Origin: Acidimicrobiales bacterium
GTDB lineage: Bacteria; Actinomycetota; Acidimicrobiia; Acidimicrobiales; Palsa-688
Assembly (NCBI GenBank): GCA_035533095.1
Contig: DATLUM010000141.1
Span: 1 to 46,200, forward strand
DNA length: 46,200 nucleotides
Direction of reading: 5' to 3'
The notes under the pieces were generated by a model that was not told the origin of the DNA, made no database searches, and saw only the letters and a program-made list of their open reading frames with translations. Of the stretch, positions 1 through 46,200 are shown one piece after another; position 1 is the stretch's first letter, and the number at the start of each line of letters is the position of its first letter. A program made the translations under genes and the position numbers.

Positions 1-43
1 GACGCACCAAATGGGGGCGTCTGTTTGCACGAAGTCTGCTCTG

Positions 44-89
44 GTGGAGGTGACCGGATTTGAACCGGCGACTTCTACGATGCGAACGT
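44..89 (-). repeat. Displaced 3' part of tRNA-Ala (distal att-like copy)
   Basis: This 46-bp stretch is identical to 2680-2725, which lies inside the intact tRNA-Ala gene. It covers the anticodon stem-loop, T arm and 3' acceptor strand. Identity stops at the 5' side of the anticodon stem, so this copy cannot fold as a tRNA. It is followed on the minus strand by an encoded CCA (42-44), whereas the intact gene at 2681 is followed by CAA. That is what is expected if this is the original 3' end, pushed away when an element carrying its own copy of the tRNA tail inserted. A hairpin-like GACGC/GCGTC pair at 1-21 could be the original tRNA terminator. Confidence 0.85.
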
Positions 90-236
90 TCTTTTTGGAC
101 CCCTTCCCCCTAGCGCAAAAGCACGAAGTTGCAGGTCAGGGGGGGTGTGCGAGGGCACTGCCGGGCATCGATGGGCCCGGAAAGGCACCCATTGAGACAC
201 GTTGAGACACGAACACTAGCGGAAATCGGACACTGA
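90..236. other. Non-coding left arm of the island
   Basis: No convincing gene. It contains a G-run around 141-147 and a perfect tandem 10-bp duplication, TTGAGACACG, at 192-201 and 202-211. Small open frames here have no plausible start signals or recognisable protein character. Confidence 0.5.
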
Positions 237-250
237 CGAACATATGTTCC
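237..250. promoter_or_regulatory. LexA/SOS-box-like palindrome
   Basis: The sequence CGAACATATGTTCC contains a perfect 12-bp palindrome (238-249). It fits the Gram-positive/actinobacterial SOS-box form CGAAC-RNRY-GTTYC at every position. It is about 230 bp upstream of the AbiEi-like gene, and no other gene start lies between. If functional, it would link island expression to DNA damage. The distance is long for direct repression of that gene, so it could instead serve an unannotated transcript. Confidence 0.45.
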
Positions 251-368
251 ACCCTGACGACCTTGGCGAAGATCGCCGTGTGGGATCAGGGCGGATCGGT
301 CGACGGGTCACCTCTGCCGTGCACTCGGCGGCGCCGAGCGGGACGCATTTCGCTCGGGGTCCCGTTAA

Positions 369-404
369 CTCTAAAAGCTCTAAAGACTCTAAAGACCTCT
401 AAAG
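369..404 (+). repeat. Four iteron-like CTCTAAAG repeats
   Basis: CTCTAAA occurs at 369, 378, 387 and 397, spaced 9, 9 and 10 bp, in an AT-rich patch within GC-rich DNA. The array ends about 80 bp before the AbiEi-like start. AbiEi-type antitoxins repress their own promoters, so these are candidate binding sites for the antitoxin. That assignment is inferred from position only. Confidence 0.6.
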
Positions 405-406
405 CT

Positions 407-439
407 AGGGATAGCACCCTGACGCCTAGATGCTACCCT
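407..439. promoter_or_regulatory. Inverted repeat in the TA promoter region
   Basis: AGGGATAGCA (407-416) and TGCTACCCT (431-439) are reverse complements apart from one missing base, separated by 14 nt. The pair lies directly after the CTCTAAAG repeats and before the TTGACA at 447. Together they look like a composite operator for the toxin-antitoxin operon. Confidence 0.5.
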
Positions 440-446
440 TCACTCA

Positions 447-477
447 TTGACAGTTTTCAGTGCGTAGTGAAGGATAC
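447..477 (+). promoter_or_regulatory. Candidate promoter and ribosome-binding site for the TA operon
   Basis: TTGACA (447-452) is a perfect -35 box. GGATAC (472-477), 19 bp later, could be the -10, which would start the transcript at about 484 as a leaderless message. Alternatively AAGGA (470-474) is a Shine-Dalgarno sequence 9 nt before GTG at 484, with the promoter further up. The two readings exclude each other; both favour the start at 484 over the GTG at 460. Confidence 0.45.
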
Positions 478-483
478 GAAATA

Positions 484-1542
484 GTGAAGGTCACGGTGAA
501 ACTCGAGCGGGCTGAACTCGATCGGTACGGGCGCATCTTCTCTGCCGTTCCCGAAGTCAACGTGATCCCGGACGCCAAGGCCGAGGTGATGATCAACGGC
601 CAGCACCGTCCGCTCATGGTACTGCCGCGACCGTCGTCGGGTTCCGATCCGGGCAGCGCCGCCCGACGCCTCGCTGAAACGCTGCCCAGAGGGGCGGTCG
701 GCTTGGTCGCTGCGCGGTCGATCCCTTACAACGAGCGAGACGCGATCGAAGTTGCAGGACTGTCGTGGTGCGACGGCCGCGGGGCGCTGCACCTGCGCTG
801 GCCCGGGATGCTCGTGCACGTCGATCACGGAGGCCGCCGGCTTGCGGCCAGTAGGAGCACCGGACCGGACGACCCTCATCTTGGCCCTGCCGGCATTCGC
901 GCTGTCCAGGTCCTGCTCGCCAGCGCGGAAGATGAGTGGACTGTCAATCGGCTGGCCGAACGAGCCGCGATCTCAGTCGGCCAAGCTCACAACGTCTTTC
1001 GCGCCATGGAACAGAAGCGGCTGGTTCACGCTGTCGGGAAGGGGCCCAAGCAACGCCGGGTGGTCGATGATCGCCGAGCCGCCCTGGATTGGCTCGCGGT
1101 CGTAGACGGCGCCCGTCGCCGCCCCCCCGCTTCTGCTACCTATCTTTACGGCCGCACCCAGGCTGAAGTCGCCCGGCGCTTCGCTGAACGAGCCGCCGCC
1201 ACCGGAGTTGCGTACGCCGTGACCGGCGCTGCGGCGAGCAGCCTGCTCGGCATACCGGTGCTAAGCCGTATTGTCGTCACACAGATCCGTGTCGGCGGTC
1301 TTCAACCCATCGAGGCACTGGCGCGCCTGGGCCTTGAACACCTCGAGGCAGACGATGCTGGCCGGGGCATGAACGTAGACGTGTGGAGAGACATCGGCGA
1401 GGTCGGAACGTTCAGCGCGTCGGAGGTTGATGGGGTCCGTGTCGCTCCGCCAATACGGGTGTGGTTGGATCTCCAACGACACGGCGGGCGCAACGTTGAT
1501 GCCGCCCAACTCTTCAGGGAGCAAGTCCTTGAACGAGCCTGA
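484..1542 (+). CDS. AbiEi-family (type IV) antitoxin / transcriptional regulator
   Basis: This 352-residue protein is probably the antitoxin and autorepressor of the pair with the next gene. The N-terminal part has the pattern seen in actinobacterial AbiEi-type proteins (around residues 75-115: LVAARSIPYN, AGLSWCDGRGALHL). A winged helix-turn-helix covers about 135-187. The C-terminal part ends in PIRVWLDLQRHGGR and AAQLFREQVL, typical of the AbiEi_2 family. In type IV systems the antitoxin does not bind the toxin but counters its effect and represses the operon. GTG at 484 is preferred over GTG at 460 because of AAGGA 9 nt upstream. The stop overlaps the next gene by 14 nt. The family call is by motif recognition. 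Confidence 0.75.
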   Translation: MKVTVKLERAELDRYGRIFSAVPEVNVIPDAKAEVMINGQHRPLMVLPRPSSGSDPGSAARRLAETLPRGAVGLVAARSIPYNERDAIEVAGLSWCDGRGALHLRWPGMLVHVDHGGRRLAASRSTGPDDPHLGPAGIRAVQVLLASAEDEWTVNRLAERAAISVGQAHNVFRAMEQKRLVHAVGKGPKQRRVVDDRRAALDWLAVVDGARRRPPASATYLYGRTQAEVARRFAERAAATGVAYAVTGAAASSLLGIPVLSRIVVTQIRVGGLQPIEALARLGLEHLEADDAGRGMNVDVWRDIGEVGTFSASEVDGVRVAPPIRVWLDLQRHGGRNVDAAQLFREQVLERA

Positions 1543-2413
1543 CGGACAGCACGTCGCAGGCTACGACTCGGATGTCGCCGGGGCGCTAGTCGGCGTAGCC
1601 GCCGACCTCGTACGTGCTCTCGGGTTTATGGCACGCCACGTTGTTCTCATCGGTGGCCTCGTCCCTGGACTGTTGGTGCCGGTCCTCGACCCCGGGATCG
1701 AACCGCATGTCGGCACCGCGGATATTGACCTGTGCCTGAGTGTCGCCCTTGTGGAGGGCGACACGGAAGCGTACGAGCGGATCGAGACGGTCCTCAGGAG
1801 CCTCGGGTTCCGCGAAGGCGACGCCTCGTTTCGCTGGCAGCGTCACGCGGATATTGGGCTCACCGTCGAGTTCTTCTGTCCGGCTGGCGAACAGCGCCCG
1901 GCAGGCCGCGTGTTCCGGCCAGCCCGCTCAGACAACCCGACAGGCAAGCACAACTTCGGCGGTCGGCTCTCGGCTCTCGCACTCGACGCCGGCGAACTGC
2001 TGACCACCGACATCGAGGTCGTCCACCCTTCGGTAGTCCTGCCGGAGAACAAGGGGATGCTCGACATGGACCTTCGCGTTACTGGGCCACTGGCGTTCTT
2101 GACGGCCAAGATCGATGCGTTGCGCGGCCGCGACAAACCGAAGGACGCCTATGACATCGTTTGGCTCATCGAAAGCTGGCCAGGCGGCCCAACCGCCGCG
2201 GCCCAATCCTTCTCACAACGCCCCGTCTTCCAGCGCTCTGAAGTAGTTGCCGCCCTTGAAGCGATCCGCGACGCCTTCGCGGCAGGTGACCGCGTCGGTG
2301 CCCGCAGCTACGCACGATTCTTGGCAACCGACGCCCGAGAGGAACCCCAACTCGAGCGTCGCGCTGTCGGTGCCATCGCCGAATTCACTGCCGCACTACC
2401 GATTCGAAGCTGA
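1529..2413 (+). CDS. AbiEii-family nucleotidyltransferase toxin
   Basis: This 294-residue protein is a predicted nucleotidyltransferase toxin. The fold signature is visible: IGG at about 41-43 (in place of the usual GS) followed by TADIDL, giving metal-binding Asp65 and Asp67. A later KPKDAYDIVWL segment matches the K-D-x-x-D region of AbiEii/MenA-like proteins. Start choice: TTG at 1529 has AGGGAG (1516-1521) 7 nt upstream. The open frame extends further up but would overlap most of the antitoxin's C-terminus. The 14-nt overlap with the antitoxin suggests translational coupling. MenA-type relatives modify tRNA 3' ends; whether this one does is unknown. Confidence 0.8.
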   Translation: MNEPDGQHVAGYDSDVAGALVGVAADLVRALGFMARHVVLIGGLVPGLLVPVLDPGIEPHVGTADIDLCLSVALVEGDTEAYERIETVLRSLGFREGDASFRWQRHADIGLTVEFFCPAGEQRPAGRVFRPARSDNPTGKHNFGGRLSALALDAGELLTTDIEVVHPSVVLPENKGMLDMDLRVTGPLAFLTAKIDALRGRDKPKDAYDIVWLIESWPGGPTAAAQSFSQRPVFQRSEVVAALEAIRDAFAAGDRVGARSYARFLATDAREEPQLERRAVGAIAEFTAALPIRS

Positions 2414-2679
2414 GGAACAGCGGCGACCGACGGCATCGAATCGTCGCTCGCGTCGACCACCATGCCCGCGGGACGCCATCCGGCGTGTCTTACCGTGTCT
2501 CATTTGACTGAGCCGGCCGGGACGATAAGCCCGTCTTCCCTTGTCGGGCTACATCAATACGCCCGAGAACACACCAAGTCCACTACCCCAGCAGGCTGCA
2601 AGGATGCGAATCTCAACCTCCAACGTAGAAGTCAAACGATCTTTTGGCGATCCCAAATATCGCTTCCACCAGGACTTTT
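2414..2679. other. Non-coding right arm of the island
   Basis: No gene seen. The last 110 bases are clearly more AT-rich than the surrounding DNA (for example around 2628-2680) and run straight into the tRNA. They are a natural place for recombinase arm sites, but I see no clear repeats. Confidence 0.45.
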
Positions 2680-2725
2680 GTGGAGGTGACCGGATTTGAA
2701 CCGGCGACTTCTACGATGCGAACGT
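2680..2725 (-). repeat. Proximal att-like copy inside tRNA-Ala
   Basis: Identical over 46 bp to 44-89. It supplies the 3' part of the working tRNA gene from the anticodon stem onward. The following bases encode CAA rather than CCA, suggesting this tail came with the element. Confidence 0.85.
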
Positions 2726-2754
2726 AGCGCTCTTCCGGGCTGAGCTACACCCCC
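2681..2754 (-). tRNA. tRNA-Ala (anticodon CGC)
   Basis: The 74-nt gene folds as a full cloverleaf. The acceptor is GGGGGTG paired with CACCTCC, including the G3-U70 wobble that marks alanine tRNAs, with discriminator A73. The anticodon stem CTACG/CGTAG closes the loop TTCGCAT, anticodon CGC, reading GCG. The T loop is TTCAAAT. No CCA is encoded (CAA follows). It lies 72 bp downstream of the translin-family gene, on the same strand. Its 3' part is repeated at 44-89. Confidence 0.95.
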
Positions 2755-2826
2755 GTACGGGAAGCTTCAGGCTAGCGCGCAGCGTCAAAGAGCATCGCGC
2801 CATAGGAGGCAATTCTGCGATGCTCT

Positions 2827-3474
2827 TTACGCCCGTTCCTCCTTGGCCCGCTGCTCGAGGGCTTCTTGGAGACGCACTTGCAGCAGGGTCGTGGTGACGT
2901 CGCTGCGGGTGCGCTCGAGGACCGCTCGCAGCGCGTCGGCGGTCCGCCGCAGCCCACCCGTCACGGCGTCGGGGTAGTCCACTACGACGAGGGCCTCGTA
3001 GACATCCTCCATCTGGGCGAGGAGCCTCTCGGCCATGTCGGTCTCGCCGGCGCGCAGCCTGTCGAGCAGGTGCCGGCGCAGTTCGGACGCGGCCTCCGCC
3101 AGGCCGTTCAGCCATGCGGGCAGACCGACCTGAAGCTCGTCCCAGCCGGGCAGGTCGCCAGCGCTCACGAGACGGGCGGTGAGGACCGCCTCTGCGTATT
3201 CCTTCTCGGCGTCGTGAAGAAAGCCGGCGTAGGCGACCATCGGGAAGGGAGCGAGCGCGTTTTGGGCCTCCCTCAGCGCCGATTCGCAGTCGGCGGTCAA
3301 AGAGGCCGCCCTTTCGGGATCCCGCCTGTGCACCGCCCGGATGGCACTGCTCGCCAGACGGATCGTCCGCCGGCACGCCCCGAGCCCGGACTCGCGGGCG
3401 GCGTTGACCGCGTCCAGCCGCTCGCGTGCCTGGTCGATCCGGCTTGGAAGATCGGGCGGCGAGCCCTGACTCAC
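2827..3474 (-). CDS. Translin-family protein
   Basis: A 215-residue all-helical protein resembling archaeal and actinobacterial translin-family members. Visible signatures are an N-terminal helix with RTIRLASSAIRAVHR, then HDAEKEYAEA (acidic positions like the TRAX catalytic Glu pair), WLNGLAEAASELRRHLLDRL, and VDYPDAVTGGLRR with ERTRSDV near the C-terminus. Eukaryotic translin/TRAX forms the C3PO RNase; the bacterial role is not established. GTG start at 3474. It is the last gene of the galU-to-SepX run, 13 nt after the previous stop, with tRNA-Ala just downstream. Such proteins are sometimes misannotated as haloacid dehalogenases. Confidence 0.75.
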   Translation of the reverse strand: MSQGSPPDLPSRIDQARERLDAVNAARESGLGACRRTIRLASSAIRAVHRRDPERAASLTADCESALREAQNALAPFPMVAYAGFLHDAEKEYAEAVLTARLVSAGDLPGWDELQVGLPAWLNGLAEAASELRRHLLDRLRAGETDMAERLLAQMEDVYEALVVVDYPDAVTGGLRRTADALRAVLERTRSDVTTTLLQVRLQEALEQRAKEERA

Positions 3475-3487
3475 TGAAGTCTTTGGG

Positions 3488-4093
3488 TCAGTTGGCAGCG
3501 CGGCGCAGGTCCAGGTCGCCGTAGCCGGATGCGCCCATGTCGTAGGCGGGGCGCGGGCGGGCGGGGCGCGCAGTCTGAGGCATGAAGGTGAGTTTCAGCT
3601 CCCGCTCGGCGGCCAGGTTTCGCAAGCGGATTAGAAGCGCGACGTACGCGGTGAACAGCAGGTCGAACACGACTTGCACGGTCCACATCGCCGACACGCT
3701 CGACACGACGCTCAACAGCAAGGAGCCGAGAACTCCGGCGAGCAGCGCGAAGAACACGTCGCGCCGGCGCTTCTGCGACCGCCGGCGGGCGGCCGACGAC
3801 TGGGGGCGGGACTGCGCGGGCCGGGCCGCCGGGGCGGCGCCAGGACGCGGCTGCGCGAGGTTCTGGCCCGGAATGCGGGCCGGCGGGCGGTACGGGGGGA
3901 TGGTCGCGCGGCCGGCCACCGGACCGCTGCGGAGGCGATTCGCGGGGGCGACGACGGGAGGCGTCGCTCGTTCGAGCACGGTCAGGTGCCGGCGGAAGGT
4001 CCCTACCGAGTCGGAGAAGGTGCCCTCGGTCCGTGAACGCAGCCACGAGACCAGGAGGACGCCCCAGATAATGGCCAGAACCAGCAGAACCAC
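3488..4093 (-). CDS. SepX/GlpR-like divisome membrane protein
   Basis: Predicted membrane protein of about 201 residues. An N-terminal span (VLLVLAIIWGVLLVSWL) is followed by an Arg/Ser-rich stretch with GTFRRHLTVLERATP. A long Pro/Arg-rich cytoplasmic linker comes next, then a basic RRRSQKRRR patch, then two close spans, then a charged tail. This layout and the FRRxLxVLERA element match the actinobacterial SepX/GlpR family, which binds the gephyrin-like MoeA homologue Glp and acts at the FtsZ ring. The neighbourhood (galU, moeA) is the one GlpR occupies in other actinobacteria. I prefer GTG at 4093, with GAGGAG 11 nt upstream. The open frame continues to GTG 4180 without a ribosome site. Confidence 0.65.
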   Translation of the reverse strand: MVLLVLAIIWGVLLVSWLRSRTEGTFSDSVGTFRRHLTVLERATPPVVAPANRLRSGPVAGRATIPPYRPPARIPGQNLAQPRPGAAPAARPAQSRPQSSAARRRSQKRRRDVFFALLAGVLGSLLLSVVSSVSAMWTVQVVFDLLFTAYVALLIRLRNLAAERELKLTFMPQTARPARPRPAYDMGASGYGDLDLRRAAN

Positions 4094-4231
4094 AGTAGTC
4101 AAGACTCCTCGGCCTACTTTCGCTATAGGGGACCGTAGGACTCGGCGCGCCGAGAGTGGTGGATGCCAACTCCAGTGCACCTGACCCGGGGTCCGGCCGG
4201 TACGGGAACGATCTGGCTTTCTTTCTCAGCC

Positions 4232-4248
4232 AACGTTTAGGAAACGTT
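4232..4248. promoter_or_regulatory. Perfect palindrome between moaC and the SepX-like gene
   Basis: AACGTTT (4232-4238) and AAACGTT (4242-4248) are perfect 7-bp arms around AGG. It lies in the 262-bp gap downstream of moaC and upstream of the SepX-like gene. It could be an operator for a promoter serving the last two genes or part of a moaC terminator. There is no adjacent T tract, so an operator is slightly more likely. Confidence 0.4.
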
Positions 4249-4355
4249 ACCCGTGGATAGGTGCCGCCCGCCAGACGGATGGCCAAACTTGCCCTCTGAC
4301 CAGGGACGGAGTGCCGGACAAGCCGTACGAATCGCCCCGGGTCCCGCCAGGGTTC

Positions 4356-4958
4356 TCAGACGAACGGATCCGCTTCGCTGCCGGCACGGGTCACCGATCC
4401 GCCGAGCGGGGAGTTGAGGTCCAGGACCGGGTTGGCGGAGGTGTTGACGAGCGGGTTGCTGAGCGGGTCGTCCGCGTCGGTGACAGGGCGGCGCCAGTGA
4501 CCACTGCGACCGCCGGTCTTCTCCCACAGAGCAAGGTCGCCGATGACCATCGAGCGGTCGGCGGACTTGCACATGTCGTAGATGGTGAGCGCCGCGACGG
4601 AGCACGCGGTCATCGCCTCCATCTCGACACCTGTGCGGTCGACGGTCTCGACCTGCGTCTCGACCTCGACGTGGTCGTCGCCGATGGTGAAGTTGATCGT
4701 GACGGCACCAACCAGAAGCGGGTGGCAGAGCGGGATCAGGTCCGCGGTGCGCTTCGCCGCCTGGATGCCGGCGATCCGGGCCGCGCCGAGCACGTCGCCC
4801 TTGGTGATCGCGTTGCTCGCCACTTTCGCCGTCGTCTCCGGCTTCATGTAGACCCGGCAGCGGGAGATCGCCCTACGGTGGGTTGCATCCTTGGGGGTCA
4901 CATCTACCATCCGTGCCCGCCCAAGCGGATCGAGGTGGGTCAGGCCACGGTCGGACAT
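4356..4958 (-). CDS. moaC: Cyclic pyranopterin monophosphate synthase MoaC
   Basis: Catalyses the second step of molybdenum cofactor synthesis, converting the MoaA product to cyclic pyranopterin monophosphate. Family signatures are MVDVTPKDATHRRA (17-30), LIPLCHPL (74-81), ETVDRTGVEMEAMTA (104-118) and KSADRSMVI (131-139, with the catalytic Lys131). The core ends with LWEKTGGRSGHWRR at about residue 157. A further 43-residue tail has no match I recognise, and MoaC proteins are usually about 160 residues. ATG at 4958 is used; ATG at 4910 would give the more usual MVDV start. It is 73 nt downstream of moaA. Confidence 0.93.
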   Translation of the reverse strand: MSDRGLTHLDPLGRARMVDVTPKDATHRRAISRCRVYMKPETTAKVASNAITKGDVLGAARIAGIQAAKRTADLIPLCHPLLVGAVTINFTIGDDHVEVETQVETVDRTGVEMEAMTACSVAALTIYDMCKSADRSMVIGDLALWEKTGGRSGHWRRPVTDADDPLSNPLVNTSANPVLDLNSPLGGSVTRAGSEADPFV

Positions 4959-5031
4959 GCGCTGAAGTTTACAGACATGTGACGTGCGCCGCTCCTGTTG
5001 GTGCTGAAGACGACGGACGGGAAGCCGGGTC

Positions 5032-6027
5032 TCAGCCCCCGATCTGGCTCATGCTCCGGGCGGGCCGGATGAACTGGACCTGCCCGATGGAGTGCCCTGC
5101 CCATTTGCGGCCGACCTCGGCCTCGATCGCCGCAGCGAGGTCGTCGTCGCTGCCCCCACCCCGTAGAACGGCACGGAGATCCGTCTCCCGCACCGCGAAC
5201 AGGCAGTTGCGCAGCTGGCCCTCGGCCGTGAGGCGTACACGGTCGCACGAGTCGCAGAACGGACGGGTGACGCTGGCGATAACGCCAACGGCCCCCAAAC
5301 CGTCCGCATACCGGTAGGTCTCGGCCGGCGCGGCGTCGCGCGCCGCGGACCCGTCGGGTGCGACAAGAGACCAGCGCGCGTCGATGGCGGCGATGATCTC
5401 GGACGCGGGGACGACCCGATCTCCGGTCCAGGTCCCGCCCGCGTCCAGAGGCATCCACTCGATGAACCTGATCTCCACTCCACGGTCCCGGCCGAAGGAG
5501 GCGAAGTCGAGGATCTCGTCGTCGTTGACCCCCCGGACGAGGACACAATTGACCTTGACCGGGTGAAGCCCGACGGAGAGAGCCGCGTCTATGCCGGCGA
5601 GCACCGAGTCGAGAGCGTCGCGGCTGGTGATCTCCGCGAAACGATCCGGCCTCAGCGAATCGCACGAGATGTTGATCCGTTTGAGACCGGCGCGGGCCAG
5701 GTCCGCCGCCTGGTGCGCGAGGGTGGCTCCGTTGGTGGTCATGGCGATGTCGACACCGAGCGAGGCCAGCCGCTCGACCAGGACCGGCAGGTGCGCGCGC
5801 ACGGTCGGCTCACCGCCGGTGATCCTGATGCTCTCGAAACCGAACCGATCCACACAGACACGCGCGACGCGGGTGATCTCCTCGTAGGAGAGCACCTCCT
5901 CGCGGGGCAGCCACTGCATGCCTTCTTTCGGCATGCAGTACGTACAGCGAAAGTTGCAGCGGTCCGTGACGGAGATCCGCAGATCGCGGACCGTGCGGTC
6001 GTACGGGTCGATGAGCGGGACGGCCAC
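5032..6027 (-). CDS. moaA: GTP 3',8-cyclase MoaA
   Basis: Radical SAM enzyme for the first step of molybdenum cofactor synthesis. The SAM cluster motif CNFRCTYC is at residues 24-31. The second, substrate-binding 4Fe-4S cluster ligands are Cys258, Cys261 and Cys275 (FCDSCDRVRLT). The protein ends in GG, as functional MoaA proteins do, because the Gly-Gly tail enters the active site. Length 331 is normal. The GTG start at 6027 lies 10 nt after the moeA stop, in the galU-moeA-moaA-moaC run. Confidence 0.96.
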   Translation of the reverse strand: MAVPLIDPYDRTVRDLRISVTDRCNFRCTYCMPKEGMQWLPREEVLSYEEITRVARVCVDRFGFESIRITGGEPTVRAHLPVLVERLASLGVDIAMTTNGATLAHQAADLARAGLKRINISCDSLRPDRFAEITSRDALDSVLAGIDAALSVGLHPVKVNCVLVRGVNDDEILDFASFGRDRGVEIRFIEWMPLDAGGTWTGDRVVPASEIIAAIDARWSLVAPDGSAARDAAPAETYRYADGLGAVGVIASVTRPFCDSCDRVRLTAEGQLRNCLFAVRETDLRAVLRGGGSDDDLAAAIEAEVGRKWAGHSIGQVQFIRPARSMSQIGG

Positions 6028-6037
6028 CGATAGCAGC

Positions 6038-7255
6038 CTAAGCGCCCAGCAGCATCAAGCGGACGGGATCTCCCGGCCGGACAGCGGTTTCGGGCTCGAT
6101 CACCGCGAGAGCGTTCGACAACGACATCGCGTGCAGCTGATGAGACCCCTGCCCACCTGCCCCCTTCGCGTGAAGCCGGCCTTCGTCACCGAACGACGCC
6201 ACCACGCGCACGAAGCTCGTCCTGCCGTCGGTTGCACCCGTCCAAGCGTCGTCGGCCACTCCCGGCACGACCTCACGGCGCAAGCTGCCATCGGCGAATC
6301 CCGCGAGCTTGCGCAGGCCGGGGCGCGCGAGAAGCTCGTAGCTGACCATGGACGACACGGGGTTTCCCGGGAGCCCGAAGACGGGGACATCGCCGAGCAA
6401 GCCGAACGCGAACGGCTTGGCGGGCCGGATCGCAATCTGCATCCAACGCATCGAGGCGATCCTGTCGAGCACGGCCTTCACATAGTCGAAGTCGCCCATG
6501 CTGACACCGCCGCTGGTCAGGATCGCGTCGCAAGTTGATGCCGCACTGATCAATCGGCGCTGGATCTCGGCTTCATCGTCGGGCGCGATCCCGAGATCGA
6601 CGGCACGGAAGCCGTCACGAGAAAGAAGCGACGTGAGCGTCCGGCGGTTGGAGTCCCGGATCTGACCCGGTTGCAGCGTTCCGCCTGCCTCGACCAGCTC
6701 GTCACCGGTCGAGAGCACACCGACGGTGGGCAGCGGGATGACCTGTGTCTTTTCCCGGCCGACGCTGCACAACACGCCGACGTGACCGGGACCCAGGACC
6801 GTTCCCGGCGAGAAGACCTCCGCCCCGGCGGCGATGTCCTCGCCGGCCCCGCGCACGTGATCGCCGGGAGCGGACGACGCGAACACGAGGACGTGGTCTC
6901 CGTCGGCTCTGGTGTTCTCGACGATCGCCACGGTGTCGGCTCCTTGTGGGAAAAGAGCGCCCGTCATGATCCGAAGCGCTTCTCCCCCACCGACCGCGGT
7001 GTCGGGAACGTGGCCGGCCGCGAGTGTTCCGATCACCTTCAAACGTGCAGGGCGCTCCGGTGTGGCGGACGCGATGTCAGCGGCGTGCACCGCGTATCCG
7101 TCCATGGCGCTGTTGGCAAACGGTGGCACCGGGTCGGCAGCGCGCACATCCTCGGCGAGCACGTGGCCGAGCACCTCGCCGACCGACAACGACTTCGCCG
7201 GCAGCCGCCTGCACGCCTCCAAGACCTCGGCGACCGCGTCGTCCAGAGCGATCAA
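6038..7255 (-). CDS. moeA: MoeA / gephyrin-like Glp
   Basis: This 405-residue protein is of the molybdopterin molybdenumtransferase family, which inserts molybdate into adenylated molybdopterin. Signatures are PPFANSAMDGYAV near the N-terminus, TGDELVEAGG, TSGGVSMGDFDYVK, and PAKPFAFG followed by GLPGNPVSS. Because it stands between galU and a SepX/GlpR-like gene, it may be, or also act as, Glp, the MoeA-like actinobacterial divisome protein; the adjacent moaA and moaC show it also sits in a cofactor operon. The TTG start at 7255 overlaps the galU stop by 4 nt, so the two are translationally coupled. Confidence 0.92.
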   Translation of the reverse strand: MIALDDAVAEVLEACRRLPAKSLSVGEVLGHVLAEDVRAADPVPPFANSAMDGYAVHAADIASATPERPARLKVIGTLAAGHVPDTAVGGGEALRIMTGALFPQGADTVAIVENTRADGDHVLVFASSAPGDHVRGAGEDIAAGAEVFSPGTVLGPGHVGVLCSVGREKTQVIPLPTVGVLSTGDELVEAGGTLQPGQIRDSNRRTLTSLLSRDGFRAVDLGIAPDDEAEIQRRLISAASTCDAILTSGGVSMGDFDYVKAVLDRIASMRWMQIAIRPAKPFAFGLLGDVPVFGLPGNPVSSMVSYELLARPGLRKLAGFADGSLRREVVPGVADDAWTGATDGRTSFVRVVASFGDEGRLHAKGAGGQGSHQLHAMSLSNALAVIEPETAVRPGDPVRLMLLGA

Positions 7256-8136
7256 GCGTCGCTCTCCGTGTCCAAGAGACGGCGAAGGTACGCGCGGAAC
7301 TGGGGGCCGAGGTCCTCGCGCTCCAGGGCGAACTCAACCGTCGCCCTGAGGAAGTCGAGCTTGTTGCCGACGTCGTAGCGCCCGTGCTCGAAGGTGTATC
7401 CGTAGACGTGCTCGGTGGCGAGGAGCCGCTTGATCGCGTCAGTGAGCTGGATCTCGCCGCCCCTTCCCGCGGGGGTCTCCTCGATCGCGTCGAAGATCGC
7501 GGGAGTGAGGACATAGCGGCCCATCACGCCAAGGTCCGACGGGGCATCCTCCGGGGCCGGCTTCTCGACGATGTCGTGGACGCGGACAAGGTTCTCTCCG
7601 GCGGGTTCCGTCTCGGCGCTTCCGTAGAGCGAGATCTCCTCGCGAGCCACCCGCTTCAACGCGAGGACGCTGGCCCCCGTCCGCTCGTGCGCCGAGAGCA
7701 TGCCGGCCAGGATCCCGGACTTCTCGTGCATGATGTCGTCGCCGAGCATCACCACGAACGGTTGGCCGCCAACGTGCTCGCGCGCGACGGACACCGCGTG
7801 GCCGAGGCCTCGGGGCTCGCCCTGGCGGACGTAGTGGATATCGGCCATGTCCGCTATCGAACGCATCTGGGCGAGGTCCTCCTCCTTGCCGGCCCGCTCG
7901 AGGTAGTACTCGAGCTCGAACGACCGGTCGAAGTGATCCTCCAGGCTCCTCTTCCCGCGCCCGGTGATGATCAGAATGTCCGTGATCCCCGCGGCGACCG
8001 CCTCCTCTACGACGTACTGGATGGCGGGTTTGTCGACCAGCGCCAGCATCTCCTTGGGCTGCGCCTTGGACGCCGGGAGGAAGCGGGTGCCGAGGCCGGC
8101 GGCTGGGATGACTGCTTTCTTGACGGGGCTCGACAT
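7252..8136 (-). CDS. galU: UTP-glucose-1-phosphate uridylyltransferase GalU
   Basis: Makes UDP-glucose from UTP and glucose-1-phosphate for wall glycans, glycolipids and trehalose synthesis. The nucleotide-binding signature AAGLGTRFLPASKAQPKEML is at the N-terminus. DKPAIQYVVEEA, LGDDI, and VVEKPAPEDAPS/GRYVLTP follow in GalU order. ATG at 8136 (MSSPVKK) is preferred; the frame can be extended to GTG 8154. It heads the minus-strand block down to the translin gene and is divergent from the CIRCE-controlled zinc-ribbon gene. galU-moeA linkage is conserved in actinobacteria. Confidence 0.95.
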   Translation of the reverse strand: MSSPVKKAVIPAAGLGTRFLPASKAQPKEMLALVDKPAIQYVVEEAVAAGITDILIITGRGKRSLEDHFDRSFELEYYLERAGKEEDLAQMRSIADMADIHYVRQGEPRGLGHAVSVAREHVGGQPFVVMLGDDIMHEKSGILAGMLSAHERTGASVLALKRVAREEISLYGSAETEPAGENLVRVHDIVEKPAPEDAPSDLGVMGRYVLTPAIFDAIEETPAGRGGEIQLTDAIKRLLATEHVYGYTFEHGRYDVGNKLDFLRATVEFALEREDLGPQFRAYLRRLLDTESDA

Positions 8137-8212
8137 GCCAGGCAGTTCTACCACCCCGACCTGCCCCAGAGCCGTAGCTCTCCAACTACCGGAAGCCCGG
8201 ATTGGGATACAC

Positions 8213-8239
8213 TTGGCACTCGTAAAGCTCGAGTGCTAA
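8213..8239 (+). promoter_or_regulatory. CIRCE element (HrcA operator)
   Basis: TTGGCACTC (8213-8221), nine bases, then GAGTGCTAA (8231-8239). This matches the CIRCE consensus TTAGCACTC-N9-GAGTGCTAA in 17 of 18 fixed positions with the exact 9-nt spacer. It ends 25 bp before the FmdB-type start. A TACACT at 8208-8213 could be the -10, placing the transcription start inside the element, a normal arrangement for HrcA repression. Confidence 0.92.
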
Positions 8240-8264
8240 CGCCCTCAGGAGAACCGGATACTCC

Positions 8265-8615
8265 ATGCCTACCTACGAATACGCCTGCAAGTCGTGCGGT
8301 GAGCATCTGGAAGTCGTGCAGTCGTTCAAGGACGAGGCGCTGACCACCTGCCCAGCTTGTGGCGGCAGCCTTCGCAAGGTCTTCGGGAGCATCGGCATAG
8401 CGTTCAAGGGAACCGGCTTCTACAAGACAGACAGCCGCACCTCAGCCACGAAGACCGCCTCCAAGACCGAAACGGCTTCGACCTCGTCGTCCTCGTCGGA
8501 GTCGTCGTCAGGCTCCCCGTCGTCGGCCTCGCCGTCTTCTGGCTCGTCGACGGGATCCTCGTCTTCTGAGGCACCGTCCTCTTCGGGCTCGTCGTCGGGC
8601 GCCGCTGCGTCCTGA
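8265..8615 (+). CDS. FmdB-type zinc-ribbon protein, Ruc-like redox chaperone
   Basis: 116 residues. The N-terminal zinc ribbon MPTYEYACKSCGEHLE has Cys8/Cys11 and Cys29/Cys32, followed by the family motif RKVFGSIGIAFKGTGFYKTDSR. A roughly 55-residue disordered tail is almost only Ser, Gly, Thr, Ala and Pro. The layout equals the mycobacterial Rv0991c protein (Ruc), a chaperone activated when oxidation releases zinc. Its gene also lies next to galU and is heat-shock controlled. Here the CIRCE element directly upstream gives the same logic. ATG at 8265 has AGGAGA from 8247, a slightly long spacing. The Ruc function is inferred from architecture, context and operator. Confidence 0.8.
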   Translation: MPTYEYACKSCGEHLEVVQSFKDEALTTCPACGGSLRKVFGSIGIAFKGTGFYKTDSRTSATKTASKTETASTSSSSSESSSGSPSSASPSSGSSTGSSSSEAPSSSGSSSGAAAS

Positions 8616-8649
8616 TCACGGCCGGCGCCCTGGTCTAGCGTCTGGGGTC

Positions 8650-9417
8650 GTGTCAACAGCGACCCACCAACCTCTCCACCGACCGGCTCGCTCCGCCTGG
8701 GAGCAGGTAGTACGCGCCGGCGGCGTGCTGCTAGCAGTCTTCGTCGTCCTCGCCGGAGTGCTGGCCGTCCTCGGGCTCGCGGTGGTGCACCGCCACGGCG
8801 GCGGGCCGATCCAGGGGTGGGACAACACGGTCGAGCGCTGGTTCTGGGATCACCGCGCCCACATGGTGACGGCGTCGAAGATCATCGCCAAGGTTCTCGA
8901 CGCCGGGCCGCTCGGCGGCATCGTTGCCGTCATAACAGTCATCCTGCTGCTCGCCCGCCTGCAGATCCGGGCGCTGATCCCTCTCGCGGGGTACATCGGC
9001 GGTGAGGCGTTCGTGTACGTGACGCGGCTGTACATGCACCGACCGCGCCCGTCGACCGCCAACTATCCCGCTCCGCACGCGATTGCGGGGGTGCACGAGA
9101 CGAGTTGGTCGTTTCCGTCGGGCCACGCTTCGGGGGCCGCCGCGGTGCTCGTGTGCCTCGGTGGGCTCGCCGCGGTGACCTGGCGGATGTGGTGGCCGTG
9201 GGTGATCGGCGTGCTCGCCGCGCTCGCAGTAGCGGGCTCCCGGCTCGTCCTCGGGGTGCACTGGTTCAGCGACATCGTGTTCGGACTCGCCGTCGGCGTT
9301 CCGTGGGCGATCATCGCAACGTTGGTGCTGGCCCGCGTCGAGTGGCCCTTCAGCTGGTTGGGCCGGCGTGAGCCCGCCGAAGAAGACCAAGGAGTTCGCG
9401 CGTTCCACCTGCGGTGA
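8650..9417 (+). CDS. PAP2-family membrane phosphatase
   Basis: This 255-residue protein has about six spans and carries all three phosphatase motifs in order: RLYMHRPRP (motif 1), SFPSGHASG (motif 2) and SRLVLGVHWFSDI (motif 3, with the catalytic His and Asp). Members remove phosphate from lipid phosphates or undecaprenyl diphosphate at the outer face of the membrane. The substrate cannot be told here. GTG start at 8650. Its 3' end overlaps the convergent LPMTG gene by 68 nt, so the two transcripts would be antisense there. Confidence 0.88.
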   Translation: MSTATHQPLHRPARSAWEQVVRAGGVLLAVFVVLAGVLAVLGLAVVHRHGGGPIQGWDNTVERWFWDHRAHMVTASKIIAKVLDAGPLGGIVAVITVILLLARLQIRALIPLAGYIGGEAFVYVTRLYMHRPRPSTANYPAPHAIAGVHETSWSFPSGHASGAAAVLVCLGGLAAVTWRMWWPWVIGVLAALAVAGSRLVLGVHWFSDIVFGLAVGVPWAIIATLVLARVEWPFSWLGRREPAEEDQGVRAFHLR

Positions 9418-9628
9418 GGCGCACGATCAATGCGCCGCTCACGACCGCGAGCAACGCCACGTCGATCTCGGCGGCCAGCGGGACACCGGTCATCGGCAGC
9501 TGAGGCGGGGGCCCGGCCACGCTCGGATGCGTCACCGTGGGCGGGTCCACCGTGGGATGGCCGATCGTCAACGTGACGCTTACCTGTCCCGGCGATCCGC
9601 TGATGCCGGTTGCCCCTGACTGACTCAT
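9350..9628 (-). CDS. Small LPMTG-motif single-span surface protein
   Basis: 92 residues. A Pro/Thr/Val-rich stretch leads to LPMTG at 44-48, then a hydrophobic span (about 49-70), then a basic tail (RELLGLLRRAH). This is the three-part layout of a sortase signal. However, no N-terminal signal peptide is present, and an in-frame TAG lies 30 nt upstream of the ATG. Either it is a tail-anchored membrane protein whose LPMTG is incidental, or the true N-terminus is lost. It begins 4 nt after the DUF916-like gene, and AGGA lies very close to the ATG. Third gene of the surface trio; compare CscD-type proteins of Firmicutes. Confidence 0.65.
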   Translation of the reverse strand: MSQSGATGISGSPGQVSVTLTIGHPTVDPPTVTHPSVAGPPPQLPMTGVPLAAEIDVALLAVVSGALIVRLTAGGTRELLGLLRRAHAGPTS

Positions 9629-9632
9629 CTTC

Positions 9633-10268
9633 CTACGCCACCACCGGCGCCGCTAAGGGGCCCTTGAATCGCCTCGCGCGCCGGCGCTCGCGCTCCACCA
9701 GCACAGCCACCACGACCAGGATGCCGATGGCGATCAACGCCCAGGGGAAGAGGTCCTTTGCCAGTGGCGCCACCACGTGACTGCTCGGATTGGCCTTAAC
9801 AAGGACGACCAGCTGCTGCACGATGCTGAGATCTCCGTCGTTGACTGCCGAAGCCTCAGCCCCGATGCCCGCCAGGGCCGCGGACTTGATGCCGTGGGGC
9901 ATGTGAATCGTGACCGGCACCCGAACCTTCTGGTACGGGCCGAGGTTCACGGTGTGAGTGCCGAGGCTCGTCCCGGCAGCCAGGCCGGTGTCCGGACGGC
10001 TGAACTGGTAGCCCCCGTTGACGTAGTTCGTCCCGAGCACGTAGAGGTGGACGGTGACCGGGCGGGCGGTGCGGTTGTAGACGATCACCGCGTCGTGGAC
10101 CGTGGACCCGTCGGCCGGATGTGACAGTGACGTCCTCTGGTGCTGGCCCGCGGGGGCGGCGACGAGACCCCACGTGGTTGTCTGCACCGCTCGAGCCGGC
10201 GCGCTCGCAAGGAGCACGCCGGCCGAAGCGAGGACTGCGGCGATGAGGAGGCGGAACCTCGTGATCAC
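9633..10268 (-). CDS. DUF916-like (WxL-associated) membrane-anchored surface protein
   Basis: 211 residues. A signal peptide of about 27 residues (LLIAAVLASAGVLLASAPARA) is followed by a beta-rich extracellular domain beginning TTTWGLVAAP. This domain has VHDAVIVYNRTARPVTVHLY and VRVPVTIHMPHGIK, the pattern of the DUF916/WxL-peptidoglycan-domain family. A transmembrane helix (about 174-193) and a basic RERRRARR cytoplasmic tail follow. In Firmicutes such proteins bind peptidoglycan and partner WxL proteins. The upstream gene encodes the likely partner, 14 nt away. GTG start at 10268. Confidence 0.75.
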   Translation of the reverse strand: MITRFRLLIAAVLASAGVLLASAPARAVQTTTWGLVAAPAGQHQRTSLSHPADGSTVHDAVIVYNRTARPVTVHLYVLGTNYVNGGYQFSRPDTGLAAGTSLGTHTVNLGPYQKVRVPVTIHMPHGIKSAALAGIGAEASAVNDGDLSIVQQLVVLVKANPSSHVVAPLAKDLFPWALIAIGILVVVAVLVERERRRARRFKGPLAAPVVA

Positions 10269-10275
10269 GGCTTAC

Positions 10276-10303
10276 TGGTCGATCAGGGTTGGTCGATCAG
10301 GGT
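10276..10303. repeat. 14-bp tandem duplication at the end of the WxL-like gene
   Basis: TGGTCGATCAGGGT occurs twice without a gap (10276-10289, 10290-10303). It covers the stop of the WxL-like gene. With only one copy the protein would end in LIDQ with a TAA stop; with two it ends LIDQP with TGA. So the duplication changed only the last residue. Confidence 0.85.
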
Positions 10304-11335
10304 GACGGTCATGACGCCCTTGTAGCTTCCCGCCGGGATGCTGGTGGTGTTGATCGCAAGATCAGGGCTCGAGGAGTACGAGCCGGTCTGGGCTATCGAT
10401 CCGGTCAGGCTCGTCACGCTGGTGATGCTCGCTGTCAGGACGTTCTCGATGCTGGTGAGGTCGCTGGTGAGACCTGTCAGGCCGAGCTGGTCCACCAGGG
10501 CGGTGATGCCCTGGAGCATCGTCGAAACGTCCGACGACGTGAGGTAGCCGCCGTTGATCAACTGGGTGAGGGTCGGGTTGCTCGTACCGAGGGTGCTGGT
10601 CATCAGGCTCTGCACGTCGGACAGCAGGCCGGTTGGGTCAGCGGTGCCGTCCATGATCTGCACCGGGGTCGCCCCCGTCGCGGTGGTGTCGCAGGTCGGG
10701 TGCACGTCGGGGGTGGCGAAGTTCCCCCCGAGCCCCGTGGTGGGCAAGTTGACCGGGAGCGTGCCCGCGAGACTGGCAAGAGTCGACCCGATGAGGTTGG
10801 TGGCGGTGCTGCCGGTCAGTTGCGACTGGCTCAGCGGGTTCTGCGAGGCGGGCAGAAGGCCGTCGACCGTGTTGTTCACGGTGACCGGCGTCAGCAGCAG
10901 AGGATCGCTGATGTTGGTACCGGTCAAGGTACCTACGACGGTGAAGACGGGTGTCAGGTTGGCGCTCACGCCGCCGACGGTCAGCAGGCCCGTCGGCGAC
11001 GACAGGGTCACCGCGCTCGACGGAACCTCCGAGCTGCAGTTATACGTGTTGTTGGCGAAGCCGTACAGGTTGGACATGGTCGCCTGCACCTTGAACCCAT
11101 TGTTGGTATAGGAGCTGTCCTGAACCTTGGCAATGAAGTTGCTGGTTCCAGAGGACAGGTCCGTGGACGTCAGCGGTGTGGTGCCGTCCGGCTGGAACAG
11201 AGACAGCGTCCGGGTTCCACCGGTACTGCTGTAGAGCACGTCGACGCCGGACGAGCCGAACGCAGGCCCGGCGAGCAGCGTGAGCATCGCCGCGCCGGCG
11301 CCGAGTGCGGCGAACTTCTTGGTGGTGAGCCTCAC
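10283..11335 (-). CDS. Secreted WxL-like surface protein
   Basis: 350 residues. A signal peptide (KKFAALGAGAAMLTLLAGPAFG) precedes a Ser/Thr/Gly/Leu-rich secreted protein. An N-terminal beta domain has FKVQATMSNLYGF and a Cys (Cys100). A long low-complexity Thr/Leu/Gly region follows, and the C-terminal SIPAGSYKGVMTVTLID is the kind of final strand seen in WxL and related surface domains. There is no Trp anywhere, so the WxL tripeptide itself is missing, and the assignment rests on the strand pattern plus the DUF916-like neighbour. GTG start at 11335, with GGGAGGGG 5 nt upstream. First gene of the trio. Confidence 0.6.
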   Translation of the reverse strand: MRLTTKKFAALGAGAAMLTLLAGPAFGSSGVDVLYSSTGGTRTLSLFQPDGTTPLTSTDLSSGTSNFIAKVQDSSYTNNGFKVQATMSNLYGFANNTYNCSSEVPSSAVTLSSPTGLLTVGGVSANLTPVFTVVGTLTGTNISDPLLLTPVTVNNTVDGLLPASQNPLSQSQLTGSTATNLIGSTLASLAGTLPVNLPTTGLGGNFATPDVHPTCDTTATGATPVQIMDGTADPTGLLSDVQSLMTSTLGTSNPTLTQLINGGYLTSSDVSTMLQGITALVDQLGLTGLTSDLTSIENVLTASITSVTSLTGSIAQTGSYSSSPDLAINTTSIPAGSYKGVMTVTLIDQP

Positions 11336-11509
11336 TGCTACCCCTCCCTAGACAGCTACATGTCGAATGAACCCAGCACTTGGCTTTCGGCGGCTGTTGT
11401 GTAGGAGTTGATGGCCCGTAGAGGTGATTTCGGCCGCCCTCTGGCTAGGCCAGGACCACCTCGTCCGGACTAGTCATGAAGCGCGAGGCGAGCGTGCGTC
11501 CGAGGTCGG

Positions 11510-11529
11510 AGGGCGACATCGATCGCCCT
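11510..11529. terminator. Hairpin downstream of the GH65 gene
   Basis: AGGGCGA (11510-11516) pairs with TCGCCCT (11523-11529) around a 6-nt loop, 50 nt past the GH65 stop (minus strand). No T run follows, so termination would be weak or Rho-assisted. The rest of the 11336-11578 gap shows no gene. Confidence 0.4.
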
Positions 11530-11578
11530 TACAGGAGTCTGCCCGCGGCAAACGGGAGACTCGTCGCAGCCAAAGACT

Positions 11579-14152
11579 TCAGAGGTGCCCCCCGACCCAG
11601 AGTGGGGGGACACTCGGCTGACGTCTGCGGCGGGCGCGGCGGCGCGAGGGGACCAGGCGGAACGTTGCCGACTCGCCAGCCTGAAGCTGAACGTGGTCTT
11701 CCCGCACGCCAATGGTTATGGGGGCTGCGGGACCGGTGGCAGAGGTGATGCTCAGCTCGCGGTGGTCCACGTTGATGGTGAGGATGTGGTTGCGGTAACG
11801 CAGGACGAGGTTCAGATGGGGTATCTCGTCGGGCAGTAGAGGACTGAAGCGCAGCACGTCGCCGTGGGTGTCAAGACCGGTGTAGCAGCGTTCGAGCAGA
11901 TCGATGGTTCCAGCCATGGCCCCGAGGTGGATGCCGCGGCTAGTGGTGCCGCCGTCGTCGGACAGATCGGCGGTGAGCGCCTGTTGGAGGAGTCGGTAGG
12001 ATCGGGTTCGGTCGGTCCGGGCCAGGACCCAAGCATGAGCGACGCGGCTGAGAGTCGATCCGTGGCTGGTCCTGGCCAGGTAGTAGTCCACGGTGGCCGG
12101 GATCGACTCGGTGTCGAAGTCGTAGCCCATTCGACCCAGCACGGTGGTGAGCTCCTCGGCTGACAAGAGGTAGAAGAGCATGAGGGCATCCGCCTGCTTG
12201 GACACCTTGTAGCGGTTGGTCGAATCTGCTTCTGCTTCGAGGATCAGATCGAGACGGCCGATGTCGCCGTAGCGCTCGCGATAGCGGGGCCAGTCCAGCT
12301 CGAGCAGGTCGTCGTAGCCTTCGAACTGGGCCAGCAGACCGTTGCGCAGGAACGGCACTCGCAGCCCGCGGCCCACCCGCTCCCACAGATCCAGCTCGTC
12401 CTTGGCGAGCCCGAGCGAGTCCCACAGCTCGTGGCCGAGGCTCGGACCGATCAGCTCATAGACGTCGCCGGCCCGGGCCAGCGCCCACGATGCCATCACG
12501 TTCAGATAGGCGCTATTGTCCACGCCCTCGCCCGGCCGGTCGGGGTAGCCGTCGTGGAACTCGTCGGGGCCCATGACCCCGCGCAGGTCGTAGCGGCCGG
12601 TGGCCGGGTCATGAGCGGCGAGGCAGGCGAAGAACCGGGCCGACTCGACCAGCAGTTCGGCGCCGTGGCGGACCAAGAACCCGAGGTCGCCGGTCACCTG
12701 CCAGTGCTGCCAAACGTTGTACGCCACAGCCGCATTGATGTGGTATTGCCGTCGTGAATAATCAGTCAGCCACCGGCCCGAGCGCGGATTGAACAACTCG
12801 GCCGGTGTCTCCTCACGCCCGTCAGAGCCGCTCTGCCACGGGAACAACGCGCCTTTGCAGCCTAGCTGCCGGGCCCGCCGGCGCGCCTGGGGCAGGCGCC
12901 GCCAACGGTAAAGGAGCAGAGACCGGGTCAACTCCGGGAGACGCAGGTTCAGAAGGGGGAACACGAACAGCTCGTCCCAGAAGACGTGCCCCCGGTAGGC
13001 CTCGCCGTGCAAGCCGCGAGCGGGAACCCCCGCGTCCAAGATCGTGGCGTGTGGAGAGAGAGACTGCAGGAGGTGCACCAGGTGCACCCTGACAGCCAGG
13101 CCGGCGCCGCCGTCACCGTCGAAGTCGATACCGAACCGCTGCCACAAATCGCCCCACGCCTTGGCATGAGATGCGAGGACATCCGGGAAACGAGGGGCGT
13201 CGCGTGCCGTTTCGATCGCCGCCTGCGACGGCTCGGATATAGCGGCGTCGCGGGAGGTCACCACGCCTACCGCCTTCTCTATGACGATCTCGTCCCCACA
13301 GCCGACATCGATTTCCAGCTGATGACCGGCCAGTCCGGTCTCCTCGATCTCCCGGCCGGCGGGCCGGCCTCCTGCCGTCCCAGCCCACGCTTCGGTGCGG
13401 GCGGCTACCGCCACACGCACCCGGGACTGGACCGTCTCGGCCACCACAGCCGCGACCGCACCGTCGTGTATGAGCTCGGTCACTTCCAGGTGCCGGGCGG
13501 CCAGGAGACGGTAGGCGGGGACGTTTCTGTTGGTGACCCTGCCATCCACCACCGAGCGCACGTCCAGCCGACCGGACCAGTTGAGCGGCCAGAGCCGAAC
13601 CTCGATCGCGGCGAGATGCGGGGCCGCCATCGAAACCAGGCGCCGCTCGCGGACCCGGCTGCGCCTGCCTGCGCTGTCGACGAGAACCGCCTTCCGGGTT
13701 AGGACCGCGTGGCGCAGATCCAGACTCACATCATGATCCTCGAGGCGACCCTCACCGTTGGCGAACCACTCGCCGCCGGCGAACCGGTAGGTAAGCGACA
13801 GCCAGTTCGGGATGTTGACCATCGACTCGTCCTCGCGCCGTCGCCCTTCCACCTCCGAGGTGAGCCGGTTGTAGACACCCGCCACGTAAGCGGCCGGGTA
13901 ATGGATGTCATCCGGCCCGACGTGGGTCATCGCTCCCCGAGCCGCCATGTACCCGTTGCCGACCGTCAGCAGCGCTTCCCGGGTCCCCTCCCGGGCCGGA
14001 TCGAAATCACGAAAAGAGAGCACCCACCGGTCGCTCCCCTTCGGCGACCTATCGTCGAGCAGTTCGGCAAGCTCAGCCGTTGAGCCTCCAGGTTCTGATC
14101 GCCCCACCCGCCTACTGTTGCGGCTCCTTGCACCTGAGCTTCCCGTCATCAC
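11579..14152 (-). CDS. Glycoside hydrolase family 65 phosphorylase (trehalose/kojibiose type)
   Basis: About 857 residues. The GH65 hallmarks are WVLSFRDFDPAREGTREALLTVGNGYMAARG (start of the N-terminal beta domain, given here in part), FVFPLLNLR in the catalytic barrel, GVMGPDEFHDGYPD with the catalytic acid Glu, KQADALMLFYLL, and HGSTLSRVAHAW (phosphate-binding region). Family members phosphorolyse trehalose, maltose, kojibiose or nigerose, releasing beta-glucose-1-phosphate; which one cannot be told. No beta-phosphoglucomutase gene is adjacent. GTG at 14152 has GGAGAAGG 8 nt upstream; the frame reaches GTG 14179. A second trehalose-active candidate, GH15, is at 41520. Confidence 0.85.
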   Translation of the reverse strand: MMTGSSGARSRNSRRVGRSEPGGSTAELAELLDDRSPKGSDRWVLSFRDFDPAREGTREALLTVGNGYMAARGAMTHVGPDDIHYPAAYVAGVYNRLTSEVEGRRREDESMVNIPNWLSLTYRFAGGEWFANGEGRLEDHDVSLDLRHAVLTRKAVLVDSAGRRSRVRERRLVSMAAPHLAAIEVRLWPLNWSGRLDVRSVVDGRVTNRNVPAYRLLAARHLEVTELIHDGAVAAVVAETVQSRVRVAVAARTEAWAGTAGGRPAGREIEETGLAGHQLEIDVGCGDEIVIEKAVGVVTSRDAAISEPSQAAIETARDAPRFPDVLASHAKAWGDLWQRFGIDFDGDGGAGLAVRVHLVHLLQSLSPHATILDAGVPARGLHGEAYRGHVFWDELFVFPLLNLRLPELTRSLLLYRWRRLPQARRRARQLGCKGALFPWQSGSDGREETPAELFNPRSGRWLTDYSRRQYHINAAVAYNVWQHWQVTGDLGFLVRHGAELLVESARFFACLAAHDPATGRYDLRGVMGPDEFHDGYPDRPGEGVDNSAYLNVMASWALARAGDVYELIGPSLGHELWDSLGLAKDELDLWERVGRGLRVPFLRNGLLAQFEGYDDLLELDWPRYRERYGDIGRLDLILEAEADSTNRYKVSKQADALMLFYLLSAEELTTVLGRMGYDFDTESIPATVDYYLARTSHGSTLSRVAHAWVLARTDRTRSYRLLQQALTADLSDDGGTTSRGIHLGAMAGTIDLLERCYTGLDTHGDVLRFSPLLPDEIPHLNLVLRYRNHILTINVDHRELSITSATGPAAPITIGVREDHVQLQAGESATFRLVPSRRRARRRRQPSVPPLWVGGHL

Positions 14153-14280
14153 GGCACGAACCTTCTCCACCAGGCCCACAGCCTGCGGGGGTTGCCGTCA
14201 CGCGAACCCGTTGATTCATACTCACCCCTCATATGGATCTCGACCCGTGCGGGGCACAGCCAGTCCCGTAGCCGTTCCAT
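14149..14280 (-). CDS. Possible 43-residue leader peptide upstream of GH65
   Basis: A small open frame starts at ATG 14280 (MERLRDWLCPARVEIHMRG), with GAGG 9 nt upstream. It ends at TGA 14149-14151, overlapping the GH65 start by a few bases. The position suggests translational coupling. The product is basic and Trp-rich at its end (RRLWAWWRRFVP). I recognise no family and it may be chance. Confidence 0.25.
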   Translation of the reverse strand: MERLRDWLCPARVEIHMRGEYESTGSRDGNPRRLWAWWRRFVP

Positions 14281-14312
14281 CCCCACCAGCCTCGAACCCG
14301 ATCGGTGACGGT

Positions 14313-14337
14313 CGGAAGGGTCAAAGGTCACCTTCCG
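14313..14337. terminator. Inverted repeat between the cation ATPase and GH65 genes
   Basis: CGGAAGG (14313-14319) and CCTTCCG (14331-14337) are perfect arms around 11 nt, 42 nt past the ATPase stop on the minus strand. It could be a terminator, or an operator for the GH65 gene, about 160 bp further on. Confidence 0.4.
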
Positions 14338-14378
14338 GCCCAGCCATCTCGGGGAGAGACGTTCGCCTCTCTCCGAAA

Positions 14379-17102
14379 TCAGCCACCTCGCTGGGTTGGG
14401 GTCCGCTGCCGGCGGCGCAAGCGGCGGATCGCCTTGTGGGCTTCGACAGCCAGGAAGAGGGCTGTGGCGGTGAGTACGGTCCAACCCCAGGTATTGGCGG
14501 GCAACGGCGCGATCTGCAGGAGATGCTGGGTCGGGGCCCAGTGCATCGCGGTGAGGTGGATTCCGAGCGCGGCCAGGGTGCCGGCGATGAGTAGCCGGTT
14601 CCCCTTGAAACCGGTGCGGAGGAATGACTGGGTCTCAGAACGGCTGTTGAGGACCATCACGTTCTCGAACAGGACCATCAAGACCATGACCGCGTTACGC
14701 GAGGCGCTCGTGGTCCAGCCGGCGTCGAGAAGGACGCGGTACATGCCGAAAGCCGCGCCGCCCACGATCGACGCGGTCACAGCTATCCGTTCGAGCATGA
14801 GCCGGTTGAACACCCCTTCGCTGGGCGGTCGGGGGGGGCGGCGCATCTCGTGCCCTTCGGCTGGCTCGAACGCCAAGGCGACGTCCTGGATGCCGTTGGT
14901 CACCAGGTTCAGCCACAACAGCTGCACCGCGGTTAGCGGTGGCGGCATACCGGCGCTGAGGGCGAGGAGGAACAGAACCAGCTCGCCGGCACCTGTGGAT
15001 ACCAGCAGGCTGATCACCTTTCGGACATTTCCGTAGGCGATCCGTCCCTCTTCGATACCGGCCACGATGGACACGAAATTGTCGTCCGTGACGATGAGAT
15101 CGGCGGCTTCGCGGGCGACGTCGGTGCCGCCGCGCCCCATCGCCACGCCGACATGGGCTTGGCGTAATGCCGGTGCGTCGTTTGCGCCGTCACCGGTCAC
15201 CGCCACGAGCTCCCCCCGCCGGATGAGGGAGTCGACGATCGCTAGCTTCTGGGCCGGTTCGACACGGGCGAATACGGTCGCCCCCGAAACCAGTGCGTCC
15301 AAGTTGCGAAACGGTTCGGCGGGCGAGCCGGATTGTACGGCGACGCGCAGGTCGTGGCCGGTGACTACCTCGCCCGGCCCGGCCGCGATGCCGACCTGAC
15401 GGGCGATCGCCAAGGCGGTGGAGGGGTGGTCGCCGGTGACCATGAGCACCCGCAGCCCGGCCGCCGCGCATGCCTCCACCGCCTCCCGAGCGCCGGGGCG
15501 GGGCGGGTCGAGCATGGCGACCAGGCCGAGCAGCACCAGATCCCGGGGTGGCCGGTCCTCGAGGTGGCGGCCGGCGCCGCCCGGGGTGGATCGTGAGGCC
15601 ACGGCGATGACTTTGCGACCATCGGCGGCCAGCTGCTCCGCGACGTCGAGCACCTCGTCATGGGCCAATGGCTGACGTCCGTGCGGTCCGAGCTGACGGG
15701 TGCACATGGCCAGCACGGTCTCTACCGCCCCCTTCACGTACAGGTCCGCAGTGTCGGAGTCGGAGGTTTGGTGGAGGCTGGCCGCGAATCGCCTTTCAGG
15801 CTCGAAGGGGATCCCGTCGAGCAGAGGGAACCGGGCGATGGCTTCGGGGCGAGTTATACCGAGCTTGTGGGCGAATACCAAAAGGCCGACGTCGACCGCG
15901 TCACCGTGATGGGTCCATCCCGAGTCCTCGCGAGCGAGGACTGCCTCGTTGCACAGGGCACCGGCTCTCGCCAGATTGGCCACTTGGTCGCGTCGAGAGA
16001 CGTCGGGAGCCTCGACAGGGGTGACGTCGCCGAATGGGACGGTGCCGGCACCGCTCACGGCCCAGCGGGAACCGCCCGGGAGGACGACGTCGGTGACGGT
16101 TAGCTCGTTGACTGTCAAAGTCCCGGTCTTGTCCGAGGCGATCGTCGTACAAGAACCCAGCGACTCGACCGCGGCCATGCGCCGCACGATCACATGACGA
16201 CCGGCCATCTTGCGCATCGCAAGAGCCAGCGCGACCGTCAGCGCGACCGGAAGCCCCTCGGGTATGGCCGAGACGGCGAGGGCGATGGCCACCAGCGCCA
16301 CCTCGTTCAGCGAACTGCCCCTTGCTGTCTCGATGACCGCGAAGACGGCCGCTACTACGACCATGACCGCCGCCACCCAGTGCGTGAACCGCCGCATGCG
16401 CATCAGCAGCGGGGGTTCGGCAGCTTGAAGCGTCGCGAGCTCGGAAGCGAGCGCACCTATCTCGGTCGCCAGTCCAGTGGAGACCACCGCCCCGTCACCG
16501 CGCCCACGGGTGACGAGGGTCCCCGCGAAGGCCATGTTCACCCGGTCTGCGAGCCCAACCTCATCGGAGAGAGTCTCAGCCGCATTCTTGGCCACTGCCG
16601 CTGCTTCACCGGTCAGCAGAGACTCGTCCACACGCAGATCCTGGCTGTCGAGCAGCCGGACGTCGGCGGGAACCTTGTCACCCGACGCCAACAGGACGAC
16701 ATCACCGGGCACAATCGCCGAGGCGTCGACTTCGACGACATCCCCGTCTCGTACCACCCGAGCCGATGTGGTCATCATCTGGCGGAGCGCCAGCGCGCTC
16801 CGTTCCGCCCGCGCCTCCTGGAGGGTCCCGATGACCGCGTTGAGCGTGACCACCACTCCGATGAACACCGCGTCAGACCACTCCCCGAGGACGACCGCCA
16901 ACCCGGCCGCCACAAGCAGGATATAAATGAACGGGCTGGCGAACTGGCGCAAGAACACCGTCGCCACTCCGGGCGCCGCTGGCTGGGGCAACACATTCGC
17001 TCCACCAACATCCAACCGCCGGCGCGCCTCCGCAGAACTCAGCCCCCGCCGAGAACTATCGAGCCCAGCGAGAACAGTATCGACAGAATCCGTGAACGAC
17101 AT
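14379..17102 (-). CDS. P-type cation ATPase (type II, CtpF/PacL-like)
   Basis: This 907-residue protein has full P-type architecture. It has an N-terminal cation-ATPase domain, the actuator with SLLTGEAAAV (TGE 165-167), PEGLP at 281-285 in the fourth span, the phosphorylation site Asp324 in SDKTGTLT, and TGDGANDAPAL in the hinge. A C-terminal multi-span domain follows. PEGLP plus Cation_ATPase_N/C domains indicates the Ca2+/Mn2+-type IIA branch (mycobacterial CtpF relatives) rather than heavy-metal pumps, which carry CPC and N-terminal metal domains. The ion is not certain. ATG at 17102 has only a weak GAAG upstream. Confidence 0.9.
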   Translation of the reverse strand: MSFTDSVDTVLAGLDSSRRGLSSAEARRRLDVGGANVLPQPAAPGVATVFLRQFASPFIYILLVAAGLAVVLGEWSDAVFIGVVVTLNAVIGTLQEARAERSALALRQMMTTSARVVRDGDVVEVDASAIVPGDVVLLASGDKVPADVRLLDSQDLRVDESLLTGEAAAVAKNAAETLSDEVGLADRVNMAFAGTLVTRGRGDGAVVSTGLATEIGALASELATLQAAEPPLLMRMRRFTHWVAAVMVVVAAVFAVIETARGSSLNEVALVAIALAVSAIPEGLPVALTVALALAMRKMAGRHVIVRRMAAVESLGSCTTIASDKTGTLTVNELTVTDVVLPGGSRWAVSGAGTVPFGDVTPVEAPDVSRRDQVANLARAGALCNEAVLAREDSGWTHHGDAVDVGLLVFAHKLGITRPEAIARFPLLDGIPFEPERRFAASLHQTSDSDTADLYVKGAVETVLAMCTRQLGPHGRQPLAHDEVLDVAEQLAADGRKVIAVASRSTPGGAGRHLEDRPPRDLVLLGLVAMLDPPRPGAREAVEACAAAGLRVLMVTGDHPSTALAIARQVGIAAGPGEVVTGHDLRVAVQSGSPAEPFRNLDALVSGATVFARVEPAQKLAIVDSLIRRGELVAVTGDGANDAPALRQAHVGVAMGRGGTDVAREAADLIVTDDNFVSIVAGIEEGRIAYGNVRKVISLLVSTGAGELVLFLLALSAGMPPPLTAVQLLWLNLVTNGIQDVALAFEPAEGHEMRRPPRPPSEGVFNRLMLERIAVTASIVGGAAFGMYRVLLDAGWTTSASRNAVMVLMVLFENVMVLNSRSETQSFLRTGFKGNRLLIAGTLAALGIHLTAMHWAPTQHLLQIAPLPANTWGWTVLTATALFLAVEAHKAIRRLRRRQRTPTQRGG

Positions 17103-17232
17103 CGTCTTCGCATGCCATCCAAGCCCTCGGCGAAACGTCGCTGGCAGAGGCGAACGTCACACACGACTCAGCGGTCATCCGTGCCGGGTTAGGCGGAGAT
17201 GGCAGCCAGGAGGCGCCAGGTGCAGTTGGTTC

Positions 17233-17436
17233 TCAGAGGTTAGCCGGCCTGCTGGTAGTTGTCGCTGGGCGGGTTCGGCGACGGCTGGAGGACGGGCCGT
17301 GTTCTAGTCGGTGCTCGACGACGCGTGTGACAGCTTCGGAGCGGACGCGCGGGTAGGCCTCCACGACCCCGCAGCGGTCGCAGCGGACGATCCAGCCTCG
17401 ACCGTCGATGGTCGCCTCCAGGCTCACCTGGGGCAT
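17233..17436 (-). CDS. Small CxxC protein of unknown function
   Basis: 67 residues. A short beta-like N-terminus (VSLEATIDGRGWIVRCDRCG) holds Cys19 and Cys22. A helical part (SEAVTRVVEHRLEHG) and an Arg/Ser/Thr-rich tail follow. Only one CxxC is present, so a metal site would need the His residues (His42, His46) or dimerisation. ATG at 17436 has GGAGG 4 nt upstream, which supports it as a real gene. It sits alone between the ATPase and msrA. I do not recognise a named family. Confidence 0.6.
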   Translation of the reverse strand: MPQVSLEATIDGRGWIVRCDRCGVVEAYPRVRSEAVTRVVEHRLEHGPSSSRRRTRPATTTSRPANL

Positions 17437-17608
17437 TCCGCCTCCATGCTGTTGATTCTGCCGAGCCGGCCTGGCGGTCAGGGCACGGGTAGGTGGCAGA
17501 TTCGTAACGATTCGTCATTCCCGCGGGTCGGCCGTCGTCCAAAGCGCTCGGCTCGGCGACAAGCGATGTCAGGCGAGGCGCGTCGCTCCGTAGGGAGGCT
17601 GTCGACTG

Positions 17609-18295
17609 TCAGCGACCTTGGTTGGCCTCGCTCGATGTCGTGGGAACGTTCAGGCCAATTGGACAGGCCACACCGGTGCCGCCCAGGCCGCAGTAGCCGT
17701 CGGGGTTCTTGGCCAGGTACTGCTGGTGGTAGTCCTCGGCGTAGTAGAACCCGCCTTCGGGCAGCGGGCGGATCTCGGTGGTGATCGACCCGTAACCCGC
17801 CTCGGCGAGCGTCTCTTGGTACGCGTCACGCGAGGCGTCGGCTGCTGCGAGCTCGGCCGGGTGCAGGGCGTAGACGGCGGAACGGTACTGGGTGCCCTGG
17901 TCGTTGCCCTGCCGCATGCCCTGGGTCGGGTCATGCGACTCCCAGAAGATCTTCAGCAGGTCGTCGTAGGAGGTGACGGCCGGGTCCCACACTACGAGCA
18001 CCACCTCCGCGTGCCCGGTGCGGCCGCTGCAGACCTCCTCGTATGTCGGGTTCGGCGTGTAGCCGCCGGCGTAGCCGGCCGCGGTGACGTACACGCCGGG
18101 GGCCTGCCAGAACTTGCGCTCCGCACCCCAGAAGCACCCCAGCCCGAACACGGCTATGCCGAATCCCTCCGGGAAGGGCGCCTTCAGCGGGTGGCCGCTG
18201 ATGAAATGGACGCCGTGGACGGGCATCGGCTCCGCGCGGCCTGGAAGAGCGTCCGCTGGATCGACCATATGCAGCTTTTGACGGGAGAACATCAT
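17609..18295 (-). CDS. msrA: Peptide methionine sulfoxide reductase MsrA
   Basis: Reduces the S epimer of methionine sulfoxide in proteins. The active-site motif [10 protein letters not shown] contains Cys54. GYAGG, TGHAEVV, YRSAVY and [10 protein letters not shown] follow in MsrA order. The C-terminal recycling cysteines are Cys202 and Cys211 ([11 protein letters not shown]). The roughly 40-residue N-terminal extension with the [15 protein letters not shown] pattern is that of the long E. coli/mycobacterial-type MsrA. Two start codons lie side by side (18295, 18292). It stands between the CxxC protein and tldE. Confidence 0.96.
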
Positions 18296-18353
18296 CGTCC
18301 CCAGGCTACGGCGACCCGGCCCCTATGCACGTGCACGGCCGGTCTGGCTGCCT

Positions 18354-19709
18354 CTACGCCCCGCTCATGGCGATGTCCGAGACCGCGAGGGTAACGCCCG
18401 ACGCCGAAGAAGGCAGGCGCTCCAGGTCGTTGCCGATCGCAACGACGCCGGCCAGCATCCGCTGCAAGGTCGACGCGATGGTGATCTCCCGTACCGGCCC
18501 GGCAAGAGCCCCGCCGCGGATGAGAACACCCTCCGCCCCGACGGAGAAGTCGCCGCTGACCGGGTTGACTCCCGAGTGCACACCCGACACCGACTGGACC
18601 ATCAGACCGTCGCCGACCTCGGCGAGCACCTGCTCCGGGGACAAGGTGCCCGGCACGAGGGTCAGCGCCCTCGCGCCCGTGCCGGGCGCGCTCTTGAATC
18701 CTGCCCTGACGGCGGAGGCCGTCGACGAAGTACCGGCTCGGCGGGCCGAGTAGGTGTTGTACAGGAAGCGGCGCAGCATGCCGTCTTCGATCAGCACGTT
18801 GCGACGGGTCGCCAGCCCCTCGGCGTCGTAGGGGGTCGCCCCGTACGCGTCGGCGTCCGTGGGGTCGTCCACGAGTGTGAGCGCCGGCACCGAGACACTC
18901 TCTCCCAGGCGGTTCGCGAAGAGGGACCTGCCCTTCAGGACCGATTCACCGTCGAGGGTCCCGGCGAGGATGGCGAGGAGCGTCGCGGTGATCCTCGGTT
19001 CGAACACCACGGTCAGGTGCTCCGACTTCGGCTTGACCGCGCCGAGGAGTCGGGTCGCCCGCTCGACTGCGTCGGCGGCCGCCTTGCCGAGGTCGAGGTC
19101 AGCCGGGCTGCGGCCGACGCTGTACCCGCCGCCCGTCTGAGTGTCCGATCCTTCGCCGGCGACCGCGTACGCGGACAGGTAGCAGGCGGTCCTTCGAGAC
19201 GATGCGCGTATACCGGTACTCGTCGCGACCGCGGACTCGACGGCGGCATCGCCCCACTCCGACGCCTGAACCTGCCGGATCCGAGAATCGCCCGCCCTGA
19301 CCGCACGTTCGAGCTCGATCGCCAGCGACACCTTCTGGTCGGTTGGAAAAGATGCCAGGTCGTCGCGCCAGAGATCCAGCTGCGCCGGCGCCACCCCGTC
19401 GGGTTCGGCCAGACCGACGAACTCGTCGTCGGTGGCGAAACCGGCGTTGTCGCGCGCCTCTTCCAGAGTCTCCTCGACCACTGCGGGGTCGAGCGATCCC
19501 GCGTAGGCGAACCCTTGGCGAGGCCCCTTGACGACGCGTATGCCGATCCCGGCCGACTCCGCCGAAGAGAGCGACTCCACCTCCCCGCTGAACACCTGCA
19601 CCTCGGTCTCGCGGCCGCGCGCGACGAACGCCTCGACCTGCTCTCCCTCGCGGGCCCACCCGGCGACGCGTGTCGCCAGAGCGAGCAGCTCCGTGTCCGG
19701 TTGGTTCAT
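18354..19709 (-). CDS. tldE: TldE (PmbA) metalloprotease subunit
   Basis: This 451-residue protein is the TldE/PmbA half of the heterodimeric TldD/TldE protease that trims unfolded or leader peptides. The N-terminal part (VQVFSGEVESLSSAESAGIGIRVV) and the C-terminal segment (SGVHSGVNPVSGDFSVGAEGVLI) match the family. It lacks the HExxxH metal site found in its partner, as expected. ATG at 19709 overlaps the tldD stop as ATGA, so the subunits are made together. The frame could extend to 19796, but that would lie inside tldD. Confidence 0.92.
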   Translation of the reverse strand: MNQPDTELLALATRVAGWAREGEQVEAFVARGRETEVQVFSGEVESLSSAESAGIGIRVVKGPRQGFAYAGSLDPAVVEETLEEARDNAGFATDDEFVGLAEPDGVAPAQLDLWRDDLASFPTDQKVSLAIELERAVRAGDSRIRQVQASEWGDAAVESAVATSTGIRASSRRTACYLSAYAVAGEGSDTQTGGGYSVGRSPADLDLGKAAADAVERATRLLGAVKPKSEHLTVVFEPRITATLLAILAGTLDGESVLKGRSLFANRLGESVSVPALTLVDDPTDADAYGATPYDAEGLATRRNVLIEDGMLRRFLYNTYSARRAGTSSTASAVRAGFKSAPGTGARALTLVPGTLSPEQVLAEVGDGLMVQSVSGVHSGVNPVSGDFSVGAEGVLIRGGALAGPVREITIASTLQRMLAGVVAIGNDLERLPSSASGVTLAVSDIAMSGA

Positions 19710-21097
19710 CTCGCGGTACCACCCACGGTCATGGCGCTGACCCTGAGAGTCGGCTGGCCGTCGCCAACCGGGACGCCTTGACCTTGCTTGCCACATGTGC
19801 CCGGCGGACCCATGGCGAAGTCGTTGCCGACAACATCGATGTTGCGCAGCACCTCCGGGCCGTTGCCGATGAGGTTGGCATCGCGCAGCGGTTCGGTGAT
19901 GTGGCCGTCCTCGATCAGGTAGGCCTCGGTCATGCCGAACACGAAGTCACCGGTTGCGGTGTTGACCTGACCGCCTCCGAGCTGTGCCACGTAGACCCCG
20001 TGCGGCGTCTGCCGGATGATCTCGTCGGGGTCCTCGTCGCCCGCGAGCACGTAAGTGTTCGTCATGCGGACCATCGGGAGGTGCTGGTAGCTCTCTCGCC
20101 GCCCGTTGCCGGAGCTCGCGCGACCTTCCTTTCGCGCCCGCAGCCAGTCCCACATGTAATCGGTGAGCACGCCGTCTTGGATCAACACGTTCCGTCCGGC
20201 CGGGTGGCCCTCGTCGTCGACTGCCAGGGCCCCCCATTCGGGGCCCATCGTGCCGTCGTCGACCAGGGTGACCAGCGGGCTCGCGACCAGCTGGCCGACC
20301 TTCCCCGCGAACACGGACACGTCCTTGGCGATGTGGTCCGCTTCGAGGCCGTGACCGCACGCCTCGTGGAACAGCACCCCGCCGCTCCCCCGCTTGATCA
20401 CGACCGGCAGGCTGCCCGACGGCGCCGGCCGTGCGGAGAGCTTCGTCAGCGCGCGCTGACCTGCGCTGCGGGCCATCTCGTCGACGTCCACGTCTGTGAA
20501 CAGCTCGAACCCCACAGTGGCCCCGACGCTCTCCCGCCCCGTCTGCATACCGGTGTCGCCGCTCGCGACGCAACTCACCGCGAAACGGGTCTTGACCTGG
20601 TCGTCGGACGCGAGGACACCCTCGCTGTTGGCGACGAGTATCTGCCGGCGGCTGTCCCCGTACACGGCGCTCACCTGCTTGATCGACCCGCCGGTGGATC
20701 GGGCCGCTTCGTCCGCACGCCGAAGCAATGCCACCTTGTCCGCCTTGGCGACCGATTCGGGCAGCACGGACACCGAGTTGGGCGCCGGAGCCTGAACTCG
20801 CTGCATCGCGACGGTGCGTACGCCACCTCCCCCGCCGCGTGCAGCCGCCGCAGCCGCTTCTGCCGCGGCCCGCAACCCCGCCTCCGAGAGATCGCTCGTG
20901 TGGGCGAAACCGGTCGTCTCGCCTACCACCACTCGGATGCCGGCGCCGCGCTCCCTCCCGGAGGTGAGCTCCTCCACCCGGCCGTCGTCGAGCCGGGCCG
21001 ACGTGCCGCGCCGGTCCTCGGCGAAGACCTCCGCGAACTCACCGCCGGTCCTCAAAGCGGCAGCCAGGACTCCCTCGACCACGGCCTCGTCGATCAA
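19706..21097 (-). CDS. tldD: TldD zinc metalloprotease subunit
   Basis: This 463-residue protein is the catalytic subunit. The metal motif HEACGH is at 244-249 (HExxxH), followed by GLEADHIAKD. The C-terminal GPPGTCGKQGQGVPVGDG carries the third, Cys, ligand. TldD/TldE matures microcin B17 and degrades CcdA in E. coli and is used by some RiPP pathways, but no precursor gene is visible nearby. TTG at 21097 is chosen because AGGAG lies 7 nt upstream. The longer frame (to 21196) has no ribosome site and would overlap the divergent thioesterase gene. Confidence 0.93.
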   Translation of the reverse strand: MIDEAVVEGVLAAALRTGGEFAEVFAEDRRGTSARLDDGRVEELTSGRERGAGIRVVVGETTGFAHTSDLSEAGLRAAAEAAAAAARGGGGGVRTVAMQRVQAPAPNSVSVLPESVAKADKVALLRRADEAARSTGGSIKQVSAVYGDSRRQILVANSEGVLASDDQVKTRFAVSCVASGDTGMQTGRESVGATVGFELFTDVDVDEMARSAGQRALTKLSARPAPSGSLPVVIKRGSGGVLFHEACGHGLEADHIAKDVSVFAGKVGQLVASPLVTLVDDGTMGPEWGALAVDDEGHPAGRNVLIQDGVLTDYMWDWLRARKEGRASSGNGRRESYQHLPMVRMTNTYVLAGDEDPDEIIRQTPHGVYVAQLGGGQVNTATGDFVFGMTEAYLIEDGHITEPLRDANLIGNGPEVLRNIDVVGNDFAMGPPGTCGKQGQGVPVGDGQPTLRVSAMTVGGTAR

Positions 21098-21189
21098 AGC
21101 TTTTCTCCTATCAAGTGCACCTGGTTGGGCCCGGCGGTCCGACGCCCGGTCAGACCGCATTGGAACAGTGGGAGGGTACCCGCGTACCG

Positions 21190-21576
21190 TTGGCAACCGT
21201 GGCCGTCAACACGGGCATCACCGCCGCGATCGAACTGGATGTCACCGAGGAGGACACCGCGCTCCACCTTGGCACCGGAGACGTCCGCGTCCTGTCGACG
21301 CCGCGGATCGTGGAGCTCTGCGAGCAGGCGACCGTCAGGGCGCTCGAAGGCGGGGTGGAGGATGGAAGAACCTCGGTGGGGTTCAGGGTGGAGGTCACCC
21401 ACCTCGCACCCATAGCGGTCGGTAGCCACGTCGTCGCCGTGGCGACGCTCGAGAGGACCGAGGGGAAGCGCCTCGTCTTCAACGTCAGCGTCAGCGACCG
21501 CTGTGGCCTCGTCGCCGCCGGCAAGGTGACCCGGGTGCTCGTCGATCGGGCGGCCTTCCTCGACAAAGCCCGCTGA
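21190..21576 (+). CDS. FlK-like hotdog thioesterase
   Basis: About 128 residues. The hotdog pattern is that of fluoroacetyl-CoA-thioesterase-like proteins: ELDVTEEDTALHLGTGDVRVL, STPRIVELCEQATVRAL (central helix with the catalytic Glu/Thr region), SVGFRVEVTHLAPIAVGS, and RLVFNVSVSD. The likely role is hydrolysis of a small acyl-CoA; the substrate is unknown. Starts are ambiguous. TTG 21190 has GGAGGG (21171-21176) 13 nt upstream, GTG 21199 fits the family length, and GTG 21115 would add 25 residues without resemblance. It is divergent from tldD. Confidence 0.75.
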   Translation: MATVAVNTGITAAIELDVTEEDTALHLGTGDVRVLSTPRIVELCEQATVRALEGGVEDGRTSVGFRVEVTHLAPIAVGSHVVAVATLERTEGKRLVFNVSVSDRCGLVAAGKVTRVLVDRAAFLDKAR

Positions 21577-21590
21577 GGGGCTGATCCAGA

Positions 21591-21632
21591 GCCCGGTCCT
21601 AGCTGCCCGGTCCTAGCTGCCCGGTCCTAGCT
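21591..21632. repeat. Three tandem 14-bp repeats at the end of the L,D-transpeptidase gene
   Basis: GCCCGGTCCTAGCT occurs three times without gaps (21591-21604, 21605-21618, 21619-21632). The third copy contains the stop codon and last residue of the L,D-transpeptidase gene on the minus strand. The array fills the gap between two convergent genes. Confidence 0.9.
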
Positions 21633-22439
21633 GATAGTGACGGGGGTGCCGAGCGGCAGGAGACCGGCCAGCTGAGTGATCGCCGAGTTGTCGAGGCGGA
21701 CGCAGCCGTGCGAAACGGGGTGCCCGACGGACCACGGCTCGTCCTGTCCGTGGATGCCGATCTGGGCGTTGCCACCGTTGAAGGTTGCGTAGGTGTCGGA
21801 GAACCACGCGAGGCCGAAGATGTAGGGGCCGTAGGCGCCGTTGGGGTTGTCGGGCCGGATCAGCTCCCACAGGTACGTGTTGCCCGCAGGCGTGGGAGAC
21901 GACGGTTTGCCGACGGCGGCGGGAAACTGCGTCACCTGGTCCGTCCCGTTGAAGACGGTGAGGGTGTCGGCCGCGCGGTTCACCACGACCCTGTAGGTCG
22001 TCTGCGTGAGCGTGACGCCAGCGGCAGGGATCCAGCCGAGGCTGCCATTGGGCCGGATCGGGAGCTCAACCTGCAGCCAGCCCGACGGGTCCGGCTGGCC
22101 GACGACCGCGAACACCTCCGGGGCGCCGAACGGGTTGGTGGCGGGCAGCGTCCCCGTGGGCTGGCCGCCGGGAGAAGCGCTGTATGGCGTGGCGGCGGAC
22201 AGCGTTGCGATCAGGGTCGGCGCCGGCGTGTCCGCCAACGACGCCACCGCTCTTTTGGCACCCGCCCACCTCTCAGGGTGCGGTGGCGAGGGCTGCGCAG
22301 CAGCAACGGCATGTCCGAAACCGCCTTCGGGCGACAGGCCGGGCGCCATGATCGCCGAAGCGGTCACGCCCGCTATGCCCAACGCGGCGACGGCGGCCAA
22401 CACGACCCGGCGTCCCCATGCGCGGTCCATGACCTCCAT
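21627..22439 (-). CDS. L,D-transpeptidase (YkuD domain)
   Basis: This 270-residue protein is exported, with an N-terminal hydrophobic signal (VVLAAVAALGIAGVTASAI). A Pro/Ala-rich spacer follows, then an SH3-like part (PSGWLQVELPIRPNGSLGWIP). The YkuD catalytic domain has IGIHGQDEPWSVGHPVSHGC with catalytic Cys246 and conserved VRLDN. Such enzymes form 3-3 crosslinks in peptidoglycan or attach proteins. Starts at 22439 and 22430 are both possible; the second has GGAGG close upstream. The frame continues far upstream, but that part is antisense to the PAP2_3 gene and is not real. Divergent from the isoprenoid operon. Confidence 0.9.
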   Translation of the reverse strand: MEVMDRAWGRRVVLAAVAALGIAGVTASAIMAPGLSPEGGFGHAVAAAQPSPPHPERWAGAKRAVASLADTPAPTLIATLSAATPYSASPGGQPTGTLPATNPFGAPEVFAVVGQPDPSGWLQVELPIRPNGSLGWIPAAGVTLTQTTYRVVVNRAADTLTVFNGTDQVTQFPAAVGKPSSPTPAGNTYLWELIRPDNPNGAYGPYIFGLAWFSDTYATFNGGNAQIGIHGQDEPWSVGHPVSHGCVRLDNSAITQLAGLLPLGTPVTIS

Positions 22440-22493
22440 GGTGCCACGAGCGCGCCAGTAGGCTGAGCGCGCTCCCGCGGCCTCCCCTTGCGC

Positions 22494-23330
22494 ATGTCCG
22501 AGACCTCCGAACCACAGCACGAACCGGCGACCAACCGCGCGCGCCCCGTGCTGCCCTCGCACTGGTGGCGCGAGATTCTCATAATCGCGGTGTTTTACGG
22601 CCTCTACACGCTCGTGCGGGACATCCGCAGCACCAAGCCGGTCTCCTACCTGCAGGCCTTCACCAACGCGAAGCGGATCATCCGTCTCGAGACGATGCTC
22701 GGCGTGTTCCACGAGCAGCAGATCCAGCACTGGTTCCTGCACGACCGGTCGTTCATCCGATTCTGGAACGACTACTACGGGACCGCGCACTTCGTGGTCG
22801 TCATAGCGGTGCTGGTGATGATGTTCTTCTGGTTCCCCGCGCACTACCGACTGTGGCGCAACACTCTGGCGATCACCAACCTGATCGCGCTCATCGGCTT
22901 CACGGTCTTCCCGCTCATGCCGCCGCGGCTTCTTCCTCCGAGCTACCACTTCGTCGACACCCTCCAGAAGTTCGGTGGGTTCTGGAACTTTTCCTCCGGG
23001 GCCATCAATCACGTGTCCAATCAGTACGCGGCGATGCCGAGCCTCCACACCGCTTGGGCACTCTGGTGCGCCGTCGCGCTCTTCCCCGTACTGCGTGCGT
23101 GGTGGACGAAGCTGCTCCTGCTCATCTATCCGCTGGCCACGATCTTCTGCATAGTCGTCACGGCGAACCACTACTTCGCCGATGAGGCGGCAGGGATCGT
23201 CGTGCTGGGGGTTTCCTATTTCCTGGCCAACCGGCTGACGCTCGCGCTGGACCGGCGGCACAACCAAAGAGAGGTCGAGTTGGGGCACGAGCTCGCTGCT
23301 CCCCCGCCGGACCGGGCCCGGCTGCCGTGA
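22494..23330 (+). CDS. PAP2_3-family membrane phosphatase / inositol-phosphoryl-transferase-like
   Basis: About 278 residues with about six spans. The AUR1/PAP2_3 signatures are NDYYGTAHF, FPLMPPRLLP, NQYAAMPSLHTAWALW (motif 2 with catalytic His) and ANHYFADEAAG (motif 3 His/Asp). These enzymes move or remove phosphate on membrane lipids. Directly upstream of, and overlapping by 4 nt, a polyprenyl diphosphate synthase and then dxs, it may dephosphorylate a prenyl diphosphate or use a prenyl-linked substrate; that is inferred from context. ATG at 22494 is preferred; TTG 22488 is in frame. Confidence 0.82.
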   Translation: MSETSEPQHEPATNRARPVLPSHWWREILIIAVFYGLYTLVRDIRSTKPVSYLQAFTNAKRIIRLETMLGVFHEQQIQHWFLHDRSFIRFWNDYYGTAHFVVVIAVLVMMFFWFPAHYRLWRNTLAITNLIALIGFTVFPLMPPRLLPPSYHFVDTLQKFGGFWNFSSGAINHVSNQYAAMPSLHTAWALWCAVALFPVLRAWWTKLLLLIYPLATIFCIVVTANHYFADEAAGIVVLGVSYFLANRLTLALDRRHNQREVELGHELAAPPPDRARLP

Positions 23331-24409
23331 GCGACCCGGCGGGACCGCCGGCTTCGCGAAAGGTGGCGCCGCTGGTAGAGAAGCGGCTCGAGGATTTGCT
23401 TCGCCGCGAGACGAAGCGGTGGGCGCAGGTGGACGAGGAGCTGGCGGTCCCTCTGTCGGACCTCGCCTCGTCCGTACTGTCAGGGGGGAAAAGACTCCGC
23501 GCCGCGTTCTGCTACTGGGCTTTCGTCGGTGCGGGCGGCGACGCGGAGGACCCGAGGGTGGTCGACGCCGGCGCGGCCCTCGAAATGCTTCACAGCGCGG
23601 CTCTGCTGCACGACGACGTGATCGACGGATCGGACCGGCGCCGCGGGGTACCCACCGTTCACGTGGAGCACGCGCAAAGGCATAGGCGCATGGGTTGGAG
23701 CGGTGACGCCGCGAGGTTCGGCGCCGGCGTCGCCATCCTGACCGGAGACCTCGCCCTCGTGTACGGCGACCGGCTGCTGTCCGGCGCCCCGCGCGAGGCC
23801 GCTGACGTGTACGACGAGATGCGGCTCGAGGTCAACTTCGGCCAGTACCTCGACGTTCTCGGTGCTGCCGACAAGTCGGGCCTGGCGGGAGAGAAGGGGA
23901 TCGAACGGGCCCGCCGGATAATCCGGTACAAGACCGCGAAGTACACCGTCGAGCGACCCCTCCATCTCGGAGCAGCCATGGCGGCTCCCTCAGCTTTCGC
24001 GGAGCTGAAGGGGCCACTGTCGCGGTTCGGATTGCCCTTGGGGGAGGCGTTCCAGCTGCGTGACGACCTGCTGGGAGTCTTCGGCGACCCGGCCCGCACC
24101 GGAAAGCCCGTAGGCGAGGACCTCAGGGAAGGCAAGCCGACCATGCTCGCCAGCCTCGCGGCGGCACGAGCGGCGGGGCAGGATGCAGAGCTTTTCGCAT
24201 CACGGTTCGGCGCGCCCGATCTGGCACCGGGAGAGATCCGCCAGCTCCAGGACGTCATCGACTCCTCGGGAGCCCGTGCCGCCGTCGAAGGCGAAGTGGC
24301 CCGCCTGGCCCGCGAGGCCTCGTCGGCGCTGTCTCAACTGCCGTTCGAGGGCGAGGCTCTGGCCTCGCTGGGAGAGCTCGCCGAGTTCGTGGCGGGGCGC
24401 GACCAATGA
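23327..24409 (+). CDS. Polyprenyl diphosphate synthase (GGPP-type)
   Basis: This 360-residue all-trans isoprenyl synthase condenses isopentenyl diphosphate onto an allylic diphosphate. The first Asp-rich motif HDDVID is at 95-100 with the following SDRRRGVPT. The second is FQLRDDLLGVFGD (Asp246/Asp247). GGKRLRAA near residues 53-60 binds diphosphate. Chain length cannot be set safely; the residues before the first motif (MLHSAALL) contain no large aromatic block, so C20 or longer is plausible. The start overlaps the upstream stop by 4 nt, and its own stop overlaps the dxs start. Confidence 0.9.
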   Translation: MSDPAGPPASRKVAPLVEKRLEDLLRRETKRWAQVDEELAVPLSDLASSVLSGGKRLRAAFCYWAFVGAGGDAEDPRVVDAGAALEMLHSAALLHDDVIDGSDRRRGVPTVHVEHAQRHRRMGWSGDAARFGAGVAILTGDLALVYGDRLLSGAPREAADVYDEMRLEVNFGQYLDVLGAADKSGLAGEKGIERARRIIRYKTAKYTVERPLHLGAAMAAPSAFAELKGPLSRFGLPLGEAFQLRDDLLGVFGDPARTGKPVGEDLREGKPTMLASLAAARAAGQDAELFASRFGAPDLAPGEIRQLQDVIDSSGARAAVEGEVARLAREASSALSQLPFEGEALASLGELAEFVAGRDQ

Positions 24410-26346
24410 CAGGCGCAGTCCAGACCACTCCCGGGAGGGGGTACCCTCGGCAGGTGCTGCTGGAGTCGATCAACTCCCCGACGGACCTCGGCAAACTCGA
24501 CTACGAGGAGCTGAGCGCTCTCGCCGCCGAGATCCGGGCGTTCATCGTCAAGGCCGTTTCGGTCACAGGGGGACATCTCGGCTCCAACCTGGGGGCCGTG
24601 GAGCTCACCATCGCCCTTCACCGGGTGTTCTCGTCCCCGCGGGACAACCTCCTGTGGGACACCGGCCACCAGGCGTACGTGCACAAGATCCTCACCGGCA
24701 GGCGGGACATGTTCGCCAGCCTCCGCCAGGGGGGAGGGCTGTCCGGCTACCCGTCGAGGGCGGAATCCGTCCACGATTGGGTCGAGAACAGCCACGCCTC
24801 CACGATCCTCAGCTACGCCCACGGGATGGCCGCCGGCGTCGCTCGCAGCTCCAGCCCCGACAGGCGGGTCGTCGCCGTCATCGGCGACGGCTCGATGACC
24901 GGCGGGATGGCCTTCGAGGGTCTCAACAACCTCGGTCACAGCGGCAGCCGGGTCGTGGTCGTCCTCAATGACAACGGGCGCTCCTACGCGCCGACCATCT
25001 CCCGCCTGTCGGAGAGCCTCACCAAGCTGAGGCTGCACCCTGGCATCCGCTCGGTGCGGTCCAGGATCGAGGAGGGGCTTCGGGACCTACCGAGGGTGGG
25101 GAATCTCGCATACTCCAGCCTGCAAGGTCTCTACTCGGCAGTCAGGGAGATCATCGAGCCGCCGGCGTTCTTCGAAGCGCTCGGGGTCCGCTACGTCGGG
25201 CCGATCGACGGCCATGACATAGCCGGGATGGAACTGGCCCTCGCGCAGGCCGCTTCGTTCGACGGCCCCATCGTCGTGCATGTCCTCACCAACAAGGGCC
25301 GGGGCTACCCGCCCGCGGAAAACGACGACGAGAAGTGCCTACACGACGCGCCCGTCTTCGACCCCGTCGTCGGTCCGCCACAGGGCTGGTCCGCGCCGCG
25401 CGGCTACACGCAGGCGTTCAACGAGGCGATGCTGTCGATAGGAGAGCGCTACCCGAACGTGGTGGCCATCACCGCGGCGATGCCCGGGCCGACCGGGCTT
25501 CTCCCGTTCGCCGGAAGGTGGCCCGACCGCTTCTTCGACGTCGGGATCGCCGAGCAGACAGCCGTAACGTCCGCCGCGGGCATGGCGATGGCAGGCCTGC
25601 GCCCGGTCGTGGCCGTCTACTCGACCTTCTTAAGCCGGGCGTTCGATCAAGTGAACCTGGATGTAGGCCTGCACGGGCTCCCGGTGGTGTTCGCGCTCGA
25701 CCGCGCCGGCATAACAGGGCCGGACGGGCCCAGCCACCACGGGGTTCTCGACATTGCCCTGTGCCTGAAGGTGCCGGGCATGACGCTGTTCGCGCCTTCC
25801 TCCGCGCAAGAGGTCCCGGTGATGCTCGAAACCGCGCTGCAGCTGTCGGGCCCGGCATCCATCCGGTGGCCGCGCACGGCCGCCCGCCACGTCGCTGCCG
25901 ACCAGGTGGGCTCCGGGCTCCAGGCGCGACTGGTCCGCCGCGGGGACGCCGAGGCACCCGATTCGGTCTGCATACTCGCGGTCGGCAAGATGCTCGAGGC
26001 CGCCGAGGAGGCAGCCGAGCTCCTCGTAGTCGACGGTGTCGACGCCACTGTCTGGGACGTGCGTGTCCTCAGGCCGCTGGACCCGGCGATGCTCGCCGAC
26101 GCGGGACGCCACCGGCTCGTCGTGACCGTCGAGGACGGCGTCAGGACCGGGGGCGCCGGCTCGTACATCACCGACGCCATGGGCGACCTCTTCGAGACGA
26201 GAGCGACACCGCCGGTGCTCGTGCTGGGCATACCGGTCGCGTACATCCCGCACGGCGAGCCGGACCGGATCCTCGCCCAGCTCGGCCTGGATGGCGCGGG
26301 CATCGCGGCGGACATCGCCAAGGCCCTCCCCCGCCACGACTCCTAG
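24406..26346 (+). CDS. dxs: 1-deoxy-D-xylulose-5-phosphate synthase
   Basis: This 646-residue thiamine-diphosphate enzyme opens the MEP isoprenoid pathway from pyruvate and glyceraldehyde-3-phosphate. Signatures are GGHLGSNLGAVELTIALH, WDTGHQAYVHKILTGR, the ThDP/Mg motif GDGSMTGGMAFEGLNN...NDN, and the transketolase-like second half with DVGIAEQTAVTSAAGMA and DRAGITGPDGPSHHG. ATG at 24406 overlaps the synthase stop (ATGA). GTG at 24454, with GGGAGGGGG 14 nt upstream, is an alternative nearer the usual N-terminus. Having dxs in the prenyl synthase operon suggests flux control for a specific product. Confidence 0.94.
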   Translation: MTGAVQTTPGRGYPRQVLLESINSPTDLGKLDYEELSALAAEIRAFIVKAVSVTGGHLGSNLGAVELTIALHRVFSSPRDNLLWDTGHQAYVHKILTGRRDMFASLRQGGGLSGYPSRAESVHDWVENSHASTILSYAHGMAAGVARSSSPDRRVVAVIGDGSMTGGMAFEGLNNLGHSGSRVVVVLNDNGRSYAPTISRLSESLTKLRLHPGIRSVRSRIEEGLRDLPRVGNLAYSSLQGLYSAVREIIEPPAFFEALGVRYVGPIDGHDIAGMELALAQAASFDGPIVVHVLTNKGRGYPPAENDDEKCLHDAPVFDPVVGPPQGWSAPRGYTQAFNEAMLSIGERYPNVVAITAAMPGPTGLLPFAGRWPDRFFDVGIAEQTAVTSAAGMAMAGLRPVVAVYSTFLSRAFDQVNLDVGLHGLPVVFALDRAGITGPDGPSHHGVLDIALCLKVPGMTLFAPSSAQEVPVMLETALQLSGPASIRWPRTAARHVAADQVGSGLQARLVRRGDAEAPDSVCILAVGKMLEAAEEAAELLVVDGVDATVWDVRVLRPLDPAMLADAGRHRLVVTVEDGVRTGGAGSYITDAMGDLFETRATPPVLVLGIPVAYIPHGEPDRILAQLGLDGAGIAADIAKALPRHDS

Positions 26347-26357
26347 GGCGACGACCG

Positions 26358-27095
26358 GTGGATCACGAGGCGCTCCTAAGGGCAGTCGAGTCCGAGGGTT
26401 CGCGGTTCTTCGACGTGGCGGACACGGTGGATACGGACCGCAAGGTGCCCGCCTGTCCCGAGTGGACGGTAGAGGACCTCGTACGCCACCTCGGCGGTAT
26501 CCAACGTTGGGTCGCGGCGGTGGTTGAGGCCGGCGAGCCGGACAGCGGGATGTCGCCGCCGCAGGCTCCAGCCGGCACTGACGTGAGGGTGTGGGGGCGG
26601 GAGGGTTTCGAGGCGATGCTGAAGGCGTTCAGGGACAAGGGCCCTGACGCGCCCTGCTGGAACTTCCGGCCCGGTTCACCTCAGACCGCCGGCTGGTGGT
26701 ACCGCCGCCAGGCGCTGGAAGCCGCGGTCCACCGCCACGACATCGAAGCAGCCGCCGGTATCCCGGCCCGGCCCGTCGATCCCGCTCTGGCCGTGGAAGG
26801 CGTCGACGAGATGCTGTGCGACATGCTCCCGGCGCTCCGTCAACGCGGCGCAGCCGACGCGCTGCATGGGACCCTGCACCTGCACGCCACAGACGAAGAC
26901 GGCGAATGGTGGGTCGACTTCGACGCGGAGCCGGTGGCGGCAATCCGCGAGCACAAGAAGGCCGAGACTGCGCTGCGCGGACCTGCGTCCGGTCTCTTCC
27001 TCTGGCTATGGAACCGCCAGAAGATCTCCGAGGACTCGTTCGAGGTGTTCGGATCCGAGGAAATCCTGGCGGCCTGGGGGAAAGTCAGGATCTGA
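26358..27095 (+). CDS. Mycothiol-dependent maleylpyruvate isomerase family protein
   Basis: 245 residues. The N-terminal DinB-like four-helix domain has the typical CPEWTVEDLVRHLGGIQRWV and the later WWYRRQALEAAVHRHDIE, where His residues bind the metal. The C-terminal MDMPI_C-like domain has LHLHATDEDGEWWVDF. Members are metal- and mycothiol-dependent transferases or isomerases; mycothiol is confined to actinobacteria. GTG start at 26358, 12 nt after the dxs stop, so possibly read with that operon. The substrate is unknown. It overlaps the convergent SRAP gene by 11 nt. Confidence 0.85.
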   Translation: MDHEALLRAVESEGSRFFDVADTVDTDRKVPACPEWTVEDLVRHLGGIQRWVAAVVEAGEPDSGMSPPQAPAGTDVRVWGREGFEAMLKAFRDKGPDAPCWNFRPGSPQTAGWWYRRQALEAAVHRHDIEAAAGIPARPVDPALAVEGVDEMLCDMLPALRQRGAADALHGTLHLHATDEDGEWWVDFDAEPVAAIREHKKAETALRGPASGLFLWLWNRQKISEDSFEVFGSEEILAAWGKVRI

Positions 27096-27801
27096 CACCG
27101 GGGGGCGGATCGAGCGGTTCTAGGAGGTCCGGGCCGTCGTTGCGCACGTTGTTGACCCTGCTGCTCACGGGGAACAGCTCAAACCAATCGGACGGCGCCG
27201 GGACCAGCAACGCCTTGGCCTCATCCGCTTCTGTCGACGGGTCGAGCCAGCGCTGCCAGGACTCGCGCCCGAGCACCACCGGCATGCGATCGTGGACCGG
27301 CGACATGAGGTCGTTGGCCTCGGTAGTGATGATGACGCAGGTCTTCAGCGGTGGCGAGTCCGGATCCGAACGGTCGCGCCACACCTCCCAGAGACCTGCG
27401 AGCGCCATCGGCTCACCGTCCAGGCGGTGGACCGCATAAGGGAGCTTCCCTGCAGGCTTGCCGTCCGCGTTCGCCCGCCGCTGCCATTCGTAGAAATAGT
27501 CGGCGGGGATGATGCAGCGTCGCCTCGCCAGTGCGGCCCTGTAAGCCGGCTTGGTGTCGATCCCCTCGGCTCGCGCATTGATCATCCGGTTTCCGATGGC
27601 GGGGTCCTTTGCCCAAGACGGCACGAGGCCCCAACGGAACGTACCCAGCGCCCGGTGGCCCTCGCGTACGGCAACCGCGTACACATCGAGCGTGGGCGCG
27701 ACGTTGTAGCGGGCTGGTAGCGGTTCGGCTCTCACCTCTTCAGCATCGAAGATCGCGGCGAGATCCTTCATCGTCGAGGTCGACGTGTAGCGGCCGCACA
27801 T
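27085..27801 (-). CDS. SRAP-domain abasic-site protein (YedK/HMCES family)
   Basis: 238 residues. Starts MCGRYTS, so Cys2 becomes the N-terminal catalytic residue that forms a covalent link to abasic sites in single-stranded DNA. Other family motifs are RYNVAPT, RWGLVPSWAKD, INARAEGIDTKPAYR, RRCIIPADYFYEWQ, and MSPVHDRMPVVL with the conserved His. Length and motif order are normal. The ATG at 27801 is fixed by the need for Cys2. The upstream part of the open frame is antisense to other genes. Confidence 0.95.
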   Translation of the reverse strand: MCGRYTSTSTMKDLAAIFDAEEVRAEPLPARYNVAPTLDVYAVAVREGHRALGTFRWGLVPSWAKDPAIGNRMINARAEGIDTKPAYRAALARRRCIIPADYFYEWQRRANADGKPAGKLPYAVHRLDGEPMALAGLWEVWRDRSDPDSPPLKTCVIITTEANDLMSPVHDRMPVVLGRESWQRWLDPSTEADEAKALLVPAPSDWFELFPVSSRVNNVRNDGPDLLEPLDPPPGVRS

Positions 27802-27821
27802 GCCCGGTGATGCTGCCAGGC

Positions 27822-29033
27822 TCAGCGACCGAACAGGGCGATGCAGTCGCGGCTGCTCGCGGTGAGGTAGTGATAGGGCGACGGCTCCATGTTGACGAGG
27901 AGCTTCGTCACGGTGAGATCCGCCGCAGGCATCCCCGGCGGGGCGGACGAGTACGTGAAAAAGTCGACCCACGCAGTGTTGATGTCCAGCTCCATGGCGC
28001 GCACCGCGCCCGCTCGTGACAAGAGATCCGCAAGGGTGGCGACGCTGAGACCGGGACCGGCCGCGTACACCAGCGCTCCGCCGGGTGTAACGCCTATCCC
28101 TGATCTCCAGACCATCACCTTGTTCGAGACCGTGAAGCCCCACTGGACGGGGTTGTTGTCCTGTACGCCTGGCACCGGCTGCCCTCCGTCGACGATCAGG
28201 TCGAGGTTCTGGCGGGCGAACACGATGTCCGGGCTCATGGTGACGTCGCGGCCCCACTCGCCGACATCGAGATTCCCGTTGCTGTCGATCCACATCGTCG
28301 CGGCGCCGGCGCGCAGCGGGCGCACGTACCGACCGTGGTCGTAGTAGCCGCCTCGAGAGTCCTGCATCTTGAAGCCTGAGTTGAATGCTGCGAGCAGGTC
28401 CGGCCGTACCGCGTCGGGGATCGGAAGCTGGTTCGTCCAGCCGGATCCGCCTGGCTCAGCAGCTCCGGCGTAGCCGACCGCGTTGACCAGCTTCGGGTCG
28501 ATCCACGCCAGCGCGGCCACGAGACTGGTGTGCACGCCGTCCGGCCTGAGGTAGGTGGCGTACATCGCCGGGATCCCCTTGACCGGAGTGCCGAGCGGCC
28601 GCCATAGGCCCTCGCCAGGCAAGGCGTCCGCCACGTAGGGCCTCACCGGCGAAGGCGGTGGTAGGAACACCACCCTGGGTGGGGCGGCGAAATCGCCACG
28701 AGATTGGCGACCTGCGCTCACCTGGGCTCGCAGCACCCGGCTCGGGGTTCCCCCCTTCTTGGGTTGGTGGTGGCTGTACCAGTAGTTCTCGACGTCGTTG
28801 ACGAGCCAGCGGAAATGGTGGCCTCGCAGCCACTCGACCGACCTGATGCTGAGGGCGTCCGTACCCGGCCCGGTCAGGGCCCGGGTGTAGGAATAGGCCA
28901 CCGGGCTGAGCAGCGCGACGACCACGGTGAGCGCGATCCACCTCTTTCGCCGGTACCAAGGGCGCCGCGACGGCGATCCGGCCCCGGGCGCGTCGGAAGC
29001 TGGACGAGCGGGAGCGCGAGGGTCAGTGAGCAT
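27822..29033 (-). CDS. Exported phosphodiester-glycosidase (NAGPA) family protein
   Basis: About 403 residues. A short basic N-terminus leads to a signal anchor (RWIALTVVVALLSPVAYSY). The C-terminal half holds the NAGPA-type pattern: AAFNSGFKMQDSRGGYY, IVDGGQPVPG, and VRAMELDINTAWVDF. Relatives cleave phosphodiester-linked sugars and are linked with exopolysaccharide and teichoic-acid-type polymers. ATG at 29033 (MLTDPRAP) is preferred over GTG 29054. It is divergent from the multi-span membrane protein at 29132, a hint of a shared envelope job. Confidence 0.78.
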   Translation of the reverse strand: MLTDPRAPARPASDAPGAGSPSRRPWYRRKRWIALTVVVALLSPVAYSYTRALTGPGTDALSIRSVEWLRGHHFRWLVNDVENYWYSHHQPKKGGTPSRVLRAQVSAGRQSRGDFAAPPRVVFLPPPSPVRPYVADALPGEGLWRPLGTPVKGIPAMYATYLRPDGVHTSLVAALAWIDPKLVNAVGYAGAAEPGGSGWTNQLPIPDAVRPDLLAAFNSGFKMQDSRGGYYDHGRYVRPLRAGAATMWIDSNGNLDVGEWGRDVTMSPDIVFARQNLDLIVDGGQPVPGVQDNNPVQWGFTVSNKVMVWRSGIGVTPGGALVYAAGPGLSVATLADLLSRAGAVRAMELDINTAWVDFFTYSSAPPGMPAADLTVTKLLVNMEPSPYHYLTASSRDCIALFGR

Positions 29034-29131
29034 GCGTGGCGCAACGGGGGGCAACCGACGGTATCAACGGACGTACGCGCCCGGGCCGCGGCCCGCCCCG
29101 GCGGGTAGAATTCCCGGCACCCCGATCAATC

Positions 29132-30823
29132 ATGGCCCTCACCTACCCAACTCACGCGCCGGCGAGTCCCGGACCGAGAAGCCGGATCTGGTGGCAGGAG
29201 CAAGCCCTGGCGCTCGCGCCGGCGGTGCTGACACTCCTGCTGGCCACCTCCGTATGGCTGCTCGGCTGGCGTGGCGTCGACCAGGCCGCACAGCTTTACC
29301 GGGTGACCATGTTCCGTACGCACGGGCTGATGATCTGGGACGCGGGGTGGTACGGGGGCAACTTCCCGCTCGGCTACAGCGTGCTGTTCCCGCCGCTGGC
29401 GTCGTTGCTCGGAATCCAGGTCGTGGCCGTGGCGTCGGCCGCCATCGCCACCCTCGCATTCGACCGGGTCATCCGGGCGCATTTCGGTTCGAGACCCCTC
29501 GGTACCTGGTACTTCGCGGTGTCGACGGTCCTGCCGGTGATGATCGGCCAGCTCCCGTTCCTCGCCGGCGAGGCCGCCGGCCTGGTCGCTCTGATCGCTC
29601 TCCAAAAAGGGCAACGGCGGACCGCTGTCGCTCTCGGCGTGGTCGCTGCGCTCTTCTCCCCGCTGGCCGCCGCGTTCCTCGCGATGGCCTGCCTGGCATG
29701 GGCGGCGCGCGGCAGCTCGCGGCGCGGATGGATCATCGCGACCGCCGCTGTGAGCCTCGGCGTGATCTTCGCGTTGGGTGCTCTGTTCCCCGGAGACGGG
29801 CCGTTCCCGTTCCCGTGGCAGGGACTTGTCGTGACCGAGCTGCTCTGCTTCACCGCGCTGACCCCCTTCGTCCGCACCACACCCGCCGTGCGTCTCGGCG
29901 CGCTCATCTACGCGGCGGCCTCCTTTTTCTCCTTCGTCGTCCCGAACCCTCTGGGCGGCAACGCCCCCCGGCTAGCCGGAGCCATCGGCGTCCCCCTGCT
30001 CGCCTGCTTCTTGACGGCCAACGGGCCCGCTGTAGCGCGCTTCAGCCCGTCCAAGCTCACGGAGAGGATCCTCCGCGGCCGGCGAGTGGAGTTCGGCCCC
30101 CGCCTACGCCTCCTCGCGGTCGCGATCGTCCTGCCTTTCGCCGTGTGGCAGTGGGCACCCGGCCAGAAGATCGTCACTTCCCCAGCAGCGTCGCCCTCCG
30201 TGAGCGAATCCTTCTACCAACCGCTCATCAGCGAGATCCACACGCTCACCCCGGGACCCGTGCGCGTCGAGATCCCGCCGACGCTGGAGCACTGGGAATC
30301 CGCATACGTTGCGCCGTACATCTCCCTCGCGCGCGGCTGGGAACGCCAGCTGGACATCGCTGACAACCCGCTCTTCTACACGCAGGGCGCCCTTACCCCA
30401 GCGTCCTACGAAGCGTGGCTCGACAACGAGGGTGTCAGCTACGTCGCCCTCCCGAACGCACAGCTCGACTACGCAGCGCAAGCCGAGGGGAGGTTGCTGG
30501 AGTCGGGACAGATCGGATCGTTGGTGCCGGTCTGGGGGACCGCACACTGGCAGCTCTGGCGCGTCAACGGCAGCCCGGGTCTCGTCACAGGATCAGCGGT
30601 TCTCACGACTCTCGAACCCGACCACCTCGTGCTCGAGGTCCAGAAGCCCGGACCGTTGACGGTCCGCGTGCGTTACACCGCGTTCTGGTCGATCACCACC
30701 GGAGCCGGGTGCGTGGGGCCCGCGCCCGGCGGTTGGACGAGTGTTCAAGCCTCCCTGGCCGGCCCGCTGGCGCTGTCCGCTTCGCTGCGCGGCAACCCGG
30801 CGACCACGTGCGCCACGCCTTAG
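29132..30823 (+). CDS. Multi-span membrane protein, possibly a GT-C-like glycosyltransferase
   Basis: 563 residues from ATG 29132. About ten hydrophobic segments fill the first two thirds, then a roughly 200-residue soluble C-terminal region follows. The loop WDAGWYGGNFPLGYSVLFP has Asp and aromatic residues at the place where GT-C enzymes hold their catalytic loop. The soluble part (LEHWESAYVAPYISLARGWERQLDI) resembles the periplasmic part of large actinobacterial membrane glycosyltransferases. No firm family. Divergent from the phosphodiester-glycosidase gene. Confidence 0.6.
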   Translation: MALTYPTHAPASPGPRSRIWWQEQALALAPAVLTLLLATSVWLLGWRGVDQAAQLYRVTMFRTHGLMIWDAGWYGGNFPLGYSVLFPPLASLLGIQVVAVASAAIATLAFDRVIRAHFGSRPLGTWYFAVSTVLPVMIGQLPFLAGEAAGLVALIALQKGQRRTAVALGVVAALFSPLAAAFLAMACLAWAARGSSRRGWIIATAAVSLGVIFALGALFPGDGPFPFPWQGLVVTELLCFTALTPFVRTTPAVRLGALIYAAASFFSFVVPNPLGGNAPRLAGAIGVPLLACFLTANGPAVARFSPSKLTERILRGRRVEFGPRLRLLAVAIVLPFAVWQWAPGQKIVTSPAASPSVSESFYQPLISEIHTLTPGPVRVEIPPTLEHWESAYVAPYISLARGWERQLDIADNPLFYTQGALTPASYEAWLDNEGVSYVALPNAQLDYAAQAEGRLLESGQIGSLVPVWGTAHWQLWRVNGSPGLVTGSAVLTTLEPDHLVLEVQKPGPLTVRVRYTAFWSITTGAGCVGPAPGGWTSVQASLAGPLALSASLRGNPATTCATP

Positions 30824-30853
30824 CGCACGGTTGTTTGGAGGTCGCCTCCGGGG

Positions 30854-32299
30854 TCACAGCGCGCTGACGAAACCCAGCTGCGCTTCCGGGGCGGGAACGC
30901 GAGACACCGGGATCCGCACGGTGAAGACAGCGCCCGAGCGACCGGGGCCGGCGTCGCCCACGTTCACGCTTCCCTCGAACGCCTTGCACAAGTCGGCGAC
31001 GATGGCCAGCCCCAAGCCGAAACCGCCTTGCACGCGGTCGCGGGCCTCGTCGAGGCGGACAAAGCGTTCGAAGATCCGTCCCCGCTCGTTCGCGGGCACC
31101 CCGGGGCCGTCGTCGCGCACTTCGAGAACCGCGAAAGAGCCGTCGACGGCCACCTTCACGTCGACGCTGGTTTGCGCGTAACGGCAGGCGTTATAGACGA
31201 GATTCCCGACCAGGCGCTCGAGGTAGACGGCGGGCATTCGTACGTTCACCGGCACGGAATGCAAAGTGATGCGCGGCCCACCGGCGCGCGCTGATTCGGC
31301 CGACGCGGCCGACACGACGGCCTCTGCCACCGCCGAAAGATCGGTTGCGGTGGAGGCTGCCTCTGCGGCGATTCCTCCCTCGTCGGAACGGGCGAGGATG
31401 AGCAGTGATTCGACCAGGTGGGCCATCCTCTCGTCCTGGGCCAGGACTTCCGAGGCGACCTTGCTCCATTCGGCGCGGTCGGGATGGTGCAGAGCGACCT
31501 CGATCTCGGTGCGGATGTTCGCTATCGGCGAACGCAACTCGTGGGAAGCGTCGGAGACGAAGCGGCGCTCTCGTTTCGCCGAGGATTCGAGGCGTTCGAG
31601 CATCGAGTTGAGGGTCCGCGCCAGCCGACCGACCTCGTCGTCGGTGGCGGGCTCGGGAACGCGGTGGGCACCCGACACAGCGGCCACCTCCGCCACCTCC
31701 GCACGAAGCGCCTCGATCGGGCGCAGCGCGCGGCCGACGATGAGCCAGCAGATGAGGCCGACCACGACTAGCAGCGCCGGCATGCCGATCTCCATGAGCC
31801 GCTGGATGTAGACCAGGCTCTTGTCGTACTGGTCGAGCGACGTGACGACGACCACGTAACCCCGGACTTTTCCGGAGCTCACCGGAATCGACACGACGTG
31901 CACGTCGCGGGCCTGGCCGGCGAGAATGTAGTCGTTGGTCTGGACCTGGGGGTCGCCGGGGAGCCACAGCGGCGGCTTGCTCCGCAGGGGGCGGCTGGCG
32001 GCAACCACCCTCCCGAAATGGAGCACCTGCACCAAGCCTGACTCGAGGGTCTGCGACGCTGGAAGTTGGAAGGGCGGAGCCAGCTCGGGGTTCATGGCGA
32101 CGACGACCCGCGCCTGCTCCTCTGCGGTCGCGAGAAGGACGTGCTGGCGTTCCCGCGTGAGGCTGACCTCGATGATGCCGGCGGACACCGCAAGGGCACA
32201 GCCCACCGCGAGCACCGCGGTGAACGTCACGCGCACACGTACGGTCCCGAACAGGCCGCGCGCCCTAGAGACCAAACGCTTGACCAATCTGGCATTCAT
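30854..32299 (-). CDS. Sensor histidine kinase
   Basis: 481 residues. Span 1 is about 25-46, an extracytoplasmic sensor of about 120 residues follows, and span 2 is about 172-189. A HAMP linker (RALRPIEALRAEV...VPEPATDDEVGRLARTLN) comes next. The dimerisation helix has FVSDASHELRSPIANIR with His253. The ATPase domain has the N box NLVYNA (366-371), DDGPGVP (396-402), and GFGLGLAIV. Its ATG overlaps the response regulator stop as ATGA. The signal is unknown; the sensor domain shows no Cys pair or heme motif. Confidence 0.93.
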   Translation of the reverse strand: MNARLVKRLVSRARGLFGTVRVRVTFTAVLAVGCALAVSAGIIEVSLTRERQHVLLATAEEQARVVVAMNPELAPPFQLPASQTLESGLVQVLHFGRVVAASRPLRSKPPLWLPGDPQVQTNDYILAGQARDVHVVSIPVSSGKVRGYVVVVTSLDQYDKSLVYIQRLMEIGMPALLVVVGLICWLIVGRALRPIEALRAEVAEVAAVSGAHRVPEPATDDEVGRLARTLNSMLERLESSAKRERRFVSDASHELRSPIANIRTEIEVALHHPDRAEWSKVASEVLAQDERMAHLVESLLILARSDEGGIAAEAASTATDLSAVAEAVVSAASAESARAGGPRITLHSVPVNVRMPAVYLERLVGNLVYNACRYAQTSVDVKVAVDGSFAVLEVRDDGPGVPANERGRIFERFVRLDEARDRVQGGFGLGLAIVADLCKAFEGSVNVGDAGPGRSGAVFTVRIPVSRVPAPEAQLGFVSAL

Positions 32300-33039
32300 C
32301 GCGCGGTCCTGTTGGGGGCAGCAACTTCGGCTGCAGGACCCGGGGACCCGCCCGAGGTGCCCGAAGTTGCAGACAGGCGGTAGCCGTAGCTGCGCACCGT
32401 ATCGATGTGCGATCCACGGCCCGGACGATCGAGCTTGCGCCGGAGATATCCGACATACACCTCCACGACGTTCGCGTCCCGCTCGGTGGCGTTGTCCCAG
32501 ACATGTTCAAGCAGATCCGTCTTGGAAACCGTCTCCTCGGGGCGGTGCATCAGGTAGCTGAGCACGGCGAACTCGCGCGGGGTCAGGGTTATCTCTTCGG
32601 CGTCGCGCCAGCACCGGTGGTCCCGGGTGTCGAGTCGAAGGTCTCCGTGCACGAGGACTGCGCCCTGCGGCGCCCCGCCGCGGCGGATGAGAGCCCTCAG
32701 ACGCGCGAGCAGAACCGGGTACGAGAACGGTTTTGAGAGGAAGTCGTCGGCACCCGTGTCGAGTGCCTCCGTCTGGTCGAACTCGCCCTGCTTCGCCGTG
32801 AGCATGAGCACCGGGACCCGGTCGCCGGCGGCGCGCAGGGCGGTCGTCACGGCGAAGCCGTTGAGTTTCGGCAGCATCAAGTCCAAGACGATCGCGTCGT
32901 AGTGTCGCTGACGGGCTCGTGCGAGGCCCTCCTCCCCGTCGAGGGCCACGTCGACCGAATAGCCCTCCGCCTCCAGGCCGCGCGCGAGGGAGTTGGCCAT
33001 CGAAAGCTCGTCCTCGACGATGAGGATCCTCACACCCAT
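32296..33039 (-). CDS. OmpR-family response regulator
   Basis: 247 residues. The receiver domain has the acidic pair Glu9/Asp10, phospho-acceptor Asp53 (IVLDLMLPK), Thr81 and Lys103 (FLSKPF). The C-terminal winged helix has LTPREFAVLSYLMHRPEETVSK and VVEVYVGYLRRKLDR, followed by IDTVRSYGYRL, typical of OmpR/PhoB regulators. A disordered Gly/Pro/Ala tail ends the protein. ATG at 33039 gives the standard MGVRILIVEDE start. It is the first gene of the pair. Target promoters are unknown. Confidence 0.95.
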   Translation of the reverse strand: MGVRILIVEDELSMANSLARGLEAEGYSVDVALDGEEGLARARQRHYDAIVLDLMLPKLNGFAVTTALRAAGDRVPVLMLTAKQGEFDQTEALDTGADDFLSKPFSYPVLLARLRALIRRGGAPQGAVLVHGDLRLDTRDHRCWRDAEEITLTPREFAVLSYLMHRPEETVSKTDLLEHVWDNATERDANVVEVYVGYLRRKLDRPGRGSHIDTVRSYGYRLSATSGTSGGSPGPAAEVAAPNRTAR

Positions 33040-33109
33040 AGTCTGCCCTCGCCGGCCGTCCTGGGGTGCCCGCCCGCAGCTCGGCGGGGATCCTGTGCTC
33101 AAATGGGGC

Positions 33110-33463
33110 GTGGCCAAGAACGTCCTCGGCGGGGAGCTGGCGCCGTGCAGCTTCGATCCCCTGACCGGCTTCTACCGCGACGGGTGCTGCAACACGGGAG
33201 CGGACGACCTGGGGGTACACGTGGTGTGCGCGCGAGTGACCGCCGAGTTCCTGGAGTTCAGCAAGAACGCCGGCAACGACCTGTCCACCCCACAACCCGG
33301 TTTCTCGGGCCTCCAACCCGGCGACCACTGGTGCCTCTGCGCTCCCCGCTGGAAGGATGCGCTGGACGCCGATGCTGCGCCCGAGGTGGTGCTCGAAGCG
33401 ACGCACATCAGGGCCCTGGAATGGGTCGACCTGGACGATCTGCGTCGTCACGCCTGCACGTAG
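33110..33463 (+). CDS. DUF2237 family protein
   Basis: 117 residues. Nearly the whole length matches the family: NVLGGELAPCSFDPLTGFYRDGCCNTG, DLGVHVVCARVTAEFLEFSK, NDLSTPQP, PGDHWCLCAPRWKDAL, VVLEATHIRALE. Six cysteines (including CC and CLC) are conserved, which suggests metal binding or redox work; the function is unknown. GTG at 33110 gives VAKNVLGG; GTG at 33095, with GGGGA 4 nt upstream, is possible. It is divergent from the response regulator gene. Confidence 0.88.
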   Translation: MAKNVLGGELAPCSFDPLTGFYRDGCCNTGADDLGVHVVCARVTAEFLEFSKNAGNDLSTPQPGFSGLQPGDHWCLCAPRWKDALDADAAPEVVLEATHIRALEWVDLDDLRRHACT

Positions 33464-33511
33464 CCACTAGCCTTTGACGGTGCCTCCGAACTGCGCCGGC
33501 GGGACGGCAGC

Positions 33512-35200
33512 GTGACGGCCCCTGAGGTCACGGCCGGCGGGGTGACGGCCGGCGGGGTGACGGCCACCGAGCCAGGGGCCCCGAGGGGCCTGGACTTCGA
33601 AGGAACCCACGCCGACGGCACAACCCGGCCCGACGCCGCGCGCCAGCCACTCAGGTGGCGGATCGTCTCGCCGGACAGGGTCCTCGTCGCGGGGTTGGTC
33701 GCGCTCGCGTTCGCCCTGCGCGCGCCGAACATCGGCCGTGCGTACTGGATCGACGAGGGAATCAGCGTCGGCATCGCGTCACATCACGTCGGGCAGATCC
33801 CGTCGCTTCTGACCAGGGACGGGTCCCCGCCGCTCTTCTACTTCCTCCTCCATTACTGGATGGCGCTCTTCGGCAGCTCCGAGATCGCAACACACTTCCT
33901 GCCACTTCTCGTATCGCTCGCCACGATCCCGCTCGCGTACTGGTCCGGGTCCACGCTCTTCTCACGGCGCGCCGGGCGGTGGGCCGCGGCGCTGATGGCC
34001 ACCAATCCCTTCCTCGGCTGGTACTCGACAGAGACGCGGATGTACACGCTCCTGATCGTCCTCGTGACTCTGGGCCTGACGTTCGCCGTCCGGGCTGCGC
34101 GCGATCGCAGCAAGCGCGACGCGATAGCTGCAGTGCTCACCTACGCGGCGCTCCTCTACACGCACAACTGGGGTATCTATGCCACGGTGGCGACAGCCGC
34201 TGTGATCGCTGGCAGGGCGGTGAAGCAAGGCGACAGGAAGCTCGCCGGCCAGGTCGTGCTCTGCGGGTGCGCGGTGGGAGCGTTGTGGCTCCCCTGGTTC
34301 CCCTACTTCGTCGACCAGGCTCGGCTCACGGCGGCGCCGTGGGCTGTCAGACCGAACATCGGGAATTTCTTCGCCGACCAGGCGGCGGCTCTCGGCGGAA
34401 CCTTGAACTTCGCCATCGCCCCGTTGCTGGCGTTCGGGGCCTGGTACACGCGGTCGGCGAGGTCGAAGGCAGAAGGCCGCATGGCGGGGACGTTGTCCGC
34501 GGTCGGGCTGCTCACCGGCGTGATCGGTTTCCTCGGTGCCGAACTCGAACCGTCCTGGACGGTGCGCTACCTCGCCGTGATCGTCGCGCCGCTGCTGGTC
34601 GCTTCCGCGGGAGCGATGGCACCGTCGGTGTCGGGTCGCAGGGTTCTGACCGCAGCGTGCGCTCTACTGGCCGGCTGGAGCTTCATCGGTTCTCTCCTGC
34701 CCAACCCCAGCGCGCCGTACGCGAAGAGCAATGTGGCAGCCGTGGCGCGCGCCGCATACCCGCAGCTCGCCGCTGGTGACGTCGTGGTCGTCACCCAGAC
34801 GGAGCAGCTCGCCGTGCTCTACCACTACCTGCCCAAAGGCATGGTCTACGTCACTCCGACCGGGCCGGTCCGGGACCCGTCGTTGGTCGACTGGCGCAAC
34901 ATCGTGCATCGGTTGCAGCACGCCAACCCGTGCACGGCCGTCGACCCTGTGATCAGGAACCTGCCCGTCGGTGCACACGTGCTCGAGGTCAACCCTGTCC
35001 ACAAGCTTGGGGCGAGGGGGTCGGCTTGGTCCAAGGCGGTCACCGGCCAAGTGCAAGCCGTCGACCACCTTCTTGCCACCGACCCCGCGTTGGTGGCCAT
35101 CGGTTCGTACGCGGAGGCGACGTCACCGAGGCCGTACAGTCCCGTCGTCGGCGAGTTGTTTCGAAAGGTCGCCGGCACCAGCCCTTGCGCTTCGGCGTAG
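33512..35200 (+). CDS. GT39-like (ArnT/PMT-type) membrane glycosyltransferase
   Basis: 562 residues. After a roughly 50-residue disordered N-terminus, the first span leads to the loop RAYWIDEG, with the Asp81-Glu82 pair that marks PMT/ArnT-like GT-C enzymes. DGSPPLFYFLLHYWMALFG and PFLGWYSTETRMYTLLI follow in the usual order. About ten spans precede a C-terminal soluble region. The enzymes use polyprenyl-phosphate sugars outside the membrane; donor and acceptor are unknown. The N-terminus contains the peptide repeat VTAGG VTAGG VTA, made by a DNA tandem repeat. GTG start at 33512. Confidence 0.82.
   Translation: MTAPEVTAGGVTAGGVTATEPGAPRGLDFEGTHADGTTRPDAARQPLRWRIVSPDRVLVAGLVALAFALRAPNIGRAYWIDEGISVGIASHHVGQIPSLLTRDGSPPLFYFLLHYWMALFGSSEIATHFLPLLVSLATIPLAYWSGSTLFSRRAGRWAAALMATNPFLGWYSTETRMYTLLIVLVTLGLTFAVRAARDRSKRDAIAAVLTYAALLYTHNWGIYATVATAAVIAGRAVKQGDRKLAGQVVLCGCAVGALWLPWFPYFVDQARLTAAPWAVRPNIGNFFADQAAALGGTLNFAIAPLLAFGAWYTRSARSKAEGRMAGTLSAVGLLTGVIGFLGAELEPSWTVRYLAVIVAPLLVASAGAMAPSVSGRRVLTAACALLAGWSFIGSLLPNPSAPYAKSNVAAVARAAYPQLAAGDVVVVTQTEQLAVLYHYLPKGMVYVTPTGPVRDPSLVDWRNIVHRLQHANPCTAVDPVIRNLPVGAHVLEVNPVHKLGARGSAWSKAVTGQVQAVDHLLATDPALVAIGSYAEATSPRPYSPVVGELFRKVAGTSPCASA
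33527..33565 (+). repeat. 15-bp tandem repeat in the GT39-like N-terminus
   Basis: GTCACGGCCGGCGGG (33527-33541), GTGACGGCCGGCGGG (33542-33556), then a partial third copy. The unit is five codons, so frame is kept, giving repeated VTAGG. Copy number could vary without breaking the gene. Confidence 0.8.
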
Positions 35201-35224
35201 CCCTAGCGCCCCTGGGGTAGCGGC

Positions 35225-35683
35225 CTAAAGAGGTTCACGCCTTTGGCGGAGCAGAGCGCCGGCGGCGGTGACGAGAAGAACAGCACCGGCAGTGATCTCG
35301 ACCGCGAGGCTCAAGTGCGCGAAGGGGGCGTTCCACGAGTCGGTGAATCCGAACAGGCCGACGTTGATACTGAGTACAAGCCCGAGCGCCGTCCCCACCG
35401 CCAAACACGCGCCGGCGAGCGCGGCTGCCGCGACGAGCCGGCGCGTCGGGACTGCAAGCAGCACGAGGGTTGCGGTGATGGCGGCGACGAAGTTGGCCAT
35501 GAAGAGAGGTCCCACCGTCGCGATGTGCTTGTAACCCTCGCTCCACAGGTGGAGGTGGATCCAGCCCATCCACACCAAGAGGCCGGCACCCACAACCCGT
35601 CCTGCCCACAGCGCGGGCGACGTGGACACGCTCCGCGACCTGGCGTCGCTCGTGGGACTGCCATCCGGCTCTATGACTGTCAT
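35225..35683 (-). CDS. Four-span membrane protein of unknown function
   Basis: 152 residues. A 25-residue polar N-terminus is followed by four hydrophobic segments. The first carries GLLVWMGWIHLHLWSEGYK, whose His residues could bind metal. The end is a short RQRREPL tail. No family name is certain. TATAAG (35691-35696, minus strand) ends 7 nt before the ATG, so the transcript may be leaderless. It is divergent from the ECF sigma gene, 62 nt away, and could be a target of that sigma factor. Confidence 0.7.
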   Translation of the reverse strand: MTVIEPDGSPTSDARSRSVSTSPALWAGRVVGAGLLVWMGWIHLHLWSEGYKHIATVGPLFMANFVAAITATLVLLAVPTRRLVAAAALAGACLAVGTALGLVLSINVGLFGFTDSWNAPFAHLSLAVEITAGAVLLVTAAGALLRQRREPL

Positions 35684-35745
35684 GCCACCACTTATACGTT
35701 CCCAGGGCTACCGGGGACGTTCAATTCGCCGGAAAAGAGGCCTGC

Positions 35746-36366
35746 ATGAAGATCCAGCAACAAGGCCCATTCGTATCATTGGTCGTGGCCCGCGTCGGAC
35801 TTCCCGCTGATCGGATGGCCGACGAGGCCCTCCTGGCCGGTTTGTCCGCTGGTGGACCGGATGTCGGGTTGGCTTTCGTCCGGCGGTTCCAGAGACAGGT
35901 GTACGGAGTGGCTCTTGCAGTCGTGGGCGACCCGACGCTCGCCGAGGACGTGGCGCAGCAGGCATTCATCCGGGCTTGGAAGGCAGCTCCCGCGTTCGAT
36001 CCCCGGCGGGGCTCGGTGCGCACCTGGTTGACCACCATCGCGCACAACCTCGCGATCGACGCGACGAGAGGCCGCAAGGCGACCCCGCTCGATCCGTCCG
36101 ATCTCGTGCGCCTGATAGGAGCCGGGGCGGACGAGCCGGAGGCGTGGGCTCTCAGAGAGGAATCCGCGGGCGGACTGCGAAGAGCCATCCGCGACCTGCC
36201 CGCTGAACAGGGACGGGCGATCGTGATGGCCGGCGTCTATGGGCTCACCGCTCACGAGGTGGCCGAGTCGGAGGGGATCCCGTTGGGGACGGCCAAGACG
36301 AGGATCCGCTCGGCGATGACCAAGCTTCGCGCTGCGCTCGACCCGTCGGAGGTGGACCATGGCTGA
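35746..36366 (+). CDS. ECF-family RNA polymerase sigma factor
   Basis: 206 residues. Region 2 includes FVRRFQRQVYGVALAVVGDPTLAEDVAQQAFIRAWK and RGSVRTWLTTIAHNLAIDATR. Region 4 has RDLPAEQGRAIVMAGVYGLTAHEVAESEGIPLGTAKTRIRSAMTKLR with the helix-turn-helix. The roughly 20-residue N-terminal extension may be real, since ATG 35746 has AAGAGG about 7 nt upstream. The stop overlaps the anti-sigma start by 8 nt, so both are made together. This is the usual layout for SigK/SigL-type ECF groups with RskA-like partners. Confidence 0.92.
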   Translation: MKIQQQGPFVSLVVARVGLPADRMADEALLAGLSAGGPDVGLAFVRRFQRQVYGVALAVVGDPTLAEDVAQQAFIRAWKAAPAFDPRRGSVRTWLTTIAHNLAIDATRGRKATPLDPSDLVRLIGAGADEPEAWALREESAGGLRRAIRDLPAEQGRAIVMAGVYGLTAHEVAESEGIPLGTAKTRIRSAMTKLRAALDPSEVDHG

Positions 36367-37006
36367 CACCGACTGCGACGTTGCGCGTGAGTCCCTGGCC
36401 GAGCTTGCCCTTGGAACATTGAGGGGCGAAGAACTCCGCCGGGTCAGCGCTCACGTCGAGCACTGCAAGGAGTGCAGGCACGAGGTGACCGCCATGGTTC
36501 CCGTGGCCTCCCAGCTACTCGAGTTGATCCCCGGCACGGAACCGCCTCTCGGGTTCGACCGGCGGGTCCTATCCAGGGTGGAGCATGTCGAGCGCGGCAC
36601 CGGGCCGTTGACACGCCGGCGCGGGGTGATCATGGCAGTCGCCGCGGCTGCTGCAATCGTCTTCGGCATCTCCGGTTGGCTGGTGGGTGCAGGCTCTTCC
36701 AGCCATCATCAGAACCAGTCGCAGGTTGCGGCCGACTTCGTCCAGCAGGGGCGCGACGTGGGCAGGATCGAGGCACACGGCACGCCCTTGTGGTTGACCG
36801 TGACGGTGCGCGGCACGGGGATCTCAGGACCGGTGACGTGCGAGGTGGTCCACGAGGACGGGAGCATCACGACGATGGGGTCTTTTGACCTGGTGGGCGG
36901 CAGCGGCACCTGGAGCACCCCCGACCCCGAGGGCATGGCGAACGTCACGCAGGCCCAACTCGTCGGCACCGACGGCAAGGTGGTGGCGGTAGCACACTTC
37001 TCGTAG
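36359..37006 (+). CDS. Zinc-containing anti-sigma factor (ZAS / RskA type)
   Basis: 215 residues. The cytoplasmic zinc anti-sigma domain has HVEHCKEC (His32, Cys36, Cys39). A single span follows (about 89-110: VIMAVAAAAAIVFGISGWLVG). The extracytoplasmic domain (LWLTVTVRGTGISGPVTCEV, GTWSTPDPEGMANVTQAQLV) is of the RskA C-terminal type. It should hold the ECF sigma factor at the membrane until a signal triggers proteolysis. It is translationally coupled to the sigma gene. Confidence 0.92.
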   Translation: MADTDCDVARESLAELALGTLRGEELRRVSAHVEHCKECRHEVTAMVPVASQLLELIPGTEPPLGFDRRVLSRVEHVERGTGPLTRRRGVIMAVAAAAAIVFGISGWLVGAGSSSHHQNQSQVAADFVQQGRDVGRIEAHGTPLWLTVTVRGTGISGPVTCEVVHEDGSITTMGSFDLVGGSGTWSTPDPEGMANVTQAQLVGTDGKVVAVAHFS

Positions 37007-37059
37007 CCGCCCGAGGAAAATCCGGGGCGGCCGCGGCGCGACGCCGGTACCGTCGACGG

Positions 37060-38319
37060 GTGCATTTGTTGCGCCGGCCTCGGCTGGCCCTTCTCTTCGC
37101 GGGTGGCGCGCTGAACGCCATCGGAAGCTGGGCAACCCTGATTGCCCTGTGGGGCTTCGCCGCGTACCGGTTCCATACCGGGGCCGCCGGCATCGCGATG
37201 ATCGGACTCGCCTGGAACGTCCCCGGAGCCGCGCTCGGCCCCCTCGCCGGCGCACCTATCGACAGGTTCGGCCCGCGCGCCGTGATGATCGCTTCGGACG
37301 TGCTGGGGTTGGTCACCGCGCTCGGCATGGCGGCTTCAAGCAGCTACGGCGCCCTCGTGGGGATGGCAGTGGCTGCCGGGGCAGTCCAGTCGTTTGGGAG
37401 GCCCGCGTCGATGAGCCTGATCCCCCGCCTCGTCGACGAGAGAGAGCTTCTCGCGGGCAACTCGTTGATGGGTGTGGCGGAGCAGTCGGCGATCGTGTTC
37501 GGCCCACTCGCGGGCTCGCTCGCTATCAACGCGTGGGGCATCCGAGCCGCCTTCATCTTCGACGCGGCAACATTCGCAGTTGGCGCGCTGAGCGTGCTGC
37601 CGTTGCGTCCCCGTACAGGTGCTCGGTCGAGCGGGAGCGGTTTCAGTGGCCGAGAGCTTGCGGCCGGGTGGAAGCTCGCCCGCCGCATACCGGACGTCCG
37701 TCGCACCTTGGGTTTGGCGTTCGCCGTCTTCTGCTCTTGGGGAGCCTTCATGGTGATCGAGCCGCTGTATGTGCGCGACGTGCTGCACAGGTCGCCGGCG
37801 ACGCTGGGTTGGTTGCAGACCGTGTTCGGGATCGGCCTCATTGGGACCACGATGCTGCTTCCGCGCATCGGGGAGAGGGTCGTGTCGGTCAAGGCGCTTG
37901 CAATCGCCGTGGGCTTCTCGGGGGTCGCGGCGGCCGTCTATGTAGGCACACGATCGCTTCCGGTCGCGATGGCGGGTGTGTTCGTCTGGGGTGTCGATGT
38001 GGCCTTCTTCATGCCTCCGATGCAGACGGTCTTGCAGCGAGCAACACCTATCGACGCGCACGGTCGTGTGATGTCGCTGGCCGCTACTGCGAACGGCGCA
38101 GGGAACCTGGTCGCGATCCCGGTAGCCGGGCTCGTCGTGGGAGCGATCGGGGTGAGCCACACTGGGGCGGTCGTCGGGCTCCTGGCGGTGATCACCGGCG
38201 CTGCGGGCGCGATGATCCCCTCGTCGGGTCTGGGGGGAGACCCGAATGACGCGGCCCGCGCCAGGACGCCCGCTAGCCTGCCGCGTACGCCGCTTCTCGG
38301 TGGCGCCGAAGCCGACTAG
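37060..38319 (+). CDS. MFS transporter (MFS_3 / exporter type)
   Basis: This 419-residue protein has about twelve spans and follows the MFS pattern. There is a first-loop GAPIDRFGPRAVMIASD (the motif A region) and a central charged loop (GRELAAGWKLARRIPDVRRTLGLAF), typical of EntS-like and macrolide-type exporters. The second half has VWGVDVAFFMPPMQTVLQRATP and AHGRVMSLAATANG. The substrate is unknown. GTG at 37060 gives a normal length. Same strand as the sigma/anti-sigma pair, 53 nt away; it may be in the regulon. Confidence 0.85.
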   Translation: MHLLRRPRLALLFAGGALNAIGSWATLIALWGFAAYRFHTGAAGIAMIGLAWNVPGAALGPLAGAPIDRFGPRAVMIASDVLGLVTALGMAASSSYGALVGMAVAAGAVQSFGRPASMSLIPRLVDERELLAGNSLMGVAEQSAIVFGPLAGSLAINAWGIRAAFIFDAATFAVGALSVLPLRPRTGARSSGSGFSGRELAAGWKLARRIPDVRRTLGLAFAVFCSWGAFMVIEPLYVRDVLHRSPATLGWLQTVFGIGLIGTTMLLPRIGERVVSVKALAIAVGFSGVAAAVYVGTRSLPVAMAGVFVWGVDVAFFMPPMQTVLQRATPIDAHGRVMSLAATANGAGNLVAIPVAGLVVGAIGVSHTGAVVGLLAVITGAAGAMIPSSGLGGDPNDAARARTPASLPRTPLLGGAEAD

Positions 38320-38376
38320 CACAGCCGCGTACGTATCTCCAGCCGAACACGTAGCCGCTTCCGGAGGTGGTGGAAG

Positions 38377-38967
38377 TTGATGGGACCGAGATACCCGCTC
38401 GGGGCAGACGTCGCAGACCTGCCTAACGTGGAGAGGTGGCGGCCGCTGGTCAACTGGGTGCTGATCATCCCCCATCACATCTGGCTCGGGCTGCTGACGC
38501 TCGGTGCCTGGTTCGTTTCGATCATCAGCTGGTTCGTCATCGTGTTCACGGGGAGGATGCCGGAAACGTGGAGCGACTACCTGGTAGGCGTGCTGAGATA
38601 CCAGTGGCGGGTCACCTGCTACCTCTACGCGTGGACCAACGTGTACCCGAGCTTCAACCCGGTAGCAGGACATGTCGATCCCGGCGACTACCCGGCAGTG
38701 CTCTATTGCGCGAGACCGGTCGAGCGGAACAGGGTGACAGTCTTCTTTAGGGCGATCATGGCGATACCGCAGTTCATCGCCGTGTACTTCGTAGGCATAG
38801 CCGCCAGCGTGGTGCTGTTGATCGCATGGTTCGCGGTACTGATAACCGGACGGTGGCCGCAAGGGATGCGGGACTTCGCGATCGGCTTCGTGCGATGGCA
38901 GATACGCCTGACCGCGTACGTGTTGCTGGTCTGCGACGAGTACCCGCCGTTCAGCCTCGAGCAATGA
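38377..38967 (+). CDS. DUF4389 membrane protein
   Basis: 196 residues. Two similar halves are each built of a paired hydrophobic segment followed by a short amphipathic part. These are WRPLVNWVLIIPHHIWL...FTGRMPETWSDYLVGVLRYQWRVTCYL and VFFRAIMAIPQFIAVYF...ITGRWPQGMRDFAIGFVRWQIRLTAYV. The internal duplication is characteristic of DUF4389 proteins. Function unknown. TTG at 38377 has GGAGG 9 nt upstream; ATG at 38380 is the adjacent codon. The next gene follows after 10 nt. Confidence 0.85.
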   Translation: MMGPRYPLGADVADLPNVERWRPLVNWVLIIPHHIWLGLLTLGAWFVSIISWFVIVFTGRMPETWSDYLVGVLRYQWRVTCYLYAWTNVYPSFNPVAGHVDPGDYPAVLYCARPVERNRVTVFFRAIMAIPQFIAVYFVGIAASVVLLIAWFAVLITGRWPQGMRDFAIGFVRWQIRLTAYVLLVCDEYPPFSLEQ

Positions 38968-38977
38968 GGGGGTACCG

Positions 38978-39733
38978 ATGAGCGAGACGCCCCTTCCGCC
39001 GGCAGGAAATCCCGAAGAAGCCGAGGGGGGTCCCGAGCCTGGGGCGCCGGCGGGCGGCCGGGGTTCGGCCGAGTCGTGGGGTGGTTCGGGCGAGTCGTGG
39101 GGTAGCTGGGGCGCCGGCGCGTCCGAAGCCGGTCCGGGTTCCGGGGCGCCGGCGGGCGGCTGGAGCTCGGCGCCGTCGGGCCCTTGGGGAGGCGGATCGG
39201 CCGGCCCGGGGTTCGCACCGCCGGACCCTGCCGCCGTGGCCGGCCCACCGTGGCCGGAGCTGATCGCGGTCGGACCGTACACGCCACCGCGGATGATCCG
39301 CTGGCCGATCATCGGCGGACTCGTCCTCGTCGTGGTCTACGTCGTGGTCATCGTCATCTTCAGCAGCTCGACCTCGATCTCGCATGCGGCGTGGCTAGCC
39401 GACCACGAGGGGACGATCAACACCCTGAACAGGGACCAGCAGAACCTGGCAGCCGACAACCCCGCCCAAGGCGGCAACGCCGCGCAGTGGATCGCCGACT
39501 GGCAGGCGCTCCACCAAGACGCTGCAGCGGCGGCCGGGCTTCCCAACCCGGGCGGCTCGGCGACAGCGCCGTGGCGGGAAATGATCAACGACTACTTCAA
39601 CGGCTCCTCTGAGATCATCCAGGCGGTCCAGACCCACGATCAGTCGCTCCTGCTGCAGGCGCAACGCGATCTGGTAGCCGGCGACCGCGCGGCCGCGGCG
39701 TTCAACAAGGCGATGGGAATCAACTCGCCCTGA
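38978..39733 (+). CDS. Gly/Pro/Ser-rich single-span membrane protein
   Basis: 251 residues. About 100 residues of disordered, almost Gly/Pro/Ala/Ser/Trp-only sequence come first. A span follows (about 110-130: GGLVLVVVYVVVIVIF), then an extracytoplasmic helical domain of about 115 residues, with WLADHEGTINTLNRDQQNLAADNP and WQALHQDAAAAAGLP. No known family. ATG at 38978 has GAGGGGG upstream, and the gene is tightly linked to the DUF4389 gene. It overlaps convergent surE by 14 nt. Confidence 0.7.
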   Translation: MSETPLPPAGNPEEAEGGPEPGAPAGGRGSAESWGGSGESWGSWGAGASEAGPGSGAPAGGWSSAPSGPWGGGSAGPGFAPPDPAAVAGPPWPELIAVGPYTPPRMIRWPIIGGLVLVVVYVVVIVIFSSSTSISHAAWLADHEGTINTLNRDQQNLAADNPAQGGNAAQWIADWQALHQDAAAAAGLPNPGGSATAPWREMINDYFNGSSEIIQAVQTHDQSLLLQAQRDLVAGDRAAAAFNKAMGINSP

Positions 39734-40586
39734 CCCCTTCGAACAACTGGTCGAGCCCGCGGCCGATGACCGCAGCCGCGTGCTCGTCGGGATCGGGATC
39801 CGACGCTTTGCGACGCAGCCGCTCAGTGAGGCTGCCGAGCAGCGTGACCGATACGAGGTCCCGCTCGATCGCTCCCCCGTCGGTCCCCTCCGGCAGGGAC
39901 ACGGCATCACCCCACTTCATCACCACGCTGTAGCTGTTCGGGTGACCCAGCTTGGGTTCGAGCTCGACCTCGGAGATCACTCTCGGAGGTACCCGACCGA
40001 CCGTCGTGCGCTGCCAGCCCGCCATGGCTTCGACGGTCATGTCGGGCACGTTCACGTTTACGGCCACCGAGCCTGAAGGAGGTTCGGTGACAAGCGCACC
40101 GACGACAGCAGCAGCGACGTCTGCTGCGCCCTCCCAGCACTGGTCGCTCAGCATCTCATCCCACCCTTGCCCCTCGACCCCGAAACCGTGCACCGCCTGG
40201 CTCACCGCGACGCCCGTCATGCCCCCCACGCGTGCGGTTAAGGCCGCGCCCACCGTGCCCGAGTGGTAGACGGACCGGCCGACGTTCACACCGGGGTTGA
40301 TGCCCGACACGACGAAGTCGAAGGGAGGACCGAACGCTCCGAGGCGGGCGAACATGACGCACAGCGCCGGCGGCCCGCTCACCGACCAGACATCGTCCAG
40401 ACCGTCCATCGACACCCGATGCACCTCGGGCTGCATGCGATTGAGAGACCCGAGGGCGGCGCTCGATCCCGAGTATTCGGTGTCAGGCGCCACCACGGTG
40501 ACGTCCCCGAGCCCTCGCATCGCCCAAGCGAGTTGGCGGAGACCGTCGGAGTCGATGCCGTCGTCGTTGGTGACCAGGATTCGCAC
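39720..40586 (-). CDS. surE: 5'/3'-nucleotidase SurE
   Basis: 288 residues. Metal-dependent nucleotidase; the N-terminal MRILVTNDDGIDSDGL gives the Asp pair that binds metal. VVAPDTEYSGSSAALG, FVVSGINPGVNVGRSVYHSGTVGAA and VNVNVP follow as in SurE. The C-terminal 50 residues or so are longer than in E. coli SurE, as in other actinobacteria. It acts on nucleoside monophosphates and short polyphosphates in the family. ATG at 40586. Divergent from the gene at 40638. Confidence 0.93.
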   Translation of the reverse strand: MRILVTNDDGIDSDGLRQLAWAMRGLGDVTVVAPDTEYSGSSAALGSLNRMQPEVHRVSMDGLDDVWSVSGPPALCVMFARLGAFGPPFDFVVSGINPGVNVGRSVYHSGTVGAALTARVGGMTGVAVSQAVHGFGVEGQGWDEMLSDQCWEGAADVAAAVVGALVTEPPSGSVAVNVNVPDMTVEAMAGWQRTTVGRVPPRVISEVELEPKLGHPNSYSVVMKWGDAVSLPEGTDGGAIERDLVSVTLLGSLTERLRRKASDPDPDEHAAAVIGRGLDQLFEGVRAS

Positions 40587-40637
40587 AGGTTTGTGTTACC
40601 ACGTGCCGGGGTGCGGGGTGTCCCGTAGGCTGGAGCG

Positions 40638-41183
40638 GTGCTCTACGCGTGGGGATTCGAACGCGTCGGCGTCGTAGCCGGCGACCTGTACTTCATCGAC
40701 CCAGATCCCGCTCCAGGCCAGGAAGGCGCAGAACGCGGCGTGCGCCTGGAGGTGCGGCTTCTCGAGCGGCCGGCGCTCACCGGGTCGATATACGCGGCGC
40801 AGCCGATCGTCATCGACCGGCCGGTTTGGCGAGCAGACCTGCTCGAGACCGTCGCCGGCCCTCCCGGAAGCCACGACCGCACCCACCACCACCCCAAGTT
40901 CCGGGGGTGGGAGCCGGGAAGGCGCCAGTTCGACCCGGCAATGACCGAGGACCCGATCGGTTGGTTGACGGCACGCCTCCAAGACCTGCCGGGGCTGATG
41001 GAGGGCGCCGCAATCGACCCGTCGGAGGCCGGTCCCAACGACGCCGCGGAGCTCGCCGGGGTCGCCCCTGAGATCGCCAAGACCGTCGAGGACCTCCTGG
41101 CCCGTGTGCGCGCCGGAGAACTCGCCAAGGAGCCCGAGTCGGGTTCGGAGCCGCTGGCGGCCGCGAGGGTCAGCTGGCTGTAG
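40638..41183 (+). CDS. Conserved actinobacterial protein of unknown function
   Basis: 181 residues, no signal peptide and no spans. The N-terminal 110 residues look like a compact conserved domain: YAWGFERVGVVAGDLYFIDPDPAPGQEGAERGVRLEVRLLE, GSIYAAQPIVIDRPVWRADLLETV, and DRTHHHPKFRGWEP with a triple His. The C-terminus is helical and acidic. I do not know a function. GTG start at 40638; divergent from surE by 51 nt, an arrangement that may be conserved. The 3' side faces the repeat region at 41295-41509. Confidence 0.75.
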   Translation: MLYAWGFERVGVVAGDLYFIDPDPAPGQEGAERGVRLEVRLLERPALTGSIYAAQPIVIDRPVWRADLLETVAGPPGSHDRTHHHPKFRGWEPGRRQFDPAMTEDPIGWLTARLQDLPGLMEGAAIDPSEAGPNDAAELAGVAPEIAKTVEDLLARVRAGELAKEPESGSEPLAAARVSWL

Positions 41184-41294
41184 GCCCCGCGCGGGCCCGC
41201 GCGGCGCCGGCTCGTCCTGCGGTGTCCGCTCACCCCGGCTAGCGCCCCGCGCCCCCGCCCGCACTGGCCCGGCAGGGCTTTGGTTGGCACCCAA

Positions 41295-41337
41295 CTGGGT
41301 AGGTTAAGTATGCCGAGGGGATAGTTAACCTACCCAG
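41295..41337. repeat. Perfect 13-bp inverted repeat
   Basis: CTGGGTAGGTTAA (41295-41307) and TTAACCTACCCAG (41325-41337) are exact reverse complements, separated by 17 nt. The left arm can also pair locally (ACCC at 41289-41292 with GGGT at 41297-41300), so alternative folds exist. The loop-side half of the stem is AT-rich and no T tract follows, so this is not a typical terminator. It lies between convergent genes; 41184-41294 holds nothing else that I can see. Confidence 0.85.
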
Positions 41338-41342
41338 AAGCC

Positions 41343-41487
41343 GGGCAGCGCCTGAGTGGGCGCCGGCGGGCAGCGCCTGAGTGGGCGCCGGCGGGCAGCG
41401 CCTGAGTGGGCGCCGGCGAGCAGCGCCTGAGTGGGCGCCGGCGAGCAGCGCCTGAGTGGGCGCCGGCGGGCAGCGCCTGAGTGGGTG
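41343..41487. repeat. Six tandem 25-bp repeats
   Basis: Units start at 41343, 41368, 41393, 41418, 41443 and 41468. Each begins GGGCAGCGCCTGAGTGGG (the fourth and fifth have GAG in place of GGG) and ends CGCCGGC. The sixth is incomplete and diverges after the shared GTGGG. There are no spacers, so this is not a CRISPR array. The unit is not a multiple of three, so it is not a coding repeat. The high copy identity implies recent expansion. Confidence 0.92.
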
Positions 41488-41509
41488 CATAGGCGGGCAG
41501 GCTGCACCC
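41483..41509. terminator. Inverted repeat just past the GH15 gene
   Basis: GGGTGCA (41483-41489) and TGCACCC (41503-41509) form a 7-bp stem around 13 nt, 11 nt downstream of the GH15 stop on the minus strand. It overlaps the end of the last 25-bp repeat. Plausible terminator, without a T run. Confidence 0.45.
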
Positions 41510-41519
41510 GCCGGAGCGC

Positions 41520-43544
41520 TCAGGAGCCGCGTATGGGTTCGTCCGCCGGCGAGTGTCCGTCGTGGGTGTCCGCGATCTGACCGGTCGGACCGCTCGCCGT
41601 CGTGGACCCGTGCACGGTGACCGGGTAGTTGGCGGCGTCCTCGGCTCGGATCACGTGCATCACCGCGTTGATGAGAGCCAGGTGGGTGAAGGCCTGCGGG
41701 AAGTTGCCGAGGTGGCGCCCGGTGTGCGGGTCGAGCTCCTCGGCGTAGAGCTCCAGCGGGCTGGCATAGGCCAGGAGACGCTCGCACAGTCGTACGCCAC
41801 GCTCGACCTCGCCGATCTCGATTAGCGCCGAGACCAACCAGAACGAGCAGATGGCGAAGGTGCCTTCCTGGCCGTGGAGGCCGTCGTCGGTCTCCTGGAC
41901 CTTGTACCGCAGGACGAGACCCTCATAGGTGAGTTCGTCCGCGATGGCCAGAACGGTCTTGCGGATCCGCGCGTCGTCGGGGGGAAGGAAGCGGAGCAGC
42001 GGCATGAGAAGCAACGACGCGTCGAGTGCCTTCGACCCGTAGGCCTGGACGAACACCCCGCGCTGGTCAACACCCTTCTCGCAGATCTCGGTGTGTATCT
42101 GGTCGGCGAGGACCTGCCACTTGTCGGCATACTCGGGCTCGTCGAACATGCGGGCCAGCCTTGCGCCGCGGTCCATGGCGACCCAGCACATGAACTTGCT
42201 GGTGGTGAAGTGCTGGGGTTCACCTCGCACCTCCCAGATACCGCGATCCGGTTCCTCCCAGTGGGCGGCCGCGCACTCGACCTGCTGCTTGAGGATCGGC
42301 CAAAACGACTCCTGAAGCTGCGCCCTCGACCGCGCGTGCAGCAGGACCGAGTCGAGGACCGCCCCCCAGACGTCGTGCTGCTTCTGGTTGTACGCCGCAT
42401 TACCGACGCGCACCGGCCTGGCGCCCTCGTAACCGGAGAGGTGATCGAGGGTCGACTCGGTCAGTGTCCGCTCGCCGCCCACTCCGTACATGACCTGGAG
42501 CTGGTCGCCGTCCTTGCACGCGTCGGCGATGAAGTAGAAGAAGTCGTTGGCTTCGCGGTCGAAACCGAGTGTGTACAGACCCCACAGTGCAAACGTCGAG
42601 TCGCGTACCCATGCATACCGGTAGTCCCAGTTGCGCTCGCCATGCGGCGTCTCGGGCAAGCTCGTCGTGGCAGCGGCGAGAAGCGCCCCGCTCGGTGCGT
42701 AGGTCAGCCCTTTCAAGGTCAGCGCGCTGCGCTGCAGGTAGCTCCGCCAGCGGTGGTCGGGGAAGTCGCCCTGGGTGATCCATTCGCGCCAGTGCTCGGA
42801 CGTGCGCCACATCCTCTCTGCAGCCTCATCGAAGGTCATCGGCGCGGGCAGCGCCGACCATGAAAGGGCCACGAAATGGGTGTCGCCCTCGACCATGCGC
42901 GTCCTCGCCGTGACTCCTCGCTGCTCGATCCCCGGACGCAGGTCAGTCGTGAGGCGTAGGACGAGGTCGGCGCCGTCCCCTGTCGCAACGAGGTGCCCGT
43001 AACCCTCGCCCTCGTAGGTCCAATGTGGAAACGACTCGCCGTAGTTGAACACTGGGTCGCACGACATCGACACGTCCACGGTGCCGGTGACGCATTTCAC
43101 CGTACGTACGAGGCAGTGCTCGGCGTCGTAGTCGGTGGGCGAGCGACGGTGGGTGTGCGAGCGCTCGCTCAGGTTGTGCCACGGTCCGATGCACATCGCG
43201 TCGCGGACGATGATCCAGCCCGTCCGCGTCTGCCAGGTCGTTTCGAGCATCAGGCTTCCCGGCAGGTAGCGACGGGCGGCGGGGACCATCTCGTCGTAGG
43301 GGCCGATACGAAACGAGCCGGCACTGCGGTCGAGCATCGCCGAGAACACCGCCGGCGAGTCCGGGCGCGGAACGCACATCCACTCCACCGCGCCGCTGGG
43401 AGCGATCAGGCAGGTGCTCTCACAGTCAGACAGAAACGCGTAGTCCGCGATCGGCGGGAAGGGGCTGCCGCCGGCGGGCCATGCCTTGTCGGCGACAAAG
43501 GACCCGGTGGTCGCGTCGGGCTGTGATCGCTCTGAACCGTTCAC
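41520..43544 (-). CDS. Glycoside hydrolase family 15, actinobacterial trehalase type
   Basis: 674 residues. The N-terminal beta domain begins PPIADYAFLSDCESTCLIAPSGAVEW (typical of this family, here in part) with LPGSLMLETTW. The (alpha/alpha)6 catalytic domain has NWDYRYAWVRDSTFALWGL, SGYEGARPVRVGNAA, DRGIWEVRGE and GQEGTFAICSFWLV, including the acid residues of GH15. Mycobacterial relatives hydrolyse trehalose; glucoamylase-type activity is the alternative. The last roughly 35 residues are disordered. GTG start at 43544. Its 3' flank is the tandem repeat region. Confidence 0.87.
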   Translation of the reverse strand: MNGSERSQPDATTGSFVADKAWPAGGSPFPPIADYAFLSDCESTCLIAPSGAVEWMCVPRPDSPAVFSAMLDRSAGSFRIGPYDEMVPAARRYLPGSLMLETTWQTRTGWIIVRDAMCIGPWHNLSERSHTHRRSPTDYDAEHCLVRTVKCVTGTVDVSMSCDPVFNYGESFPHWTYEGEGYGHLVATGDGADLVLRLTTDLRPGIEQRGVTARTRMVEGDTHFVALSWSALPAPMTFDEAAERMWRTSEHWREWITQGDFPDHRWRSYLQRSALTLKGLTYAPSGALLAAATTSLPETPHGERNWDYRYAWVRDSTFALWGLYTLGFDREANDFFYFIADACKDGDQLQVMYGVGGERTLTESTLDHLSGYEGARPVRVGNAAYNQKQHDVWGAVLDSVLLHARSRAQLQESFWPILKQQVECAAAHWEEPDRGIWEVRGEPQHFTTSKFMCWVAMDRGARLARMFDEPEYADKWQVLADQIHTEICEKGVDQRGVFVQAYGSKALDASLLLMPLLRFLPPDDARIRKTVLAIADELTYEGLVLRYKVQETDDGLHGQEGTFAICSFWLVSALIEIGEVERGVRLCERLLAYASPLELYAEELDPHTGRHLGNFPQAFTHLALINAVMHVIRAEDAANYPVTVHGSTTASGPTGQIADTHDGHSPADEPIRGS

Positions 43545-43616
43545 GGCCGGTCATGCTAGGGGCGGGAAGATGTCGAGACGGTGCTGCCCGCCTCCAAAGA
43601 GGTTCCCAGAACCTCT

Positions 43617-44894
43617 TTAACTGCGTGCGGGCGCCAGCCTCTCGAGGGCGAGGCCCCCCTCGAACGGGCGTCCGGCAAACGCCAGCGGTGCCCTGTAACC
43701 GGTGTCACCCAGAGGCGTGTGCGTCTCGGCGACCGACGGCCCGATCTTCTGCGCGATCGGGGTCAGTGCCTCGAGGTCGAACCCGTAGACCTTCGCCGCG
43801 TTGCCGGCGAGGATCTTGCGGCAGCGGGATTCGGGCTGATCATGGAGAGCCCAGCGGATGGCTTCGCGCGAGTGTGGGGTGGTCCCTTCTTCGTGCGGAT
43901 AGTCGCTCCCCCACATGAGGTGGTCTTCGCCGAGGAAGTCGATCATCGATGACTCGTATGGCGAGAACGCGCTGGCGCCGAAGTAGCAGTTGCGCTTCAC
44001 GTAATCGCTCGGTGCGAGCGTCAACTCGTCGACGGAGGAACCCCCGAACATGCCGTAGGTGCGGTTACCCGCCGAGGACTTCAGGGTCGGGACCATCGCG
44101 TCGAGCGTCGCCAGCGGCATCCGTATGAACAGCGTCCCCTGCTCCGTCGGGACGAAACGGAAACGCGGGTAGCGCTCGAACACGCCGGCGAGAATGAGAT
44201 GCGGTACCGTCCTCTGCGCCCATGAAGCCATCTCCGTGATCAGGACAGCGTTCGACGCTGGCTGGTCCATCGGCATCTCGGGGCTACCCGCTCCACTGTG
44301 CTGGACGACGCTGATGTCCAGGTCGTGGCAGAGCGCCCAGATGGGTTCGTAGCGGGTGTGGAAGAGCGGTTCGACAACGGGGTCGCCCGGGGACACCGCG
44401 GGGATCAGGACCCCGCCGAAGCAGCCCTGCTCAACTCCCCACTGGATCTCCTCGAGGGCGAGGTCGATGTCGTGAGGGAAGATCTGGATGAGCCCGCGCC
44501 GGCGCTTCGGCGCGAGTGAGCAGAACTGGACCTGCCACCGGTTGTGGGCCTTGATCCCCTCCCAGCGCAGCGCGAGATCTTCTTTGGTCCGGGGGAGGCT
44601 GATGGTGATGTTCGGCACGGTCGGGAAGAAAGGTGGCACCGTGTTGGGGAACAGGATCTCCGCCGATACGCCGTCCGCATCCACCTCGGACATACGGAAC
44701 TCGCTGTCCCAGTTCCGCTTCGCGGTCGCGATCATCAGGTCGTCGAACGGGCTGACGTATGTGGCGGCCCAGCGCTCGAACTCGTCGTGCAGCCGGGAGG
44801 GCAGGTACTGCTTGTACTCGTGCAACTCGGCGCCGGCGTGAGTGTCGGCGGAGATGACGACGTAGCGGTCGATCGTGTCCCAGGTCGCGCCCAT
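43617..44894 (-). CDS. Amidohydrolase-family protein (Amidohydro_2)
   Basis: 425 residues. A TIM-barrel hydrolase or decarboxylase of the 2-amino-3-carboxymuconate-semialdehyde-decarboxylase-like group. Motifs are VVISADTHAG at the start of the barrel, ISVVQHSGAG, RFRFVPTEQG, MWGSDYPHEEG with the metal Asp, and KILAGNAAKVYGFD near the C-terminus. Such genes often accompany aromatic or steroid degradation; the substrate is unknown. ATG at 44894 has AAGGAGGG about 7 nt upstream and a clear promoter. It is followed upstream by a mycofactocin-type SDR on the same strand. Confidence 0.85.
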   Translation of the reverse strand: MGATWDTIDRYVVISADTHAGAELHEYKQYLPSRLHDEFERWAATYVSPFDDLMIATAKRNWDSEFRMSEVDADGVSAEILFPNTVPPFFPTVPNITISLPRTKEDLALRWEGIKAHNRWQVQFCSLAPKRRRGLIQIFPHDIDLALEEIQWGVEQGCFGGVLIPAVSPGDPVVEPLFHTRYEPIWALCHDLDISVVQHSGAGSPEMPMDQPASNAVLITEMASWAQRTVPHLILAGVFERYPRFRFVPTEQGTLFIRMPLATLDAMVPTLKSSAGNRTYGMFGGSSVDELTLAPSDYVKRNCYFGASAFSPYESSMIDFLGEDHLMWGSDYPHEEGTTPHSREAIRWALHDQPESRCRKILAGNAAKVYGFDLEALTPIAQKIGPSVAETHTPLGDTGYRAPLAFAGRPFEGGLALERLAPARS

Positions 44895-44915
44895 GCGGTA
44901 ACCCTCCTTAGGTCC

Positions 44916-44946
44916 AGAGTAGCGAGATTGTTTGACTCAGGTCAAA
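44916..44946 (-). promoter_or_regulatory. Promoter with palindromic operator for the amidohydrolase gene
   Basis: On the minus strand, TTGACC (44940-44945) and TACTCT (44916-44921) are separated by 18 bp, a good sigma-70 promoter. Transcription would begin just before the AAGGAGGG ribosome site. A perfect inverted repeat, TTTGAC-N4-GTCAAA (44931-44946), covers the -35 box and the start of the spacer, the position of a repressor operator. It lies between the SDR stop (44965) and the amidohydrolase start, so the second gene has its own control. Confidence 0.7.
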
Positions 44947-44964
44947 TAACTTCAGGCTTGGCTC

Positions 44965-45807
44965 TCATGCCGTCACCCGGGCCGAAGCACCCGCGCTCAC
45001 GTCTATCACCGCACCCGTTATGTGCGCTGCGGAGGGTCCGGAGAGGAACACCACGACCGCCGACAGCTCGGCGGGATCGAGCAATGCCTGGGGCTGAACG
45101 TGGAGCATTCCGAGGAAGACCTTCGCGTCCTCGATGGTGGGCTCGGCGAGGTCGGGGCGCACCTTGCGGATGAGGGCGTCGTTGTTGACCATGGGGGTGT
45201 CGACGTTGCCGGGAGCGATCGCGTTGACGGTTATACCGAACGGAGCGAGGTCCTGCGCCGCTGACTTCGTGAGACCGATGACCCCCCACTTCGAAGCCAC
45301 GTAGGCACCGACTCCGCCGGTCGCGCCGCGCCCCATCATCGACGAGACGGTCACGATCCTCCCGTACTTCCGGCCGATCATGATCGGGGCCACGGCGCGC
45401 ATCGAGTTGAAGACGCCGGTCAGATTCACGGCGAGGACGTCCTGCCAGCGCCCGGGGTCGGAGGCCTGGATTGGATCGCCTCCGCTGATGCCGGCGTTGG
45501 CCACGAGGATGTCGATCCGGCCTAGCTCGCTGTTGACCGAATGCGCTGCGCTCTCCATCTGCGCCGCGTCCCGTACATCCGCGGTGATCGGCACACAACG
45601 ACCTCCCTCTTTTTCCACCAGAGCCACCGTCTCCTCCAGATCGGATGCGGTCGCTAGCGGGTAGTCGATGCTCGTCAGGTTCTCGCACATGTCGACGATC
45701 GCCACGTCCGCTCCCTGCCGGGCGAAGGCGAGCGCGTGGCTGCGGCCCATCCCCCGCGCCCCACCTGTGATCATGGCGACCTGACCGTCGAACTGCTTGG
45801 TGCTCAC
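44965..45807 (-). CDS. Mycofactocin-coupled SDR oxidoreductase
   Basis: 280 residues. The NAD-binding motif MITGGARGMGRSHALAFARQ is followed by AIVDMCENL and the insertion YPLATASDLEETVALVEKEGGRC. This insertion marks the mycofactocin-coupled SDR group, which keeps NAD bound and passes electrons to mycofactocin. NAG in ILVANAGIS and the catalytic VSSMMG...YVASK follow. The substrate is probably an alcohol; context with an amidohydrolase suggests a catabolic pathway. GTG start at 45807. Confidence 0.9.
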   Translation of the reverse strand: MSTKQFDGQVAMITGGARGMGRSHALAFARQGADVAIVDMCENLTSIDYPLATASDLEETVALVEKEGGRCVPITADVRDAAQMESAAHSVNSELGRIDILVANAGISGGDPIQASDPGRWQDVLAVNLTGVFNSMRAVAPIMIGRKYGRIVTVSSMMGRGATGGVGAYVASKWGVIGLTKSAAQDLAPFGITVNAIAPGNVDTPMVNNDALIRKVRPDLAEPTIEDAKVFLGMLHVQPQALLDPAELSAVVVFLSGPSAAHITGAVIDVSAGASARVTA

Positions 45808-45899
45808 GCCGGCGGACTCTACGACGGCGGGACACGTGCCGACTGCCGGCGGTACCGGTGGCCGGAACGCGGCAACGGTCGCGCCTACAGTCGCCCGGC

Positions 45900-46200
45900 G
45901 TGATCAGGCGCCTTTTCACGGTGGTAGTGCTTACGTTTGTTCTCATCGTCGCGGCCATCGTGATAGGCGGCGACATTGGTGTCCGCGTCTACTCGGAACA
46001 TCAGATAGCCGATCGGGCCAAGTCCTCCACCGGCGCCCAGAGCGCGAGCGCCGGCATCCATTCGTTCCCGTTCCTGTACCACCTCCTGGTGGAGGGCAAG
46101 GCGAATCGGATATCGGTGCACCTCACGCGGGTACCCGTCGGGCTGCTCACGCTCGACAAGGTGGATGTCACGGCGCGGGGGGTTCATATCGACGTCGGCT
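45900..46200 (+). CDS. LmeA-like DUF2993 protein (partial, runs off the window)
   Basis: The frame stays open from GTG 45900 to the window end (100 codons seen). A signal or anchor segment (RRLFTVVVLTFVLIVAAIVIGG) leads to VYSEHQIADRAKSSTGAQ, GIHSFPFLYHLLVEGKANRISV and VPVGLLTLDKVDVTARGVHIDV. This is the start of the DUF2993/LmeA family, exported lipid-binding proteins of the actinobacterial envelope (LmeA is needed for lipomannan elongation in mycobacteria). Divergent from the SDR gene, 92 nt apart. Confidence 0.78.
   Translation, partial: MIRRLFTVVVLTFVLIVAAIVIGGDIGVRVYSEHQIADRAKSSTGAQSASAGIHSFPFLYHLLVEGKANRISVHLTRVPVGLLTLDKVDVTARGVHIDVG

Follow-up and report, generated by a model that had tools for sequence, protein, structure and literature searches.

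We propose that positions 44-2725 of the window are a CIME, an att-bounded element that has integrated into the 3' half of tRNA-Ala(CGC) and has no integrase, and that an integrase of a clade of 430-aa tyrosine integrases probably placed it there; overall, we consider this reading likely. A CIME (cis-mobilizable element) is a decayed element whose att sites are kept and whose integration and transfer genes are lost (PMC5704250, PMC7563491). By the window we mean the whole stretch of 46,200 nucleotides that was analysed, which is contig 141 from its first base (1-46200) in an assembly of 3.44 Mb and 142 contigs from an uncultured actinobacterium. The features that we refer to are:

1-43, no strand assigned: DNA past the distal att copy, which is either chromosomal DNA of the host or the first bases of another element
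44-89, minus strand: distal att core, identical to the 3' half of tRNA-Ala(CGC); it runs from the anticodon stem-loop through the base that follows the discriminator
80-86, minus strand: anticodon loop TTCGCAT of the distal copy, the probable 7-bp crossover region (from the alignment of halves)
132-139, plus strand: CAGGTCAG (CTGACCTG in the tRNA sense), a core-proximal P-arm motif common to relatives
192-211, plus strand: putative arm-type site pair TTGAGACACG TTGAGACACG in the P arm, about 103 nt from the core
373-404, plus strand: a set of three direct repeats (CTCTAAAG type) that precedes the operon
484-1542, plus strand: antitoxin-like gene (N-terminal domain, winged helix, and C-terminal degenerate nucleotidyltransferase-like domain), with an alternative GTG start at 460
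1529-2413, plus strand: AbiEii/MenT-type nucleotidyltransferase toxin-like gene, whose TTG start overlaps the antitoxin stop
2484-2502, minus strand: putative inverted arm-type pair in the P' arm (CGTGTCTTA C CGTGTCTCA on the plus strand)
2668-2679, minus strand: start of the P' arm, AAAAGTCCTGGT (tRNA sense), the same as in the integrase-bearing element of genome G265
2680-2754, minus strand: tRNA-Ala(CGC), the integration target (ARAGORN), with its 3' half (2680-2725) as the tRNA-side att core

This tRNA is the only one that ARAGORN finds in the window. Its 3' half is repeated exactly over 46 nt (44-89 and 2680-2725), or at 96% identity over 51 nt if the flanks are included (39-89 and 2675-2725), and an exact match of this kind is far beyond chance. 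The copy at 44-89 is the sole second copy across the 3.44-Mb assembly. The earlier note had described exact tRNA-Ala copies around just two genes and control DNA, and this is what we see: the unit of about 2.6 kb contains two long overlapping ORFs (460/484-1542 and 1529-2413) and noncoding stretches of about 370 and 266 bp. The note had also seen no recombinase, and our protein-family search agrees, with no match to recombinase families between the copies. The unit thus has the makeup of a CIME: attL and attR of one integration site, as 46-nt core copies with predicted arm-type sites at both ends, and no integrase, relaxase, or transfer genes, as neither of the two long ORFs encodes a recombinase or a transfer protein. 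Among the tblastn matches listed for the noncoding DNA of the unit, there were only marginal short ones and no convincing integrase stub. The difference between CCA after the distal copy and CAA in the rebuilt tRNA, which had been taken to show the direction of insertion, is not diagnostic: CCA also follows the core at element-derived boundaries in relatives. Better indicators of polarity are the 5' half of the tRNA, of which 2726-2754 is the single copy, and the conserved genes to the right of it.

Many genomes of the order have these genes (2827-3474, 3488-4180, and those that follow, apparently moaC and moaA) next to the same tRNA, and the left side of the tRNA differs nearly everywhere. 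Given the conserved right side and the variable left side, we are looking at one orthologous integration site, and tRNA-Ala(CGC) is an accretion site across the order. Several relatives have two or three tRNA halves in one contig: contig C121 of G016 has halves at 3800, 5074, and 20928 and the full tRNA at 27882; C51 of G021 has halves at three places; and C109 of G032 has two halves and the full tRNA. The units at this site that are bounded on both sides on single contigs include a 1.3-kb unit in G016 with a DUF433-DUF5615 pair; a 7-kb att-bounded unit in the same genome (1231-7189 of L034) with a DO-GTPase1/DO-GTPase2/GAP1-N1/metallophosphatase cluster; a 2.5-kb unit in G299 with TacA-GNAT; a 3.2-kb unit in G062 with a TetR regulator and an MFS transporter; and units in G032 that were invaded by IS and introns. 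None of these units contains a complete tyrosine integrase, and a 15.9-kb unit in G016 does. Most of the small units at the site lack an integrase, and several hold just a toxin-antitoxin pair or a conflict system. The two-sided units are few and were not drawn at random, so we claim no enrichment of toxin-antitoxin cargo. The assemblies of the relatives are fragmented, and their tRNA contigs often stop near the site.

Tandem tRNA tails with unrelated DNA between them, in genomes that lack the toxin-antitoxin genes, had been named beforehand as evidence against insertion. Such arrangements do exist, at the same hotspot but in other genera and with other cargo, and they fit modular insertion instead of refuting it. 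The same flanked unit was also looked for in other genomes, and no second genome has the window's unit with identical ends. Two further observations concern the site itself. One tRNA-Ala-bounded unit of G032 (5271-10080 of L038) carries an HTH-nucleotidyltransferase gene, transposase pieces, and a group II intron reverse transcriptase. In G016, contigs C121 (L033/L034) and C127 (L035) of one assembly have the same full tRNA-Ala and different DNA on its 3' side, which suggests a strain mixture, a duplication, or active rearrangement at the site.

Comparing 26 copies of the tRNA half, we found that they agree from the anticodon loop to the 3' end of the tRNA; they differ in the anticodon stem, on its 5' strand. 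Because the halves diverge just 5' of the loop, strand exchange probably takes place in or next to the 7-nt anticodon loop. This placement also draws on the known crossover habits of tRNA-targeting tyrosine integrases. The 636 bp of noncoding DNA in the unit contains four 9-bp arm-type sites (with at most one mismatch), where 0.03 would be expected from the other 43 kb of the window. We infer that these repeats are integrase binding sites. Tandem pairs of 9-mers, spaced by 9-12 nt and 60-170 nt from the core, are present in 20 of the 28 P arms of relatives, as compared to 11% of random stretches from the same contigs; the 28 arms are not all independent, and the related sites make the nominal p value of 1e-13 too small. 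On the other side of the unit, G265 has the same P' arm start (AAAAGTCCTGGT) as the window, just past the core, and none of 5,000 random sequences scored as well. Otherwise the window's P' arm is atypical: the pair is inverted, it lies about 178 nt from the core (roughly 55-80 nt in relatives), and CTGGTCAG, the usual motif at element starts, is degenerate there.

These repeats bear on whether the tRNA half at the contig end could have joined unrelated DNA to this locus during assembly. The source assembly is fragmented (142 contigs), the distal copy lies at a contig end, and the same tRNA is found on two contigs of G016. But a false join would not create arm-type repeats, with a geometry known from other genomes, inside the unit and by the distal copy, and the same architecture recurs within long contigs of other genomes. 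We therefore think that an assembly artefact is very improbable.

To find the arm pair elsewhere, we scanned 32 genomes of the family for TTGAGWCACGTTGAGWCACG with two mismatches allowed; there were 10 places, and the reversed control gave 0. Six of the 10 adjoin a tRNA-Ala half or gene (in the window, G264, G016, G002, G022, and C277 of G267), and these include other genera. In G264, the arm pair sits between the tRNA and a gene for a 430-aa tyrosine integrase. Relatives of this integrase are found in G265 (70% identity), G011 (62%), and G001 (57-72%, in two pieces), and all four integrases of the clade that we found in the family adjoin tRNA-Ala(CGC). The arms of the G265 element are CGGGACTCAA. 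Arm sequence does not track the clade strictly, as the arm repeat of the G011 integrase is another one (GGACCTATCT); the unit fits the clade and not every member of it. Integrases whose att core equals the tRNA half, which the earlier note had suggested looking for, do exist in relatives at tRNA-Ala(CGC), and its proposal of site-specific insertion is supported. A second group of integrases occupies the same tRNA site in other elements. No integrase of the 430-aa clade was found in the window's own assembly (E 1e-25), and neither the core pattern nor the arm pair is present in viral contigs. The assembly itself has at least 47 other integrase-family matches, and six of its contigs (C18, C86, C98, C102, C124, and C126) have two or three tyrosine-recombinase genes close together.

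How might an integrase-free unit have arisen at this site? An integrase of the 430-aa clade, as seen in relatives, probably inserted the unit. After binding to the paired arm-type sites (TTGAGACACG), it would carry out strand exchange within the 7-bp anticodon loop, which would rebuild the tRNA with a 3' half borne by the element and displace the old half to 44-89. The integrase gene would have been lost subsequently, or the integrase would have been supplied in trans from the outset. The AbiE/MenT-type gene pair may persist because its loss is costly, and the unit could exit only with a matching integrase from another element.

The earlier note had left two readings, a stabilised remnant and a trans-mobilised cassette. 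Both stay alive, and we lean towards the decay of larger elements: integrase stubs are still present at the core of some sister units (69, 75, and 92 residues in G062, G286, and G002, respectively), and CIMEs of 1.2-13 kb have been described. The window's own unit has no such stub among the matches listed. If small att-bounded toxin-antitoxin or conflict units had never been complete islands and relied for their movement on integrases from other elements at this tRNA, then this absence and the arm-type sites at both ends would be expected. Such mobilisation is possible because these sites are present and because the integrase-free DO-GTPase/GAP1 unit of G016 shares its start with an integrase-bearing neighbour: its first 80 nt are 85-86% identical to the starts of the adjacent element and of one in G021, both of which bear integrases. 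Similarity of the P arms ends at the outer edge of the arm pair, the cargo beyond it differs, and several units of 1.3-3.6 kb stand in tandem. However, conserved arms with variable cargo are equally expected after deletion, an identical cassette in two genomes was not found, sister units have stubs, and the P' arm in the window is atypical. We consider it unlikely that the unit was purpose-built for movement in trans.

The integrated CIME, which we continue to prefer, is compatible with a different proposal about the DNA to the left of base 44. The unit might be the one nearest the tRNA in a longer array or island that continues beyond the contig end, where another member might encode an integrase able to carry the unit in cis. 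The contig breaks 43 bp past the distal copy, and relatives have two to three tRNA halves per contig. The 9-mer GCACGAAGT flanks the distal core on both sides (27-35 and 120-128), as an arm element might, but it may also be there by chance. Bases 1-43 lack the usual start motif CTGGTCAG, although some elements lack it too, and the assembly holds just two copies of the core. A longer array is a reasonable possibility that we would not bet on. Bases 1-43 are either host chromosome or the beginning of another element, and are too short to name. A terminator hairpin in these bases was considered and rejected, as the candidate is weak (z of -1.2) and folds no better than many shuffles. An empty site, with one tRNA tail followed by the sequence to the left of 44, had been proposed as confirmation of insertion; in our search of 397 genomes of the order, we found none, and the junction of 1-43 with the tRNA is absent from all the others. 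In named genomes, the exact tRNA half matched eight stretches, all from MAGs with the names Actinomycetes bacterium or Actinobacteria bacterium; this search may omit records very near the window.

The two genes in the unit are predicted to form an AbiE/MenT-type pair, with a MenT-fold toxin and an antitoxin that combines a winged helix with a degenerate nucleotidyltransferase-like domain; toxicity and its neutralisation are only predicted. The toxin-like protein barely passes the cutoff of PF08843 (22.8 bits versus 22.5), and 7 of the 12 aligned members match this model. The alignment has invariant D64, D66, K193, R200, K204, D205, Y207, and D208, which includes the DxD motif, and the predicted structure (mean pLDDT of 84) fits MenT1, MenT3, and MenT4 at Z of 10.6-12.1. 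In the antitoxin model (pLDDT of 83), an N-terminal domain precedes a winged helix (about 118-213); the C-terminal part fits MenT1 with Z of 10, but the alignment shows no conserved DxD in it. This protein matches none of the AbiEi models in Pfam or NCBIfam, so it is not assigned to any described AbiEi sequence family; given its winged helix and nucleotidyltransferase-like fold, it may still act like AbiEi. No AbiEi structure is among the matches listed for the antitoxin model, which proves nothing. NCBIfam names neither gene. PADLOC matches the toxin to AbiEii only weakly and does not match the antitoxin, and to speak of "defence" for this pair reflects only a family association. The CTCTAAAG-type repeats at 373-404 are a possible operator for the antitoxin.

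About a dozen genomes of the order have both genes together. The closest homologous pair, in G101 (71% identity for the toxin and 53% for the antitoxin), was excluded as an instance of the same unit because it is not beside a tRNA-Ala half. We found no relative of the toxin in phages, and in plasmids there were only distant AbiEii proteins (under 60% identity). In L083 (C128 of G007), a gene pair closely related to that of the window (about 85% nucleotide identity) survives as a remnant at positions 339-823, in which fragments of the antitoxin and the toxin are fused through an internal deletion.

In this actinobacterial order, which has been little studied, one tRNA gene serves as an accretion site, with single toxin-antitoxin or conflict systems kept between putative integrase sites and with no integrase. 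The arm-type sites give a direct handle on whether such units are dead remnants or substrates of their neighbours' integrases. More speculatively, and we doubt it, tRNA-Ala(CGC) of this order could be the loading site for an array of single-system cassettes that are short and integrase-free, retain all of the integrase binding sites, and depend on integrases of other elements for movement. Such an array would be functionally integron-like, with no attC.

The CIMEs of streptococci, which derive from ICEs and IMEs, are similar to the window's unit in that they are att-bounded, lack integrase and transfer genes, and stand in tandem with integrase-bearing elements; with their cargo, they are 1.2-13 kb (PMC5704250, PMC7563491). 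In contrast, the window's unit is from another lineage, uses another target, and carries a toxin-antitoxin pair alone, and its cognate integrase clade is absent from the assembly. The likeness is one of anatomy, and descent by deletion is a proposed history for the window's unit. In Dehalococcoides, islands at ssrA are also in tandem and bounded by copies of the 3' end of an RNA gene, and 15 of them lack an integration module and were proposed to be CIMEs (PMC3146451). Those islands use a serine recombinase module and ssrA, whereas the elements here use tyrosine integrases and tRNA-Ala(CGC). As for the cargo, AbiEi/AbiEii and MenAT pairs are likewise two-gene operons with the antitoxin first, and they share with our models a toxin of the MenT1/MenT3/MenT4 fold and an antitoxin with a winged helix and a nucleotidyltransferase-like C-terminal part. 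Unlike AbiEi, the window's antitoxin has no Pfam or NCBIfam AbiEi match, and it has an extra N-terminal domain of about 115 residues, so that its predicted winged helix is internal; as compared to AbiEii, the toxin only just passes the Pfam cutoff.
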